Source: Pyrococcus kukulkanii (GTDB lineage: Archaea; Methanobacteriota_B; Thermococci; Thermococcales; Thermococcaceae). From it: a DNA stretch of 64,000 nucleotides. The DNA is taken from NCBI RefSeq assembly GCF_001577775.1, contig NZ_CP010835.1, forward strand, positions 1,550,001 through 1,614,000, read 5' to 3'. The notes below the pieces were generated by a model that worked only from the letters and a program-made list of their open reading frames with translations, did not search any database and was not told where the DNA came from. The position numbers were made by a program, and so were the translations under genes. Positions 1 through 64,000 of the stretch are shown piece by piece (the first letter of the stretch is position 1; each line of letters begins with the position of its first letter).

Positions 1-528
1 CTCTTTTACGTGGAAGTACTTGAGGGGGCGGAGTTTTATTTGTATGGTTCTCCTTCCGTAAAGGGGGCTTTTGCGCCCGAGTAATTTTTCCATCATGCTT
101 ACCGAAGAGCCGATTAACACTAGCTTTACCTTAGAGTGCTGAAGGTACAAGTCCCAGGCTTTCTGAAGTAATGATGGAAAAGCCTTATAACTCTCCACGA
201 GGTATGGGAGTTCGTCGATAATTAGAACTACTTTTCCTTTATTTCCTACGTACTTGAACAGCTCGATCCAGTCTAAATTTGACCTTGCGAGGATTTCATC
301 TTTAAAGAATTCAGCAATTTTGCTTCTGAACTCTTTTAGGTTCTCATCAATTTCCCTTTCATCGGCCAGGAAGTATATTACGGGCTTGTCTTCGAATGCC
401 TTTAGGGCGAGTGCCGTCTTCCCTACTCTCCTCCTACCGTATATAACTATTAGCTCTGGCTTATCACTTTCCCAGGATTTCTCTAGTTCTTCTAGCTCCC
501 TTTTCCTATCAACAAATTGTTGAAACAT
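1..528 (-). CDS. Archaeal AAA-type ATPase, C-terminus beyond window
   Basis: Reading the minus strand from the ATG at 528 gives an open frame of 176 codons that runs off the left edge, so only the N-terminal part is visible. It shows a Walker A motif GRRRVGKT (about residues 31-38), a Walker B strand VVLIIDE (about 100-106) and a sensor-like GSS segment near residue 140. The N-terminal FVDRKRELEEL is typical of the archaeal ATPase family of STAND/AAA-like proteins, which often carry a C-terminal DUF234 domain. The missing C-terminus prevents finer assignment. It is divergent from the membrane gene at 592, and the short AT-rich gap must hold both promoters. Function is unknown; many relatives sit in mobile or defence-linked contexts. 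Confidence 0.85.
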   Translation of the reverse strand, partial: MFQQFVDRKRELEELEKSWESDKPELIVIYGRRRVGKTALALKAFEDKPVIYFLADEREIDENLKEFRSKIAEFFKDEILARSNLDWIELFKYVGNKGKVVLIIDELPYLVESYKAFPSLLQKAWDLYLQHSKVKLVLIGSSVSMMEKLLGRKSPLYGRRTIQIKLRPLKYFHVKE

Positions 529-591
529 GATTAGTCTAATCGTATTGCAACTTATAAACATTTATGAACCACCTAGGGATAGTTGGTAGAG

Positions 592-1371
592 ATGATCCCG
601 ATAATCACCTTCCTCCTGGTTGTACTCGTATCGGCGATAATAGTTAGGATAGGGGCTGTAGCGTTGGAGATGACCGGATTATCAAGAGATGTGGCCGCCT
701 TTCAAGCTCAGTCTGCTTTCTCAGGTGTTGGATTCACGACGAGTGAAAGTGAATACGTTGTTTCTCATCCCGTTAGGAGGAAGATAATAAGGATACTCAT
801 GCTCCTGGGGAGTGCTGGGATAACTTCAGCTATAGCCACGCTCGTTCTCAGCTTCACCGGCATTACTAGGGAGCAGGCGAGTTACAGGATAGTGGTTTTG
901 ATCGTGGGGCTCTTTGCCCTATACTTGTTTTTCCGATCTAAGTACATTGAAAGGTTAATGAGAAAAGCGATAAGAAGAATTTTAAAGAGATTTGCACCTT
1001 CGCTTAGGGTTCTCGATTACTCCCAGCTCCTGGGTATAACTAGGGGTTATTCCATAGCCCAGATAAAAGTTAAAAAGACGAGCTGGCTTGCGAACAGGTC
1101 GCTGAAAGAACTTCAGCTGGACAAGGAGGGAATACTAGTCTTGGGCATATACAGGAAGGTTGAAGGTAGGGAAGTCTACTTAGGTGCCCCCCACGGTAAC
1201 ACCGTAATACTCCCTGGAGATGTGGTAGTTCTGTATGGTCCAGAAGATGTTCTCACTTCTCTATCTAAGAGGATGAGGGGGGTTAAGGGTGAGAGGGAGC
1301 ACGAGGAGGCCATTAAGATGGCAGAAGTTAGAAGGATGCAGGAAGAGAAGGAGGCTGGGGTAAGTGTGTGA
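592..1371 (+). CDS. Membrane protein with C-terminal TrkA-C (RCK_C) domain, potassium-transport related
   Basis: About 259 residues. The N-terminal third has hydrophobic segments (residues 2-20, about 61-82 and 96-112) with a segment SAFSGVGFTT between the first two that resembles a cation-transporter pore loop. Residues about 140-230 look like a TrkA-C domain (IAQIKVKKTSWLANRSLKEL, then GDVVVLYGPEDVL), a regulatory domain of K+ channels and transporters. I chose ATG 592 rather than the in-frame TTG 583. TTG 583 has an AGGGAT-like site close upstream, so it is not excluded. The end overlaps the next gene by 8 bases, suggesting co-expression with the channel-like protein. The exact substrate is inferred. 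Confidence 0.75.
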   Translation: MIPIITFLLVVLVSAIIVRIGAVALEMTGLSRDVAAFQAQSAFSGVGFTTSESEYVVSHPVRRKIIRILMLLGSAGITSAIATLVLSFTGITREQASYRIVVLIVGLFALYLFFRSKYIERLMRKAIRRILKRFAPSLRVLDYSQLLGITRGYSIAQIKVKKTSWLANRSLKELQLDKEGILVLGIYRKVEGREVYLGAPHGNTVILPGDVVVLYGPEDVLTSLSKRMRGVKGEREHEEAIKMAEVRRMQEEKEAGVSV

Positions 1372-2806
1372 GTACGTCTATTCTAGTGGTAAGAAGTGTA
1401 GGAGAAAGGCCCTTAAGGGCTCGAAGTACTGCTCACTCCACATCCCATTTGAGGAAGGTGAATTGCTCTATGGTGAGAAGATTAAGGAGATAAAGAGGAG
1501 AGCTTTCGAGAGAGCACTTGAGAGAGGAGTCAGGCACTTTGAGGGAGTTCAGCTGTATGACGTCGTAATTATAGAGAAGGAGCTTAAAGAGGCCCTAATA
1601 TTTAGAAATTCCAAGATCAAGAGACTCATAATAGGAAAATCTAAGCTGAAGAACCTTACCCTTATAAACTCCGAAGTTGATTCCCTCGTGATCGTTGAAT
1701 CAACGATAGATTTTCTTTACGTTACCGGGGTTAACAGTTATGGGATAAGTATTTGCTCAGTTGACTTCAGGTCATCAATACTCATTAGGGACTCTTCGGT
1801 TAAGTACGTGATGATAAACTCCACAGAATTCAGGCCTGAGGAAGTTACAGCAGAGGAGGAGTTTGGTGAGCTCGGAAGAATGGCGGGAAGAATCGAGATT
1901 TCAAATCTTAGCGGCGTAAGAAGGATCGCCGTGAATTCAAGGTACCCTCTAATAGAAAGGCTAAGTAAGGAGCTTGGACTCCAGTTTAACGTTACTAAGA
2001 GACCGGTCAGGGCTCATATCTTGTACTTAGGGGCCATAAGGTTTGATGAAAGCCCCAGGTTCAAGAGACAGGTTAGGATATACATTAACAGGTTCTCAGG
2101 TCAGTTGCTAGTTGAGAACCTTGCTGTTCCTGGGCACGTTGAAGTTGTGAGTAGTAAGGTACGGTACCCTGAATTCGTTCATGTCACGATATACAATAAC
2201 CTTGTCCTCAGGAATTCCAAGCTCTACAGTGATGAAAACTGGAACTTGGCGTATCTGCCAAACTTATTGGCTGAACTTGAAGTTTACGGCTTTATAGTTA
2301 TAGAGAACTGCCAGTTTAACAATCCTTACCTAGCTGAAGTCTTCTATAGAATAGCCAGAACCACCTGGGAGGAAAGCGGCGATAAGGAGAAGGCAGATGA
2401 GTACTACTACCTGGAGATGCTTGCTAGGAGAAAGAGGGTTCTTCAACACTATAGAAAAGGTCCCAGGACACTCAAAAAGACATTCAGACTTCTTGAAGTG
2501 CTCTTCGAGTTCTTTTTTGCCGACTTAACGTGCAAATATGGAACGGACTGGAAGAGGCCGGTATTCCTTTGGTTGGCTTTAGTTATATTTGGCTTTCCCG
2601 TTCTCTATGCCTTAACCTCTTCAGTAACCCCCATTAATTCAAGCTTTGACTATATGTACTTCAGCATAGTTACGGCAACAACTCTGGGGTACGGTGATCT
2701 ACATCCAGTTGGTGTAGGAAAGGTCATTGCTTCGATTGAAGCAATCTTTGGAATGTTCATGTGGGCGGTCTTCCTTACGGTCTTTGCAAGGAAGTATATG
2801 AGGTGA
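1364..2806 (+). CDS. Two-TM potassium channel-like protein with N-terminal zinc-finger-like motif
   Basis: 480 residues, GTG start inside the end of the upstream gene. The C-terminus (about 395-480) has two membrane helices flanking TATTLGYGD (filter TLGYGD about 440-445), the K+ channel selectivity signature (Ion_trans_2 type). The N-terminus has cysteines and a histidine at C2, C12, C23 and H26, that is C-x9-C-x10-C-x2-H, which looks metal-binding. Residues about 70-330 are a run of short beta-strand units with recurrent I-x-x-S/L-x-I spacing, suggesting a right-handed beta-helix or pentapeptide-like solenoid. No RCK domain is present here; the neighbouring TrkA-C protein may supply one. 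Channel activity is well supported; gating by the N-terminal region is inference. Confidence 0.8.
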   Translation: MCEYVYSSGKKCRRKALKGSKYCSLHIPFEEGELLYGEKIKEIKRRAFERALERGVRHFEGVQLYDVVIIEKELKEALIFRNSKIKRLIIGKSKLKNLTLINSEVDSLVIVESTIDFLYVTGVNSYGISICSVDFRSSILIRDSSVKYVMINSTEFRPEEVTAEEEFGELGRMAGRIEISNLSGVRRIAVNSRYPLIERLSKELGLQFNVTKRPVRAHILYLGAIRFDESPRFKRQVRIYINRFSGQLLVENLAVPGHVEVVSSKVRYPEFVHVTIYNNLVLRNSKLYSDENWNLAYLPNLLAELEVYGFIVIENCQFNNPYLAEVFYRIARTTWEESGDKEKADEYYYLEMLARRKRVLQHYRKGPRTLKKTFRLLEVLFEFFFADLTCKYGTDWKRPVFLWLALVIFGFPVLYALTSSVTPINSSFDYMYFSIVTATTLGYGDLHPVGVGKVIASIEAIFGMFMWAVFLTVFARKYMR

Positions 2807-2811
2807 GAATT

Positions 2812-3939
2812 ATGATAGGCTTCATAGTGAATCCAATCGCTGGAATGGGTGGTAGAGTAGCCCTCAAGGGTACGGACGGTGTCCTTGAGGAGGCAATAAG
2901 AAGAGGGGCGAGGCCTGTAACCCCTGAACTGGCAAAGTTGTTCTTAAGCGAACTTAAAAATTACAATATTAAGATAAAATTCCTAACGGGCCCAGGTCCC
3001 CTGGGGGAGGATTATCTAAGGGAATTTAACTTCTCCCATGAGATAATTAGACATAGAGAGGTCGGGTTTAGGGACATTTATGGAGTAAAGGTTCCTGATA
3101 CGACGGCAGAAGATACTAAGAAGCTTGTCAAGGAAATGCTTGGCGAGGTGGATCTCATAGTATTTGCTGGCGGAGATGGAACGGCGAGGGATATAGCTGA
3201 AGTCGTTGATCTAAAAGTTCCCATCTTGGGCATCCCTACGGGTGTGAAGATGTTCTCTGGGGTTTTTGCAACATCTCCGGAGGATGCAGCAAGGGTTCTT
3301 GTGGAATTTCTAAAGGGAAATGCAAGTATTGAGAAAAGGCCTATATTGGACCTTGATGAAGATGCTTACAGAAGGGATGAGCTTAGAGCAAGGAAATTTT
3401 ATGAAGTTTTAACACCTGTCGTTGAAACGTTAGTTCAGGGTAGCAAAGAGGCCGTTAGGACAGAGGAAGAGGAAGATTTGGAGGCTTTAGCTGAAGCCGT
3501 TGCTGAAGATATCTTGGATAATGATGGGATTTACTTTTTGGGAGCTGGATCGACGATAAAGAGGATCAAGGATAAACTTGGCATAGATGGCACGTTGTTA
3601 GGAGTTGACGTGATCAGGGTGAAGGACGGGGGGGTGAAGTTGTTAGTTAAGGACGCTTCCGAAAAAGATCTATTGTCATTCCTTAAGGAGAGGCCTAAAG
3701 TAGTTGTAACGGTTATTGGTGGCCTTAACTTCCTATTTGGAAGGGGAAATCAGCAGTTCTCCCCAAGGGTGCTTAGCGAGATTAGCAAGGACGATGTTAT
3801 AGTGGTTGCCACACCCTCAAAGATTAGGGAAGGGATCGTTAGGGTCTATACTGGGGATAGAAATGTTGATGAGAAATTCAAAGGTTACATACGGGTTAGA
3901 GTGTCTCCTTGGATGGAGAGGCTTGTAAAAGTAATTTAA
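2812..3939 (+). CDS. ATP-NAD kinase family protein
   Basis: 375 residues starting at ATG 2812 after a GAGGTGA ribosome binding site that overlaps the stop of the channel gene. The N-terminal GFIVNPIAGMGG and FAGGDGTARD (about 119-127) are the nucleotide-binding signatures of the ATP-NAD/AcoX kinase superfamily. The C-terminal half (GIYFLGAGSTIKRI, then IGGLNFLFGRGNQQFSP) matches the extended archaeal subgroup, longer than the canonical NAD kinase of about 280 residues. Whether it phosphorylates NAD or another diol substrate cannot be read from the sequence, and archaea often encode a separate canonical NAD kinase. It probably belongs to the same transcription unit as the two upstream membrane genes. 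Confidence 0.8.
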   Translation: MIGFIVNPIAGMGGRVALKGTDGVLEEAIRRGARPVTPELAKLFLSELKNYNIKIKFLTGPGPLGEDYLREFNFSHEIIRHREVGFRDIYGVKVPDTTAEDTKKLVKEMLGEVDLIVFAGGDGTARDIAEVVDLKVPILGIPTGVKMFSGVFATSPEDAARVLVEFLKGNASIEKRPILDLDEDAYRRDELRARKFYEVLTPVVETLVQGSKEAVRTEEEEDLEALAEAVAEDILDNDGIYFLGAGSTIKRIKDKLGIDGTLLGVDVIRVKDGGVKLLVKDASEKDLLSFLKERPKVVVTVIGGLNFLFGRGNQQFSPRVLSEISKDDVIVVATPSKIREGIVRVYTGDRNVDEKFKGYIRVRVSPWMERLVKVI

Positions 3940-4052
3940 AGATAGCAGAAACATTTATTTTCGTAACGAAACACGGAGAAACACTTAGAAATGCCTACGG
4001 AACACGGTATTCCTTATTTTTGTTGGGCTTTTATGTTGTGTTGGTGATGGAT

Positions 4053-5168
4053 ATGAGGAAGGTATTTGGTGTATTAATTCCGGTGTTGTTAGTACTGAGC
4101 GGAGTTGGGGTTGCCCAAGTAAGTGCCGAGACACAGAGCTTGGTAATCTTAGTAAGTGACAATGAGGCTGATCTAACGCTTGCTCAAAAGGTTGGTGAGT
4201 TGCTAAATGCAACCGTCGTTGTAACGAAGTGGGGCATGTTTAACGAGTCAGTGATCTCCCAAATAGTCGACCTTAGCCCGGATATTGTTCTTATAATAGG
4301 TGGGCCTCTTGCAGTGGTTTCAGTATATAAAGATGAGTTGGAGAATCTTGGAATTAACGTTACGAGGATAGGCGGACAGGATAGAGTTGAGACTAACCAG
4401 GGTCTCATTGAGTTCCTGTTGGAAAACTATCCTGACACACTTAACAACGTAACCGTGGCAATAGCTTACGGATGGGACTATGCTGCAATGCTACATCTTA
4501 GAAACAAGGGCTGCATAATCCCGATCCTTGTAAAGAACGACACAGTAAATGAAACCATAGTGAAGCAGTTCAGGAATGTGGAGATAGTTAGGAGCAAGTT
4601 CAGTGAGAGAATAATGAAGAGGGTTAAGGAAAAGGTAGGGGTAAAAGTCAGGGAGGTAATTGCTAACATTACCTCTGAAGAAGCCAAGGAAGCCATTGAG
4701 GTAGCCCAGGAAAAAGTTACCCTTGCGGAAAGCATACTAGCTAATGTAACAAACCCAAGTGCTGAGAGGCTAGTGGAGTTAGCCAAGGAAAAGCTTGAAC
4801 TTGCGAAGAAAGCTTACGAAGAGGGCAAGTATGGGGAAGCATTTGGCCTGGCCGTTGCATCAAGGAGGCTCGCTGAAGTAGTTATTAGCTATTCAACTAA
4901 GGAATTTGAAAGGAGCATGAAGATGAACTATGTTATGAGGCTTAGGCTTAGGATAAGGGTTCTTGAGAGGGTAATGCTAAGACTTGAAGCGGGTGGAGCT
5001 AACGTCTCTATCGAAAAGGAGCTCTTGGAGCAGGCAAAAATGGCACTAAAGAATGGAGACATAGGGAAGGCGAAGATGCTCATAGAGGAAATCGAAAAAG
5101 GTCTAAGAGAGAAAATCAAGGAAAAAAGGATAAATAGGGGGAAAGGAAAGAAGATAGGAGGGAGGTGA
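4053..5168 (+). CDS. Secreted protein with CW_binding_2-like domain and helical C-terminus, paralogue 1
   Basis: 371 residues from ATG 4053, preceded by GGTGAT. A signal peptide is evident (MRKVFGVLIPVLLVLSGVGV, then AQVSAE). Residues about 28-180 contain SDNEADLTLAQKVGELLNA, IIGGPLAVV and GGQDRVETN, the pattern of the cell-wall-binding repeat 2 family of putative surface-anchoring modules. The remainder (about 195-371) is charged, helical and probably coiled-coil or TPR-like, ending in a Lys/Arg-rich tail. A close paralogue follows 3 bases after the stop. The role is unknown; extracellular or S-layer association is inferred from the signal peptide and domain. The 113-base upstream gap carries an AT-rich stretch near 3950-3962 that could be a promoter. 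Confidence 0.75.
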   Translation: MRKVFGVLIPVLLVLSGVGVAQVSAETQSLVILVSDNEADLTLAQKVGELLNATVVVTKWGMFNESVISQIVDLSPDIVLIIGGPLAVVSVYKDELENLGINVTRIGGQDRVETNQGLIEFLLENYPDTLNNVTVAIAYGWDYAAMLHLRNKGCIIPILVKNDTVNETIVKQFRNVEIVRSKFSERIMKRVKEKVGVKVREVIANITSEEAKEAIEVAQEKVTLAESILANVTNPSAERLVELAKEKLELAKKAYEEGKYGEAFGLAVASRRLAEVVISYSTKEFERSMKMNYVMRLRLRIRVLERVMLRLEAGGANVSIEKELLEQAKMALKNGDIGKAKMLIEEIEKGLREKIKEKRINRGKGKKIGGR

Positions 5169-5171
5169 GCG

Positions 5172-6245
5172 ATGAAAAGCTTTTTGCCTTTGGTCTTAAC
5201 TTTTATAATTTTGGCATCTGCCATACCGAGTAGTGTCGCTCAGGCTCAGAACCTAATAATTTTTGTGAGCGATAATGAGGCTGATTTAACTATTGCGGCG
5301 AAGGTTAGCGAGCTCTTAAACGCTGAACTAGTCGTGACTCCATGGGGTATTTACGATCCCAATGTCAGTGCAAAGATAATTGATATGGATCCCAGTTTGG
5401 TAATAATAATTGGTGGACCTGTTGCTGTTGTTGACAGGTATTCTGAGGATTTTCAGAGTTTTGGAGTTTCATATACGAGGCTTTATGGGGAAAATAGAGT
5501 CGAGACTGCAATGAAAGTCATTGAGTTCATAAAGAAGGATTATCCAGATATTCTAAGGGGAGCTAAATTCTTTGCCGTTTATGGGTGGGATCTTGGTGGA
5601 ATATTAAGGTTGAGGGAAATTATGAAGGAAGATAAGAGTGTAATCCCTGTGTTCGTTGGACCAAACACAACTAACCTTCCAGTAACCATCAGCGGTGTAA
5701 TTGTCACTAGCAATTCTGAAAAGATTATGGGGAGGTTTAAAGTGGGAAATGTTAGGGTAATTCAGGCTAAGATAACTAGGGATGTAGCATTGAAGGCTAT
5801 TGAATATGCCCAAATGGCAATAGAGAATGCCAAAGAGGTATCTGGGGATCAAGAATTATTGAATTCTGCAATGACTCTTTTCGATCTCGCTAAAAAAGCT
5901 TTCTCTGAGGGAGACTATGAGAAAGCGTATGCCCTTGCATTTGCATCTCTAGCAAAAGCTCAGAAAACTATCGTGCTTGGCAATGTTGGTAAAGACTCGA
6001 CCCTGGTCATGAAGCTGAAGTCTCAGCTTAGGCTGATGTGGGCACTAGTCTTTAGGTTGGAGGTGAAGGGGCAGGACGTTTCCCAGGCAACCTATTATCT
6101 TAAGCTGGCTGAGAAGGCCTTAGAGGAAGGAAAAATAGACGAAGCCATAATATACCTAGAGAAAGCTAAGGATAGTCTAAAAGAGAGAGTCAAAGGTAGG
6201 ATGAAGTGGGAACCTGTAAGGGGCAGGGGAAGAGGAAGACCATAG
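5172..6245 (+). CDS. Secreted protein with CW_binding_2-like domain and helical C-terminus, paralogue 2
   Basis: 357 residues; the ATG follows GGAGGTGA that overlaps the stop of paralogue 1. The architecture repeats that of its neighbour: signal peptide (about 1-24), SDNEADLTIAAKVSELLNA, IIGGPVAVV, GENRVETAM, then a helical region with EAIIYLEKAKDSLKE and a basic Gly/Arg-rich tail (GRGRGR). The arrangement indicates tandem duplication followed by divergence, with the same operon giving both products. Similar C-terminal helices could pair with each other, which is speculation. No enzymatic motif was recognised. It ends directly against the convergent GTPase gene with no gap. Confidence 0.75.
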   Translation: MKSFLPLVLTFIILASAIPSSVAQAQNLIIFVSDNEADLTIAAKVSELLNAELVVTPWGIYDPNVSAKIIDMDPSLVIIIGGPVAVVDRYSEDFQSFGVSYTRLYGENRVETAMKVIEFIKKDYPDILRGAKFFAVYGWDLGGILRLREIMKEDKSVIPVFVGPNTTNLPVTISGVIVTSNSEKIMGRFKVGNVRVIQAKITRDVALKAIEYAQMAIENAKEVSGDQELLNSAMTLFDLAKKAFSEGDYEKAYALAFASLAKAQKTIVLGNVGKDSTLVMKLKSQLRLMWALVFRLEVKGQDVSQATYYLKLAEKALEEGKIDEAIIYLEKAKDSLKERVKGRMKWEPVRGRGRGRP

Positions 6246-7409
6246 TCACCTAGCATGAATTTCTACGATGTCGCCATCCTCTAGAACGTGATCCGGGCCA
6301 ACTCTTTGTCCTGGGAACTTTACACTTTTTCCCCAAACTCTTGCGTATCTGAAGTTTTTCACTAAATCCTTGTGAATTCTCTCAGCAACATCCAGAACTG
6401 TTGCTCCCCTCTTCAATGCGATTGGAGGATATGCAGGCTCTTCCCCAGGACTCTTTGTGAAAACCCTAATTATATCAGCAACTTCATATAGAGCTTCTTT
6501 AACTGCCTCCAAATTTATTTTCTTTTTAGCGGAGACAGGAACAATCTTGAATTTATCTCCATATGTTTTGACTAACTTTTCATAATTCTCCTTGCTTCCT
6601 GGGGCATCTCCTTTATTTGCAATTATTATAGCCTTCCTCCAAACTAAACTGTCATCTAGAGCATCGGCAAATTCTTCCAAGGTTACGGGCTCCTTGACAG
6701 TTATTTCCGCTGAATGTATCTTTTCTTCTCTAAGCATCTTCATTACTTCATTTATATCTCCCTTTATGTTTTCAGCCCCATTTATCACTATTCCCCCGCT
6801 TGGAGTCTTTCTGATTTCTATCCTTGGTCTTCTCTTGTTTACTTTGATTCCTGCTCTCTCAAACTCTCTGAGCAAGATTTCCATTTGCTTAATTGGATCT
6901 TCGCTCAGGTCAACAACTATCGCTATTGCGTCGGCATTTCTTATAACTGCTAAGAGCTGAGGTCCCATACCTTTTCCTAATGCCGCCCCTTCCAGCAACC
7001 CAGGAACTTCTACAAGCTGTATTTGTACATCCCTATACTTCATCATTGCAGGAATAGGTTCTGTTGTTGTGAATGGATACTCAGCGCTCTCAACGTTGAC
7101 ACCGGTTAATGCTCTAAGAAGTTCAGATTTTCCAACGTTTGGTAGTCCGGCTAGGACTATCTGAGCAGCTCCCTCTTTCTTTACGGCTAATGAATACCCT
7201 CCTCCCTTTTTCTGTTGCCTCTGCCTTTCTAATTCCTTCCTTAGCTCTGCCAGCTTTCTCTTTATCTGCAGTCTGAGCTTTTCGGTTCCCTTGTGTTTTG
7301 GAACTAAAGCGTACATCTTCTCAAGTGCCCTGATCTTCTCTGGAATAGTCTTGGCGTTCCTATACTCCTCTTCAGCCGCTAGGTACTCTGCCGTAACGTT
7401 CGTTGGCAT
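6246..7409 (-). CDS. OBG/DRG-family GTP-binding protein with TGS domain
   Basis: 387 residues. The N-terminus (1-70) is helical and charged. The G domain starts with G1 GLPNVGKS (88-95), a PFTT switch I near 113, G3 EVPGLLEG near 134 and a NKGD specificity motif near 254. The C-terminus is a TGS domain ending VLEDGDIVEIHAR. This matches archaeal homologues of eukaryotic DRG proteins, ribosome-associated translational GTPases. The ATG follows a short leader, and the promoter region is shared with the divergent gene at 7505. Length and domain order are normal for the family. The precise target on the ribosome is not shown here. Confidence 0.9.
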   Translation of the reverse strand: MPTNVTAEYLAAEEEYRNAKTIPEKIRALEKMYALVPKHKGTEKLRLQIKRKLAELRKELERQRQQKKGGGYSLAVKKEGAAQIVLAGLPNVGKSELLRALTGVNVESAEYPFTTTEPIPAMMKYRDVQIQLVEVPGLLEGAALGKGMGPQLLAVIRNADAIAIVVDLSEDPIKQMEILLREFERAGIKVNKRRPRIEIRKTPSGGIVINGAENIKGDINEVMKMLREEKIHSAEITVKEPVTLEEFADALDDSLVWRKAIIIANKGDAPGSKENYEKLVKTYGDKFKIVPVSAKKKINLEAVKEALYEVADIIRVFTKSPGEEPAYPPIALKRGATVLDVAERIHKDLVKNFRYARVWGKSVKFPGQRVGPDHVLEDGDIVEIHAR

Positions 7410-7504
7410 CTCTGCTCCCGAAGTCTCTTTCCCAATCGGTTTTATAAAATTGAGGTCGAAAAGTTTAAAGTAAGCTTTGGTTATTATATCCCGAGGTGAG
7501 AACC

Positions 7505-8182
7505 ATGGTAAAGGTGAAGTTCCTGGGGCATGCCGCGTTTTACATTGAGGGGAGCAAGAAGATACTCATCGATCCATTTTTGAACGGCAACCCACAGGCC
7601 GCGGCCAAGCCCGAGGACTTTAGGGATGTTGACCTGATCTTAGTTACACACGCCCATGGAGATCACCTTGGAGACGCGGGAGAGATAGCAAAGCTCAGCG
7701 GGGCGAAGGTAGTTGCGATGTACGACATAGCGAACTACATCAGCGAGAAGTACAGGGGGGTTGAGACCGTTGGAATGAACTATGGGCCAACGGAGGTGGA
7801 TGGTGTTAAGATCGTTCAAGTTCCAGCGTGGCACTCAAGTAGCGATGGAAAGTACAGCATAGGAAATGCCTGCGGTTACATAGTTGAGATCGATGGCGTG
7901 AAGATATATCACGCCGGAGACACCTTCGTGTTTAGGGATATGGAGCTTTTCGCTGAGCTCTACGGGCCAATTGACGTTGCCTTACTCCCAATAGGTGGAC
8001 ACTTCACGATGGGGCCAAAGGAGGCCGCTAAGGCTGTAGAGTTGCTCAAGCCCAAGTACGTAGTCCCAATGCACTACAACACCTGGCCGCCGATAGCCGC
8101 TGATCCAGAGGAGTTCAAGAAGTTGGTGGGAGAAAAGGCAAAGGTAGTTATACTCAAGCCTGGAGAGGAATTAGAACTTTAA
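7505..8182 (+). CDS. UPF0173-type metal-dependent hydrolase (metallo-beta-lactamase fold)
   Basis: 225 residues. ATG 7505 follows GAGGTGA; an in-frame GTG at 7496 lies within that site and is rejected. The motif THAHGDH (48-54) is the HxHxDH dinuclear metal site of the metallo-beta-lactamase fold, followed by further ligands in the segments HAGDT and PMHYNTWP. The family is widespread and lacks an assigned substrate. The gene overlaps the convergent UPF0235 gene by about a dozen bases at the 3' end. A TATA-like ttattatat occurs about 20 bases upstream of the start. Confidence 0.88.
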   Translation: MVKVKFLGHAAFYIEGSKKILIDPFLNGNPQAAAKPEDFRDVDLILVTHAHGDHLGDAGEIAKLSGAKVVAMYDIANYISEKYRGVETVGMNYGPTEVDGVKIVQVPAWHSSSDGKYSIGNACGYIVEIDGVKIYHAGDTFVFRDMELFAELYGPIDVALLPIGGHFTMGPKEAAKAVELLKPKYVVPMHYNTWPPIAADPEEFKKLVGEKAKVVILKPGEELEL

Positions 8183-8446
8183 TGCTCTTTTGACTTCTTC
8201 TATCTTTAGTTTTACGAGGATATCCTTCTCCCTTGAAGTTTCCCCCCTAATTATCTCTACTTCTGCACCAAAGAATCTTGAGAGAAACTTGACTAGTTCC
8301 TTGTTAGCTTTTCCTCCTACTGGAGGGGCTTTAACGCTCACTTTCAGCCTATTTCTCCATGGATCTATGCCTTCTATTTTGTTTTCTTTTGCATTTGGCT
8401 TAACTATAATCTGAATAATTGTTCCTTTTCCAGTTTCTTTAAGCAT
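8171..8446 (-). CDS. UPF0235 (DUF167, YggU-like) protein
   Basis: 91 residues from ATG 8446, chosen because GGTGAGG lies just upstream; a longer in-frame start at 8470 lies deep inside ftsY. The motif [15 protein letters not shown] followed by [22 protein letters not shown] is diagnostic of the DUF167 family (basic pocket, no known activity). It overlaps the 3' end of ftsY by 8 bases, so translation is likely coupled to ftsY. Function unknown. Confidence 0.88.
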
Positions 8447-9407
8447 TGGCCTCACCGAATATCCTTTCAAGGAACCAGTTTTTATCGAATGGCATTAGGT
8501 CGTCATAGCCCTGACCAACGCCGACGAATATTATTGGTGCATCTATGACGTGGCTTATGCTTAACGCCGCCCCTCCCCTTGCGTCTGCATCTAGCTTTGT
8601 GAGCACCACAGCATCTATCTTCACTGCCTCGTTGAACTGCCTTGCCTGCTCAACTATCGCATTTCCAGCTAGTGCATCGCCCACAAAGACCACCAAGTTC
8701 GGCTTTGTAACCCTTGCTATCTTCTTCATTTCATCCATGAGATTCCTGTTAGTCTCGCTCCTTCCAGCGGTGTCTATGAGGACAACATCAATACCTCTAG
8801 CCTTGGCATGTTGAATTGCATCATAGGCCACCGCGGCAGGATCTGCGCCGTAGGAGTGCTTTATAACCCTAACTCCAACTCTCTTGGCGTGTTCCTCTAA
8901 CTGTTCGATTGCTCCAGCTCTGAAGGTGTCGCTTGCCGCTATCACAACGCTGAAGCCGTTCTTCTTGAGCCAGTACGCTATCTTCGCTATTGTGGTCGTT
9001 TTTCCTGAGCCATTGAATCCGACGAACATTATTATGTACGGCTTTTCGGCCTTCTTTATCTCTTCTATCAGATTTATCCTCCTAGATGTCTCAAGTATTT
9101 CGGATATGGCCTCTCTAACGGCTTCTTCGATGATTTTTTCCTTGTCGGTTCCTATCCTGACTTTCCTCCCGACTAATTTTTCCTTTATCTTCTCTCTAAG
9201 GGCATCAACAACTTCTAAGGCCACATCTGCCTCTAAAAGCTCGAGCTCTAGCTCATCCAGTGCCTCATCCACATCTTTCTCCTTTATCTCGACCATCAGC
9301 AGTTTATCCAATAATCCCTTTTTCTCAGCTTCTTTCTCCTCCTTTTCGACGTTCTCCTCAACCCTCTTTACAAATGACCTTAATTTCTCCTTGAGCTTTC
9401 CAAACAT
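8439..9407 (-). CDS. ftsY: Signal recognition particle receptor FtsY
   Basis: 322 residues from ATG 9407, preceded by a GGGGGAAGG site. Domain order: acidic/basic coiled N-terminus (1-40) that likely contacts the membrane, N domain (about 40-115), and G domain with GFNGSGKTT (130-138), DTFRAGA, DTAGR and [10 protein letters not shown], ending in the [11 protein letters not shown] motif. FtsY is the SRP54-type GTPase that docks ribosome-nascent-chain-SRP complexes at the membrane. Length is typical of archaea. The operon continues into the UPF0235 gene. The roughly 270-base gap upstream, shared with the divergent korD, has AT-rich promoter elements (atgtatataaattt near 9434) and no recognisable gene. 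Confidence 0.95.
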
Positions 9408-9678
9408 GTCCTTCCCCCTGTGAGAGTTCCCCATATGTATATAAATTTAAGTTCAAGAAAATGCATTCAAATGTCTCGGGAATATCTAGGTAGTCTTGAC
9501 TAATTTTGCTTAGACAGCTCGAACTTTTTGGCAGAATAAAACAAAAAATTGCCAAAGTTTCATTAAATATAGCCCATTGGAAAGCTGGCAACTTTATTTT
9601 CTAAACGTTCGGTTCACTCACGAAAGATTTAAATGGTTTACAAATGTAAAACCTGTTAGGGGATTGCAGGTGGTCGAT

Positions 9679-9948
9679 ATGGCAAATGTCGAAGGTTCGA
9701 CCCAGGTTACTAAGGAGGAGTATCTTGTCATAGGGAAGGCAAAGAACGTTGAGATAAGTGTCGACACTTTTCTCTGCAAGGGCTGCGGAATATGCGTTGA
9801 GATGTGCCCCAGGAAAGTTTTCGAGTGGAGCAAGGAGCTCAGCGAGAAGGGAGTGCACTACCCAATTCCGGTTCATGCCGAGAAGTGCGTAAGGTGTAAG
9901 CTTTGCGAGCTATTATGCCCAGACTTCGCGATAGCGGTAAGGTGGTAG
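9679..9948 (+). CDS. korD: 2-oxoacid:ferredoxin oxidoreductase delta (ferredoxin-like) subunit
   Basis: 89 residues from ATG 9679 with AGGTGG upstream. Two 4Fe-4S motifs are visible: CKGCGICVEMCP (C33, C36, C39, C43) and CVRCKLCELLCP (C70, C73, C76, C80). It heads an alpha-beta-gamma set, so it is the electron-transfer subunit of a four-subunit enzyme. By context and order (delta, alpha, beta, gamma) the complex resembles the 2-oxoglutarate oxidoreductase (KGOR) of Pyrococcus, which makes succinyl-CoA and reduced ferredoxin. Substrate assignment rests on synteny recalled from P. furiosus, not on residues I can verify. The alpha gene follows after 2 bases. Confidence 0.85.
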   Translation: MANVEGSTQVTKEEYLVIGKAKNVEISVDTFLCKGCGICVEMCPRKVFEWSKELSEKGVHYPIPVHAEKCVRCKLCELLCPDFAIAVRW

Positions 9949-9950
9949 AG

Positions 9951-11141
9951 ATGATAATTAGGGGCGATGAGCCCGAGCAAAAGGAATTGTTGAGGAAGCT
10001 CTACAAGCCTGGCAATTACTTCATGATGGGGGATGAAGCTGTAGCCTACGGTGCGATCTTCGCTGGCTGTAGGTTCTACGCCGGCTATCCAATAACCCCC
10101 TCGAGCGAGATAGCTGAAACCATGGCCAGAGAGCTACCTAAAGTTGGGGGTTACTACCTTCAGATGGAGGACGAGATTGCGAGCATTGCCGCGATGATAG
10201 GTGCCTCTTGGACGGGCTTTAAAGTCATGACGGCTACTTCAGGCCCGGGATTCAGCTTAATGCAGGAAAACTTAGGTTACGCTGTAATGACGGAAACTCC
10301 CATCGTTTTAGTGGATGTCCAGAGGAGTGGGCCATCCACGGGTCAAGCAACGAAGGGTGCCCAGGGAGACTTCTTCCAGGCAAGATGGGGCACTCATGGT
10401 GATCATCCTATCGTTGCTCTCTCTCCTATAAGCGTTGAGGATGCTTTCTGGGAAACGATAAGGGCATTTAACATTGCCGAGAGGCTTAGAACTCCAGTAG
10501 TTGTTTTGTTCGATGGAATACTAGGCCATACAAGGGAGCAGATAAGGATTCCCGATCCCGATGAGGTAGAAATAACTTACAGGAAGTTGCCTCAGAACGA
10601 GGAGGAGGCGAAGCTTCCCTTTGGAGATCCTCACGGCGATGGAGTACCGCCAATGCCCCTCTTCGGCCACGGCTACTTCACCCACGTTACAGGTTCGACC
10701 CACAAGGAGAACGGCCTCAGGGACGTCTACACTCCCGAGGTTCACGACAGACTTGTAAGGAGGATTCACAGGAAGATAGAGAAGAACAGGGAAGTATATG
10801 AGAAGTACGAGGAATACCATACTGACGATGCAGAAATATTGGTGGTGAGCTGGGGAGTTTCGGCTAGGCCCTCCCTGGGAGCAGTTTTGAGGGCCAGGGA
10901 AGAGGGGATAAATGTGGGCTTATTCGTGCCTAAGACTGTCCATCCCTTCCCCGGGGAGAGGATGAGGGAACTTGGGAAGAAGGTGAGGGCAATCCTCGTC
11001 CCCGAGATGAACCTTGGCCAGATGATCCTTGAAGTTCAGAGGTTCGTTAATGATGATGTAATCCTAAAGGGAGTTAATAAGATCGGAGGGGTTCCACTAA
11101 CTGTTGAGGAGATTTTGAGAGAGATTAGGGGTGTTGCTTGA
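9951..11141 (+). CDS. korA: 2-oxoacid:ferredoxin oxidoreductase alpha subunit, set 1
   Basis: 396 residues from ATG 9951, right after korD with GGTGGTAGAG upstream. It has the alpha-chain pyrimidine/transketolase-like core: GDEAVAYGAIFAGCRFYAGYPITPSSEIAE, MEDEIASIAAMIGASWTG and ATSGPGFSLMQENLGYAVMTETP, then a C-terminal domain with VPEMNLGQ. It pairs with korB to bind thiamine diphosphate at the interface. It is a close paralogue of the alpha gene at 13154; both share the near-identical block KLPQNEEEAKLPFGDPHGD. The stop overlaps the korB start (TGATG). Confidence 0.92.
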   Translation: MIIRGDEPEQKELLRKLYKPGNYFMMGDEAVAYGAIFAGCRFYAGYPITPSSEIAETMARELPKVGGYYLQMEDEIASIAAMIGASWTGFKVMTATSGPGFSLMQENLGYAVMTETPIVLVDVQRSGPSTGQATKGAQGDFFQARWGTHGDHPIVALSPISVEDAFWETIRAFNIAERLRTPVVVLFDGILGHTREQIRIPDPDEVEITYRKLPQNEEEAKLPFGDPHGDGVPPMPLFGHGYFTHVTGSTHKENGLRDVYTPEVHDRLVRRIHRKIEKNREVYEKYEEYHTDDAEILVVSWGVSARPSLGAVLRAREEGINVGLFVPKTVHPFPGERMRELGKKVRAILVPEMNLGQMILEVQRFVNDDVILKGVNKIGGVPLTVEEILREIRGVA

Positions 11142-12001
11142 TGGTTAAGATTTATTCTAAGTACCCAATGGTCAAGTACCTAAGGCAAGAGGCCTTGCCT
11201 ACTGCTCTATGTCCCGGGTGTGGTGGAGGTACTGTATTAAACGCCTTTGCCAATGCTATTGATCAGCTCAAGATAGATCCTAAGGATCTAGTGGTTGTGA
11301 GTGGTATAGGCTGTTCAGCTTGGATAGCCTCACCTTACTTCCTGGCTGATACCCTCCACACAACTCACGGGAGGGCAATAGCCTTTGCCACCGGCGTCAA
11401 GGTTGGATTGCCTGATAAGTATGTGGTAGTGATAAGCGGTGACGGTGATCTGGCGAGCATAGGGGGGAATCACTTAATTCACGCGGCGAGGAGGAACATT
11501 GATATAACCGTAATCTTGGTCAACAACTTCATCTACGGAATGACCGGTGGTCAAGTGGCCCCTACAACGCCTTTTGGGGCTATAACAACCACAACACCAT
11601 ACAGGAACGTTGAGCATCCGCTGAAGATAGCTGAAACTGTCGCCGCTGCAGGAGCAAGCTACGTTGCGAGGTGGACTACCGCTCACGTCTACCAGCTCAT
11701 AGAAAGCATAAAGAAGGCCCTAACGACAAAGGGCTTCTCCCTGGTTGAGGTAATCTCCCAGTGTCCAGTTCAGTTCGGAAGGAGGAACAGGATGAAGGAG
11801 CCTGCTGAGATGCTTCGCTGGTTCTTGAAGAATTCCGTCCCGATAAGCAAGGCAAAGAAGATGAGCGAGGAGGAGCTTGAAGGCAAGTTCGTAATCGGCG
11901 AATTCGTCCACAGAAAGAGGCCTGAGTTTACGGAGGAGCTCAATAAGCTGATCGAGGAGGTTCAAGAACACTTTGGGCTTAAGGGTGGAGATGATGTTTG
12001 A
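11141..12001 (+). CDS. korB: 2-oxoacid:ferredoxin oxidoreductase beta subunit, set 1
   Basis: 286 residues from ATG 11141, overlapping the korA stop. The thiamine diphosphate/Mg site is clear: GDGDLASIGGNHLIHAARRN followed by NNFIYGMTGGQ. Cysteines in LCPGCGGG and VSGIGCSAW suit the [4Fe-4S] cluster of beta chains. Length is typical. The 3' end overlaps the start of the nucleotidyltransferase gene, so an inserted toxin-antitoxin-like pair has been spliced directly onto korB rather than leaving a gap. Confidence 0.92.
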   Translation: MVKIYSKYPMVKYLRQEALPTALCPGCGGGTVLNAFANAIDQLKIDPKDLVVVSGIGCSAWIASPYFLADTLHTTHGRAIAFATGVKVGLPDKYVVVISGDGDLASIGGNHLIHAARRNIDITVILVNNFIYGMTGGQVAPTTPFGAITTTTPYRNVEHPLKIAETVAAAGASYVARWTTAHVYQLIESIKKALTTKGFSLVEVISQCPVQFGRRNRMKEPAEMLRWFLKNSVPISKAKKMSEEELEGKFVIGEFVHRKRPEFTEELNKLIEEVQEHFGLKGGDDV

Positions 12002-12269
12002 GGTCGTTGGGAAGAAGGTAAAGGAAGCCTTTGGGGACAGGGTGAAGGAGGTCATAGTCTTCGGCTCCCGGGCGAGGGGTGACGCTAAACCCGAGAGCGA
12101 CCTCGACGTCCTCGTGGTGCTCGATAAGATAGAGCCTAAGGACTGGGATAGGGCAGGAGAGCTCAGCGCCGAGCTAACGCTTGAGTTGGGGATTTCAGTC
12201 ATGATTGTCCTTCACACGAGAAAGGACAGCCTCTACGAAACTGCCGTGAAGGAGGGCATAGTGGTATGA
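11994..12269 (+). CDS. MNT-type nucleotidyltransferase of an MNT-HEPN pair
   Basis: 91 residues from ATG 11994, chosen over the adjacent ATG 11991 because spacing to GGTGG is better; both are possible. The motif GSRARGDAKPESDLDVLV gives GS (24-25) and DxD (D36, D38), the catalytic signature of minimal nucleotidyltransferases. In MNT-HEPN modules this protein is the antitoxin and can AMPylate the HEPN RNase. It begins inside the end of korB and overlaps the HEPN gene by 4 bases (ATGA). Codons are visibly more GC-rich at third positions than in the flanking kor genes, which suggests insertion by transfer into the kor operon. Confidence 0.85.
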   Translation: MFEVVGKKVKEAFGDRVKEVIVFGSRARGDAKPESDLDVLVVLDKIEPKDWDRAGELSAELTLELGISVMIVLHTRKDSLYETAVKEGIVV

Positions 12270-12643
12270 ACGAGGAAATCAGGGCACTCATCAGGAGGGC
12301 GGAGGAGAGGCTCAAAGCTTCCTGGGAGCTTTACTCCAAGGGCTACTACGGTTTCGCAATCTCAAGCGCGTACTACTCGATGTTCTACTGCGCCAGGGCG
12401 CTTCTGCTATCAAAGGGAGTCAATCCCAAGAGCCACGCAGGGGTTCATGCCCAGCTCGGAAAGGAGTTCGTGAAGACCAAGGTGCTTCCGGCTAAGCTCT
12501 ACACAGCGTATTCAAAGGCCCTGAACATGAGGCACACGGCTGACTACGACGTTTTCGTCGAGTACACCGAGGAAGACGCCCGGGACGTTTTGAAAGGTGC
12601 TGAGGAGTTTTTGAAGTTCACGAAGGAGTATCTGGGGGTGTAA
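12266..12643 (+). CDS. HEPN domain protein (putative RNase toxin) paired with MNT
   Basis: 125 residues; ATG overlaps the MNT stop. The sequence is all-helical with YGFAISSAYYSMFYCARALLLSKG and a later RHTADYDV segment, characteristic of PF05168-type HEPN domains. Known MNT-HEPN partners act as toxin (HEPN) and antitoxin (MNT). The canonical R-x4-6-H catalytic motif is not obvious; the RHTADYD block is its likely equivalent in this subfamily, so RNase activity is inferred. Two bases separate its stop from the gamma subunit gene, so the module sits within an apparently continuous operon. Confidence 0.82.
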   Translation: MNEEIRALIRRAEERLKASWELYSKGYYGFAISSAYYSMFYCARALLLSKGVNPKSHAGVHAQLGKEFVKTKVLPAKLYTAYSKALNMRHTADYDVFVEYTEEDARDVLKGAEEFLKFTKEYLGV

Positions 12644-12645
12644 AC

Positions 12646-13157
12646 ATGCAGATTAGATTCGCGGGAATTGGTGGTCAGGGTGTTGTTCTTGCAGGCGTAA
12701 TATTGGGAGAGGCGGCCGCTATTGAGGGATTGAAAGTTCTCCAGACCCAGGATTATAGCTCTGCATCAAGGGGAGGTCACTCCATAGCGGACGTGATAAT
12801 ATCCGATAGCGAGATCTACGACTTAATGGTCACAAATGCCGATGTTCTCGTTGCCCTTCACCAGCTCGGCTATGAAACCGCGAAGTCAAAGCTGAAGCCC
12901 GATGGATTACTTATCGTTGATACTGACTTAGTTAAGCCTGATAGGGATTACGTTGGGGCCCGTTCACGAGGATAGCTGAAGAAACAACTGGATTAGCCTT
13001 GACGGTAAATATGGTTGCCCTGGGCTATCTAATTGCCAAGACTGGAGTTGTAAAACCGGAGAGCGTTGAAAAGGCCATTAGAAGGAGAGTTCCAAAGGGA
13101 ACGGAGGAGATAAACATTAAGGCCTTTAGAAGGGGTTTGGAGGTTGGTTCTAAATGA
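12646..13157 (+). pseudogene. korG: 2-oxoacid:ferredoxin oxidoreductase gamma subunit, set 1, frameshifted
   Basis: The frame from ATG 12646 encodes the N-terminal about 105 residues of a gamma chain (IRFAGIGGQGVVLAGVILGEAAA, SSASRGGHSIADVI). It leaves the family reading at about 12959-12961 and stops at 12975. The rest (PFTRIAEETTGLALTVNMVALGYL to KAFRRGLEVGSK) continues in another frame from 12960 to the stop at 13155-13157. One extra base in the GGGGCCC run would restore ...DYVGAPFTRIAEE... and an intact protein of about 171 residues, equal to the paralogue at 15150. The cause is either a real one-base deletion or a sequencing error in the G/C run. The downstream alpha gene overlaps the restored stop (ATGA), arguing that the full-length gene was functional recently. 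Confidence 0.88.
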
Positions 13158-14311
13158 AGTTCCCGTTTCCAGTTGGTAAAGCTGACTTCATTCAGGGAGA
13201 TGAAGCCATAGCTAGGGCTGCAATTCTCGCCGGTTGCAGGTTCTACGCTGGTTATCCAATAACACCGGCAAGTGAGATATTCGAGGCAATGGCCCTTTAC
13301 ATGCCCCTCATTGACGGCGTGGTAATTCAGATGGAGGATGAGATAGCGAGCATAGCAGCTGTGATAGGTGCTTCCTGGGCTGGAACAAAGGCAATGACCG
13401 CCACTTCAGGTCCTGGGTTCAGTTTAATGCAGGAGAATATTGGCTATGCTGTAATGACGGAAACTCCAATAGTGGTAGTCGACGTTCAGAGAGGGGGACC
13501 ATCAACAGGTCAACCCACCCTGCCGGCCCAAGGAGACATAATGCAGGCAATCTGGGGAACTCACGGTGATCACTCGCTCATAGTTTTAAGCCCCTCCACG
13601 GTTCAAGAGGCGTTTGACTTCACGATTAGGGCCTTTAATTTGGCCGAGAAGTACAGAACTCCGGTTATCCTCCTAACGGATGCTGAAGTTGGTCACATGA
13701 GGGAGAGGGTCTACATCCCGAACCCAGAGGAAATAGAGATCGTGAACAGGAAGTTGCCTCAGAACGAGGAGGAGGCGAAGCTTCCCTTTGGAGATCCTCA
13801 CGGTGATCTAGTTCCCCCTATGCCGATATTTGGAAAGGGTTTCAAGACTTACGTTACCGGCCTAACTCACGACGAGAGGGGCAGACCGAGAACCGTGGAG
13901 AGGGAAGTTCATGAGAGACTAATTAAGAGGATAGTTGAAAAAATTGAGAGGAACAAGAAGGATATCTTCGACTATCAAGCTTATGAGCTTGACGATGCTG
14001 AAATTGCAATTGTTTCTACCGGTATAGTTGCTAGATCAGCCCTAAGAGCTGTTAGAATGCTCAGAGATGAGGGAATTAAGGCTGGGCTACTCAAGATAAA
14101 CACGATATGGCCCTTTGACTTTGACTTGATAGAGAGAGTTGCTGAAAAAGTTAATGCAATCTACGTCCCAGAGATGAACCTTGGCCAGCTCTACCATCTC
14201 GTCAAGGAAGGGGCTAATGGGAAGGCCCCCATCAAGCTGATAAGCAAGATAGGTGGAGAGGTTCACACCCCAATGGAGATCATCGAGTTCATAAGGAGGG
14301 ATTTGAAGTGA
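13154..14311 (+). CDS. 2-oxoacid:ferredoxin oxidoreductase alpha subunit, set 2
   Basis: 385 residues from ATG 13154, overlapping the restored gamma-1 stop. Same fold as korA: GDEAIARAAILAGCRFYAGYPITPASEIFE, MEDEIASIAAVIGASWAG, ATSGPGFSLMQENIGYAVMTETP and C-terminal VPEMNLGQLYHLV. It begins the second enzyme set (alpha, beta, gamma), which has no delta gene of its own and probably shares KorD or another ferredoxin subunit. The substrate is unassigned; in Pyrococcus this third paralogous KOR-like enzyme is uncharacterised as far as I know. The last 4 bases overlap the beta gene. Confidence 0.9.
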   Translation: MKFPFPVGKADFIQGDEAIARAAILAGCRFYAGYPITPASEIFEAMALYMPLIDGVVIQMEDEIASIAAVIGASWAGTKAMTATSGPGFSLMQENIGYAVMTETPIVVVDVQRGGPSTGQPTLPAQGDIMQAIWGTHGDHSLIVLSPSTVQEAFDFTIRAFNLAEKYRTPVILLTDAEVGHMRERVYIPNPEEIEIVNRKLPQNEEEAKLPFGDPHGDLVPPMPIFGKGFKTYVTGLTHDERGRPRTVEREVHERLIKRIVEKIERNKKDIFDYQAYELDDAEIAIVSTGIVARSALRAVRMLRDEGIKAGLLKINTIWPFDFDLIERVAEKVNAIYVPEMNLGQLYHLVKEGANGKAPIKLISKIGGEVHTPMEIIEFIRRDLK

Positions 14312-15153
14312 GGCTCGTTTCTGCTTACGAGATAAGGGATAAGTACCTGAGGAAGGACATGCTCCCTACTATCTTCTGTCCGGGATGTGGAATAGGTAGC
14401 GTTCTCCAGTTCACGCTTAGGGCCATTGACGAGCTTGGCCTCGACCCCGACAAGATAGTGTGGGTGAGCGGGATAGGTTGTAGCTCGAGAGTCCCGGGCT
14501 TCGTTAACTTTGACGGCCTTCACACGACCCATGGAAGGGCCTTAGCCTTTGCAACTGGGATAAAGCTCGCTAATCCTGAGCTGAAGATAATAGCCTTCAT
14601 GGGAGATGGTGATACCGCGGCAATAGGTGGAAACCACTTTATCCACGCTATAAGGAGAAACCTTGACGTAACTGTTATTCTGATCAACAACTTCACGTAT
14701 GGAATGACCGGCGGTCAAGTTGCACCAACAACCCCCAAGGGTTTGAGGGGCACCACCGCACCGTACGGCCAGTTCGAGAACCCCTTCGATATAGCTCAGC
14801 TTGCGGTTGCCGCTGGGGCAAACTACGTTGCGAGGTGGACTGTATTCAATTACATCCAAGGAATAAACAGCATAAAGAAGGCTCTAAGCAAAGAGGGCTT
14901 TACCTTGGTTGAGTTCCTCAGCCCATGCCCGATAAGCTTTGGGAGGAGGAACAGAATGAAGACAGCCCCAGAGCTCATAAGGTGGTACCAGCAGATAACT
15001 GTTCCCTTAGCGAAGGCCAAGAAGATGCCTCCAGAAGAGCTTGAGGGGAAGATAGTTATTGGGGAATTCGTTGACAGGGACAGGCCTGGCCTCGTTAGGG
15101 AGTACATGGAGTACATAAAGAGGGCCAAGAAGATCATGGGGTGGGAAGAATGA
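14308..15153 (+). CDS. 2-oxoacid:ferredoxin oxidoreductase beta subunit, set 2
   Basis: 281 residues with a GTG start overlapping the alpha-2 stop (GTGA). Thiamine diphosphate-binding region: GDGDTAAIGGNHFIHAIRRN plus NNFTYGMTGGQ. Cysteines in FCPGCGIG and VSGIGCSSR fit the iron-sulfur cluster. It is colinear with KorB over the full length, including the late block SFGRRNRMKTAPELIRWY. The stop overlaps the next start (ATGA). Together with the alpha and gamma chains it should form the catalytic core of a second ferredoxin-reducing enzyme. Confidence 0.9.
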   Translation: MRLVSAYEIRDKYLRKDMLPTIFCPGCGIGSVLQFTLRAIDELGLDPDKIVWVSGIGCSSRVPGFVNFDGLHTTHGRALAFATGIKLANPELKIIAFMGDGDTAAIGGNHFIHAIRRNLDVTVILINNFTYGMTGGQVAPTTPKGLRGTTAPYGQFENPFDIAQLAVAAGANYVARWTVFNYIQGINSIKKALSKEGFTLVEFLSPCPISFGRRNRMKTAPELIRWYQQITVPLAKAKKMPPEELEGKIVIGEFVDRDRPGLVREYMEYIKRAKKIMGWEE

Positions 15154-15695
15154 GGAAGGAAATCCTAATTGGTGGCTTTGGAGGGCAGGGTGTCATCTTA
15201 GCTAGCGTAATCCTGGGGAGGGCCGCTGCAGTCTACGAAGGCCTGCACGCGGTTCAAACTCAAGTGTACGGTCCCGAGTCAAGGGGTGGGGCTAGTAGAG
15301 CTGAGGTCGTGATAAGTGACGAGCCCATAGATTATCCCAAGGCGATAAAGCCTGATTATGCAATCCTTTTGAGCCAGCAGGCTTACGATAAGTACCTTCC
15401 ACTGGTGAAAGATGGGGGTTTAGTTATCATTGAGGAGGACTTAATCCCCCACAGGAATGAGGAGCTTGAAAGAGGGAAGAAGATTTATGCCTATCCGCTA
15501 ACGAAGATAGCCGAGGAAACTACCGGGTTAAGCCTAACCATGAATATACTGACCCTTGGTCTGTTCGTTGGTCTTACGGGTATAGTTAAGAGGGAGAGCA
15601 TAGAGAAAGCAGTTTTAGATGCCGTTCCCAAGGGAACGGAGCAAATAAACCTTAAGGCTCTTCATAAGGGCTTTGAACTCGCCGGGAGAGATTAA
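15150..15695 (+). CDS. 2-oxoacid:ferredoxin oxidoreductase gamma subunit, set 2
   Basis: 181 residues from ATG 15150, which overlaps the beta-2 stop. The nucleotide-fold signature GGFGGQGVILASVILGRAAA is at the N-terminus, followed by QVYGPESRGGASRAEVVISD and the late block KIAEETTGLSLTMNILTLG. This intact paralogue is the template showing that the gamma gene of set 1 is frameshifted, since both share the IAEETTGL...N stretch. It is the last gene of the kor operon, followed by about 80 AT-rich bases before the next gene. Confidence 0.9.
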   Translation: MRKEILIGGFGGQGVILASVILGRAAAVYEGLHAVQTQVYGPESRGGASRAEVVISDEPIDYPKAIKPDYAILLSQQAYDKYLPLVKDGGLVIIEEDLIPHRNEELERGKKIYAYPLTKIAEETTGLSLTMNILTLGLFVGLTGIVKRESIEKAVLDAVPKGTEQINLKALHKGFELAGRD

Positions 15696-15722
15696 TTCGT
15701 TTTTGGTATTTTTATCCAAAAC

Positions 15723-15763
15723 CTTTTAAACTCACTTCTCAATCATCTGGATGAATAATCCAG
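15723..15763 (+). promoter_or_regulatory. Promoter and dyad upstream of the binding lipoprotein gene
   Basis: A TATA-like cttttaaac (about 15723-15731) is followed about 20 bases later by a perfect inverted repeat CTGGAT-GAATA-ATCCAG (15747-15763) placed where transcription should start, ahead of GGAGGG and ATG 15777. Position and symmetry suggest an operator for a metal- or cofactor-responsive repressor. The regulator is not identifiable here. Confidence 0.5.
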
Positions 15764-15776
15764 TGGAGGGTTTAGA

Positions 15777-16811
15777 ATGAAGAAGGCTTTAGTTGTGTTG
15801 TTCTTAGCTTTAATAGTATTCATGAGCGGATGCATTGGTACTCAGACGACCACCTTAACAACAACGGCCCCCGCAAAGACGGTAACTATTACAGAAACCC
15901 AGGAGAAGACTACCACTATTACCGTTACCCAGACCGTAACGACGACAATGGTTCCAACTCACTACCCCCTAACTATAGTGGATTCAGCGGGGAGAAAGGT
16001 TACAATAGAGAAGGAACCTCGGAGGATAGTCTCACTAGCTCCATCAATTACCGAGACACTGTATTTCGTAGGGGCATTAGATAAGGTAGTCGGTGTTACT
16101 AAGTTCGATGACTTCCCTCCGGGAGTCCAAAAGGGGAGGACAGTAATAGGAGGTTTTTCCGATCCAAACCTTGAAGTCATAGCTTCTTTAAAGCCCGATC
16201 TTATAATTGGAACAAGTATGCACCTTAAGTATTTAGACAAGTTGCAGGGGATAGCCCCAGTTATAATCGTCGATCCCAGGGATATAAATGAGATATACAA
16301 GTGGATAATCACATTAGGTAAAGTCGTTAACAGGGAAGAAGAGGCTAAGGGCGTTGTTAATTACATGAAAGCGATCATTGAGGACGTTGAGGCCAAGGTT
16401 GCAAATTCTCCGAGACCTAAAGTATTCGTTCTGCTTAGCTATTGGAATGGCTATTGGACTGCCGGTAGGGGTACGTTCATAGACAGCCTAATAAGCATAG
16501 CGGGTGGGGAGAACATATTCCACGATGTTGAAGGATGGAAGGCCGTTAGCGCTGAGGAAATAGTAGCTAGAAACCCTGACGTCATAATAATCTCCTACCA
16601 TGCTGGAGTAAAACCTGGGGACTTATGCGATACTCCCTTAGCTAAGACTAATGCATTCAAAAATGGTAGAGTTTACGTAATAAGCGACGATAACTTAATC
16701 TCTAGGGCAGGACCGAGGATAGTACTTGGTCTCGAGGAAATCGCATATTTCATACACCCTGAAGTATTTAACTATGCGTATCAACCAAGAACCTGTACGG
16801 TTTCCTCTTAA
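15777..16811 (+). CDS. ABC transporter substrate-binding lipoprotein, cobalamin/Fe(III)-siderophore (BtuF/FecB) type
   Basis: 344 residues. The signal peptide ends in lipobox MSGC (C19), then a Thr-rich linker (about 23-60) typical of Thermococcales binding proteins. The mature domain begins HYPLTIVDSAGRKVTIEKEPRRIVSLAPSITE, with DPNLEVIASLKPDLIIGT and a C-terminal FKNGRVYVI, diagnostic of periplasmic-binding fold 2 proteins for B12, heme or siderophores. It acts on the outer face of the membrane. No permease or ATPase gene is adjacent, so the partner transporter must be elsewhere. A dyad in the promoter region may mediate regulation. Confidence 0.88.
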   Translation: MKKALVVLFLALIVFMSGCIGTQTTTLTTTAPAKTVTITETQEKTTTITVTQTVTTTMVPTHYPLTIVDSAGRKVTIEKEPRRIVSLAPSITETLYFVGALDKVVGVTKFDDFPPGVQKGRTVIGGFSDPNLEVIASLKPDLIIGTSMHLKYLDKLQGIAPVIIVDPRDINEIYKWIITLGKVVNREEEAKGVVNYMKAIIEDVEAKVANSPRPKVFVLLSYWNGYWTAGRGTFIDSLISIAGGENIFHDVEGWKAVSAEEIVARNPDVIIISYHAGVKPGDLCDTPLAKTNAFKNGRVYVISDDNLISRAGPRIVLGLEEIAYFIHPEVFNYAYQPRTCTVSS

Positions 16812-16813
16812 AC

Positions 16814-17281
16814 TCATATTTTTAGCAATCCCAGGGTTGGTAGTGCCGTTATTCCAATACTGATTATCCCGCCAAGTATCAACGCTGGTATTGCTATTTT
16901 CCTATCCATGCCAAAGATATAGGCCGCCAAGGCCCCCGTCCATACGCCCGTTCCTGGGAGTGGTATGGCTACAAAAATTGTTAAGCCAATTAAACCCCAC
17001 TTCTCCACGTACGGTTTGGCTTTCTTTCTTGTTTTCTCTATGTACACTAAATAAAGCCTCGCAACTTTACTCAGGAAAAGCCTTGAATTCTCTAAGCTTA
17101 GCATAACTTTGTCTATAAGGGGTAACATAATCGGAAGTATAAATGATAGCAAAATAACCCCAGTGATTGAAGCTATTACGGTTTCAGCGAGGGGATAACC
17201 CTTTCCGAGTCCATAGACAACAGCGTACCTTCCCTCGAAAGTTGGGATTAAGGACAACATGAATACCTCTAAAAAGTTCAT
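16814..17281 (-). CDS. Small multi-TM membrane protein (COG2426-like)
   Basis: 155 residues from ATG 17281, with GGTGAT 3 bases upstream. Four hydrophobic stretches (about 1-25, 30-52, 95-115, 122-150) and the segments PTFEGRYAVVYGLG and FVAIPLPGTGVWTGALAA identify the COG2426 family, annotated as putative small multidrug export proteins without direct biochemical proof. It is convergent with the binding lipoprotein (2-base gap) and follows the ASCH gene on the same strand with a short gap. Confidence 0.8.
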   Translation of the reverse strand: MNFLEVFMLSLIPTFEGRYAVVYGLGKGYPLAETVIASITGVILLSFILPIMLPLIDKVMLSLENSRLFLSKVARLYLVYIEKTRKKAKPYVEKWGLIGLTIFVAIPLPGTGVWTGALAAYIFGMDRKIAIPALILGGIISIGITALPTLGLLKI

Positions 17282-17295
17282 TTTATCACCATCCT

Positions 17296-17871
17296 TCATA
17301 TTAATCCCTTATCGTAAAGGACATGGTATGCTTTAAGTAGAGCCTGTTGTACCCTTTTTGGACCAAAATTCTTGGCGGCTTCTCTTAATCCTCGCTCTTT
17401 GATTCTCTTAAGGATTATTTCTATATCCTGGGTTAAGCTTAGGTCACTAAAATTATTCAAGGCTACTTCCACGATCTCATAAGGATCCCTATAGTTCAAC
17501 CCTTTAAGCCATTTAAGGGGAATACCTTCCTTTAGTGGCCTGACGTCCTCAAACTCAATTATCGTAACCTCGTCATCCCCATATAACTCCCCGTATATCT
17601 TTGAGAGCTCGCGAACTAGCTCCCTTACGTCTGAGAATCCATCAAGCTTTGCATCTTCATTTGTGAGCTCCTTAACTTTTTTTGTTCTTACCTCCTTAAT
17701 TCTGGCCTTGGCTATTGCCGTGTCGCTAGGTGTTATCACTATATACACTTCGCTACCGGGCTTCGCTTCATACTTTCCATACCTAACGGTTGTCACTTTT
17801 TTACCGCTGATGATCTTGGCCTTGTATTTGTTATCAAGTAGAATGAACTTCCTTATCTGAACTGTTTTCAA
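17296..17871 (-). CDS. ASCH domain protein
   Basis: 191 residues starting at TTG 17871. I choose this start because GGAGGTG lies 6 bases upstream; upstream in-frame ATGs lack such a site and would overlap the HAD gene further. The N-terminal about 110 residues ([43 protein letters not shown]) form an ASCH domain, a PUA-like fold linked to RNA binding or nucleic-acid hydrolysis. The C-terminal 80 residues are helical and unassigned. It overlaps the HAD gene end by 38 bases in a different frame, implying coupled translation. Confidence 0.82.
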
Positions 17872-18547
17872 GCTCGAGCACCTCCAGCAGCTGTTGTAGT
17901 TTGGTGATTTCATAGTCTGCATACTTCCTGTACTCAAGTTCTCTATCCGAATACTTGCCGTACTTAAACCACACGGTTTTCATACCTACATTCTTGGCCC
18001 CGTATATGTCGGAGTACAGTCTGTCTCCAACCATCATAGCCTCGTTAGGCTTAACATTGAACGCCTTTAATGCCTTCCTAAATATTTTTGGATGGGGCTT
18101 TTTTACACCTTCAAAATCTGAAATTATAACGTGTTCAAAGAAATCATCCATCTCGAGCCTCAGTATCTTTTCCCACTGTTTTATTGGATTCCCATCCGTG
18201 ATAATCCCAAGCCTATAACCGAGCTCCCTTAGCCTTATTAAGACCCTTCTCGCCCCAGGAACCTCCCTTAAGTAAGCGAACTTCGTGTTATGGTAAGCTA
18301 TAACTCCAGCCGCAACGAGCTTTGGATCGTAGGGGATGTCTAGCCTCCTAAGAAGGTAATCAAAATGATGGGGAAAATTACTCCCATACTCTTTTATCAG
18401 TTCCATAAGCTCTGAATATGCAGTATCGAAGTCAACAGGAAGGCCGTGCCTTATCATATTTTCTATCGCATTCTTCCTAGCCATCTCGGCTAGTCTACTT
18501 GTATCGGCGAGCGTGTCGTCAAGGTCAAAGAATATGACTTTTATCAT
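17834..18547 (-). CDS. HAD superfamily phosphatase
   Basis: 237 residues from ATG 18547. Catalytic motif I is DLDDT (D8, D10), motif II IITDGN, motif [11 protein letters not shown] and motif [12 protein letters not shown], with an inserted helical cap (about 17-95). This matches the archaeal TIGR02253-type HAD hydrolases, Mg-dependent phosphatases of unknown physiological substrate. The 3' end overlaps the ASCH gene. It lies about 50 bases downstream of the glyA stop on the same strand and might share that transcript. Confidence 0.88.
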
Positions 18548-18594
18548 GATGCATCCCAAAAAGGATAGAAAAGAGTAGAAATAAATGTTTGCTT

Positions 18595-19878
18595 TTACTC
18601 CTTCATTGGAAGTCCATAGTCGAATGAATAGTAGACCTTCTGGAACTCAAGCCTGAAGTAGTATACGTCTCTCCTGACCTTCTTTGGATCCTCCTTGTCG
18701 AGGAGTACCCTCTTCATGAAGTGTGCTATCTCCTTCATGTCATCTTCCATCATTCCAACCCTGGTCATCTCCTGAACTCCGATTCTCAATCCACTAGGCT
18801 CGTTGACCTTCTCGAGCGGATCCCATGGCAGGAGGTTCTTGTTGAGTATTATTCCCGCCTCCTCAAGGAGCGGAGCAGCCCATCCTCCTCCGGCTGGGTG
18901 TAGATCGCTGACGTCAACTATGACCTGGTGGCTCTTCGTGTATCCTTGATCTTCGCCGATGACTTTGAATCCTTCCTCAGCTAAAGCTTCAGCCAAGGCC
19001 TTAGCGTTCTTCACGATTTGCTTTGCGTAAGCTTCACCGTACTCCAGCATCTCTGCAGCCGTAATTACCTTACCGGCCATGTGGTGGAGGTGGTGGTTGC
19101 TTAGCACTCCTGGGAAGATCGCCCACTGGAGCTTTGCTATGGTTTCATCGTCGGCAAACTTCTTGTAGAGTATGACTCCACCCTGGGGTCCTGGGAAGGT
19201 CTTGTGGGTTGAAGCCGTCATTATGTCGGCTCCCTCTCTAAGTGGGTCTTGGAACTCTCCTCCAGCAATTAATCCGAGAACGTGAGCTGCATCGTAAACG
19301 ACAAAGGCCCCAACTTCCTTTGCAACTGGGGCGAGCTCCTTAACTGGGTGCGGGAATGGGAACAGTGAGCCGCCAAACATAACTATCTTGGGCTCAAGCT
19401 CCCTTATCATCTTCTCGGCCTTGTCGACGTCGATGTTGAAAGATTCATTGTCGAATGGCCAGGTGTGAACTTCGAGGCCTCTCATCCCCGCAGCTCCGAA
19501 GGGCATGTGGCTTATATGTCCTCCATGGCTTGTGTGGAGGACGATAACCTTGTCTCCAGGCTGGCCAAGGCCGAAGAATACAGCTTGGTTAGCGTTGGTT
19601 CCCGAAATTGGCCTTAGGTCAGCAAAGTCACTCTTGAATAGCTTCGTGAAGAGCTCGACACCAATAAGCTCGACCTCATCAACGTACTTACAACCCTGAT
19701 AATACCTCTGCCTTGGCCACCCCTCTGCGTACTTGTGCATGAAGCCAGAAGCGACGGCCCTATTAACGCTTGGCGAGGTTATGTTCTCACTTGCGATGAG
19801 GTTTATTGTGTGGCTCCTCCACTTCTCGTGTTCCTCGATAAAGTTCAGAACCTTGTCCCTATACTCCCTGTAGCTCAT
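18595..19878 (-). CDS. glyA: Serine hydroxymethyltransferase
   Basis: 427 residues. The PLP lysine sits in [14 protein letters not shown] (K226), and the N-terminal [12 protein letters not shown] with [16 protein letters not shown] is family-diagnostic. It interconverts serine and glycine, transferring the hydroxymethyl group to a pterin carrier (a tetrahydrofolate analogue in Thermococcales). The start follows GAGGTGACTTTCT, with an AT-rich ttaaattatat promoter about 35 bases further upstream on the minus strand. Length is normal. Confidence 0.96.
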
Positions 19879-20549
19879 AGAAAGTCACCTCAGGCTTATA
19901 TTTCATAGACATATAATTTAAACCTTTGCTTAGCGGATAGGGCATTTCTTTGAAAATGGAGTCAAGGCAACCTGGCTGTCCCCTTTCCAAACTGACACTT
20001 TGATAGTGTTATTATTTTTCTTTTTTGTGTTATTTTTTGTTATGTTGGGTTTTTCATTTGTGTGTTCTTGTTTTATTGGCATTGTTTTGTCCTGCTGAAG
20101 ACCTGCTCGGGTCTAGATTTCCCAATTACTGATTTAATTTCAAGTATTCTTGATTTAATGTTATATTATAAACTTTTGCTTTCGGAGTATCTCATTAGTG
20201 GTAATTTGCTGGATGTTTTATCTAATTGGGAGGTTATAACTTCTCTTAGCCCCATTTTTGATTTAAAGTCCTAAAAACCTTAAATTGGATAGTCTAGGAG
20301 TTCTGGTTAACTTGCGTTTTTGGATTAATCTAGTGTCTCAAACTTTTCCTAGATTTATTTAATTTCGATCGTTTGAAAGTTAATTTTGACAGTTTAAAAC
20401 TCTGGGTTAGTGAATTATTGTTACCTCTTAGCTCCGTTATTTTCAGGGTAAGTTTATAAAGGAAGGGTAGTGCTACAGGTTTCCCAGGAAAGTAAATTAT
20501 TTAAGCCCCTAGAAGAGAGTATTAAACGAACAAAACCAAAAACCCCAAA
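19879..20549. other. Gene-free AT/T-rich region: glyA promoter and CRISPR leader
   Basis: This 671-base stretch has no credible gene. The left end carries the glyA ribosome binding site and promoter on the minus strand. The middle is T-rich on the plus strand (about 20000-20100). The right end is the likely CRISPR leader: it abuts the most uniform repeats, and a TATA-like tttataaag (about 20452-20460) lies about 95 bases before the first repeat. A short 70-codon open frame at 20062-20274 is hydrophobic, lacks a ribosome binding site and is not counted as a gene. Confidence 0.7.
20452..20460 (+). promoter_or_regulatory. Putative CRISPR leader TATA element
   Basis: tttataaag within gggtaagtttataaaggaa, about 95 bases before the first repeat and on the side of the array where repeats are uniform. 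Placement fits a pre-crRNA promoter reading rightwards; start site not determined. Confidence 0.45.
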
Positions 20550-22302
20550 GTTTCCGTAGAACTGAATAGTGTGGAAAGGAGAACGGGAGAGGTTCCTAAG
20601 CCCTTGAGAAAGTATCCTGCGTTTCCGTAGAACTGAATAGTGTGGAAAGAACACAGCAGTAGCACTAACCCCAGGAACAAACACCAAGTTTCCGTAGAAC
20701 TGAATAGTGTGGAAAGTGAGTATTATCTTGCTGGAAAGAACATTGAGGGCTATCAGGGTTTCCGTAGAACTGAATAGTGTGGAAAGATTGGGATGGTAGT
20801 GATGTTGCTCTTGGATCCTTTGGTTTCCGTAGAACTGAATAGTGTGGAAAGATTATCAACACTTTGCCACTAGCTCTTAGCACAAAGCCTGTTTCCGTAG
20901 AACTGAATAGTGTGGAAAGGGTTTCAATTGTCTCCATAACCTCCTCCTCAGCTCTCGTTTCCGTAGAACTGAATAGTGTGGAAAGTAATATTGAACACGC
21001 TTGTTCTCAAGCCATAAGTGTTTCCGTAGAACTGAATAGTGTGGAAAGAAAAAGACCGATATACCAGAAAATACCAATAAGAATTCGTTTCCGTAGAACT
21101 GAATAGTGTGGAAAGTGGAAACAATTCTACCCACATTCAATTCTTCCGCCTAAACTGTTTCCGTAGAACTGAATAGTGTGGAAAGTAGTCATAGACGAAG
21201 GCGGGACAATACTGTTCTCAAGACAGTGGAGATGTTTCCGTAGAACTGAATAGTGTGGAAAGTGTATGCTATTTTGATCTCCTCGTTGTCAATGGCCCGT
21301 TTCCGTAGAACTGAATAGTGTGGAAAGAGTCGAGCCCGAGAGTGTGGAAGAGGCAAAGCTCTTTAGCAGTTTCCGTAGAACTGAATAGTGTGGAAAGCGT
21401 TATTATCCTCCTTAGTCCGCTTGAGAATTCGTAAGTTTCCGTAGAACTGAATAGTGTGGAAAGATTGTTGGCGGTTTTTGGTGGACACTATTTTGGCGTG
21501 TTTCCGTAGAACTGAATAGTGTGGAAAGTACGCTTTCGGCTCAAGTATCAACCTTTCTACTTTCTCTCGTTTCCGTAGAACTGAATAGTGTGGAAAGGAA
21601 ATCGCTTGACGCTTTTGTTGCAACTCTCCATAGTGTTTCCGTAGAACTGAATAGTGTGGAAAGCTTTCCGGGAATTCGCCTACCATTTTTTCTTCCAGTG
21701 CACTCCGTTTCCGTAGAACTGAATAGTGTGGAAAGACGGAAACAAGTGGGTAAGCCGAATAACTATGAGGGTGTTAAGGGAGTTTCCGTAGAACTGAATA
21801 GTGTGGAAAGTTTTCACTAATCCTCCATGAGCTTCTCAAAAAGCAACTTTCCGGTTTCCGTAGAACTGAATAGTGTGGAAAGGTAAACAGCATGCCAATT
21901 ACGTCCCCTTCCTCCAAATCGTTCCTGGTTTCCGTAGAACTGAATAGTGTGGAAACCCGAAAGCTCTTCGGCTAAACTCCTAAGAACCTCATCATCTGTT
22001 TCCGTAGAACTAAATAGTGTGGAAACCTCCAAAGCTCAAAACCCATTTCTTCTAACTTTCTTAGTTTCCGTAGAACTAAATAGTATGGAAACGAGAAGAT
22101 GCCAAGTACCTCGACCTGAAGGACGTGAAGCTGTCTGTTTCCGTAGAACTAAATAGTGTGGAAACTGAGACCTCACCACTGGATGTAGGGGTTAAAAAAG
22201 GTTTCCGGTTTCCGTAGAACTGAATAGTGTGGAAACCCCTTCCTACCCTTTATTGCTAGAAGGACCTTCATCTGTTTCCGTAGAACTGAATAGTGTGGAA
22301 AG
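20550..22302 (+). CRISPR. CRISPR array, 26 full 29-bp repeats with 25 spacers
   Basis: The repeat begins GTTTCCGTAG, continues AACTGAATAG and ends TGTGGAAAG (29 bases). Repeat starts: 20550, 20621, 20688, 20758, 20823, 20891, 20957, 21020, 21087, 21157, 21234, 21299, 21369, 21435, 21500, 21569, 21635, 21707, 21782, 21854, 21928, 21998, 22064, 22137, 22208, 22274. Spacers range from about 34 to 48 bases and appear unrelated to each other. The first 20 repeats are uniform. Repeats 21-25 end in AAAC instead of AAAG, and repeats 22-24 also carry GAACTAAATAG (repeat 23 has GTATGG). The decaying end is therefore on the right and the leader on the left. Apparent open frames across the array translate the repeat (VSVELNSVE or HTIQFYGN) and are not genes. 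No cas gene occurs in the window. Confidence 0.98.
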
Positions 22303-22337
22303 CTGGAAGTGGGGCGGAGTGTAGCCGGGCTTGAGCG

Positions 22338-22361
22338 GTTTCCGTAGGTTTCCGTAGAACT
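22338..22361 (+). repeat. Truncated CRISPR repeat remnants after the last full repeat
   Basis: After a 35-base spacer-like interval the first 10 bases of the repeat (GTTTCCGTAG, 22338-22347) are followed at once by the first 14 bases of another copy (GTTTCCGTAGAACT, 22348-22361) and then unrelated sequence. This looks like an internal deletion or slippage scar that terminates the array. Confidence 0.85.
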
Positions 22362-22429
22362 AACAGGACAGATTTACTCCTAGGTGGCCTCGGTATAAGT
22401 TTAAATAAAGAGCGAGATTGAACAATATC

Positions 22430-22488
22430 TGGACATGATGAGGATGAACCCGCTGAGCTGATGATGAGGGCGCTCATAGCTGATACAC
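22430..22488 (+). ncRNA. C/D box sRNA (dual guide)
   Basis: Perfect archaeal C/D architecture on the plus strand: C box ATGATGA (22435-22441), 11-base guide (22442-22452), D' box CTGA (22453-22456), C' box ATGATGA (22461-22467), 12-base guide (22468-22479), D box CTGA (22480-22483). A TATA-like tttaaataa near 22400 lies about 28 bases before the expected 5' end. By the D+5 rule the D' guide would direct 2'-O-methylation of a U and the D guide of a G in their targets, probably rRNA or tRNA. Box spacing is as in characterised Pyrococcus sRNAs. It lies between the CRISPR end and the ABC transporter operon. Confidence 0.88.
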
Positions 22489-22552
22489 AAAACTGTCCCT
22501 TAATGAAAATCCTTTTAACTAAATTAGGCCAACCAAATTCTGGCGAGGTAGG

Positions 22553-23335
22553 ATGGAGTATGTCATAGAAGCCGAAAACCTCACGATAACCTACAACGGT
22601 TATGAAGCCGTCAAAGACTTGACGTTTAAACTTAAAAAAGGCGAGACTATGCTTTTACTCGGCCCTAACGGTGCAGGTAAAACAACCCTACTCAAGGTTC
22701 TCGCCGGATTTCACACAGAGTACAGAGGGAGAGTTCTTGTTTTTGGAAAGCCCCCCATCGAAGTGAAGGATAGGGTCGCTTATGTTCCCCAGACTTTTTC
22801 GCTGAACACAAGAGTCCCCCTGAGCGTTCTCGACGTTGTGGCAATGGGAGCCCTCTATAAGAGGGGTATAGTTCACTTCAACGTTCCCAGGGAAGTCATA
22901 GAAAGGGCTTTAGAGGTTCTGGACTTTCTAGGTCTTAAGCACATTGCAGAAAGGCCTTTTAGGGAGCTTAGCGGTGGCCAGAAGCAGAGAGTCCTAATAG
23001 CTCGCGCCTTAATGTCAAATCCAGATCTTTTGCTCCTTGATGAACCCCTATCTGCTCTAGATCCTAAGGCAAGAATTGATGCAACTTCTGCCCTTTCCAA
23101 GATTAAGGAAGAGATTGGCCTTACGATGGTTATAACAACCCACGATGTTAATCCCCTGATTGAGATAGGGGACAAAGTTATGCTTATAGACAGAAGGCTG
23201 GTGGCCTTCGGAACGCCCGAGGAAGTTCTTAGGGACGAGATAATTGGAAGCGTTTACGGGCCAGCTTCAAGGACGGTGAAGGTTGGTGAGAGGCTGTACT
23301 GCATAATAGGGGATGTGCATTTGAGGGTGAGGTAA
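22553..23335 (+). CDS. ABC transporter ATP-binding protein, zinc/manganese (ZnuC) type
   Basis: 260 residues. Walker A GPNGAGKT (37-44), signature LSGGQKQR (about 139-147), Walker B LLLDEPLSALDP and the H-loop histidine in TTHDVN are all present. The next gene is an ABC-3 permease, so this is the ATPase of a metal-ion importer (Zn, Mn or Fe class). Start ATG 22553 follows GAGGTAGG. It forms an operon with the permease (1-base gap) and RNase HII. Confidence 0.88.
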   Translation: MEYVIEAENLTITYNGYEAVKDLTFKLKKGETMLLLGPNGAGKTTLLKVLAGFHTEYRGRVLVFGKPPIEVKDRVAYVPQTFSLNTRVPLSVLDVVAMGALYKRGIVHFNVPREVIERALEVLDFLGLKHIAERPFRELSGGQKQRVLIARALMSNPDLLLLDEPLSALDPKARIDATSALSKIKEEIGLTMVITTHDVNPLIEIGDKVMLIDRRLVAFGTPEEVLRDEIIGSVYGPASRTVKVGERLYCIIGDVHLRVR

Positions 23336-23336
23336 A

Positions 23337-24167
23337 ATGATAGAGGAATACTTATTCAGAGCGATACTGGCGAGCTTAATGGTCGGAACTCTGCTTGGCT
23401 TGTTAAGCCCTCTCATAAACGTCAAGGGGATAGCCTTCCTTACCCACGCAACCTTCCATGCCCTCCTTTTTGGGGCGATCCTGGGGATGATCCTAGGGTT
23501 GATAGTGGGCAACCTCTCCCTTATATTCTGGATATCCCTGATAGTTGCTATAGTCGTGGTTATAACTATAGCGGAGATGGAGATTAGGGGTTACTCTTCG
23601 GATACTGCAGTCGGCGCTACCGCTGGAATAGTTGCGGGCTTAACGGTTCTAGGCTTTGGGATACTTTATAAGGTCATGGCTTCCAAGCCGTACTTTGGCC
23701 TTTCTGAGAGCATCGTGACTTACCTCACCGGTGAGATATTCCTCATAACCCTGAACGACCTCTGGATGCTCGTCCTTGGCGGAATAATAGCCTTTGCGAT
23801 AATGCTCGCCTTTTACAGGGACTTCATTTACCTCAGCTTCGATCCTGAGGGCCTCGAGAGTCATGGGGGGAATGCGAGGTTTTACCTCATGATCCTCTAC
23901 TTCTTGGTCGGTGCAATCGGCGGTTTGATAGTCAAGACAGTTGGGCTGATAACCCTTCAAGTCCTTGCCGTTCTCCCTGGGGCCATAGCCTTGACGCTCT
24001 CAAGGGATCTCCGTGGGTTGATAGGCCTTAGCTTGGGTATAACGCTCTTAACCCAGGTTTCCTCCGTAATCCTTGGCTACCTCCTAGACGTTCCGCCGAG
24101 CGGTTTGGCAACGGTCTTCTTAGGGACACTTTATGGGGCGTTAATGGTTAGGAGGAGGCTGACATGA
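23337..24167 (+). CDS. ABC transporter permease, metal ABC-3 (ZnuB) family
   Basis: 276 residues with eight or so hydrophobic segments. The patterns SPLINVKGIAFLTHATFHALLFGA, SSDTAVGATAGIVAGL and VGLITLQVLAVLPGAIAL are typical of ABC-3 permeases for divalent metals. The ATG follows the ATPase stop by one base, and the stop overlaps the RNase HII start (ATGA). No substrate-binding protein gene is next to it, so the cognate binding protein is encoded elsewhere or lost. Membrane located. Confidence 0.88.
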   Translation: MIEEYLFRAILASLMVGTLLGLLSPLINVKGIAFLTHATFHALLFGAILGMILGLIVGNLSLIFWISLIVAIVVVITIAEMEIRGYSSDTAVGATAGIVAGLTVLGFGILYKVMASKPYFGLSESIVTYLTGEIFLITLNDLWMLVLGGIIAFAIMLAFYRDFIYLSFDPEGLESHGGNARFYLMILYFLVGAIGGLIVKTVGLITLQVLAVLPGAIALTLSRDLRGLIGLSLGITLLTQVSSVILGYLLDVPPSGLATVFLGTLYGALMVRRRLT

Positions 24168-24832
24168 TAGTGGCGGGGATAGATGAGGCCGGAAGAGGAC
24201 CGGCGATTGGGCCGCTCGTTATAGCGGTGGCCGTGGCTGAAGAGGAGAAGCTTGGGAAGCTTAAGGGTATTGGCGTCAGAGACTCAAAGCAGCTAACTCC
24301 TGAGAGGAGGAGGAAGCTGTTTGATGAGATAACTTCAATTCTCGATGATTACTACATCCTGAAGGTGTGGCCCCAGGAAATAGACTCCCGGAAGGGAACT
24401 ATGAACGAGCTCGAGGTTGAGAAGTTCGCTCAGGCTTTGAACTCCCTCACGATAAAGCCTCAAATCATCTATGCTGATGCAGCAGACGTTAAGGCTGAGA
24501 GGTTTGCCGAGGCAATAAAGGCTAAGCTCTCCTATGAAGCTGATGTCATTGCCGAGCATAAGGCCGATGCTAAGTACCCAATAGTCTCAGCAGCCTCAAT
24601 TCTCGCGAAAGTTACGAGAGATGAGGAGATAGAGAGGTTAAAGGAGGAGTACGGTGACTTTGGCTCTGGCTATCCAAGCGATCCCAGGACGAAGAAGTGG
24701 CTTGAGGAGTGGTTTAAGGCCCACAAGAGCTTCCCACCAATAGTCAGGAGAACGTGGGACACGGTAAAGAAGATTGAGGGGAAGTATAAAGGAGGGCAGC
24801 TAACGCTTGACAAGTTTTTTAAGAAGCCTTAG
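24164..24832 (+). CDS. rnhB: Ribonuclease HII
   Basis: 222 residues. Active-site acids are D7 and E8 (GIDEAGRGPAIGPL), D105 (IIYADAADVK) and D135 (AEHKADAKYP); GSGYPSDPRT and the C-terminal basic helix complete the family pattern. It removes RNA from RNA-DNA hybrids, including Okazaki primers and misincorporated ribonucleotides. Start overlaps the permease stop. The 3' end overlaps the convergent glycosyltransferase gene by 33 bases. Length is as in characterised Thermococcales enzymes. Confidence 0.95.
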   Translation: MIVAGIDEAGRGPAIGPLVIAVAVAEEEKLGKLKGIGVRDSKQLTPERRRKLFDEITSILDDYYILKVWPQEIDSRKGTMNELEVEKFAQALNSLTIKPQIIYADAADVKAERFAEAIKAKLSYEADVIAEHKADAKYPIVSAASILAKVTRDEEIERLKEEYGDFGSGYPSDPRTKKWLEEWFKAHKSFPPIVRRTWDTVKKIEGKYKGGQLTLDKFFKKP

Positions 24833-26341
24833 GACTTCAAGCCAGCCCCAGAAGTACTCCTTTATCCACTTCCAGTATATCCTTAGGGACTTCTCGAAGT
24901 ACTCCCACTTGACTATATCGTACCCTATAACGCCTAAGGCAACTGCTGCTGGAGGCACGAGGGGGGTTGCGTAGAATATGAACTGCGTCTTCCCTCCGAG
25001 GATGTACTGAAGGGCGAAGAACCCTACTATGGACCAGAACATCCAGAATATCTCATGTAATCCTTTCCTCCTCATAGCCACGTACGGCACCGCGAAGATG
25101 AAGACTATCATCGCAAGCATGAGTATAGGATCGGTAACCGCGTAGACGTCTGGATTGTAGTGGAAGGGAAATGGCTTTAATGATATAAACCACGTCCAGA
25201 AGGGGGCTTCTGCTGGATGCTCGCCTTTGAAACTTAAATGCCAAGCGAAGCTTGCTAGGAACTCTTGGAGCCATGGGAGGAATCCTATGGCCTTTATTAT
25301 TGGGATTTCCGGAATCATGAACCCTACTATTGGTAGCACGACCCCTGAAAGTATGAACTCCTTCCAGTCCTTCTCCCTTAGTACCTTAATCCACAGTATT
25401 GGGAACACGAAGGCCCCGCTTAGCTTGGTTGCAGCAGCTAGTCCTAAAGTAAACCCAGAAAGTCTAATCCTGTTGAGGGCTATCGTAAGCATGAAGAGTG
25501 CCACGAAGAAGGCAACGTGTATGTCTAGCATTGCAACTATTCCCGTCGCGAATAACAGTGGATCCAAAGCTGAAAAGGTCGCGGCTATCGCCGATGCGAG
25601 GTAGCTCCTCGTCAGTCTGTAAGTTACTAACACTACTATCATAACTATGAGGGCGTGCTCTATTATTCCAGGAATCCTCCAGTAGAAGGGCTTATCGTTT
25701 ATGAGCATCCCCAGGGCTATAAGGTCTTTTCCTAGGAAGGGATGCTCAGTGTTTAAGTACTTGTGGATGTTTTCCTTGTCGGGGTATTTATATCCCGGCA
25801 CAATCCTTACTCCCTTGATCTCTTCGGCCTCTTTTGTGAAGTTGTTTAGGTACTCCTCTGGGATTCCGTAGTAAACCCCAGGGAACTCAGAGTACGGTGT
25901 GTAGCTTGTAAAAGAATTTCTATAAGCAATCTCCCAGATTTTTAGCTTTAAGTTTTCCCATTCACTTTCATTTCTCGTGTAATTAAAAGGCATGACTTTA
26001 ATTCTTACGCCAAGCCTTTTCGCAAACTCTGGAAGCGTTGGATATTCCCTGTATAACCCTTCGACCTTGAATCCATGGAAGTACACTATGAGTTTGCCTG
26101 AGTATAGAGGTTCCTTGTAGATAATGTTAACCCCGGCGGTGTCGTTCTCTATGTACTTTACATTAACACCAAGAAGGGAGAGCATGTTCCTCGTCGCTGA
26201 GACGTACCAAACCTCGTCTCCCATGTAATCTTCAATTTTAGCCCACTGGATCATATAGTACGTTGATCCCACAATCAGAACAAAGACATAGGAAAAAAAC
26301 AGTATCTCCTTCCACCTTTTCCTCAGTAGAGAGTAATCCAA
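24800..26341 (-). CDS. GT39/PMT-like integral membrane glycosyltransferase
   Basis: 513 residues with about ten hydrophobic segments. Just after the first helix lies the acidic pair GDEVWY (about 41-46), the catalytic first-loop motif of GT-C glycosyltransferases of the dolichyl-phosphate-mannose:protein mannosyltransferase family. A large extracellular loop (about 60-215) follows, then clustered helices with LDPLLFATGIVAMLDIHV. Acceptor and donor are unknown; a role in surface glycosylation with lipid-linked sugars is inferred. It overlaps moeA by 19 bases on the same strand and rnhB tail to tail. Confidence 0.78.
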   Translation of the reverse strand: MDYSLLRKRWKEILFFSYVFVLIVGSTYYMIQWAKIEDYMGDEVWYVSATRNMLSLLGVNVKYIENDTAGVNIIYKEPLYSGKLIVYFHGFKVEGLYREYPTLPEFAKRLGVRIKVMPFNYTRNESEWENLKLKIWEIAYRNSFTSYTPYSEFPGVYYGIPEEYLNNFTKEAEEIKGVRIVPGYKYPDKENIHKYLNTEHPFLGKDLIALGMLINDKPFYWRIPGIIEHALIVMIVVLVTYRLTRSYLASAIAATFSALDPLLFATGIVAMLDIHVAFFVALFMLTIALNRIRLSGFTLGLAAATKLSGAFVFPILWIKVLREKDWKEFILSGVVLPIVGFMIPEIPIIKAIGFLPWLQEFLASFAWHLSFKGEHPAEAPFWTWFISLKPFPFHYNPDVYAVTDPILMLAMIVFIFAVPYVAMRRKGLHEIFWMFWSIVGFFALQYILGGKTQFIFYATPLVPPAAVALGVIGYDIVKWEYFEKSLRIYWKWIKEYFWGWLEVLRLLKKLVKR

Positions 26342-27507
26342 ACTTCCTCACCCCGCCTGTAGCCTTCACTGTCCTCTGGTACTTCTAGGTAAGCGTTGCT
26401 TTCAACAAGGGAACTGATTATTCCACTTCCTCTCTTTTTTATGATCTTGGCCTTTCCGTCCTTGTAGTAAACTTTCACGAACTCATACCTTCCAAGTTGG
26501 CTTGGGACATCATCTTCGAGAACTGCCCTTACCTTCACCTCATAACCCCTCGCTCCAACCATCTTAGCTAAGGCGTGCTTGACGAATAGGTGGAACTGAG
26601 TGAAGACGGCAACTGGGTAACCGCTCATTATGAAAATCCTTTCACCGTAGCCGATGGGTCTTCCGGGCTTTATAGTAGTCCCGTGAAACTTTAGCTTTAC
26701 GAACTTATGGGCATAGTCCCTGTCACCAAAGGCCGAGCCCCCTGTAACTAGGACTATATCGCACTCCTTCTTGGCCCTCTCAATTACTTCTTTAATTTCC
26801 CCTTCATTATCGGGTACGACACCATAAAACACCGGCTCCCCGAAGTACGTCTTTACGAGGTTTATGAGCATTATAGAATTCGTCTCAACAATCTTCCCTT
26901 TTTCAAAGGCTTCTTCACTTGGTTCGTCCACAAGCTCGCTACCCGTGATTATTATTCCAACCTTGGGCCTTCTCTTTACTTTAACTTTTTTAATTCCAAG
27001 GGCCTTGAGCATCGCGAGATCCTGGGGCCTTAGGATTTGTCCCTTTCTCATTATAACCTCCCCTTTTTTCACATCCTCCCCTGCGAATGCGATGTTCTGG
27101 CCTGGGGCGACTGGTCTTAAGACGTATATCTTGTTGCCCTCCCTCTTTACCATCTCCTGCATTATCACGGCATTTGCCCCTTTGGGGATCTTTGCTCCAG
27201 TGAGGACCTTAATGGCTTTTCCTGGGGTAACCTCCTTCTTTGGTGCTTCTCCTGCTGGAACCTCCTCTATGACCTCAAGTTCAACTGGATTATACTCCCT
27301 TGCCTGAAAGGTGTCTTCGGCTCTAACCGCATATCCATCTACCGCCGATCTATCAAAGGGGGGCACAGTGAAAATTGAGATTATGTCTTCCGCGAGAACC
27401 CTTCCGTTTGCCTCACTCAGGGGAATTACTTCGTCCTCGACCTCGGTTAAATCTTCAAGAAGAGCTTTAAGGGCCTCTTTATATGGGATTAACTTCTTGA
27501 ACTCCAT
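26323..27507 (-). CDS. moeA: Molybdopterin molybdenumtransferase MoeA
   Basis: 394 residues. Domain order follows MoeA: N-terminal region (1-160) with ANGRVLAEDI, DRSAVDGYAV, VLTGAKIPKGANAVIMQEM and PGQNIAFAGEDVKKGE; MogA-like domain (about 175-320) with IITGSELV and LVTGGSAFGDRD; then a beta-barrel C-terminus. It inserts Mo or W into molybdopterin; in Pyrococcus the cofactor is tungsten-pterin for aldehyde oxidoreductases. Overlap with the downstream glycosyltransferase is positional only; no functional link is evident. Confidence 0.93.
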   Translation of the reverse strand: MEFKKLIPYKEALKALLEDLTEVEDEVIPLSEANGRVLAEDIISIFTVPPFDRSAVDGYAVRAEDTFQAREYNPVELEVIEEVPAGEAPKKEVTPGKAIKVLTGAKIPKGANAVIMQEMVKREGNKIYVLRPVAPGQNIAFAGEDVKKGEVIMRKGQILRPQDLAMLKALGIKKVKVKRRPKVGIIITGSELVDEPSEEAFEKGKIVETNSIMLINLVKTYFGEPVFYGVVPDNEGEIKEVIERAKKECDIVLVTGGSAFGDRDYAHKFVKLKFHGTTIKPGRPIGYGERIFIMSGYPVAVFTQFHLFVKHALAKMVGARGYEVKVRAVLEDDVPSQLGRYEFVKVYYKDGKAKIIKKRGSGIISSLVESNAYLEVPEDSEGYRRGEEVWITLY

Positions 27508-27549
27508 TTGACCACCTAGATTGAAGAATATTTTTAGGAAATTAAAATC

Positions 27550-28908
27550 TTAGTGTCTCCTAAGAAGGGCAATGTAGCTGAGGAAAGTTCCCGTTGAAAT
27601 TGTGTCTCCAAGCCCAACAGTTGATACTGGATTTGAAACTAATCTTGTAGGCACGACCACGACCTTATACTCCCTCATTCTGAGCTTCCTCTTCGCTTCC
27701 TCAAACCTCAGCTTGACGTAGTCGCTCCTCTCATTGAAAGGAACCTTAAGCCCAACTTCATAATCCTCGGGCTTGGTTATGTCGCCAAGGGATGCCCTCG
27801 CTGCAGCTAGCGTTGTTCCAAACTCTAGGCTTTTTGCAAGCTCATCCTCGTTTAGCGGGTTGTCCCTGTGAGTTATGTACATGAGGTAGTAGATCGTGTG
27901 AACCTGAAGTATCTCGAAGTTGAGCTCGTCGAGTATTATCATTCCACCCAGGATTGCATCTTCAATCCTGTTGTACGTGAATATCCTGTCCGCGAGGTCT
28001 CTATAGCCGAGAACGCTGAGTATGTATGCAATCTCAGCTTCGTCCATTCCAACGCTGTCAACGAGCGGGAATATATTCGTCACTACTTTCTTCCTAAGTT
28101 TCCTGTCTTGGATTGAGGCAAACTCTACGTGAACCTTTATGTCGGCCTCTTTGAGGGCCATTATGTCTTCCTTGGCCTTTCTTAAATAGTAGTTCGCATC
28201 CTTTCCATCCGAGTATTGAAGCCTTAATCCTTGGTATCCAGAGAGAATTGCCCCATCAACTTGCCTACCTATCTCGGGGAGGAAGGGTCTGAGTTCATCT
28301 CTAGTTTCAATTCTGCTTATGCTTTCGAACCTTGAGGAAACTATGAACCTTCCGGAGTGGGGAACCTCAATCACTTCGTCCCCAAGCTTGAACTTCATAC
28401 CCTTCCTGAACTCGAATATTCTGTTGACCTTAAGGGGATCCCCCTCCCTGTACGCCTCTTGAATTGGCCTTAGCTTAAGCTTTCCCTCCTCAACTACTGG
28501 GTATAAAACGCCTCTTCGGAATAGTTCTGCTAGCCTCTTTGGCAGGAACGGGGTATATGCTATGACCTTTTTTACCTTTAACCCGGCCATAAGGTTGGCT
28601 ATTATTCCTGCCTGTCCCCCTATTCTCTCCATGTCGTACTTGAACGTCTCATCGAACCATCTGTGCATCTCTTCGTTTGTTAAGGGGACGGCCATAGGTT
28701 TTCCAGTCTTAAGGGCATGGATTAGTCTTGCAACGAAGTCTAGGGGTTCTCTAATTTCCCTGGGATACTCTTCGATCCTCCTCCTGATTTCATCTGCTCC
28801 AAAAGAGTCAATTAAGTTTTGGACGATCTCGGCTCTTAAATTCACTATAGCATCAACGTTAGCGTTGTACGCTGTGTACGCGCTAAGCTTCCTTACTTCA
28901 TCGAGCAT
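27550..28908 (-). CDS. pfkC: ADP-dependent 6-phosphofructokinase
   Basis: 452 residues. It matches ADP-dependent kinases of Thermococcales: AYNANVDAIV near the N-terminus, GGQAGIIANLMAGL, EFASIQDRKLRKKV, and the catalytic GLGDT near the C-terminus (D435). EILQVHTIYYLMYITHRDNPL resembles the Pyrococcus PFK rather than the glucokinase. It phosphorylates fructose 6-phosphate with ADP in the modified Embden-Meyerhof pathway. GGTGATA ahead of ATG 28908 doubles as ribosome binding site and half of a glycolytic regulatory motif, so transcriptional control by TrmBL1 is likely. Confidence 0.95.
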   Translation of the reverse strand: MLDEVRKLSAYTAYNANVDAIVNLRAEIVQNLIDSFGADEIRRRIEEYPREIREPLDFVARLIHALKTGKPMAVPLTNEEMHRWFDETFKYDMERIGGQAGIIANLMAGLKVKKVIAYTPFLPKRLAELFRRGVLYPVVEEGKLKLRPIQEAYREGDPLKVNRIFEFRKGMKFKLGDEVIEVPHSGRFIVSSRFESISRIETRDELRPFLPEIGRQVDGAILSGYQGLRLQYSDGKDANYYLRKAKEDIMALKEADIKVHVEFASIQDRKLRKKVVTNIFPLVDSVGMDEAEIAYILSVLGYRDLADRIFTYNRIEDAILGGMIILDELNFEILQVHTIYYLMYITHRDNPLNEDELAKSLEFGTTLAAARASLGDITKPEDYEVGLKVPFNERSDYVKLRFEEAKRKLRMREYKVVVVPTRLVSNPVSTVGLGDTISTGTFLSYIALLRRH

Positions 28909-28912
28909 AATA

Positions 28913-28929
28913 TATCACCTACAGTGTTA
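28913..28929 (-). promoter_or_regulatory. TGM-like operator for TrmBL1 upstream of pfkC
   Basis: TATCAC-CTACA-GTGTTA on the plus strand fits the Thermococcales glycolytic motif TATCAC-N5-GTGATA at 11 of 12 defined positions. It lies 4 bases before the pfkC start and downstream of a TATA-like ttttttaaag at about 28952-28961 (minus strand), the placement where TrmBL1 represses glycolytic genes in the absence of sugar. Confidence 0.75.
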
Positions 28930-29020
28930 TTTAATCACAAGACAATCGTGCAATCCTTTAAAAAACTTTTTCAACTAACTTATAAATTAGGATGCCAGAA
29001 GTGTTCAGCTGGTGGGGCTC

Positions 29021-30025
29021 ATGGCGAGGGATGAAGTTAGGAGAATTCTTCCCGCTGATATTAAGAGGGAAGTGCTCATCAAGGATGAGAAAGCTGAAAC
29101 CAATCCAAAGTGGGGCTTTCCTCCGGACAAGAGGCCCATAGAGTTACACATGCAGTTTGGAGTTATAAACCTCGATAAACCACCCGGCCCAACGAGCCAC
29201 GAGGTCGTTGCTTGGATAAAGAAGTTATTCAACTTGGAGAAGGCGGGCCACGGTGGAACACTAGATCCAAAGGTTAGCGGAGTCTTGCCCGTAGCTTTAG
29301 AAAAGGCAACGAGGGTAGTTCAGGCCTTACTTCCAGCTGGAAAGGAGTACGTAGCTTTGATGCATCTCCACGGTGACGTTCCGGAGGATAAGATAATTAG
29401 GGTGATGAAGGAGTTCCAGGGTGAGATAATCCAGAGGCCCCCTCTTAGGAGCGCCGTCAAGAGGAGGCTGAGAACTAGGAAGGTTTACTACATAGAGATA
29501 CTTGAAATTGAGGGGAGGGACGTGCTGTTCAGGGTTGGAGTGGAGGCTGGAACTTACATAAGATCGCTTATTCACCACATAGGGCTAGCTTTGGGTGTTG
29601 GAGCTCACATGGCCGAGCTTAGGAGGACTAGGAGCGGTCCCTTCAAGGAGGATGAAACCCTCGTAACACTCCACGATCTTGTGGACTACTACCACTTCTG
29701 GAAGGAGGATGGGATTGAGGAGTACTTCAGGAAGGCAATCCAACCCATGGAGAAGGCCGTTGAGCATCTGCCTAAGGTGTGGATAAAGGACTCAGCCGTT
29801 GCCGCCGTTACGCACGGTGCCGATCTAGCGGTTCCTGGGATAGCCAAGCTTAACGCTGGGATAAAGAAGGGGGATCTAGTTGCGATAATGACGCTTAAGG
29901 ATGAGCTGGTGGCCTTGGGAAAGGCCGTGATGACAAGTCAGGAGATGCTTCAGAAGAGCAAGGGGATAGCTGTGGACGTAGAAAAGGTATTCATGCCTAG
30001 GGACTGGTATCCAAAGATGTGGTAA
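29021..30025 (+). CDS. cbf5: tRNA/rRNA pseudouridine synthase Cbf5 (TruB family)
   Basis: 334 residues from ATG 29021 with GGTGGGG upstream. The catalytic loop is AGHGGTLDPKVSGVLPV (D82), preceded by INLDKPPGPTSHEVV; a PUA domain occupies about 250-334. Cbf5 is the catalytic subunit of H/ACA RNPs with Nop10, Gar1 and L7Ae, guiding rRNA pseudouridylation, and can act alone on tRNA U55. The N-terminal extension EVRRILPADIKREVLIKD is typical of the archaeal protein. Its TATA-like ttataaatt (about 28980) is divergent from the pfkC promoter. Confidence 0.95.
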   Translation: MARDEVRRILPADIKREVLIKDEKAETNPKWGFPPDKRPIELHMQFGVINLDKPPGPTSHEVVAWIKKLFNLEKAGHGGTLDPKVSGVLPVALEKATRVVQALLPAGKEYVALMHLHGDVPEDKIIRVMKEFQGEIIQRPPLRSAVKRRLRTRKVYYIEILEIEGRDVLFRVGVEAGTYIRSLIHHIGLALGVGAHMAELRRTRSGPFKEDETLVTLHDLVDYYHFWKEDGIEEYFRKAIQPMEKAVEHLPKVWIKDSAVAAVTHGADLAVPGIAKLNAGIKKGDLVAIMTLKDELVALGKAVMTSQEMLQKSKGIAVDVEKVFMPRDWYPKMW

Positions 30026-30128
30026 ATGCCGTGGTTAATTTTTTTGTTGTTCCTATCTGATTTTAGAATCGTGGAAGCAGAAACATATAAACACTATTTG
30101 GTAATAATTTATCCCTTGGTGGACTAGC

Positions 30129-30380
30129 ATGGAAACCCGAAAGTGTCCTTTATGTGGCGGAATCATGGTCAAAAGCAAGAGCAAGACCGGAGGATACGCC
30201 CGCTACTTCTGGCAACCGCCATGGAAGAGCAAGACCACTGGGCTTTTAAGGCCTGTTTTGGAAGCAACTCCCTGGCTCTGCCTTGATTGCGGGGCTGTGA
30301 TAGCCTACATTGAGGATGAAAAACTTCAAATCCTAAGGGAAGAGTTCGAAGAAGAAAAGCTCAAGGGTGTTCGGAGTTGA
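30129..30380 (+). CDS. Small zinc-ribbon protein
   Basis: 83 residues. Two Cys pairs, CPLCGG (about 6-11) and CLDCGA (about 51-56), form a likely zinc ribbon, with a basic/aromatic region YARYFWQPPWKSKTTG between them. The C-terminus is acidic and helical. Function unknown. ATG follows a weak GGTGGA site, and an AT-rich aacatataaacac promoter element lies about 40 bases upstream. The end overlaps the next gene by 4 bases, so they are probably co-translated. Confidence 0.75.
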   Translation: METRKCPLCGGIMVKSKSKTGGYARYFWQPPWKSKTTGLLRPVLEATPWLCLDCGAVIAYIEDEKLQILREEFEEEKLKGVRS

Positions 30381-30745
30381 AGGTTTACGCGATAGGCTTC
30401 AACCCTCAGGAAGTTGAAGAGTTAAAGAAAATCCTGGGAATGGAAGTTTTATGCATTCCGGAGTACTGCAGGGACTGGGCTCTCGCTTCAATAGTATCTC
30501 AGGAAAAGCTTGAGGGAAGGTGCGATTGGCACTTCAGGAAGTTCATAATAATCCACGAGGCCACGAATGAAGAAATAAAGAAAATCTTGGAGGCTGTAAA
30601 GCGGAAATTTGAGAATGTTATATTCGCAACAACCACACCAACTTCGCTAACTTGGAGGCTTGAACACCTGCTCAACGAGCTAATAAGGGAGGATGAGTAC
30701 TTCAAAAACTTAAGGATGAGAAGAGGCCCCTATCTAGAGCTCTGA
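30377..30745 (+). CDS. DUF3783 family protein
   Basis: 122 residues beginning at TTG 30377, which overlaps the zinc-ribbon stop. The fold looks like a small alpha/beta domain (VYAIGFNPQEVEELKKIL, then RKFIIIHEATNEEIKKILEAVKR and VIFATTTPTSLTWRLEHLLNEL), matching DUF3783. No catalytic motif is apparent and the role is unknown. The 3' end overlaps the convergent lipoprotein gene by 16 bases. Confidence 0.7.
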   Translation: MKVYAIGFNPQEVEELKKILGMEVLCIPEYCRDWALASIVSQEKLEGRCDWHFRKFIIIHEATNEEIKKILEAVKRKFENVIFATTTPTSLTWRLEHLLNELIREDEYFKNLRMRRGPYLEL

Positions 30746-31233
30746 CAGTTCTCCTTTACTTCTACCTCAAACTCTTTCTTCAGTATCCCCCTCCAGAAAT
30801 CTATATCTTTACTCGCAACCCCTCTAGTATCATAGATTACCTCGAGCCTGTACTTTTCTTCCTTCGTGACGTTCCACCAGCATAAGTCAATTCTGTATTC
30901 CGTGCTCATGCTGTCTCCGGGCTTCAGGTCAACGACGCTTTCATTTCCTAAGGGTAGGTAAGTTGGGACCCGTCCCATAAACTCCAGCTCTTCATTGCCC
31001 TTTAACAGCCTGTACTTCACCGTTATAAAGTAGATCGGCCTCGCAACCCTAATCGTCTTATTGCCGATATTTGTGACTTCTATCCTGGCCAAGTACTGGT
31101 TGTTCTTATCGTAGTGCAACTCAACTTTCAGATCAATCTCTCCGAACTTTGAGGGCGTAGTCGTTTGCTCCTGCCCTATACACCCAACCATTAGTACAAC
31201 TAACGCTATTAGGAATAGCGAACTGATCCTCAT
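30730..31233 (-). CDS. Lipoprotein of unknown function
   Basis: 167 residues from ATG 31233. MRISSLFLIALVVLMVGC is a signal peptide with a lipobox-like MVGC (C18), followed by a Q/T-rich spacer. The rest is beta-rich and resembles an immunoglobulin-like or CARDB-type domain (LARIEVTNIGNKTIRVARPIYFITVKY). No ribosome binding site is visible; a TATA-like ttatttaag about 30 bases upstream suggests a leaderless transcript. Presumably anchored on the outer face of the membrane. Confidence 0.75.
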   Translation of the reverse strand: MRISSLFLIALVVLMVGCIGQEQTTTPSKFGEIDLKVELHYDKNNQYLARIEVTNIGNKTIRVARPIYFITVKYRLLKGNEELEFMGRVPTYLPLGNESVVDLKPGDSMSTEYRIDLCWWNVTKEEKYRLEVIYDTRGVASKDIDFWRGILKKEFEVEVKENCQSSR

Positions 31234-31283
31234 GGGTAAAAATATCCACAAATCCTTAAATAACTTCTGGCAGATGCTAGACC

Positions 31284-31871
31284 ATGCCTCACTACTACTC
31301 GCGGGAACCTCAAACTCCTCTGAAAACCAAAACAATTGAAGTCTGCATTAGGGGTTACTGCTTTAAGTTTATAACGGCTAGCGGCGTCTTTTCCTTTGGC
31401 AAGCTTGACAGGGGGACTGAATTATTAATAGAGAGTATGTTCCTTGATCCACGATGGCGAGTTCTCGACTTAGGCTGTGGCTACGGTGCAATAGGAATAG
31501 TGGCATCGAGATTTGTTGACTACGTTGTCATGACTGACGTAAACAGAAGGGCGGTGATGATAGCAAGGAAGAATCTAAAACTGAACAACGTTAGGAACGC
31601 TGAAGTTAGGTACGGCGACCTGTACGAGCCCGTCAAGGGAGAGAAGTTCAATTCAATAATCACTAACCCCCCAGTTCATGCGGGAAAGGATGTTCTTGAA
31701 AGAATAATAAGGGAAGCACCGCTGTACCTTGAAGACGGTGGCCTCTTGCAGATGGTTATAAAGACGAAGCAAGGAGCGAGGTGGGTAAAGGAGGTCATGG
31801 AGGACACTTTTACCGAAGTTATTGAGCTGGCTAAGGGTAGTGGCTACAGGGTTTACGCTGGGAAGAAATAG
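31284..31871 (+). CDS. Class I SAM-dependent methyltransferase (RsmC-like)
   Basis: 195 residues. SAM-binding motif I is VLDLGCGYGAIGIVAS (about 53-68), and the catalytic NPPVHAG (about 126-132) is the NPPxH variant of N-methyltransferases acting on a base amino group. The N-terminal FKFITASGVFSFGKLDRGTELLIE matches archaeal MJ0882-type enzymes. Target nucleic acid unknown, possibly rRNA guanine N2. Divergent from the lipoprotein gene, with only about 50 bases between starts. Confidence 0.85.
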   Translation: MPHYYSREPQTPLKTKTIEVCIRGYCFKFITASGVFSFGKLDRGTELLIESMFLDPRWRVLDLGCGYGAIGIVASRFVDYVVMTDVNRRAVMIARKNLKLNNVRNAEVRYGDLYEPVKGEKFNSIITNPPVHAGKDVLERIIREAPLYLEDGGLLQMVIKTKQGARWVKEVMEDTFTEVIELAKGSGYRVYAGKK

Positions 31872-31952
31872 TTATAAACGCATCACGTTGAATGGTATCG
31901 AGGGTAAAGTTTATTAAAGGCTTAATGCAGGACACCTTCACCGAGTGGGAGT

Positions 31953-32039
31953 GCCGGGATAGCCCAGCCTGGTAGGGCGCGGGCCTTGAGAGCCCGTGGG
32001 CGTTTGCCCGCCGGGGTTCAAATCCCCGTCCCGGCGCCA
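31953..32039 (+). tRNA. tRNA-Ser (anticodon TGA)
   Basis: Acceptor stem GCCGGGA pairs with TCCCGGC, discriminator G, and the 3' CCA is encoded. Anticodon stem CGGGC/GCCCG encloses loop CTTGAGA (anticodon TGA). A long variable arm GGGC-gttt-GCCC and T arm CGGGG-TTCAAAT-CCCCG confirm a class II serine tRNA. A TATA-like tttattaaagg lies about 40 bases upstream. Confidence 0.95.
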
Positions 32040-32070
32040 GAATTATCCTTATAATTTGAGGGGTGGTAAA

Positions 32071-32517
32071 ATGGCCGATTTCAGGCATATAGTTCGTGTT
32101 GCGGGAGTTGATTTGGATGGACACAAGCAATTAAGGTGGGCGCTCACCGCTATCAAGGGAGTCGGCATTAACTTCGCCACAATGGTCTGCAGAGTTGCAG
32201 GGCTTGATCCATTCATGAAGGCGGGCTACCTCACTGACGAGCAGGTCAAGAAGATAGAGGAAATTCTTGCCGATCCAGTTACCCACGGAATCCCGAGGTG
32301 GGCAGTTAACAGGCCGAAGGACTATGAGACCGGTAAGGATCTGCACCTCATTACTGCCAAGCTTGACATGGCCATAAGAGAGGACATCATGAGGCTCAGG
32401 AGGATAAGGGCCTACAGGGGTATCAGGCACGAGCTTGGTCTACCAGTTAGGGGTCAGAGGACTAGGTCCAACTTCAGGAGAGGTCAGACAGTTGGTGTGA
32501 GCAGGAAGAAGAAGTGA
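32071..32517 (+). CDS. rps13: Small ribosomal subunit protein S13
   Basis: 148 residues from ATG 32071, preceded by [37 protein letters not shown] at the N-terminus and [24 protein letters not shown] near the C-terminus are the S13 hallmarks. It contacts the 16S head and P-site tRNA and bridges to the large subunit. First gene of the S13-S4-S11-Rpo3 operon and located 31 bases after tRNA-Ser. Confidence 0.97.
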
Positions 32518-32531
32518 TGGGGTGGTGAGAA

Positions 32532-33074
32532 ATGGGAGATCCTAAGAGGCAGAGAAAGAAGTACGAGACTCCGCCTCACCCATGGATTAAGGAGAGGCTC
32601 GACAGGGAAAGGGTGCTAATGGACAAGTACGAGCTGAAGAACAAGAAGGAGCTCTGGAAGCACGAGACCCAGCTTAAGAACTTCAGAAGAAGGGCAAGAA
32701 GGCTGCTAGCTGCAAGAGGTAAGCAGGCCGAGATCGAGAGACAACAGTTGCTCGCCAGACTTAAGAGGCTTGGCCTCCTTCCTGAGGATGCCGTCCTCGA
32801 TGACGTTCTCTCCCTGACAATCGAGGACATCCTTGAGAGGAGGCTACAGACGATAGTCTACAAGAAGGGACTGGCTAGGACAATGAGGCAGGCTAGGCAG
32901 CTCATAGTTCATGGTCACATTGAGGTCAACGGCCAGATAATAAGGTCACCAAGCTACCTTGTCCTTAAGGAAGAGGAGGACACGATTACCTATGCAAGAA
33001 CATCACCTTTCGCAAACCCACAGCACCCCGAGAGGATGATGATTGAGAAGGCTAAGCAGGGTGGTGAGGCATGA
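32532..33074 (+). CDS. rps4: Small ribosomal subunit protein S4
   Basis: 180 residues; ATG follows GGTGGTGAG. The S4 RNA-binding domain spans [42 protein letters not shown] (about 100-145). S4 binds 16S rRNA early in 30S assembly. The stop overlaps the S11 start by 4 bases. Length and order match other Thermococcales. Confidence 0.97.
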
Positions 33075-33484
33075 GCGAGGAGCAGGTTAACATCAAGAAG
33101 AAGGAGAAGTGGGGAATTGCTCACATCTACTCAAGCTACAACAACACGATAATCCACATCACCGACATCACCGGGGCTGAAACGATAAGCAGGTGGAGCG
33201 GTGGTATGGTAGTTAAGGCTGACAGGGATGAGCCCTCACCTTATGCAGCTATGATCGCTGCAAAGAGGGCCGCTGAGGAGGCCCTTGAGAAGGGAATCAT
33301 TGGGGTTCACATAAGGGTAAGGGCCCCAGGAGGAAGTAAGAGTAAGACCCCAGGGCCCGGAGCCCAGGCGGCAATTAGAGCTCTAGCTAGGGCTGGCCTC
33401 AAGATAGGCAGGGTTGAAGACGTAACGCCGATACCCCACGACGGTACTAGGCCTAAGGGCGGTAGGAGAGGTAGGCGTGTCTGA
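33071..33484 (+). CDS. rps11: Small ribosomal subunit protein S11
   Basis: 137 residues. [24 protein letters not shown] and the C-terminal [22 protein letters not shown] are S11-specific. It forms part of the 30S platform near the mRNA exit. ATG overlaps the S4 stop. Followed by 32 bases before Rpo3. Confidence 0.97.
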
Positions 33485-33516
33485 TCCCTCTATTTTATTT
33501 TCCTGGAGGAGTGGAA

Positions 33517-34296
33517 ATGGTTGAGGTTGAGATTCTCGAAAAGAGGGATGACTCAATTAAGTTCATTTTAAAGGGTGTTCACGTTGCCTTTGCAAACGCC
33601 CTAAGAAGAACTATTCTTGCTGAGGTTCCAACGTTTGCCGTGGATGAGGTTGAGTTCTATGAGAATGACTCAGCGCTCTTCGATGAGATTATAGCCCACA
33701 GGCTCGCTATGATCCCGCTCACAACCCCGGTTGACAGGTTTGAGCTTGATGCCCTTGAGCTTGATGATTACACTGTAACGCTTTCCCTTGAAGCTGAGGG
33801 TCCAGCGATAGTTTATTCTGGTGACTTAAAGAGCGATGATCCTGATGTTAAGCCCGTGACTCCAGATATTCCAATAGTTAAGCTGGCCAAGGGTCAGAGG
33901 CTCGTGTTTAATGCATACGCGAAGCTCGGAAGGGGAAAGGATCACGCAAAGTGGCAGCCGGGCTTTGTGTACTACAAGTACTACACTAAGATCCACATAA
34001 GCAAGGAGATCGAGGGCTGGGAAAAGCTGAAGAAGCTTGCTAAGAAGAGAGGGTTACCCGTAGAGGAAACGGATTCTGAGGTTATAGTAACTACAATAAA
34101 GCCCTTCTACATTCCAAAGGAATTTGAGGAATACGAAGGAGATAAGATTTGGGAAGAGATAGTGCCCGACACTTACGTTTTCACGGTTGAAACTAATGGA
34201 GAACTTCCCGTTGAGGAGATAGTTAGCATTGCGCTCAAGATACTCATGAGGAAGGCCGATAGGTTTATAAATGAACTTCAAAGATTAGCTGGATGA
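33517..34296 (+). CDS. rpo3: DNA-directed RNA polymerase subunit Rpo3 (D)
   Basis: 259 residues from ATG 33517 after GGAGGAG; the GTG at 33511 is rejected. [29 protein letters not shown] is the alpha-like dimerisation signature shared with eukaryotic Rpb3 and bacterial alpha. Rpo3 forms the assembly platform with Rpo11, Rpo10 and Rpo12. The protein contains no cysteine, so unlike Sulfolobus Rpo3 it cannot hold a 4Fe-4S cluster. It closes the S13 operon and is followed at once by tRNA-Leu. Confidence 0.96.
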
Positions 34297-34301
34297 CCTG
34301 A

Positions 34302-34389
34302 GCGGGGGTTGCCGAGCCTGGTCAAAGGCGCGGGATTTAGGGTCCCGTCCCGTAGGGGTTCCGGGGTTCAAATCCCCGCCCCCGCACCA
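34302..34389 (+). tRNA. tRNA-Leu (anticodon TAG)
   Basis: Acceptor GCGGGGG pairs with CCCCCGC, discriminator A and encoded CCA. Anticodon stem CGGGA/TCCCG flanks a loop with TAG; variable arm CCCGTAGGGG and T arm CGGGG-TTCAAAT-CCCCG fit class II tRNA-Leu. It lies 5 bases after the rpo3 stop, so it may be processed from the ribosomal protein transcript. Confidence 0.95.
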
Positions 34390-34458
34390 CACTTTCACGC
34401 TCACCCCGCCCTTGTCGGTTTCCCTGCGGCGAGATAATAGCTTAAGGAGGATGGCTTT

Positions 34459-34821
34459 ATGAAGAGGACTGGTCCAACTGATCCAAACCTTAGAAGGCTC
34501 ATTCGCTTCCTAAGGAAGAAGTCAAATGAGCAGGGTGTAAAGATCTGGAAGGACATAGCTTGGAGGCTTGAAAGGCCCAGAAGGCAGAGGGCAGAGGTCA
34601 ACGTCAGTAAGATAAACAGGTACGCAAGGGAGGGTGAAATGATAGTAGTTCCTGGGAGCGTCCTTGGTGCTGGAAGGCTCGAGAAGAAGGTTATTGTTGC
34701 GGCATGGAAGTTCAGTGAGACCGCAAGGAGGAAGATCATTGAAGCTGGGGGAGAGGCAATAACAATTGAGGAGCTCGTCGAGAGGAACCCGAAGGGAAGT
34801 GGAGTAAGGATAATGGAGTGA
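34459..34821 (+). CDS. rpl18e: Large ribosomal subunit protein L18e
   Basis: 120 residues. [22 protein letters not shown] and the block [31 protein letters not shown] identify L18e, related to bacterial L15. ATG follows AAGGAGGA. First gene of the L18e-L13-S9-Rpo10 operon. Confidence 0.96.
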
Positions 34822-34827
34822 TGAGCC

Positions 34828-35256
34828 ATGAGGATTATTAACGCTGATGGTTTAATCCTTGGAAGGCTTGCTTCAAAAGTTGCAAAGATGCTCCTTGAGG
34901 GCGAGGAGGTTGTGATAGTCAACGCTGAGAAGGCTGTAATAACGGGCAACAGGGATGTTATATTCAAGAAGTACAAGCAGAGGACAGAACTCAGAACCTT
35001 GACGAATCCCAGGAGGGGTCCCTTCTATCCAAAAAGGAGCGATGAAATTGTGAGGAGGACTATCAGAGGAATGCTCCCATGGAAGACCGACAGGGGGAGG
35101 AAGGCCTTCAAGAGGCTTAAGGTGTACGTCGGCGTTCCAAAGGAGTTCCAGGGGAAGCAGCTTGAGACAATAATGGAGGCCCATGTTTCAAGGCTCTCAA
35201 GACCAAAATATGTCACAGTTGGTGAGGTTGCCAAGTTCTTGGGAGGAAAGTTCTGA
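34828..35256 (+). CDS. rpl13: Large ribosomal subunit protein L13
   Basis: 142 residues. [40 protein letters not shown] and [26 protein letters not shown] are L13 signatures. Starts 6 bases after L18e with GATGAGCC upstream. An early 50S assembly protein. Confidence 0.96.
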
Positions 35257-35266
35257 GGTGGTGTGA

Positions 35267-35674
35267 ATGAGGATTATCCAGACTACTGGTAAGAGGAAGA
35301 CCGCTATCGCGAGGGCGGTTATTAGGGAAGGTAAGGGTAGGGTTAGGATCAACGGGAAGCCCGTTGAAATTATCGAGCCAGAGATCGCAAGGTTCACGAT
35401 CCTTGAGCCTCTAATCCTTGCCGGGGAGGAGATATGGAACAGCGTTGATATCGACGTTAAGGTTCAGGGTGGAGGTTTCATGGGTCAGGCCGAGGCCGCT
35501 AGGATTGCAATAGCTAGGGCACTAGTTGAGTGGACTGGGGATATGAATCTCAAGGAGAAGTTCATGAAGTACGACAGGACAATGCTCGTTGGAGATCCTA
35601 GAAGGACAGAGCCCCACAAGCCCAACAGGTCAACCAAGGGTCCAAGAGCGAAGAGGCAGAAGAGCTATCGTTGA
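35267..35674 (+). CDS. rps9: Small ribosomal subunit protein S9
   Basis: 135 residues. [30 protein letters not shown] at the N-terminus and the basic tail [17 protein letters not shown], whose last residues reach the P-site tRNA, identify S9. ATG follows GAGGTGGTG. Confidence 0.97.
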
Positions 35675-35733
35675 TCTTCTTCCGTTAATTTTAAAAACTC
35701 TTTATTATCGAAAAGCGAGTGGGGTGTTAGTCC

Positions 35734-35931
35734 TTGATAATCCCCGTGAGATGCTTTACCTGTGGGAAGGTAATTGGCGATAAGTATTACGAGTTCAAGA
35801 GAAGGGTTGAGGCAGGGGAGGATCCCGAGAAGGTGCTTGATGATCTTGGCCTTGAGAGGTACTGTTGCAGGAGGATGCTCCTTAGTCACGTTGAGTTAAT
35901 AGATGAGATAATGCACTATAGGGTTTATTAA
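35734..35931 (+). CDS. rpo10: DNA-directed RNA polymerase subunit Rpo10 (N)
   Basis: 65 residues from TTG 35734 with GGGGTG upstream. [12 protein letters not shown] and the unusual adjacent pair in [11 protein letters not shown] form the zinc bundle diagnostic of RpoN/Rpb10. It stabilises the Rpo3-Rpo11 platform. The TTG start is supported because the conserved [11 protein letters not shown] begins there. Confidence 0.95.
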
Positions 35932-35954
35932 AACCAGCCTTTCTTTGTTTAGGT

Positions 35955-36031
35955 GGGGCCGTGGGGTAGCTTGGCTATCCTCCCGGCCTGGGGCGCCGGT
36001 GACCCGGGTTCAAATCCCGGCGGCCCCACCA
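35955..36031 (+). tRNA. tRNA-Pro (anticodon GGG)
   Basis: Acceptor GGGGCCG pairs with CGGCCCC, discriminator A and encoded CCA. Anticodon stem CCGGC/GCCGG encloses CTGGGGC with anticodon GGG; T arm CCGGG-TTCAAAT-CCCGG. It sits between rpo10 and rpo6 on the same strand. Confidence 0.95.
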
Positions 36032-36051
36032 AAATTTTAGAGGTGATGTCC

Positions 36052-36225
36052 GTGTTCAAGTACACGAGGTTCGAAAAAGCTAGGATTATAGGTGCGAGGG
36101 CCCTCCAGATAGCAATGGGAGCGCCGGTCCTTATAGATGTTCCAGAGGGAATAACTCCCCTCGATGCGGCAATCATGGAGTTCGAAAAGGGTGTGATACC
36201 AATAACAGTAATTAGGCCGAGCTGA
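36052..36225 (+). CDS. rpo6: DNA-directed RNA polymerase subunit Rpo6 (K)
   Basis: 57 residues. I use GTG 36052 because GAGGTGAT ends 4 bases before it; the ATG at 36046 lies inside that site. [24 protein letters not shown] is the RpoK/Rpb6/omega core that clamps the C-terminus of the large subunit. Only 20 bases separate it from tRNA-Pro. The enolase-like gene starts 6 bases after the stop. Confidence 0.93.
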
Positions 36226-36231
36226 TGTAGG

Positions 36232-37257
36232 ATGAGCGTCATACAAAACGTTATAGGTAGGGTTGTAGTGTTAAGAGGAGGAAAGTACTCAGTTGAGGTT
36301 GATGTTGTAACTGATGATGGTTTCGGTAGATTTGCCTCTCCCATTGAAGAGAACCCTCTTCTCCATATCGCCGAGGCCAGGAGGGCCGTAAGCGAAGTTG
36401 ACGAGATCATAGGCCCTGAGCTCATTGGCTTCGATGCCGTTGAACAGGAACTCATAGACAGCTACCTGTGGGAAATCGACGGGACTGATGATCTAAGTCA
36501 TATAGGTGCAAATACAGCATTGGCAGTTTCAGTTGCCATAGCTAAGGCAGCGGCAAACTCCAGAGACCTATCGTTGTATTCTTACATTGGAGGAACCTTC
36601 ACGACAGAGTTACCTGTTCCAATTTTGACGTTCGCTAGGGATGAATCTTTTGATTATCATCTCATAGTCAGAGATCTCCTTGAGGTTACTGATATAATAG
36701 ATGCGATTAGCAAAATATTGGAGACTTCTCCAGGATTGAGGTTAGAAGACCTCTCTAAGGCTTCCGAAGAAGTGGGAATGGAGCTTGGCCTTGAAGTAGC
36801 CCTGGGAATTACTATGAAAAAAGAAATGGACATTGAATCAGTTCTTAATTTGGTTGAAGATAATAACGTAGCATATATAAAACCAATAGGGACACCTGAG
36901 CTGTTCCTTGAGCTTATAGCTGGTACGCACGGAGTGTTTATAGATGGGGAGTACCTGTTCAAAACTAAAAACATATTGGACAGGAGGTACTACAACGCGT
37001 TATCAATAAAACCTATAAACCTTGGAACGCTCACCGACTTGTACAACTTCGTGAACGATGTGAAGGCTGAAAAAATAACCCCGATTTTGGCCGAGGCTAA
37101 GTATGAGCCCGCCGATGAAACTCTCCCCCACATAGCGCTGGGCCTCAGGTGCCCAGCTATGCTGATAGACTGGAACTCAGTTGAGAAAATAAATGAGCTA
37201 AATAGGATTGCTGAGGAGTTGGGTGAAAGAGGTAGGATAATAACATTTGAAGAGTAG
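36232..37257 (+). CDS. Enolase-like protein, degenerate paralogue lacking part of the active site
   Basis: 341 residues, against about 430 for true enolase. Enolase traces: [22 protein letters not shown] in place of [27 protein letters not shown] matching [25 protein letters not shown]; and [16 protein letters not shown], which keeps the equivalent of the catalytic lysine in LLIKVNQIGT (K260). The barrel is shortened, and the SHRSGETED loop with its catalytic histidine/serine region is replaced by [15 protein letters not shown]. Glycolytic enolase activity is therefore unlikely. The gene lies between rpo6 and rps2, where I recall other Thermococcales also carry such a homologue, which suggests a role tied to transcription/translation or a scaffold. 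Confidence 0.8.
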
Positions 37258-37270
37258 GGAGGTGTTTGGG

Positions 37271-37879
37271 ATGGCTGATGAGTATCTCGTTCCACTCGAC
37301 CAGTATTTGGCGGCTGGAGTGCACATAGGGACGCAGCAGAAGACCAAGGACATGAAGAAGTTCATCTACAGGGTTAGGCAGGATGGCCTCTACGTCCTCG
37401 ACGTTAGGAAGACCGATGAGAGGCTTAAAGTGGCAGGAAAGTTCCTTGCTAAGTTTGAGCCCCAGAGTATACTTGCGGTAAGCGTTAGGCTTTACGGTCA
37501 GAAGCCCGTGAAGAAGTTTGGTGAGGTTACAGGGGCAAGGGCAATGCCCGGAAGATTTCTTCCTGGGACAATGACCAACCCAGCAGTAAAGAATTTCTTT
37601 GAGCCCGATGTTATAATCATCACCGATCCAAGGGCAGATCACCAGGCAATGAAGGAGGCAGTTGAGATTGGTATTCCAATAGTTGCCCTCGTTGACACCG
37701 AGAACCTCCTGAGCTATGTTGATCTTGCAATACCAACAAACAATAAGGGTAGGAAGGCTCTAGCTTTGATCTACTGGATACTCGCCAGGGAGATCCTGTA
37801 CAACAGGGGAGAGATACAGAGCAGGGAAGACTTCAAGGTACCGGTTGAAGAGTTTGAGATGAAGATAGTTAGGAGATGA
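37271..37879 (+). CDS. rps2: Small ribosomal subunit protein S2
   Basis: 202 residues from ATG 37271 with GGGAGGTG upstream. [25 protein letters not shown] and [37 protein letters not shown] are S2 signatures. Binds the 30S head-body junction. Final ribosomal gene of this cluster. Confidence 0.97.
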
Positions 37880-37901
37880 TTTCCCTTTATTTTTATTCTC
37901 G

Positions 37902-38936
37902 GTGTTGAAGTTGCTCGTCTGTACTAAATGTGGGAGGAAGTTTGAGGAGAAGTTCCTTCTGCGGTGTGAGTGCGGAGGGACACTATTCGTTAAAAGGAAC
38001 TATGATTCATTCTTACCAGACCCCAGGTTCTTTGATATTAGGAGATACCAGAGCTATCTCCCAGTTGATGCTGGCTTCTTGCCCAAAATACCTCCAATCA
38101 TAACCCCGGTTGTTGAAATTGATGGAATAAGGTTCAAGCTAGATTACCTCCACCCCACAGGTTCATTTAAAGACAGGGGGACTTTCGTTACAATAGCGAA
38201 GCTTAAAGAGGAAGGCATAGATGAGGTTGTCTTAGACAGTTCTGGAAATGCCGCACTTAGCTTGGCATTTTACTCTATGATATCAGGAATTAAAGCCCAT
38301 ATATTCCTCTCTTATGATGCAAAGCCTGGGAAAATTTCAGCTTTGATGAATCTAAACGCGAAGGTTCACTTCGTTGAAGGTGACAGGATGAAGGTTCATG
38401 ATAGTGCAGTCGAATTTTCTAAGGCCACAGGGATTCCCTACGTCACCCACTGGCTGAACCCCTACTTCATTGAAGGCACTAAGACTATAGCTTTTGAAAT
38501 ATACGAAGAAATTGGAGTTCCTGAAGAAATTTTCATACCAACTGGAAGTGGAACTGCTCTTCTGGGTGTTTGGAAGGGGTTTAAAGAACTCATGGAGATG
38601 GGGGAGATAGACAGGTTCCCAAAACTCATCGCAGTTCAGGCGGAGGGCTTTGAAAGTCTCTGTCCAAAATCTCCCAGGATCAATAGGCTTGCCGATGGGA
38701 TAGCAATTCCAAATCCTCCAAGGCTTGAAGATATGAGAAGAGCCCTTGAGGAAACTGGAGGTTATTGTATAAGCGTTGATGAAGATGATACTTTAGCTGC
38801 TCATCACTGGCTTAAGACGAGAGGTCTTTTGGTTGAGGAAACCTCTGCTACGGCCCTTGCGGGATACTGGAAGGCGAAGGAGGAAGGTATTGCAACTGGA
38901 AATTCTTTAATCCTCCTAACCGGCGTTAAGAGGTAA
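37902..38936 (+). CDS. Threonine synthase-like PLP enzyme with N-terminal zinc ribbon
   Basis: 344 residues from GTG 37902, with TTG 37905 as an alternative. Four N-terminal cysteines (C7, C10, C22, C24) suggest a zinc ribbon. The PLP lysine is in HPTGSFKDRG (K90); SSGNAALSLAFYS and the glycine-rich phosphate loop TGSGTALLGVW complete a fold-type II enzyme. It resembles threonine synthase (O-phosphohomoserine to threonine) but is shorter than canonical archaeal ThrC, so other beta-replacement reactions are possible. No adjacent amino-acid biosynthesis gene helps. Confidence 0.75.
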   Translation: MLKLLVCTKCGRKFEEKFLLRCECGGTLFVKRNYDSFLPDPRFFDIRRYQSYLPVDAGFLPKIPPIITPVVEIDGIRFKLDYLHPTGSFKDRGTFVTIAKLKEEGIDEVVLDSSGNAALSLAFYSMISGIKAHIFLSYDAKPGKISALMNLNAKVHFVEGDRMKVHDSAVEFSKATGIPYVTHWLNPYFIEGTKTIAFEIYEEIGVPEEIFIPTGSGTALLGVWKGFKELMEMGEIDRFPKLIAVQAEGFESLCPKSPRINRLADGIAIPNPPRLEDMRRALEETGGYCISVDEDDTLAAHHWLKTRGLLVEETSATALAGYWKAKEEGIATGNSLILLTGVKR

Positions 38937-38977
38937 TTCTATAAACCTTTCCTTCTAAGCATTCTCTGGTGGTGAGG

Positions 38978-39853
38978 ATGATAAGGTATCCAGCCGTGGC
39001 AGGCCAATTCTATCCTGCAGGTGATGAGCTTATAGAGATTCTCGAGAAGTTCTTCAGCGACCTTGGTGAGGAGGGAAGCGAGAGAAGGATCACCGCGGGA
39101 ATTGCTCCTCACGCTGGCTACATATTCTCAGGTTATACAGCCTCGAGAACGTACAAGGCTATATACGAAGATGGCCTTCCAGAGACCTTCGTGATCCTGG
39201 GACCGAACCACACGGGCATGGGCTCTCCAATAGCGGTTTATCCTGGGGGAGAGTGGGAGACTCCCCTTGGAAGGGTTAAGGTTGACGATGAGATGGCAAA
39301 AGCCATCGTCGAGCTTTCAAACATTGCAGATCTTGACGATCTAGCCCACCGCTACGAGCACTCAATCGAAGTTCAGCTACCCTTCATCCAGTACCTTGCA
39401 GAGCTAGCCGGGAAGGATTTCACCATAGTTCCAATAACTCTGGGAATTCAGGATGAAGATGTGGCCGAAACTTTGGGTAAGGCTGTTTATGAGGCATCGC
39501 AATCACTTGGAAGGGACGTTGTTGTCATAGCATCAACGGACTTCATGCACTACGGCTACTTCTACGGCTACGTTCCCTTTACTGGGAGGGCCGAAGAGCT
39601 ACCAAACATGGTCAAGGAATGGGACATGAGAGTCATAAGGAGGATTCTCGACTTTGACGTTAAGGGAATGTTCGAGGAGATTAGGGCTATGAACCACACC
39701 ATGTGCGGTCCTGGGGGAGTTGGGGTTGGAATAGTGTACTCAAAGCTGATGGATGCAGTTGAGGCTGAGCTACTCCACTACACCACTAGCTTTGAGGTCA
39801 GCAGGAGCACTGATGCCATAGTTGGCTACGCGAGCATAGTGATGAGGAGGTAA
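38978..39853 (+). CDS. Memo family protein (AmmeMemoRadiSam system protein B)
   Basis: 291 residues from ATG 38978, preceded by GGTGGTGAGG; an earlier GTG is rejected. The motifs [35 protein letters not shown] and [12 protein letters not shown] carry the histidine/cysteine site of the Memo fold, related to extradiol dioxygenases. In archaea Memo often occurs with AMMECR1 and radical SAM genes; neither is adjacent here. Six bases before mevalonate kinase. Biochemical role unknown. Confidence 0.9.
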
Positions 39854-39858
39854 GGGAG

Positions 39859-40856
39859 TTGAGGGTTCTTGCCTCGGCTCCCGCTAAAATAATCTTGTTC
39901 GGCGAGCACAGTGTCGTCTATGGGAAGCCCGCGATAGCCGCTGCCATAAATCTAAGGACGTACGTTGAGGCCGAGCTGAGGAGGGATGATAGAATAAGGA
40001 TAGAGGCCCATGACATTAAGGTTCCTGGGCTTACGGTCTCTTTCTCGGAGAACGAGATATACTTCGAGAGCGATTACGGTAAAGCTGCCGAGGTCCTAAG
40101 CTACGTGAGACAGGCCATAGAATTGGCCATGGAGGAAGCTGGAGTTAGGAAGGGGATTAACGTTTCGATAACCTCCCAAATTCCTGTTGGTGCCGGTTTG
40201 GGTTCTTCAGCGGCCGTTGCCGTGGCAACTATTGGAGCAGTTTCAAAGCTTTTAGGTTTGGAACTCACGCGGGAGGAAGTGGCAAAGCTGGGCCACAAGG
40301 TTGAACTCTTAGTTCAGGGGGCTTCCAGTGGAATTGATCCTACGGTTTCTGCCATAGGGGGTTTCCTGTACTATGAGAAGGGCAACTTCGAACATCTCCC
40401 CTTCATGGAGCTACCGATAGTCGTTGGATACACAGGTTCAAGCGGTTCAACTAAAGAGCTAGTGGCTATGGTTAGGAGGAGATACGAGAGCATGCCTGAG
40501 CTGATAGTCCCCATACTCAACGCGATGGGAAAGCTAGTGGAGAAAGCAAAGGAGGTAATAACATCGGAACTCGACGAGGAGGAGAAGTTCGCCAAGCTTG
40601 GAGAGCTAATGAACATAAATCACGGCCTTCTGGATGCCTTGGGAGTTTCAACTAAAAAGCTCAGTGAGCTAGTTTACGCCGCAAGAACCGCTGGAGCACT
40701 CGGGGCCAAGATAACTGGGGCTGGAGGAGGGGGGTGTATGTACGCTCTGGCCCCAGGAAAGCAACGAGAAGTTGCAACTGCAATCACGATAGCAGGAGGA
40801 ACCCCGATGATAACAGAGATCAGCAGGGAAGGATTGAGAATAGAGGAGGTCATAAA

Positions 40857-40860
<4 letters not shown>
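39859..40860 (+). CDS. mvk: Mevalonate kinase
   Basis: 333 residues from TTG 39859. GHMP signatures: [18 protein letters not shown] at the N-terminus, [11 protein letters not shown] (109-119), and [14 protein letters not shown] near the C-terminus. It phosphorylates mevalonate in isoprenoid lipid synthesis. The stop overlaps the isopentenyl phosphate kinase start (ATGA), coupling two steps of the same pathway. Confidence 0.95.
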
Positions 40861-43770
<2,910 letters not shown>

Positions 43771-43865
43771 GTGTATCCCCATTTTTTTATAATTGTTATG
43801 TACTTAAAAGTCGTTCCTTAACTTTTTGTTCTTCACCGTAATATTTGTATGCATGAGCATGTTTG

Positions 43866-43879
43866 TCCATTATAATGGA
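43866..43879. promoter_or_regulatory. Perfect 14-base palindrome, putative operator
   Basis: TCCATTATAATGGA is exactly self-complementary and includes a TATA-like attataat. It lies 60 bases before the start at 43939, in the gap between divergent genes. A dimeric repressor site overlapping the promoter is plausible; no regulator is assigned. Confidence 0.4.
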
Positions 43880-43938
43880 AGTTATGAACAAAAGGCTTTT
43901 GAAATGGCTTGTGTATATTGGAAACCTGGGAGAAAATT

Positions 43939-44232
43939 ATGAAGCTTGTGGGTGAGCATAAGGCCAAAAAGGGTTTGATAAGGATGGAAATTGAGGAAGA
44001 GCGAGGAATAGTTAAAAACATTGTAATAAGTGGAGATTTCTTTATATACCCCGAGGATATTGTTGAAGAACTTGAAAAACATTTAGTGGGAAAAAAGCTC
44101 GAGAAGCTTGAGGCTGCGATAGAGGATTTCTTTTCAGTAAGACATGATGTCGAGATGCCTTACCTGAACGTTGAAGATTTTAAAATAGCCCTTAGAAAAG
44201 CTTTGGAGGAATACCGATGGGAAGGAAGTTAA
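43939..44232 (+). CDS. Lipoate-protein ligase C-terminal-domain protein
   Basis: 97 residues from ATG 43939. LVGEHKAKKGLIRMEIEEERGIVKNIVISGDFFIYPEDIVEELEKHLVGKK is the accessory C-terminal domain of lipoate ligase A (Lip_prot_lig_C), found as a separate LplB-like polypeptide in archaea with bipartite ligases. It would activate or position a catalytic LplA encoded elsewhere. Overlaps the SpoIIM-like gene start by 16 bases. No catalytic domain is adjacent. Confidence 0.78.
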   Translation: MKLVGEHKAKKGLIRMEIEEERGIVKNIVISGDFFIYPEDIVEELEKHLVGKKLEKLEAAIEDFFSVRHDVEMPYLNVEDFKIALRKALEEYRWEGS

Positions 44233-44774
44233 AACTCTTTACATTCTTGCTAGTTACGTTCTTTTTAGGAGTGTTCGTAGGAGTTACCGTAGCGAAAATG
44301 GATCCTTCTGTAGCTGAATATCTCTTTAAATTCCTTAGAAAAGTCCTTGGTGAAGGGGAACTCCCTACTGGGTTTAGATTGTTCCTTTTAATCTTCTTAA
44401 ATAATACAAGGGTTGCCGTAATAATGGCCTTTGGTGGTCTTGTTTTTGGAATACTCCCTCCGCTTATCCTACTCTTTAATGGTGCAGTTGTGGGAATAGT
44501 CGGGTATCACGTCTCAAGCATGGGGGAACCCTTAAGGAAAGTTATATTGGCAATAGTCCCTCATGGAATTCTTGAAGTCCCGGCCCTAGTAATTGCAGGT
44601 GTTGGGGGCATGAATTGGTTTGCAGAATTGGCTTTTGGAGAAGGTAATTTTTCCGAGAGATTCAAGAGAGGATTCAAAGAAATGTTAAAGCTTCTGTTCA
44701 TGGCTATACTCCTTCTCTTCGTAGCTGCGCTTGTAGAGGCTTTCATAACTCCTAAGATCGCTGGAATAGGATAG
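44217..44774 (+). CDS. SpoIIM-like (DUF95) membrane protein
   Basis: 185 residues with four or five hydrophobic segments. LFLLIFLNNTRVAVIMAFGGLVFGILPPLILLFNGAVVG and the downstream PHGILEVPALVIAGV are typical of the stage II sporulation M/DUF95 family, which in archaea has no sporulation role. It overlaps the lipoate-ligase-like gene, and its 3' end overlaps the opposite-strand DUF354 gene by 90 bases, an unusually long convergent overlap. Confidence 0.83.
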   Translation: MGRKLKLFTFLLVTFFLGVFVGVTVAKMDPSVAEYLFKFLRKVLGEGELPTGFRLFLLIFLNNTRVAVIMAFGGLVFGILPPLILLFNGAVVGIVGYHVSSMGEPLRKVILAIVPHGILEVPALVIAGVGGMNWFAELAFGEGNFSERFKRGFKEMLKLLFMAILLLFVAALVEAFITPKIAGIG

Positions 44775-45797
44775 TCTTTCTACTTCTTCAACTATTACAT
44801 CGACTGGATTTTCCATCGAACTCATGACCATTCTAATATGCTTTCTATATATGCTATTTTTCCTTATAATCTCCCAAGCCTTCGTTGCAACTTCTACTGG
44901 ATTTGTGGAGTGGAATTTGACTCCGAGCTCTATAAGCCACTTGGTAACCGCCAGTAGTCTTCCTGGATATGTGGAAATTGCTGGAGTTCCTAAGGCGAGA
45001 GCTTCTCTATTCATAGTTCCACCAGCTCCGATCATTAACTTTGCATAGAATAGGAGGGTTAGCGTGTCAATGACATTTTCAGGGATCATTACATTTTCGA
45101 ACTTTTCGAATATTCTCCTCTGTTCCTCAGTTCTGGGGAACAGGACTATGGGCATATCGGGGAGTAGGGGTATTATATCCTCAAGTATGCTCCTCTCTTT
45201 ATCTCCGTTAAAGTAATTAGCCTTTATTGGTTCTGGCCGCATGACAATATATGAGTATTCTTTGAGCCCTAACTCTTTCAGAACATTTTTATTCGGCGTG
45301 AATCCGTAAACGTTCGCTATTTCGGCTATCCCCTCAATTCCTCTTAGAGCGTTAGGATCTGCCCCGCATTTCAATAGTTCATAGGCATCTATGACCTTTG
45401 GATATATTAGCCTGGTGGTGAAGGGAAACATTAACTTGTTCTGGGGTACAGCGGTTTCATTGTCTACAAACCCTATTGATGGTATTTTTAATCCAAAAGC
45501 TATCCTTGGAGCTTCTGGGTTGTTCTTATATAATGCAATGTCAGGCTTCTCCTCAATGATAAGCTTAGAGAGCTTATACACCCTCTCCGTACTTGCTAAT
45601 AACTTCCCCTCTAACGTTGCCCCTCCGTGCTTTCCTACGGAAATATAGTCTATATTTAACATGTCAAGGACATTCGTTAACCCGTCGAATTCACGCGTAG
45701 TTACGAGGACTTCGAACCCCCTCTTTTCAAGCTCCCTGATCACACCTTTGAAGAAATGAGCATGAGGTGAATTTGTTATATCTATCCATACCTTCAT
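44685..45797 (-). CDS. DUF354 family protein, GT-B glycosyltransferase-like
   Basis: 370 residues. MKVWIDITNSPHAHFFKGVIRELEKRGFEVLVTTRE and the C-terminal GAGGTMNREALALGTPAISTYPG identify DUF354, whose fold resembles GT-B enzymes such as UDP-GlcNAc 2-epimerase. It lies beside the UDP-ManNAc genes, suggesting surface polysaccharide or glycolipid synthesis (inference). AGGTGCC precedes the ATG. The last 30 codons overlap the SpoIIM-like gene; the divergent tail after EEVERLSYSS is weakly conserved-looking. Confidence 0.85.
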   Translation of the reverse strand: MKVWIDITNSPHAHFFKGVIRELEKRGFEVLVTTREFDGLTNVLDMLNIDYISVGKHGGATLEGKLLASTERVYKLSKLIIEEKPDIALYKNNPEAPRIAFGLKIPSIGFVDNETAVPQNKLMFPFTTRLIYPKVIDAYELLKCGADPNALRGIEGIAEIANVYGFTPNKNVLKELGLKEYSYIVMRPEPIKANYFNGDKERSILEDIIPLLPDMPIVLFPRTEEQRRIFEKFENVMIPENVIDTLTLLFYAKLMIGAGGTMNREALALGTPAISTYPGRLLAVTKWLIELGVKFHSTNPVEVATKAWEIIRKNSIYRKHIRMVMSSMENPVDVIVEEVERLSYSSDLRSYESLYKRSYEEKEYSHEQKL

Positions 45798-46056
45798 ACA
45801 TTGGCACCTATTCTAATCCCCGCAGTGCTCGTTATAAGGGTTTCTCGAAGATAGCTTTCTTTAACGATTTACAAACCTTTCTCATGATTTCTTAAGCGTT
45901 AAATTCTGGTATAACAGTTATTTTAATGGAATTTAAGGCATTATTTTCCTTAATCCTGACATTAGTGGCCTTACATGAATGTTTTACTTTGAAGGAATTT
46001 GTAGTTAGGAACCCTTAAATTTCCTCCCTAGATATCCCAGACAGTGGTGACGAGCA

Positions 46057-47313
46057 ATGAAAATTGGAGTTATAGGGCTCGGTTATATAGGTCTCCCCAC
46101 GGCTATCATGTTTGCATCCTCTGGTCATCAGGTTGTTGGGCTTGAAATAAGGGAGGATGTTGTTAGAAAGATAAACTCTGGAAAAGCCCATATAATAGAG
46201 CCGGAAATAAATGAAAGACTTAAAGCTGTCATAGCTGAGGAAAGATTCTACGCAACAACTAGGCCAGAAGATCTGAGAGGAGTAAACGCGTTTATAGTCT
46301 GTGTTCAAACACCCCTAGTGGATGATAAACCTGATCTAAGTTACGTAGAGAATGCAATCAGGACGATTGCAGAAGTTATGGACAGAGGGGCCTTAGTAGT
46401 CATCGAGAGCACGGTACCCCCAGGAACAACCGTTAAGATGGCAAGGTTGCTTGAAACGTTAAGTGGGATGAGAGAAGGTATCGACTTTTATGTTGCTCAT
46501 GCTCCAGAGCGCGTAATGCCTGGAAGGATATTCCGGGAGCTAGTGTACAACTCAAGGATAATTGGGGGAGTTAGTCATAAGAGTGCAATCTTGGCTGAAA
46601 GGCTATACAGATCGTTTGTTAAAGGGGAGATTTATATAACAGACGCAACTACAGCCGAAATGGTCAAGCTTATGGAGAACACATTTAGGGACGTTAACAT
46701 AGCCTTGGCTAATGAATTTGCATACTTAGCGCAACAATATGGGGTTAACGTCTTTGAGGCGATAAAGTTGGCAAATACACACCCCAGGGTTAACATTCAC
46801 GTTCCTGGAATTGGAGTTGGGGGGCACTGTTTACCTAAAGATCCGTATCTATTGTTATCAAATGCAAAAAAAGAGTTTGGTTTAATAAGGCTTGCCAGAA
46901 GAATAAATGAGGGAATGCCCAAAATAGCGTTGGCATTGTTGTTTGAAGTTTTTGAACAATTAAACATCGATCTAGCAACATCAATTGTTACCATCCTTGG
47001 GCTGGCCTATAAGCGGGATACAGATGACACTAGGAATTCCCCAGCTCTAAAATTAAGGGAACTTTTAGAAGGAAAAGTGTTGGAAGTTAGAACTTATGAT
47101 CCTTATATTAGAGGAACCCATAATAGCTTAGAAGATGCCGTAAAAGGGTCTGATGCGATAATAATAGCAACAGACCATAGAGAATTTAAGAATCTTGATT
47201 GGGACAAGATAGGAAAACTAATGAGAACTAAAGTCTTGATTGACGGGAGGGGTATCATAGACCGGCCTCCAAGGGGATTTTTGTTTAAAGGAATAGGGAG
47301 GGGTGATGTTTGA
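46057..47313 (+). CDS. wecC: UDP-N-acetyl-D-mannosamine dehydrogenase (nucleotide sugar dehydrogenase)
   Basis: 418 residues. Rossmann motif GVIGLGYIGLPTA at the N-terminus, ESTVPPGTT (about 126-134), APERVMPG, and the catalytic cysteine in GVGGHCLPKDP (C258). The downstream partner is a UDP-GlcNAc 2-epimerase, so the likely reaction is NAD-dependent oxidation of UDP-ManNAc to UDP-ManNAcA. Overlaps the epimerase by 4 bases. ATG follows CAGTGGTGACG. A 259-base AT-rich gap upstream holds the promoters of this gene and DUF354. Confidence 0.9.
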   Translation: MKIGVIGLGYIGLPTAIMFASSGHQVVGLEIREDVVRKINSGKAHIIEPEINERLKAVIAEERFYATTRPEDLRGVNAFIVCVQTPLVDDKPDLSYVENAIRTIAEVMDRGALVVIESTVPPGTTVKMARLLETLSGMREGIDFYVAHAPERVMPGRIFRELVYNSRIIGGVSHKSAILAERLYRSFVKGEIYITDATTAEMVKLMENTFRDVNIALANEFAYLAQQYGVNVFEAIKLANTHPRVNIHVPGIGVGGHCLPKDPYLLLSNAKKEFGLIRLARRINEGMPKIALALLFEVFEQLNIDLATSIVTILGLAYKRDTDDTRNSPALKLRELLEGKVLEVRTYDPYIRGTHNSLEDAVKGSDAIIIATDHREFKNLDWDKIGKLMRTKVLIDGRGIIDRPPRGFLFKGIGRGDV

Positions 47314-48446
47314 GGCCAGCGATAATATTTGGAACTCGGCCTGAGATAATCAAGCTTTCTCCAGTGATAAGAGCTTTTTTAAATAAGGGAATTCAGCCTA
47401 TGTTAATTCATACTGGTCAGCATTATGATTACGAGATGAGTCAGGTGTTCTTAGAGGAATTGGAACTCCCAGAAATAGACTATCACTTGGAGGTTGGATC
47501 TGGCACTCAGGCTGAACAGACGGGATTCGCCATGATAAAAATAGAGAAAGTTCTTATTAACGAGAAACCTGACGTTAGCATAGTTCAGGGAGACACAAAT
47601 ACCGTGCTTGCGGGGGCATTAGCGAGTGTTAAGTTGCTAATTCCCGTAGCCCATGTAGAAGCGGGGTTGAGGAGTCACGATAGAACAATGCCTGAGGAGA
47701 TAAACAGGATACTAGCTGATCATGCCAGCGAGGTTCTTTTTGCCCCTACCCTTGAGGCTAAAGAAAACTTAGAGCGTGAAGGTATAAGAAGGAATGTTTA
47801 CGTTGTTGGTAATACCATCGTTGATGCGGTGCTTCAAAATTCTGAAATAGCTGAGAAGAAAAGCAAGATTTTGTCAGAGCTAAACTTATCTCCAAAGGAA
47901 TATATATTAGTTACAGCCCATCGAAAGGAAAACGTCGATAATAGAGACAGACTTACAAAATTAGTTGACATATTAACATCTCTTCCGTTGACTACAGTAT
48001 ATCCCGTTCATCCAAGGGCTGAAAAAAAGTTGAAGGAATTTGGGCTATGGAAAAGACTTGAGAAAGCTGAGCATATAATATTGACAAAACCCTTGGGATA
48101 CCTTGACTTTTTAAAGTTAGAAAAAAACGCTAAGATAATAATGACTGATTCTGGGGGAATACAGGAGGAGGCGATAATCCTCGGGATCCCATGCTTAACC
48201 CTTAGATATAATACAGAAAGGCCGGAAACAGTGAAAGCCGGAGGGAATATATTGGTCGGGGTTGAAAAGGAGTTAGCTCTAATGTACGTTAGAAAGTTAC
48301 TTGAAGATGAGAAGTTCTATCAAAAAATGGCTTCAGCAAGAAATCCATTTGGCGATGGAAAAGCAGGCGAGAGAATAGTTAATATTCTACTCGCTCTATG
48401 GGAAGAAGGTAAGCTAAAAGTCCCCTCTTCAAACTTTATTTCTTAA
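47310..48446 (+). CDS. wecB: UDP-N-acetylglucosamine 2-epimerase (non-hydrolysing)
   Basis: 378 residues from TTG 47310, overlapping wecC. FGTRPEIIKLSPVI, TGQHYDYEMS, VQGDTNTVLAG, HVEAGLRS and TDSGGIQEEA form the WecB signature. It makes UDP-ManNAc from UDP-GlcNAc for the dehydrogenase upstream. Together they supply ManNAcA for archaeal N-glycans or surface polymers. The end overlaps a small opposite-strand gene by 11 bases. Confidence 0.93.
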   Translation: MRPAIIFGTRPEIIKLSPVIRAFLNKGIQPMLIHTGQHYDYEMSQVFLEELELPEIDYHLEVGSGTQAEQTGFAMIKIEKVLINEKPDVSIVQGDTNTVLAGALASVKLLIPVAHVEAGLRSHDRTMPEEINRILADHASEVLFAPTLEAKENLEREGIRRNVYVVGNTIVDAVLQNSEIAEKKSKILSELNLSPKEYILVTAHRKENVDNRDRLTKLVDILTSLPLTTVYPVHPRAEKKLKEFGLWKRLEKAEHIILTKPLGYLDFLKLEKNAKIIMTDSGGIQEEAIILGIPCLTLRYNTERPETVKAGGNILVGVEKELALMYVRKLLEDEKFYQKMASARNPFGDGKAGERIVNILLALWEEGKLKVPSSNFIS

Positions 48447-48909
48447 GCATCTTTGTCATGTTCTCCACTCTTTCTATTAACTTATCAAGTGTGTTTTTAA
48501 TTTCCCTTGATTCGTTTTCTCTAAATATTCCAAGAAACTTTTCTATTATCGATTTTGATTGCTTTGTAGAGTTCTCTACGATCTTAAGAGTTTCGTTGTA
48601 CATCTTTTGCGCATATTCATAACTTAAACTAGTGTTAGTGACGTACCATTGAGTTGGATCTAGAAGCTTCTTCTTTAGATCCTCGTCTATTGCAGTAACG
48701 TTGTATACCCCTCTGGTGAGGTTCAAGCCTCCATTCTCCTGCATGGTATAGTTTTGCTGTGAGATGTTAAGTTGTATTTTGTTAGCTCTCTCGCTTATTT
48801 TAGTGACCTCGCTAGCCTTATTGGTAAGATTTTGGGTTATGCTGAACATCCCCCCTAAGAACATACCAATAAATACTAATGAGAGGATTACCACTAATGC
48901 CCACTTCAT
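48436..48909 (-). CDS. Single-TM, sequon-rich protein of unknown function
   Basis: 157 residues. One N-terminal membrane anchor (KWALVVILSLVFIGMFLGGMF), then an extracellular helical domain with about ten N-x-S/T sequons (NLT, NIS, NYT, NLT, NVT, NTS, NET, NST, NES, NMT), far above chance for this length. No recognised domain. Being next to nucleotide-sugar genes makes heavy glycosylation an attractive inference. ATG follows AGGTAAA. Confidence 0.65.
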   Translation of the reverse strand: MKWALVVILSLVFIGMFLGGMFSITQNLTNKASEVTKISERANKIQLNISQQNYTMQENGGLNLTRGVYNVTAIDEDLKKKLLDPTQWYVTNTSLSYEYAQKMYNETLKIVENSTKQSKSIIEKFLGIFRENESREIKNTLDKLIERVENMTKMLKK

Positions 48910-49002
48910 TTTACCTCACCAATATGTAATTTATGTGACAAGGATGTTAAATATGTTTCGTCAAAAATAACGATAAATTAAGGGAGTTTAGGGAAAATGG
49001 CT

Positions 49003-50067
49003 CTAATAAATTGCTGTTTTTGTCTTGGGATTAAAAAAGTACATTTTCTCACTTTCTGGCTTCCAGTAGATCCTTTCTTTTATGGCTATGTTTTCAGGGG
49101 CTTTTATTATTATCTCAAATTCTCCATAGTCTACATGAACGTAATTCTCAACTCCTAGCTTCTCTATTCCAATTATTTTTCCTTCAATGAATCCTTTCAT
49201 GGGAGCTGTTGATACTATAACATGCTGAGGCCTAAATCCTATTAGTATCTCTCCCTCTGGTGTATCTTCCGGGACAGGAATCTCAAAGAAGGAAGTTACA
49301 AAGAACTTTCTATTATTTTTGCTTATAACTTCCCCCTTAATAATGTTCATCTGAGGACTTCCGACAAATGTTGCTACGAAAGTATTCTTTGGTTTATAGA
49401 ATATCTCTTCTGGAGTTCCAACTTGTTGAAGTCTGCCTTTATTCATCACAGCTATCCTGTCGGCCATTGTCATTGCTTCAACTTGGTCATGAGTGACATA
49501 TATTGTTGTTATTCCAAGTTCGTGACTTAGTAATTTCTTTAGCTCAAATCTCATCTGGGTTCGTATTTTTGCATCAAGGTTACTAAGTGGCTCATCTAGT
49601 AAGAAAACTTCAGGCTCTCTAACGAGAGCTCTAGCTAGGGCAACTCTCTGTTGCTGACCTCCACTCAGTTGGTGGGGTTTCCTATTAAGTAGATCATCTA
49701 TTCCCAAGAATTTTGCAATTTCTATTACTTTTCTTTTCCTCTCAGATTTTGGTACTCTCATCATCTTCAGAGGAAACTCTATATTCCCAAAAACCGTCAT
49801 ATGGGGATATAATGCATAAGATTGAAAAACCATAGCAACATTCCTTTTTGTTGGGTCTATGTCATTAACAAGCGTATCGCCTATCCATATCTCTCCTTTG
49901 CTTGGAGTTTCTAACCCTGCTATCATTCTGAGTGTAGTAGATTTACCGCATCCTGAAGGCCCTAAAAGAACCATGAACTCGCCATCTTTAACTTCTAAGG
50001 TTAAATTATCAACCGCAACTACTTTTCCAAAAACTTTTGTAACATTCCTTAGAAGAACTCTAGCCAT
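49003..50067 (-). CDS. Carbohydrate ABC transporter ATP-binding protein (MalK-like)
   Basis: 354 residues. Walker A GPSGCGKST (36-44), signature LSGGQQQRVALARAL (about 134-148), Walker B FLLDEPLSNLDA and H-loop VTHDQVEAM; the C-terminal about 110 residues are the MalK-type OB/TOBE regulatory domain. It powers the permease pair encoded just upstream (1-base overlap). Substrate predicted from context: an alpha-linked glucose disaccharide. Confidence 0.92.
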   Translation of the reverse strand: MARVLLRNVTKVFGKVVAVDNLTLEVKDGEFMVLLGPSGCGKSTTLRMIAGLETPSKGEIWIGDTLVNDIDPTKRNVAMVFQSYALYPHMTVFGNIEFPLKMMRVPKSERKRKVIEIAKFLGIDDLLNRKPHQLSGGQQQRVALARALVREPEVFLLDEPLSNLDAKIRTQMRFELKKLLSHELGITTIYVTHDQVEAMTMADRIAVMNKGRLQQVGTPEEIFYKPKNTFVATFVGSPQMNIIKGEVISKNNRKFFVTSFFEIPVPEDTPEGEILIGFRPQHVIVSTAPMKGFIEGKIIGIEKLGVENYVHVDYGEFEIIIKAPENIAIKERIYWKPESEKMYFFNPKTKTAIY

Positions 50068-50897
50068 TATCCCTTCCCTCCCGTAACTACGATTCCTCTA
50101 ATTAAATACTTGTTAAGGACGATAAACAGGATTATTGTTGGGGCAGAAGCAACGAGTGATCCAGCGATTATAGGAGTATACTCAGTCCACATTGATCTAT
50201 GGAATGCAAAAGTTAATCCGACTGGCAAAGTGAAGTTTTCAGGACTTCTTAAGAATATCAATGGGCCTATGAATGCGTTCCAAGAACCCAAGAATTGGTA
50301 GACAGCTATTGCTCCTAGAGCTGGCTTAGCTAGTGGGAGAGCTATGTAGAAAAATGACTTTATTGGCCCACACCCATCTAGCCTAGCTGCCTCAAATATT
50401 TCATTGGAGATCGAGAGGAAATACTGCCTCATTAGGAATATGCTTGAAACATTAGTAAGACCAAGTAATGAAAGTCCGAGGATGTTGTCTATCAGTCCAA
50501 GCTTGTAAATGATGATATAATTTGGAACAAGTGTTACAAACATAGGAATCATTAATAGGGAGAGAAGCGCTGAAAACAAAGCATCTCTTCCAGGAAATCT
50601 CAGTCTTGCAAATGCGTATCCAGCCATACTCGAAAAAATCACATTTCCAGCCACTATAATTCCTGCATATAGAGAGGTGTTTAATATCCACCTAGGGAAA
50701 AGCTCCAATCTGAAGAGCTTTCTGTAATTATCTAAGGTAAAGGGGTTTGGAATCCATTCTGGAGGGTACTTGGAAGCTTGCTCCCATGTCATAAACGAAG
50801 CTACCAATGATCTTATGAAGGGCATTAAGTACACTAATGCAAATGCCACTAAGACTAAGTAGGTTATGGTCAACCAAGATATCTTCTTTATATTCAT
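50067..50897 (-). CDS. Carbohydrate ABC transporter permease (MalG-like)
   Basis: 276 residues, six TM segments. The EAA loop is in EAARLDGCGPIKSFFYIALPLAKPALG (about 170-195). TLDNYRKLF and the terminal RGIVVTGGKG are typical of MalG-type permeases. Overlaps both the ATPase (1 base) and the other permease (4 bases), consistent with a single operon with the binding protein. Confidence 0.92.
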   Translation of the reverse strand: MNIKKISWLTITYLVLVAFALVYLMPFIRSLVASFMTWEQASKYPPEWIPNPFTLDNYRKLFRLELFPRWILNTSLYAGIIVAGNVIFSSMAGYAFARLRFPGRDALFSALLSLLMIPMFVTLVPNYIIIYKLGLIDNILGLSLLGLTNVSSIFLMRQYFLSISNEIFEAARLDGCGPIKSFFYIALPLAKPALGAIAVYQFLGSWNAFIGPLIFLRSPENFTLPVGLTFAFHRSMWTEYTPIIAGSLVASAPTIILFIVLNKYLIRGIVVTGGKG

Positions 50898-51835
50898 CTA
50901 ACGGCCCTCCCATACTTTCTCTGGAAAATATAAGTTGTTGTGAAGATTATAGCAAAAAGAACCCAACTCTTTGCTGCTGCAACTCCTGGTCTGATTCTTG
51001 TAAAAGCTTCATTGTATATGTCCAAGGCTACTGTGTATCCTGCCCCTCCTGGCCCACCGTTTGCTCCTGCCATAACCCATGCTAAATCAAACATTTGGAG
51101 AGCTCCTATAAGCCCCATTACAACAACATATGTTATCATTGGTTTTAGCATTGGGATCGTAATGTAAAAGAACCTCTTAATTGGCCCAGCGCCATCAAGC
51201 ATTGCAGCTTCATAAATTTCTTTTGGTATTGCTTGCATTGCAGCCAGGAATGAAACCATAAAATGTCCACTAGTCCCCCATATTGCAACCATGGCTATTG
51301 CTAAAAGTAGGTAATTCCTATTATTTAACCAATCTATAGGCTGAAATCCAGGAATGAAATGAGTTAGGATATAATTAATAAAACCATTCCTCATGAACAA
51401 CCAGACAAATATAAGGGCTACAATAACGGAGGATGTTGTTGCGGGAAGAAAATATGAGACTTTAAAGAATTGTTGTCCTTTTATCTTTTGGTTTGCAAAT
51501 GCGGCCAGTACTATAGCTAGAAATGTCTGTATGGGAACCACAATTGCCGTATAAATCAGGATGTTTTTAAGACCTGTATAGAATGGAGATAGCAGGTATG
51601 GGGCACCATGAATTCCTCTTATTATGTCCTCAAAGACTATTTTGTAATTACTTAGGCCAACGAATTTCATGCTTCCTATATAATCCCACTTAAAGAAGCT
51701 TAGGTAAAATGCAAATGCCATTGCAAAATATCCAAAAACCATATTCAATAAAACAGCTACAGAAACGAGTGCCAATCCTGCTATCAGTTCTTTTGTCTTA
51801 GTTTTCTCATAAATTGAGGAAAAAGAAAAATGCAT
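50894..51835 (-). CDS. Carbohydrate ABC transporter permease (MalF-like)
   Basis: 313 residues, six to eight TM segments. EAA loop EAAMLDGAGPIKRFFYITIPMLKPMITY (about 214-241). FVGLSNYKIVFED is a MalF/UgpA-type periplasmic loop. Starts 3 bases after the binding-protein stop. Together with the MalG-like subunit it forms the transmembrane channel. Confidence 0.92.
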   Translation of the reverse strand: MHFSFSSIYEKTKTKELIAGLALVSVAVLLNMVFGYFAMAFAFYLSFFKWDYIGSMKFVGLSNYKIVFEDIIRGIHGAPYLLSPFYTGLKNILIYTAIVVPIQTFLAIVLAAFANQKIKGQQFFKVSYFLPATTSSVIVALIFVWLFMRNGFINYILTHFIPGFQPIDWLNNRNYLLLAIAMVAIWGTSGHFMVSFLAAMQAIPKEIYEAAMLDGAGPIKRFFYITIPMLKPMITYVVVMGLIGALQMFDLAWVMAGANGGPGGAGYTVALDIYNEAFTRIRPGVAAAKSWVLFAIIFTTTYIFQRKYGRAVR

Positions 51836-51838
51836 AGA

Positions 51839-53197
51839 TCATCCCCCAAGTTCCTCCTTCACGACTTGTTTCATTATTTCAATGGCTTCATCTACAGTAA
51901 TCTCTCCTCTCATTGCCGATGCCATGGCGTCACTAAACTTATTCTCTAAAATTCCAGACTTTGGACCCCATAGGAATACTATCAAGTCATTGTACATCGG
52001 AATAAATGAGAGTGTCTTCTTGTGTTGTGGCCATAGGTCTGGGTCATTTTCAAATCCCTTTATACTTGGAAGAGTATGACCTGCCTTAACTACAAGTTCT
52101 TTCTGCCCTTCAGGTCCAACAACGAATTTTACAAATTCCCAAGCTTCCTTTACGTGCTTACTCTTTGAGTTTATACCTAAGATCACTGTATAAGCCATGG
52201 TGACTCTTCCTGCTTTACCGGCTGGAAGTGGTGCTATGTCCCAGTCTTCACCGTATTTAAAGTTGGGGAACTGGTCAGCTAAGAATGGAATCATCCAATT
52301 TCCGCTTATTACCATAGCTACTTTTTGCTGACCAAATGCATCTCCTAGCCATCCGGCCCCGACGTCACTTGGTTGTACAACATATGGTTTCTTTCCTTCT
52401 TTTACCATCTGTACATGACCAATTCTATAGAGGTCAATGTACCACTTTAAAGTCTCTTTGACTATTGGGTTATCAAACCATGATGCATCCTCGGGTTTTT
52501 CAAACCAAGGTCTAGGCGCACCGTTGCTAACGGCTACCGGAACATACCTATTAAATCCTCCAAGGTATATTGCTAGTCCAGGTACCCCTGTCTTTTCAGT
52601 AATGATCTTTGCATATTCAAGCAATTCATCCCAAGTTTCTGGAGGCTTTGTAAGTCCTGCTTTTTCAAAAAGTTTCTTATTGTAGAATAATGCTAACATG
52701 CTCCAATCTTTTGGTAGTCCATATAACTTACCATTTTTTTCGAAGGGCTTGAGGAGGAATGGATAAAACTGGTTTATGAAGTCTTTGCTTGCAAATTCAG
52801 ATATTGGATGTAATGCTCCTTTTTCAATAAATATTGGGGCCCAAGAACTGTCTACATAGAATACATCAGGAGCAACTCCAGCACCAAAGGATGCAAGAAT
52901 GTTCTCATGGAACATCTGGGGTATTACTTCATATTTAACTTTAATATTGGGATACTTCTCCTCAAACTCGCTTATTATCTTCTCGTAATTTTTCATTTCC
53001 GTTTCTCCAGCGCTCCAACCAGCGAATCTAATAAAAATCTTTTCTTGTATTTTTGTCTCTGTTTTTGTCTGTGTCTGAGTTTGTACTTGGGTTTGAGTCT
53101 GTGTAACTGTAACAGTTTGTTGTCCTCCAATGCATCCACTTCCAATGCTAACAAAAAGCAACAATAGGAGAAGCATACCAAGATGCACTTTTTTCAT
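51839..53197 (-). CDS. Carbohydrate ABC transporter substrate-binding lipoprotein
   Basis: 452 residues from ATG 53197, chosen for GGTGATC spacing; a GTG 9 bases earlier is rejected. The signal peptide ends at GSGC (C22), then a Q/T-rich linker (about 25-50) extends the binding domain from the membrane. The mature part, with FEEKYPNIKVKYEVIP, APDVFYVDSSWAPIFIEKG and LPAGKAGRVTMAYTVILGIN, is a family-1 extracellular sugar-binding protein (MalE-like). First gene of the transporter operon, divergent from the TrmB-type regulator. Confidence 0.92.
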   Translation of the reverse strand: MKKVHLGMLLLLLLFVSIGSGCIGGQQTVTVTQTQTQVQTQTQTKTETKIQEKIFIRFAGWSAGETEMKNYEKIISEFEEKYPNIKVKYEVIPQMFHENILASFGAGVAPDVFYVDSSWAPIFIEKGALHPISEFASKDFINQFYPFLLKPFEKNGKLYGLPKDWSMLALFYNKKLFEKAGLTKPPETWDELLEYAKIITEKTGVPGLAIYLGGFNRYVPVAVSNGAPRPWFEKPEDASWFDNPIVKETLKWYIDLYRIGHVQMVKEGKKPYVVQPSDVGAGWLGDAFGQQKVAMVISGNWMIPFLADQFPNFKYGEDWDIAPLPAGKAGRVTMAYTVILGINSKSKHVKEAWEFVKFVVGPEGQKELVVKAGHTLPSIKGFENDPDLWPQHKKTLSFIPMYNDLIVFLWGPKSGILENKFSDAMASAMRGEITVDEAIEIMKQVVKEELGG

Positions 53198-53222
53198 AGG
53201 GATCACCCCTGTATGTTCTCAA

Positions 53223-53252
53223 AGTTTATACTACAATAATTTTATATAAACT
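53223..53252. promoter_or_regulatory. Inverted repeat in the divergent promoter of the disaccharide locus
   Basis: AGTTTATA (53223-53230) and TATAAACT (53245-53252) are exact 8-base inverted arms separated by 14 bases, between the binding-protein and regulator genes. The right arm doubles as a minus-strand TATA element. A second TATA-like atttatatag (about 53275-53284) serves the regulator. This is the best candidate operator for the adjacent TrmB-type protein. It does not fit the TGM consensus. Confidence 0.5.
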
Positions 53253-53316
53253 TTTCTGAATTAGTTACAACAACATTTATATAGTAAAACCACCATAAGT
53301 ATAGGGGGATCAAGAG

Positions 53317-54372
53317 ATGTTTTCAACAGCAACGATCATCGAAAAACTTCAGGAACTTGGATTAACAAAGAGAGAAGCAGAAGTATATCTGGCAATATGG
53401 AGTAAGAATGGAGCTACAGTAAAGGATCTTTTGGACACATTAGACATTCACCAGCCCCAACTTTACAATATAATCCAGAGTCTAATTCGAAAAGGCTTCA
53501 TAAAGGCCTCTGCTGGAAGACCAAGGGTTTATACTGCTACCGATATTAGTGCGATAATAGACGTTCAAAAGATGAAACTTGATTCCCTTAAAACTTTCCT
53601 TCTAGAGGAGTTAACTCAACTTAGGAGCAATGTTGGAGAAGAGCCTTATATATCTATAATTAGGGGGTTAGAAGGGATAACCGCAAGTATAATTGAGGTT
53701 ATAAATTCAAGTGAAGTTGAAATAAGGGCCGAAGTTCCTTATCAGGTGTTTAAGAGTATAGAACCTTATCTTCTCAACGCTTTAAGGCAAGAAGTAAATG
53801 TTTATCTATTAGTATATCCTGAAAAGATAAGTGGAGTTGGCGAGTTTAGAAAGTTTAAGGAAAATGTAAAGATTAGAACATCGAATTTAGGTAACTTCCT
53901 TTTAGTGATAGGGGATCTCTCAACAGCAGTATATTCAAAGAGAAGATTCTTTAGTCCAAACAAAGTACCACCACTCCCCACGGAAGTTTATGGGTATGAA
54001 ATTCACGAAAAAGATCTCCTCCTTAGACTCCTGAATATCCATAATATCCTATGGAGAAAGTCAAAAGAGATTATAGGTTGGGAACCTGGAAGTAATGTGT
54101 ATCCGAAAACATTTCTTGAATTCTCTTTAGTTTTAGATGAGTTGGAGTCTTTGTTGAGATTAGGGAAGCAGCCCGTTGTTGAGGTCGAAGGGATAGATGT
54201 GAAAGAAAGAACTCCAGTTAGGATTGAGGGAGTTGTTAGAAGGGTCAACAGATCTGAAGTCATTAGTAACTTTATAATTGAAAGTGAGAACGGTTTGTAC
54301 ACTGTGGGAGGTTTTGATGCTGAGATAGAGGATATTGAGGCCCAGAAGGTTGTGATAAAAGAGGCAAGGTGA
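53317..54372 (+). CDS. TrmB-type sugar-sensing transcriptional regulator
   Basis: 351 residues. The N-terminal winged helix (about 5-80: LQELGLTKREAEVYLAIWSKNGATVKDLLDTLDIHQPQLYNIIQSLIRKGFI) and a following helix are TrmB-like. Residues about 110-350 match the TrmB sugar-binding region, ending in a beta-rich segment (IIESENGLYTVGGFDAEIEDI). TrmB proteins repress sugar transporter genes and release DNA on binding maltose, trehalose or related sugars. It overlaps the downstream HAD-gene region, so it is co-expressed with the catabolic enzymes and probably autoregulated. Confidence 0.9.
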   Translation: MFSTATIIEKLQELGLTKREAEVYLAIWSKNGATVKDLLDTLDIHQPQLYNIIQSLIRKGFIKASAGRPRVYTATDISAIIDVQKMKLDSLKTFLLEELTQLRSNVGEEPYISIIRGLEGITASIIEVINSSEVEIRAEVPYQVFKSIEPYLLNALRQEVNVYLLVYPEKISGVGEFRKFKENVKIRTSNLGNFLLVIGDLSTAVYSKRRFFSPNKVPPLPTEVYGYEIHEKDLLLRLLNIHNILWRKSKEIIGWEPGSNVYPKTFLEFSLVLDELESLLRLGKQPVVEVEGIDVKERTPVRIEGVVRRVNRSEVISNFIIESENGLYTVGGFDAEIEDIEAQKVVIKEAR

Positions 54373-54377
54373 GCTTT

Positions 54378-55067
54378 ATGATTGGAATTGTTTGGGACTT
54401 TGATGGTGTTTTAGTTTTCACACCTCATGAGAAAGCTTGGAAAATGGCAACGGAAATGTACGGTGGTTATTTGACCCATGATTTTTTTGTGAGATATGTT
54501 TCAGGGAAACCTAGATATGAAGGAGCTAGAAATATTCTGGAAAGATTAGGGATCTATGAAAAAGTTGGAGCTTATACAGTAGAGGAAAAGGAAAAGGTAC
54601 TCAGAGAATTTGCAGAACTAAAGAACAGAATTGTTAATGAAATGTTTGATCGTGGTGAATATGAGGTTAATTGGGAGGCTATTGAGTTTTTACTAGAGGC
54701 TAAAAGAAAAGGAGTAAAAAATGCTCTGGCTTCTGCCTCTAAAAATGCCACTAAATTAGCTAGAAAAATTAAGGTGGGTAGTAGAACATTATTGGATCTT
54801 TTTGACATTAATGTTAGTGGAAAAGCCCCAAGTAAAAAAGAAGTCTTTAAACTAGCAATAAAAGAGTTACAGAAAAAATTTTCAGTCAAAAAGGTGCTAG
54901 TAATAGAAGATGCACCTGCTGGTATAGAAGCGGCGAAGGAGCTTGGCGCTATAACGCTAGGGTATGAAAGGGACTGGAAGTTAAATGCTGATATAACGTT
55001 CTCTTCATTTTCTGATTTATCTTTGAAGGATATCCTTGGGGTGATAGAGGATGAAGTTCGTAGTTGA
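54378..55067 (+). CDS. pgmB: Beta-phosphoglucomutase-like HAD protein
   Basis: 229 residues from ATG 54378 with AGGTGAG upstream. Motif I WDFDGVLV (D7, D9), motif II SASKNATK, lysine in SGKAPSKKEVF, and motif IV VIEDAPAGIEAAKELG match the PgmB branch. It would convert beta-glucose 1-phosphate to glucose 6-phosphate. The nucleophile-plus-two acid D9 is the general acid/base expected of mutases and phosphatases. Overlap of 17 bases with the GH65 gene gives strong functional coupling. Confidence 0.85.
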   Translation: MIGIVWDFDGVLVFTPHEKAWKMATEMYGGYLTHDFFVRYVSGKPRYEGARNILERLGIYEKVGAYTVEEKEKVLREFAELKNRIVNEMFDRGEYEVNWEAIEFLLEAKRKGVKNALASASKNATKLARKIKVGSRTLLDLFDINVSGKAPSKKEVFKLAIKELQKKFSVKKVLVIEDAPAGIEAAKELGAITLGYERDWKLNADITFSSFSDLSLKDILGVIEDEVRS

Positions 55068-57150
55068 GTACGAAGGTTCCGATCCAAATAAAGAAAAAAC
55101 ATCAACCCTCTTCACCTTGGCAAATGGGTATTTTGGTATAAAAGGAGACATCGAAGTAGAACCAAGTGAGTATGGTACAATGGTTTATGGTTTTTATGAT
55201 AATACCCCATATTTTTATAGAGAAATAGTCAACGGGCCTAGGATCATTGGTATTAGGATATTTTTAAATGGCATTGAATTTGTACCTTCTTCTCTGAGGG
55301 CTTTTACTAAAAGAATACTTAATATTGAGAAAGGTAAAGTTGAGAGTTATATCTCGTCTCCTGTCTTAGAGTATTCCAGTACCAGAATAGTCCACATAAA
55401 GGATAGGAATTTAGCAATATTGAAATTTACGATAGTTCCAAAGGAAGAGGGACTACTAACGATATATAATCCAATTGAATTTAAGCAAACAAATCCTTCA
55501 TTTATAGATGAAGTCAGAATTAAACATTATAAAATAGTCAAGCTGAAAGAATACCCAACCGGCATATACTCAAAAATTAGAACTTTAGATAGTAAATATG
55601 AATTAGAATTAGCATCCTCCCTTTTATTTAGGGGTGATTTTGAGAGAGTTGTGTTGAATAAGGGAGAAGAATTCTTGGAGGTTTATAAGATACACGTGGA
55701 AAAGAACAGGAGTTATGAGTTTTCAAAGTTAATATTTGTTGGGGAAGATATTAAAAAAAGGTTAAATAATGTAAAAGAAGTAAACATCGATAAGAACATT
55801 AAGGAGCATGAGAATGCATGGAGAGAATTATGGGAAATAGCCAAGGTTAATATTAGTGATAGTGAACTTGAGAGAGCCGTAAATTTTAATATCTTCCACT
55901 TATTGCAGAGTGCCCCCCAAACTCCTATAATATCAATTCCTGCTAGAGGATTACATGGTTTTGGGTACAGAGGACATGTATTCTGGGACACTGAAATTTA
56001 TGCTTTGCCGTTTTTCATTGCAACATTTCCTGAAAAAGCAAAAATTATGTTGCTCTATAGGTACAATCATCTAAAGGAAGCAAAAGAGAATGCATCGAGG
56101 AATGGATTTCATGGAGCTCAGTATCCTTGGGAATCTGCGGACGATGGATATGAAGCTACACCCTCAGAAATTCCACTTGACATTAGTGGAAAGAAGAAAG
56201 TTAGGATTTACACGGGAGAGGAAGAGCATCATATAACAGCTGATATTGCATATGCTGTTGACTTGTATTATCAATTCACTGGAGACGAAGATTTCATGAG
56301 AAGGTATGGACTTGAAATTATAATAGAAACGGCAAAGTTTTGGGCAAGTAGAGTCGAGTGGAACGGGGAAAAGTATGTAATTAGAAGGGTTATTGGAGCT
56401 GACGAATATCATGAACATGTAAACAATAACTTTTTTACTAACATAATGGCAAAATACAACTTGTATCTGGTTTTGAAGTACTTCGAAGATCCAAAGTTTA
56501 GAGATGTAGTGATCAAGAAGGTATCTAAAGAAGATATAGAGAAGTTTAAGGAGATAGTGCATAACTTTTACATTCCTCGAAAAATTAATGGAGTGTACGA
56601 AGAATTTGATGGATACTTTAATCTTGAAGATTATGTAGTCGATAATATTTTTGAAATTGGTGAGAAGAGACTTCCTTTGGACGTCCTTAAGAGAATTGGT
56701 AAGACTAAACTTGTGAAGCAGGCAGACGTTATTATGGGAATGGTTCTATTAAAGGATAAATTCTCACCAGAGGATATGGAGAAAAATTTCAATTATTACA
56801 TAAAGAGAACAACTCATGCATCTTCTCTTTCAATGCCACCTTATGCAATAATGGCTTCTTGGCTTGGGTATGAAGATATAGCATATAGATACCTCGTAAA
56901 GTGTGCTAACGTTGATCTATTAGATATTTATGGCAATACGAAGGATGGTTTTCATGTAGCAACTGCTGGTGGTGTTTGGCAAATTATATTTTTTGGATTT
57001 CTTGGAATTGACATTAAAGAGGGAAGACTAAAAGCGTTCCCAAGGGTTCCTAGGAATATTAAAAGAATATCATTAAAATTCAAGTATAGAGATCGCTTAT
57101 ATAAAGCCATTTACGAAAATGGACATTTAGAACTAATACCCCTCAAATAG
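55051..57150 (+). CDS. Glycoside hydrolase family 65 disaccharide phosphorylase (kojibiose-type candidate)
   Basis: 699 residues. N-terminal beta-sandwich (about 1-230), linker and catalytic (alpha/alpha)6 barrel. The general acid is E452 in IGADEYHEHVNNNFFTN. The phosphate-binding HASS block is at 589-592 (TTHASSLS), indicating a phosphorylase rather than a hydrolase. RGHVFWDTEIYALPF is the family +1/-1 site motif. Specificity (trehalose, maltose, nigerose or kojibiose) cannot be read by eye. From memory, a GH65/PgmB pair in Pyrococcus sp. ST04 was shown to be a kojibiose phosphorylase pathway, and I base the kojibiose suggestion on that. Products would be glucose and beta-glucose 1-phosphate. 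Convergent with the phosphoesterase gene (18-base overlap). Confidence 0.9.
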   Translation: MKFVVEYEGSDPNKEKTSTLFTLANGYFGIKGDIEVEPSEYGTMVYGFYDNTPYFYREIVNGPRIIGIRIFLNGIEFVPSSLRAFTKRILNIEKGKVESYISSPVLEYSSTRIVHIKDRNLAILKFTIVPKEEGLLTIYNPIEFKQTNPSFIDEVRIKHYKIVKLKEYPTGIYSKIRTLDSKYELELASSLLFRGDFERVVLNKGEEFLEVYKIHVEKNRSYEFSKLIFVGEDIKKRLNNVKEVNIDKNIKEHENAWRELWEIAKVNISDSELERAVNFNIFHLLQSAPQTPIISIPARGLHGFGYRGHVFWDTEIYALPFFIATFPEKAKIMLLYRYNHLKEAKENASRNGFHGAQYPWESADDGYEATPSEIPLDISGKKKVRIYTGEEEHHITADIAYAVDLYYQFTGDEDFMRRYGLEIIIETAKFWASRVEWNGEKYVIRRVIGADEYHEHVNNNFFTNIMAKYNLYLVLKYFEDPKFRDVVIKKVSKEDIEKFKEIVHNFYIPRKINGVYEEFDGYFNLEDYVVDNIFEIGEKRLPLDVLKRIGKTKLVKQADVIMGMVLLKDKFSPEDMEKNFNYYIKRTTHASSLSMPPYAIMASWLGYEDIAYRYLVKCANVDLLDIYGNTKDGFHVATAGGVWQIIFFGFLGIDIKEGRLKAFPRVPRNIKRISLKFKYRDRLYKAIYENGHLELIPLK

Positions 57151-57825
57151 TCTCTCTGCTAAGAAAACGGGAAGACCCGCCTTTATAATTTTGCTTGCTG
57201 CAGTTTCAACATCATACTCAACCCTATAAAATTCAACCTTACCATCCTCATGTAAGATAGCATAACTTGCCCTCCAGTCTCCATCTCTCGGTTGTCCCAC
57301 AGCTCCTGGGTTAATGATTCGTCTTCCTTGGATTTCTTTAATCATTGGAACGTGTGTGTGGCCTACTAATAGATCATCTTCCCTTATATACCTAAGGCAA
57401 TCTGCAAATTCCGAGTCGGGAAGCCAAGGGAAAAGGTACTCATCAAGGGGAGCTCTGGGAGAGCCATGAACCATGTGATACGATCTATCCCCGTAGTTGA
57501 AGAACAACCTAACTGGAAGTCGTCTTAGGAACTCCAAGTTCTCTGGAGTCATGACCCTTTGATGCCATCTCACAGCCTGCCTAGCGTAAGGATTGAAGTG
57601 CCAATCTGCTCCAAAGGCAATGGCATTGTCATGATTTCCCCTTACACACATAATCTTTCCTTTTTCAATGTACTTCCTCATAAATTCCACAACCTCATTT
57701 GGACTTGCGCCATAGCCAACCAAATCTCCCAGGCATACTATGATTTCCGCTTCCTTTACCTCCTTCCACACTGCTTTCAACGCTTCATAATTAGAATGTA
57801 TGTCGGAAATTATTGCCACTGCCAT
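57133..57825 (-). CDS. Calcineurin-like metallophosphoesterase
   Basis: 230 residues from ATG 57825 with GGTGAT upstream. Metal-site motifs: SDIHSN (D8, H10), GDLVGYG, GNHDN, MVHGSP and GHTHVP, in the order of the YfcE/MJ0936-like phosphodiesterase group. It hydrolyses phosphodiesters, perhaps nucleotides, with Mn or Ni. The C/D box sRNA lies immediately upstream on the same strand, so both could share a transcript. Confidence 0.88.
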   Translation of the reverse strand: MAVAIISDIHSNYEALKAVWKEVKEAEIIVCLGDLVGYGASPNEVVEFMRKYIEKGKIMCVRGNHDNAIAFGADWHFNPYARQAVRWHQRVMTPENLEFLRRLPVRLFFNYGDRSYHMVHGSPRAPLDEYLFPWLPDSEFADCLRYIREDDLLVGHTHVPMIKEIQGRRIINPGAVGQPRDGDWRASYAILHEDGKVEFYRVEYDVETAASKIIKAGLPVFLAERLFEGY

Positions 57826-57835
57826 TTTTATCACC

Positions 57836-57903
57836 CAAAATCAGCCCTGGCTGTATTCCTCATCGCCCACGGCTCAGGCCGTAGGGAAAGTTCATCATAA
57901 GCC
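57836..57903 (-). ncRNA. C/D box sRNA (dual guide)
   Basis: On the minus strand: C box ATGATGA (57898-57892), 14-base guide (57891-57878), D' box CTGA (57877-57874), 8-base spacer, C' box CGATGA (57865-57860), 15-base guide region (57859-57845), D box CTGA (57844-57841). It sits in the leader of the phosphoesterase gene, whose ribosome binding site starts 7 bases beyond the D box. The D' guide pairs with GCCGTAGGGAAAGT-like targets, likely rRNA. Ends are approximate. Confidence 0.85.
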
Positions 57904-57940
57904 CGCCAATAGTTACTCAACTAATCTGGTTAAAAAAATT

Positions 57941-58342
57941 TTAGGGTAATGCAAAGAGAGACAAGCCTAGAATGGCTCCTAAGATAAATGTTACAATTAT
58001 TGCAAGAATAAATGCCATTAATGTAGCTATTAGGGCTTTTATCCAGCTCGTTGAGAATATCACTTTCACTATCCACAACCCTACTATGAATGTGAGAAGC
58101 ATTGCTAATAGTTTGCCAACTATCGGTATGAAGAAGAAAACAAGGTGAAATATTGCTCTAAAGATTGGCACGAGTATGACGAGAGCGAGAGCTGCTATGA
58201 ACGCTTTTCCAAAGCTAGCATTTTCTATTCCCGCAAGCTTTGCGCCCCCATAGATGAAAATTGCCTCAATAAGTAAGTACACGATAAACGCAACTACAAG
58301 AACGACTAGCCCCAATCCTAAGAGCCCCATTGGTCCCATCAT
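57941..58342 (-). CDS. Small multi-TM membrane protein, function unknown
   Basis: 133 residues from ATG 58342, with GTG 58351 as an alternative start. Four hydrophobic segments (about 5-30, 43-62, 65-90, 100-130) with few charges and no recognised domain. GGAKLAGIENASFGKAFIAALAL recalls archaeal integral membrane proteins of unknown role. A TATA-like aatgtttataagcg lies near 58370, between it and the radical SAM gene. Confidence 0.65.
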   Translation of the reverse strand: MMGPMGLLGLGLVVLVVAFIVYLLIEAIFIYGGAKLAGIENASFGKAFIAALALVILVPIFRAIFHLVFFFIPIVGKLLAMLLTFIVGLWIVKVIFSTSWIKALIATLMAFILAIIVTFILGAILGLSLFALP

Positions 58343-58388
58343 GCTTACCACAAAATTTAGTTGTAAATGAAATGTTTATAAGCGTTGT

Positions 58389-59648
58389 TTAAACCTTGGT
58401 CGCTACGTATATTCCATGCCTAGTTCTAACGATCCTTACCTTAATCTTGTCACCTACCTTCGCATTCGTGTTTATCACCTGGATCAATCTGTTCCTGGCT
58501 TTTGCAACCATTTCACCTTCTATCCTCCCTGGGAGGACAACCTCCGCCTTGACGACTTCTCCTCTCTTAAATGCTAAAGGGATGAACGGCCTAGGATGCA
58601 TGCCAAAGTGGTGGGGCTTTAAAACTAAGGGCTTCATTCCTGTTTTCTCCTCAAGCTTTCTCAACCATTCGTAGAATTCTTTGAAGGGAACTGGCTTTGC
58701 TATGACAGGATTCCTTCCGAACTTATAGGGGATGTAATTTTGGAAACCTAAAGCGGGCCATTTCTTTCCAGCTCCTATTTTCCTCGCGAACTCTATGAAG
58801 GCCTCAGCCTCGTTATCATTAACTCCAAAGATTATTACCGGAGCAATTAGAACGTCAATTCCAGCGTTCACTAAAGCCTCTGCCATCTCGAGGACATGGT
58901 TTAGATCGTAATCTTTCATTCCCATCAGCATCTTTGCTTTCTCCGGATCGAGAGAATGGATTGATAAATTAACCCTGTCAAGGCCGGCCTCAGCAAGCTC
59001 CTCAACAAGCTTGTCATTAAGCAAAACTCCATTGCTCTGCATGGAAATAACAGAAACGTGGGGGTGATCCCTCAATGCTTGCACAAGTTCCACTATATAA
59101 GGGTAAAGTAGGGGCTCTCCCTGGGCATCTAAGTGGGCCTCGAGCCCTTTGCCCTTCTGCTGGGCAACCCAATCGAACCACTTCATTAGATAATCAATGT
59201 CAACGACAAAGTCAAGCTTTCTCGTTCTTGAGTACGGTCCTTCATCTACGGAGCAGAAGATGCAACTCAAGTTACATCCCGTTGAACCTCTCACCTGAAT
59301 TAGGTTTGTCCCCCTATCTATGAGGCCAAAGGCATTGTACCCCAGCAGGGGGATGTCCATTCCCTCGTGAATGTACAAGATCTTCCTTCTTGTGTACCTG
59401 TTCCTTAACCTTTCCCCAAGGTAGTTTTGGATGAAGAATGCAACGAACTTTTCTATCTCCTCGTTATCAGTGTTTATAATTAGGAATCCGTCCTGAACGC
59501 TGACATCAACTACCACGCGGAACTTTCTCTTTATTGCCTTTTCAATTTCCCTCTTTTCATAGTCAGCTATGAGAGTTCTCCTCCAGACTAACCTTATTAT
59601 ATCCTCATGATCCTCAAAGTATGAATGTGGCAACTTCAACCTTATCAT
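58389..59648 (-). CDS. Radical SAM protein with C-terminal TRAM-like domain
   Basis: 419 residues from ATG 59648, preceded by GGTGGCGAT. The cluster motif CNLSCIFC (C125, C129, C132) binds the 4Fe-4S/SAM centre; DAQGEPLLYPYIVELVQAL and LDRVNLSIHSLDPEKAKML are radical SAM core elements. The last about 55 residues (VVLPGRIEGEMVAKARNRLIQVINTNAKVGDKIKVRIV) look TRAM-like, suggesting RNA binding. The roughly 120-residue N-terminal extension is unassigned. RNA modification is the likely role; exact reaction unknown. Confidence 0.82.
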   Translation of the reverse strand: MIRLKLPHSYFEDHEDIIRLVWRRTLIADYEKREIEKAIKRKFRVVVDVSVQDGFLIINTDNEEIEKFVAFFIQNYLGERLRNRYTRRKILYIHEGMDIPLLGYNAFGLIDRGTNLIQVRGSTGCNLSCIFCSVDEGPYSRTRKLDFVVDIDYLMKWFDWVAQQKGKGLEAHLDAQGEPLLYPYIVELVQALRDHPHVSVISMQSNGVLLNDKLVEELAEAGLDRVNLSIHSLDPEKAKMLMGMKDYDLNHVLEMAEALVNAGIDVLIAPVIIFGVNDNEAEAFIEFARKIGAGKKWPALGFQNYIPYKFGRNPVIAKPVPFKEFYEWLRKLEEKTGMKPLVLKPHHFGMHPRPFIPLAFKRGEVVKAEVVLPGRIEGEMVAKARNRLIQVINTNAKVGDKIKVRIVRTRHGIYVATKV

Positions 59649-59711
59649 ATCGCCACCCCTTATAGACAAAGCTTTTTAGATCTTAGCCTTCCTCAGTTAG
59701 GGGTTTGAGCC

Positions 59712-61424
59712 ATGGGTGAGAAGTTCGATAAGTATGAATATCTTCAGGATCTGATGAGGAGGCGAGGTTTTGCCTGGGGAAGCTTTGAGATTTATGGTGG
59801 GTCAAGGGGATTTTACGATTACGGTCCTCTTGGAGCTACAATAAAGAGGAAAATAGAGAGGAAGATCAGAGAAGCCTTCATAAGGGAAGGGTTCTTTGAA
59901 ATTGAAACGCCAGATATAACACCTGAGCAGGTCTTTATTGCCAGTGGACACGTTGAGAAGTTCGTTGATCCCCTCGTTGAGTGTAAAAAGTGTGGGGCTA
60001 GGTTTAGGGCTGATCACTTGATAGAGGAAGCCTTGGGAATAGACGTTGAAGGCAAAAGCGCTGAAGAGATGACGAGGATAATAAGGGAGCACAACCTAAG
60101 GTGCCCTGAGTGCGGTGGGGAGTTAAGTGATGTTTGGTACTTCAACCTGATGTTTGAAACATATATTGGACCCTACAAGGATAAGAAGGCCTACCTAAGG
60201 CCAGAAACAGCCCAGGGAATCTTCGTGAACTTCAAGAGGTTGAACGCATTTGCAAGGAACAAGCTTCCATTTGGTGTGTTTCAGATAGGGAAAGCATACA
60301 GAAACGAAATATCCCCAAGGCAGGGAATGATAAGGCTTAGGGAATTTACTCAGGCGGAGGTTGAGATATTCTTCAATCCAAATGAAACTGAGCACCCGCA
60401 CTTCGATGAAGTTAAGGATGAGAAGCTGAGGCTTTACCCAATAGAGCACCAGCTGAAGGATCTCGGCATGATAGAGGTTACCGCGGAAGAGGCAGTTAAG
60501 AAGGGCTATCTAATGAATACGTTCTTCGCTTATTATATGGTCATGATCAAGAGGATTCTCTTGGATATAGGGATTCCCGAGGACAAGATAAGGTTCAGGC
60601 AACAATTACCCGAGGAGAGGGCTCACTACTCAGCCGACACCTGGGATGCGGAGATCTATAGTGAAAGGTTTGGCTGGGTCGAGTGTGTTGGCCTGGCCTA
60701 TAGAACGGACTATGACCTTAGCAGGCACATGAAGATGAGCGGCGCCGACCTTACGGTGATGATACACTACGACAAGCCAAAGATAGTGAAGAGGCTACAG
60801 GTTTCACTCAACATGAAGAGGGTTGGGCCTAAGCTTAAAGGGGATGCAAAGAAGATCAACGAGAAGATCAAGTCAATGTCCCAGGAAGAGGTTAAAGCCC
60901 TAGTTAAAGAGTTGGAGGAGAAAGGCAAAGTTGCTATTGATGGTTACGAGCTCGAAAAGGATGACTTCATAATAAAGGAAGTTGAAGAGAAGATCACCGG
61001 AGAGAAGATAGTGCCCCACGTTCTCGAGCCTAGCTTTGGTATAGACAGACCGTTCTACCTGTTGCTAGAGAACTCTCTAACAGTGGACGAGGACGGTAGG
61101 GTTTATTTGAAGATAAAGAAGGACATGGCTCCAATAGAGGTTGCCGTTTTGCCATTGGTTGCCAAGGAACCTTTAACGAGCATAGCCTACGATATCTACA
61201 GGACGCTTCAGAAGGAGGGCTTCATAGTAGTTTACGATGAAAAGGACAGCATTGGAAAGAGATATATGCGCTATGATGAGATAGGAACGCCTTATTGCGT
61301 AACTGTCGACAACCAAACCCCCGGAGACGGTATGGTGACAATAAGGGACAGGGATACCAGGGAGCAGATCAGGGTCAAGATAGAGGAGTTACCCAGGAAG
61401 CTTAGGGAGTTAATCTTCGGATAG
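59712..61424 (+). CDS. glyS: Glycyl-tRNA synthetase (eukaryotic/archaeal alpha2 type)
   Basis: 570 residues. Class II core with YGPLGATIKRKIERKIREAFI, motif 2 FQIGKAYRNEISPRQGMIRLREFTQAE and motif 3 region VLEPSFGIDRPFYLLLE; insertion with Cys pairs CKKCGARFRADH and CPECGGE, probably zinc-binding; anticodon-binding domain (about 460-570). It charges tRNA-Gly. Length normal. Divergent from the radical SAM gene, with about 60 bases between starts. Confidence 0.96.
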   Translation: MGEKFDKYEYLQDLMRRRGFAWGSFEIYGGSRGFYDYGPLGATIKRKIERKIREAFIREGFFEIETPDITPEQVFIASGHVEKFVDPLVECKKCGARFRADHLIEEALGIDVEGKSAEEMTRIIREHNLRCPECGGELSDVWYFNLMFETYIGPYKDKKAYLRPETAQGIFVNFKRLNAFARNKLPFGVFQIGKAYRNEISPRQGMIRLREFTQAEVEIFFNPNETEHPHFDEVKDEKLRLYPIEHQLKDLGMIEVTAEEAVKKGYLMNTFFAYYMVMIKRILLDIGIPEDKIRFRQQLPEERAHYSADTWDAEIYSERFGWVECVGLAYRTDYDLSRHMKMSGADLTVMIHYDKPKIVKRLQVSLNMKRVGPKLKGDAKKINEKIKSMSQEEVKALVKELEEKGKVAIDGYELEKDDFIIKEVEEKITGEKIVPHVLEPSFGIDRPFYLLLENSLTVDEDGRVYLKIKKDMAPIEVAVLPLVAKEPLTSIAYDIYRTLQKEGFIVVYDEKDSIGKRYMRYDEIGTPYCVTVDNQTPGDGMVTIRDRDTREQIRVKIEELPRKLRELIFG

Positions 61425-61452
61425 CCCCCTAATTTATTTTTGGGATGGGAAA

Positions 61453-61947
61453 ATGAGAATACACCTAATATATCGCCGCTTCCCCAACAGGGTCCTTGAG
61501 AGATATGATGAGCTAGTTGCTGACTTAGGTAGCGTAGTTATTGGCAGATCAAAGTTCGAAGGCATGCTCGCTCCTTTGAGGGTCAATGGAGTTGAGGTTA
61601 TAAGGAATGGCTACGAAATGTTGTACTTTGCTTTTCCTGGGAAGGACTTTGACATTCTGAAAGTGTATAGTGAAGAGGGAAAGTTCGTTGGGCTTTATGT
61701 TGACGTGCTCGACTACACGAAATGGGATGGGGAGACCTTGGAGATGCTTGATCTTTTCCTTGATATCTTTATATTCCCATCTGGTGAGGCCTTTCTCTTG
61801 GATGAGGATGAAATTGAGATGGCTTTAAATTATGGGATTATCTCTCGGGAGAAGTTCCTTAAGGCCTATAGAACCGCTAACAGGATCCTCAGGGAGATAA
61901 AAAGCGGGGAGTTTCCTCCCAGGGTAGTTTGGGAGTACTCACTCTAG
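61453..61947 (+). CDS. DUF402 family protein
   Basis: 164 residues. The pattern FAFPGKDFDILKVYSEEGKFVGLYVDVLDYTKWDGETLEMLDLFLDIFIFPSGEAFLLDEDEIEMAL is that of the DUF402 beta-barrel, shared with nucleoside di/triphosphatases and with the C-terminus of RNase FAU-1. Clustered acidic residues may bind metal. No signal peptide. Overlaps the convergent DUF356-like gene by 9 bases. A nucleotide phosphatase role is inferred from family knowledge. Confidence 0.78.
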   Translation: MRIHLIYRRFPNRVLERYDELVADLGSVVIGRSKFEGMLAPLRVNGVEVIRNGYEMLYFAFPGKDFDILKVYSEEGKFVGLYVDVLDYTKWDGETLEMLDLFLDIFIFPSGEAFLLDEDEIEMALNYGIISREKFLKAYRTANRILREIKSGEFPPRVVWEYSL

Positions 61948-62340
61948 GTTCTCAAACTCACCATCAATGTTTTTTGACCTCTTAACTTCTTTTGGCGGAT
62001 GGAATCCCTTTAGCTCCTTAAAACTTCCCCACATTCTCAGTATTTCCTTGTGAACGTGGGTTCCCACAGGAATGACAATTATATGAGCTGGAGGATGTAT
62101 CTCCCTTATCCTCCCTATTGCTTTCGACGCTGGAAGGTCTATTTGGGCGACGACATGGGCTTTAACTTTCTTTCTGGGCTTTTCTCCAACGATTTGCTCA
62201 AAGGCCCAATCTGAAAGTGCAGGGGGAATTATCCTGGGAGTCCCCCTTATCTTCATCCCTCCGTACCTTACAAGATCCGCCAATGCAGTTAGCGCTTTGT
62301 CAAAGTTGTCCGTTCTTATCAAAACTATCGTGTTTAGCAT
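61939..62340 (-). CDS. DUF356-like archaeal protein
   Basis: 133 residues. VLIRTDNFDKALTALADLVRYGGMKIRGTPRIIPP and IREIHPPAHIIVIPVGTHVHKEI resemble DUF356, an archaeal family without known function. The C-terminus is charged. Start ATG 62340 has no strong ribosome binding site. The upstream gap to pdaD (about 168 bases) contains two approximate direct repeats. Confidence 0.65.
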   Translation of the reverse strand: MLNTIVLIRTDNFDKALTALADLVRYGGMKIRGTPRIIPPALSDWAFEQIVGEKPRKKVKAHVVAQIDLPASKAIGRIREIHPPAHIIVIPVGTHVHKEILRMWGSFKELKGFHPPKEVKRSKNIDGEFENLE

Positions 62341-62508
62341 TTCTATCCCCAGCTTCCATTAAATTAGCTCGGTTTAAAACTCTATGGTTTCGTTCTAAAC
62401 TCTTCTAAAGCTTTCATTCCAAATTAAGCCGGATTAAATTTGCGAAACATTTAAAAGACTACTTATAACTTACCCGTTTGGCGAGAGTTCTAAGGAGGGG
62501 TGTGGGAA

Positions 62509-62985
62509 ATGAGTTGGACAACTCCCAAGAAGGCTATAATGCTTTCAGCGGTTGCTGAGGGAGGAACGAAGCTCAACGCTTTTGACAATGCCCTTCTTAA
62601 AATGGGAATAGGAAATGTTAACTTGGTTAAGCTCAGTAGCGTTATTCCCGCCCACATAGAATGGCTCGATGAGTTGCCAAAGAACATTCCAATAGGAATG
62701 CTCCTCCCAACTGTTTACGCCCACATAGAGAGCGATGAGCCAGGCTCAACGATAAGTGCGGCACTGGGCGTTGGCATAAGCGAGGGCAATGAAGGGGGAT
62801 TAATCTACGAGTACGCTGGCTACTGCACGAAGGAAGAGGCTGAAGAGATGGTAAAGAAGATGGTTGAAGAGGGGTTTAGGGTAAGGGGATGGAAGCTTAA
62901 AGAATTCAAAGTTGTCTCGGCGGAGATAACGGTTAAAGATAAGCCAGCTGCCGCAGTTGCCGCTGTTATAATGTTCCCCTACTGA
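62509..62985 (+). CDS. pdaD: Pyruvoyl-dependent arginine decarboxylase
   Basis: 158 residues from ATG 62509 with GGAGGGGTG upstream. The self-cleavage site is VKLSSVIPAHI (S43-S44): S44 becomes the pyruvoyl group of the alpha chain. IPIGMLLPTVYAHIESDEPGSTISAALGVGI and AVAAVIMFPY are family-diagnostic. It makes agmatine for polyamine synthesis. Convergent with the PP-loop gene, overlapping 20 bases. Confidence 0.95.
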   Translation: MSWTTPKKAIMLSAVAEGGTKLNAFDNALLKMGIGNVNLVKLSSVIPAHIEWLDELPKNIPIGMLLPTVYAHIESDEPGSTISAALGVGISEGNEGGLIYEYAGYCTKEEAEEMVKKMVEEGFRVRGWKLKEFKVVSAEITVKDKPAAAVAAVIMFPY

Positions 62986-63760
62986 AGTTCTCTATAACCT
63001 TTTTAACTTCGCTAAGAACTTCTTCATTGCAGTTCCAGCACATTACCTCAAAGCTCGGCACCCTCACACTTACCCTCACCTTGTGTTTCCTAGCTATTTT
63101 GCTTACCTCGTAGTTTACCTTGAATGCGAGATCCATGAGGTTTTCTGTAATTCTCTCATCTTCGTCTATGTACTGTAAGGGGCAACCCTCTCTCCACTGT
63201 CTCCTCCTTCCATGCTCGTACATTCTGTAGGGTTTAATTCCAGCTTCTTCAGCCAGCTTTTCAACTTCTGAAGCTTTATATCTGATTAGAGGCCTGAAAA
63301 TCGGTATTCCTATCTTTGGAATTTCGCACAATCGAATGTCCCCAGGGCATTGGTCGAGCAGGGTTCCCACTATTTTATCGTTGGCGTTGTCCCCCTTCGC
63401 TATGTAAGAAAAGCCGTTATTTAGAGCGAACCATTTGGCGTTCTTTAGCATGACCCTTTTGCAGTGCACGCATATCGGTCCCTTCCTCCCAACGGCGTCT
63501 TTGAGAAGGCCCTCGGTTATGTCTATGAGGTAGTGCTCAACTCCAAGCTTCTTTGTGAACTTCATTCCCCATCTCAAAGCCTCGGGCCAGCTCCATTTGT
63601 GAAAGAACGTTAGAGCAGAAACTTTGAATCCAGCTTCTTTTAATATGTACAGGGTTAAGCTTGAGTCTTTACCTCCTGAGAACATGACAACTATCTTCTT
63701 TTCAATAATTTTTGTTTTCTCTCCGAATTTTCTTATCTCTCTTACGACATCATCAAGCAT
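62966..63760 (-). CDS. PP-loop ATPase, adenine nucleotide alpha hydrolase family
   Basis: 264 residues. SGGKDSS (28-34) is the PP-loop for ATP adenylation. Cysteine pairs PICVHCK and MCWNCNE, plus a further CPL cysteine, suggest zinc or sulfur-transfer chemistry. WSWPEALRWGMKFTKKLGVEHYLID belongs to the tRNA thiolation-like/amidotransferase group of PP-loop proteins. No ribosome binding site before ATG 63760, so a leaderless or structured leader is possible (see the hairpins at 63.8 kb). Exact substrate unknown. Confidence 0.82.
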   Translation of the reverse strand: MLDDVVREIRKFGEKTKIIEKKIVVMFSGGKDSSLTLYILKEAGFKVSALTFFHKWSWPEALRWGMKFTKKLGVEHYLIDITEGLLKDAVGRKGPICVHCKRVMLKNAKWFALNNGFSYIAKGDNANDKIVGTLLDQCPGDIRLCEIPKIGIPIFRPLIRYKASEVEKLAEEAGIKPYRMYEHGRRRQWREGCPLQYIDEDERITENLMDLAFKVNYEVSKIARKHKVRVSVRVPSFEVMCWNCNEEVLSEVKKVIENFSRGTL

Positions 63761-63812
63761 GAAAAAAGAACCGCCGGCGGGGTTAAAAGGGTTTGGGGGC
63801 CATTTGTGTTCT

Positions 63813-63863
63813 GTCGGCCCCCTGGGGGTCCCGACGTCATCGCAACCCTCAGTACTCGTCGGG
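63813..63863 (-). other. GC-rich leader with two mutually exclusive hairpins
   Basis: The shared arm CCGAC (63831-63835 on the plus strand) can pair with GTCGG (63813-63817), enclosing a C5/G5 stretch, or, extended to CCCGACG (63830-63836), with CGTCGGG (63857-63863), enclosing 20 bases. A minus-strand TATA-like tttataatt (about 63867-63875) lies just upstream, so a transcript towards the PP-loop gene would carry both. The region is far more GC-rich than the AT-rich flank after 63870. It may be a structured RNA or attenuator; no known family recognised. Confidence 0.4.
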
Positions 63864-63875
63864 CAATTATAAATC

Positions 63876-64000
63876 GCTTTACTCGTATTAAAATTTTGCC
63901 AGAAACGTTTTTAAATAACATTATTTAGACCCAATAACACTTACAATAAGTATATCAATTACATAATAATTTAAAATAAAATACCACCTATAAAATTAGT
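63876..64000. other. AT-rich intergenic end, no gene seen
   Basis: About 125 bases dominated by A and T, with several TATA-like elements (for example tttttaaataac near 63910). Together with 63761-63875 the gap from the PP-loop start to the window edge is about 240 bases. No open frame with a ribosome binding site, tRNA or C/D box element was seen. Confidence 0.6.

What the first reader, a model, noticed from the sequence alone, without database searches (positions are those of the whole stretch)
63813..63875. Mutually exclusive hairpins in a GC-rich leader before a PP-loop gene
One arm can pair either with a near or a far partner, the architecture of attenuators or riboswitches. It stands out in an AT-rich gap and lies after a minus-strand TATA element. 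A partial D'/C'-like CTGA...CGATGA occurs inside the larger loop. GC-rich islands in hyperthermophile intergenic DNA often mark structured RNAs.
Basis: partly seen in the sequence, partly recalled or inferred. Interest (0 to 1): 0.5.

Follow-up and report, generated by a model that had tools for sequence, protein, structure and literature searches.

The report
Known archaeal small RNA gene, sRk28
The two-hairpin stretch is a conserved small RNA gene of heat-loving archaea that was reported before as sRk28 with no proven function, and the comparison made here says it is probably a separate gene rather than an on/off switch at the start of the enzyme gene beside it.

Summary
It is the ortholog of P. 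abyssi sRk28, already seen by Northern blot and primer extension (PMC3124441) and as an orphan small transcript in T. kodakarensis (PMC4247193). A covariance model hits 77 of 94 genomes of the window's family (two of the 77 degenerate) and none of 21 others of the phylum. Two hairpins, P1 and P2, each hold one pair with recurrent compensatory changes. Another pairing that excludes P1 (GGGU/ACCC) is kept in 48 of 48 sequences but without covariation, so pseudoknot or switch stays open. The leader interpretation is weakened: the RNA precedes the PP-loop gene only in the 8 same-genus loci of 52; in 39 of the other 44 it is divergent from an unrelated operon. PP-loop orthologs far from the RNA have TTTTAA-type elements 27-30 nt before the start codon (16 of 20), as do 8 of 8 linked ones, so the gene probably has its own leaderless promoter. 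The PP-loop protein is not QueC. Best reading: an independently transcribed, trans-acting structured RNA with unknown partner.

The parts
63795..63865 (-). sRk28 RNA core (first base by homology with the published P. abyssi 5' end; last base of P2 63795)
   Evidence: cmsearch with R1: 85 bits at 63865-63792; the P. abyssi match begins at 527798, the published 5' end
63857..63863 (-). P1, 5' strand CCCGACG
   Evidence: pairs with 63830-63836; 99.2% of cells paired; one pair seen as C-G 36, G-C 17, U-A 1 of 54
63830..63836 (-). P1, 3' strand CGUCGGG
63837..63856 (-). P1 loop AGUACUGAGGGUUGCGAUGA; AGU and GGGUUGCGAUGA invariant
   Evidence: invariant columns of A1, 48 sequences
63823..63829 (-). 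linker ACCCCCA; its ACCC can pair with GGGU of the loop (63845-63848)
   Evidence: standard pairs in 48 of 48 sequences, no change on both sides
63816..63822 (-). P2, 5' strand GGGGGCC
   Evidence: pairs with 63795-63801; one pair seen as G-C 30 and C-G 22 of 54
63795..63801 (-).
63886..63893 (-). TTTTAATA, probable TATA box of the RNA, 29 to 22 nt before the G of GCCCG
   Evidence: sequence; TATA-like hexamer starting at -25 to -29 in 36 of 44 loci outside the genus (no shuffle control)
63783..63788 (-). TTTTAA, probable TATA box of the PP-loop gene, first base 28 nt before its ATG
   Evidence: such an element at -27 to -30 in 16 of 20 unlinked and 8 of 8 linked orthologs
63762..63767 (-). 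T6 run just before the PP-loop ATG, possible end of a 100-nt form
   Evidence: in P. abyssi T5 at +74 to +78 and T6 at +96 to +101 against published 70 and 100 nt bands; inference
62966..63760 (-). PP-loop ATPase, 264 aa; neighbour, not thought to be part of the RNA's unit
   Evidence: Pfam QueC hit covers residues 22-82 only; TIGR00364 30.9 bits against cut-off 150.3

Best explanation
The element is the sRk28 gene of this genome: a small RNA gene with its own promoter, transcribed on the minus strand from about 63865 and ending after the P2 hairpin, with a possible longer form ending at the T run before the PP-loop ATG. It is not the leader of that gene, which most likely starts from its own leaderless promoter between P2 and the ATG. 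The RNA most likely acts in trans: P1 and P2 are a scaffold, and the nearly invariant P1 loop and the ACCCCCA linker, perhaps brought together by GGGU/ACCC pairing, are the working surface for a protein or ligand not yet known. Shown here: conservation, the two hairpins, changing gene neighbourhoods, promoter-like elements. Shown by others: transcription, 5' end and growth-phase dependence in P. abyssi, an orphan transcript in T. kodakarensis. Inferred: trans action, the working surface, the 3' ends. The confidence given is for the separate RNA gene; the particular mode of action is nearer 0.35.
For: Conservation: strong BLAST hits in 52 of 61 family genomes (101 genomes searched); CM hits in 77 of 94 family genomes and 0 of 21 others of the phylum, two of the 77 degenerate (G033, G116). 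Covariation: percentage paired, both-sided cells and score above all 500 shuffles and all slid registers; on a tree of the neighbouring c1 protein (42 of the 52 loci) the P1 pair changes at least 3 times and the P2 pair at least 5 times. Context: PP-loop gene downstream in 8 of 52 loci, all one genus; c1 divergent in 39, c1 downstream on the same strand in 1, no c1 within 1.5 kb in 4. PP-loop promoter element kept without the RNA: 16 of 20, against a mean of 0.53 and a maximum of 3 in 500 shuffles. In this genome and G006 the DNA upstream differs from that of other loci of the genus, yet a TATA-like element is at the right distance. Published: P. abyssi 5' end 527798 coincides with the model match; in T. 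kodakarensis an orphan small transcript whose downstream gene has its own TSS.
Against: Phok et al. list no promoter for sRk28 in P. abyssi and propose that it derives from an mRNA leader; Jager et al. cite it as lying within a 5'UTR in P. abyssi. The block between P2 and the ATG (AACCCCGCCGGCGGTTCTTTTTTC in 7 of 8) is nearly invariant in the genus, more than a plain promoter needs. Two covariation measures (number of pairs with both-sided change, number of pair types) do not exceed the shuffles, and only 2 of 14 pairs covary. No partner was found; rRNA complementarity is at chance level. The RNA is lost or decayed in several lineages.
Confidence: 0.72

Rival explanations
1. Cis-acting leader: in Pyrococcus the RNA is the 5'UTR of the PP-loop mRNA and controls it by attenuation or as a preQ1-like riboswitch, the small RNA being the terminated product (reader; Phok et al. 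2011).
For: RNA start 100-104 nt before the ATG in 8 of 8 loci of the genus; T runs before the ATG fit the 70/100 nt bands; an alternative hairpin competes with P1; nearly invariant block before the ATG; 5'UTR position reported for P. abyssi (cited). One locus outside the genus, L018, has the RNA 160 nt upstream of c1 on the same strand.
Against: Linkage to the PP-loop gene in 8 of 52 loci, one genus; the gene has a conserved leaderless-type promoter element of its own; the protein is below the QueC cut-off (30.9 against 150.3) and a protein above that cut-off lies elsewhere in the genome (169.9 bits); no Rfam preQ1 match at E up to 10; orphan transcript in T. kodakarensis.
Confidence: 0.16
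2. By-product of a bidirectional promoter: a TTATAA, palindromic by itself, shared with the divergent c1 operon drives a stable RNA without a function of its own.
For: c1 starts 32-88 nt upstream on the other strand in 36 of 52 loci; a TTATAA remains next to c1 where the RNA is lost (G027, G033, G035, G110, G118, G119, G123).
Against: Near invariance and compensatory changes; in the window's genus the RNA is kept at another place with another promoter.
Confidence: 0.06
3. Modification guide RNA: an unrecognised C/D or H/ACA guide using the GAUGA or ACA elements.
For: GCGAUGA in 58 of 58; RACA after the P2 5' strand nearly invariant.
Against: CUGA in 3 of 58; no Rfam guide RNA match above threshold at the element; no contiguous rRNA complementarity above shuffles.
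Confidence: 0.05

Closest known systems
sRk28 of Pyrococcus abyssi and Thermococcus kodakarensis (PMC3124441, PMC4247193)
   Same: Same RNA: the model match in G001 begins exactly at the published 5' end 527798 and lies inside the published region; PP-loop gene downstream in both.
   Different: The 2011 paper read it as derived from an mRNA leader and akin to the preQ1 riboswitch; the wider comparison here argues for a separate RNA gene.
preQ1 riboswitches (Rfam)
   Same: Small RNA with a possible pseudoknot; a QueE-like gene lies within 1.5 kb in 34 of 52 loci.
   Different: No Rfam match at E up to 10; no constant downstream gene; PP-loop protein below the QueC cut-off.
sscA (sRk33) and Hgc RNAs of hyperthermophiles
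   Same: Small RNAs found by GC composition in AT-rich genomes (sscA; Hgc recalled).
   Different: No Rfam match of these families to the element.

Membership tests
sRk28 RNA | Position, strand and 5' end of the P. abyssi RNA coincide with the orthologous match | tested here: met
   G001:C1:527727-527798:- against published 5' start 527798, region 527697-527833; G001 taken as P. abyssi because these coordinates fit
sRk28 RNA | Sequence and two-hairpin structure shared across Thermococcales | tested here: met
   the published figure itself was not seen, only its legend
sRk28 RNA | Transcript of 70/100 nt in this very genome | not testable with these tools
   no RNA data for this genome
preQ1 riboswitch | Match to a preQ1 covariance model | tested here: not met
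   cmscan of 63700-64000 at E up to 1 and of 63780-63880 at E up to 10
preQ1 riboswitch | Lies before a queuosine or archaeosine gene | tested here: not met
   PP-loop protein below the QueC cut-off; no constant downstream gene
preQ1 riboswitch | Binds preQ1 or preQ0 | not testable with these tools
   needs in-line probing or calorimetry
attenuator / cis leader | Same downstream gene in relatives | tested here: not met
   8 of 52 loci, one genus; co-transcription itself not testable here
attenuator / cis leader | Mutually exclusive conserved hairpins | tested here: inconclusive
box C/D sRNA | C, D', C' and D boxes | tested here: not met
   CUGA in the P1 loop in 3 of 58; no Rfam match above threshold at the element
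H/ACA sRNA | Pocket complementary to its target and ACA about 14-16 nt from it (recalled) | tested here: inconclusive
   no contiguous rRNA complementarity above shuffles; split pocket pairing was not modelled

The most novel reading that the evidence does not exclude
sRk28 is a stand-alone, two-state RNA sensor of the Thermococcales: P1 and the competing GGGU/ACCC hairpin are alternative folds set by a growth-linked ligand (perhaps preQ0, given the QueE-like gene near it in 34 of 52 loci), and the RNA acts in trans instead of on a downstream gene.
Probability: 0.1. Interest if true: 0.7.

Novelty: already known. Interest (0 to 1): 0.38.

Why it matters
sRk28 is on record as a putative preQ1-type riboswitch (2011, repeated 2014). 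The comparison here weakens the two grounds for that label, the QueC-like gene and the leader position, and leaves a nearly invariant family-wide RNA with no assigned role and no match in Rfam 15. It offers a structure and a family alignment for knock-out and pull-down work in T. kodakarensis.

Tried and rejected
D'/C' element: rejected. K-turn in P1: considered by hand only; with P1 in register one A faces GAUGA, so no tandem G-A pairs. Rfam: no match at E up to 1; the five weak hits (E 0.41 to 6.2: frameshift elements, a plant-virus pseudoknot, a fragment of sR41) are below their gathering scores. Guide function on rRNA: best contiguous duplex score 29 against a mean of 27.65 and a maximum of 32.5 over 30 mononucleotide shuffles, one genome, 16S-23S region only; tRNAs and mRNAs were not tested. 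Coupling with the PP-loop gene by co-occurrence, compiled by hand for the 74 genomes at least 90% complete and at most 5% contaminated: both present 61, RNA only 4 (G010, G015, G113, G120), gene only 5 (G110, G118, G119, G123, G126), neither 4 (G024, G027, G033 with a relic counted as absent, G035); the four double absences are all in group g6, so I do not count this as evidence. Losses: next to c1 the RNA is decayed, deleted or replaced in G024, G027, G033, G035, G043, G110, G118, G119, G123; G126 and G037 gave no c1. One search (BLAST over 19 genomes) found nothing but had no positive control. RNAalifold on A1 finds P1, adds 11-13 with 22-24, prefers 38-41 with 45-48 and does not find P2; P2 rests. 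A2 is fitted to the model and leans towards its structure; A1 (MAFFT) misaligns the P2 3' arm in some rows and gives 96.7% there.

Full report
What is there. On the minus strand, 63865-63792 matches a covariance model built from 48 distinct relatives, the window's own copy among them, with 85 bits; it is the only match in the window at E up to 10. The stretch is 63.5% GC in a window of 44.6%, next to a gap of 20.9%. Folding energy alone is unremarkable, so conservation carries the argument. The window lies in genome G000 of group g1; G001 of the same group is taken to be P. abyssi because the published coordinates of sRk28 fit it, hence g1 = Pyrococcus.

Identity. In G001 the match is 527727-527798 minus. 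Phok et al. 2011 (PMC3124441; parts 1-5 of 8 read; figures not held) list sRk28 in region 527697-527833 with a primer-extension 5' start at 527798, Northern bands of 70 and 100 nt, little or no RNA in stationary phase, conservation in all species that they compared except T. sibiricus, and a potential pseudoknot. They compared it with the preQ1 riboswitch because the adjacent PAB1992 is QueC-like. Jager et al. 2014 (PMC4247193; passages only) found it in T. kodakarensis as a growth-phase regulated orphan transcript whose downstream gene has its own TSS; they cite other work for a 5'UTR position in P. abyssi, which I did not see. So the RNA is known. A full-text search for the name listed 7 papers, these two and five whose titles concern plant self-incompatibility or plant gene families, not opened. 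In passages of two further transcriptome papers (PMC5316973, PMC6640164) the string sRk does not occur. Rfam has no match (E up to 1, five chance-level hits at E up to 10).

Structure. BLAST found 52 strong loci; 48 distinct sequences were aligned (4 duplicates dropped; A1). P1 and P2 pair in 97.9% of cells, above all 500 shuffles (mean 91.8) and all slid registers, as are the both-sided cells (35) and the score; the number of covarying pairs (2) and of pair types is not above the shuffles. On the model-fitted alignment of 58 loci (54 distinct) 99.5% of cells pair. P1 pair 8-31 occurs as C-G, G-C and U-A; P2 pair 49-66 as G-C and C-G. On a quick tree of the c1 protein (42 of the 52 loci; for two of them c1 was taken from elsewhere in the same genome; 16 of 38 inner branches unsure) these need at least 3 and 5 changes, so they are not one inherited event. 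Only 2 of 14 pairs covary because most of the RNA does not vary. GGGU in the P1 loop and ACCC after P1 can pair in 48 of 48, as can CGA with UCG inside. As a 23-nt hairpin this is matched by 0.6% (C-G type) and 1.3% (G-C type) of shuffles, P1 with its loop by 0.2% and 0.4%. Among six sequences folded, P1 is in the minimum-energy fold of 4 at 37 C and 2 at 85 C, the alternative in 1 and 4; the window's own copy has the alternative at 37 C and P1 at 85 C. A pseudoknot on top of P1 and a second fold that excludes P1 are both possible.

Context. Of the 52 loci, 8 (all g1) have the PP-loop gene downstream; 36 have the c1 start within 150 nt upstream on the other strand, 3 farther, 1 has c1 downstream on the same strand, 4 have no c1 within 1.5 kb. 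One c1 and one c2 protein were scanned and match no NCBIfam or Pfam family at E up to 0.001; the third gene of that operon, within 1.5 kb in 34 loci, resembles QueE but stays below the NCBIfam cut-offs (best 59.6 bits against 206.1). Genes downstream vary. The divergent c1 arrangement is found in groups g2 to g6, so it is probably the older one (inference).

Promoters. Outside g1, 36 of 44 loci have a TATA-like hexamer starting 25-29 nt before GCCCG (no shuffle control). In G000 and G006 the upstream DNA differs from that of the other g1 loci, yet TTTTAATA sits at -29. For the PP-loop gene the 28 orthologs whose loci fetched were examined (77 of 94 family genomes have one): 16 of 20 not linked to the RNA and 8 of 8 linked ones have a TTTTAA-type element 27-30 nt before the start codon, against a mean of 0.53 and a maximum of 3 in 500 mononucleotide shuffles of the 20. 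The four misses are all in g6, with unsure start codons. The simplest reading is a leaderless mRNA with its own promoter, placed directly behind P2 in Pyrococcus. Published band sizes fit ends at T5 (+74 to +78) and T6 (+96 to +101), before the ATG at +103 in P. abyssi; that is an inference.

The PP-loop protein. It hits the QueC models only over residues 22-82 (Pfam) and 24-82 (TIGR00364, 30.9 bits against a cut-off of 150.3); LarE and TtuA models score higher, 42.7 and 39.9 bits, also far below their cut-offs. A protein above the QueC cut-off lies at G000:C1:1188237-1188881 (169.9 bits). So the QueC link that suggested preQ1 does not hold.

Distribution and loss. CM hits in 77 of 94 family genomes, none in 21 others of the phylum (stricter filters, weak matches can be lost). 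Two of the 77 are weak: G033, a decayed copy with its downstream gene in place, and G116, which lacks the 3' strand of P1. Next to c1 the RNA is decayed, deleted or replaced in nine genomes (G024, G027, G033, G035, G043, G110, G118, G119, G123). The RNA is thus strongly kept but dispensable. Co-occurrence with the PP-loop gene is weak and confounded by ancestry (Tried and rejected).

Mechanism. I favour a trans-acting structured RNA: own promoter, own ends, no constant gene beside it, invariant loop and linker. The partner is unknown; rRNA pairing is at chance level in the one genome tested. The leader reading stays possible for Pyrococcus alone, where a block with the palindrome CCGCCGGCGG (63771-63780) before the ATG is conserved in 8 of 8. 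CCCCGCCGGCGGTT occurs once exactly in the genome, once with one mismatch and six times with two; the reversed control pattern once.

Noticed in passing
window 63771-63780: Perfect 10-nt palindrome CCGCCGGCGG inside a block conserved in all 8 g1 loci between sRk28 and the PP-loop ATG; possible operator or RNA element, unexplained.
   Followed up: partly
L099:95-163 (G033), L103 (G027), L106 (G024), L104 (G043): Decayed or lost copies of sRk28 at the c1 position in g6 genomes; G024, G027, G033 and G043 also gave no PP-loop hit, G043 being 77% complete.
   Followed up: partly
L105 (G035), next to c1: Where sRk28 should be, an ORF beginning MVVREKLYTLKQASEILGVHPKTIQKWDREGKIR follows the retained TTATAA; it looks like the first gene of an IS607-type element (recalled, not searched), so the RNA may have been lost by insertion.
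   Followed up: no
L107 (G118), just past the retained TTATAA: In place of sRk28 a different hairpin, GGGCATC...GATGCCC; replacement or chance.
   Followed up: no
window 20550-22302: CRISPR array, 26 repeats matching Rfam CRISPR-DR41, minus strand.
   Followed up: no
window 57839-57902: C/D box sRNA sR19, minus strand.
   Followed up: no
L037:771-886: Sub-threshold HgcC RNA match (31.4 bits, gathering 50) some 600 nt from sRk28 in a g6 genome.
   Followed up: no
L002 and L003 (G000, G006), upstream of the RNA: A 267-aa ORF on the other strand separates the RNA from the MBL-fold gene that ends 37-47 nt before it in 5 of the 6 other g1 loci: a local insertion.
   Followed up: no
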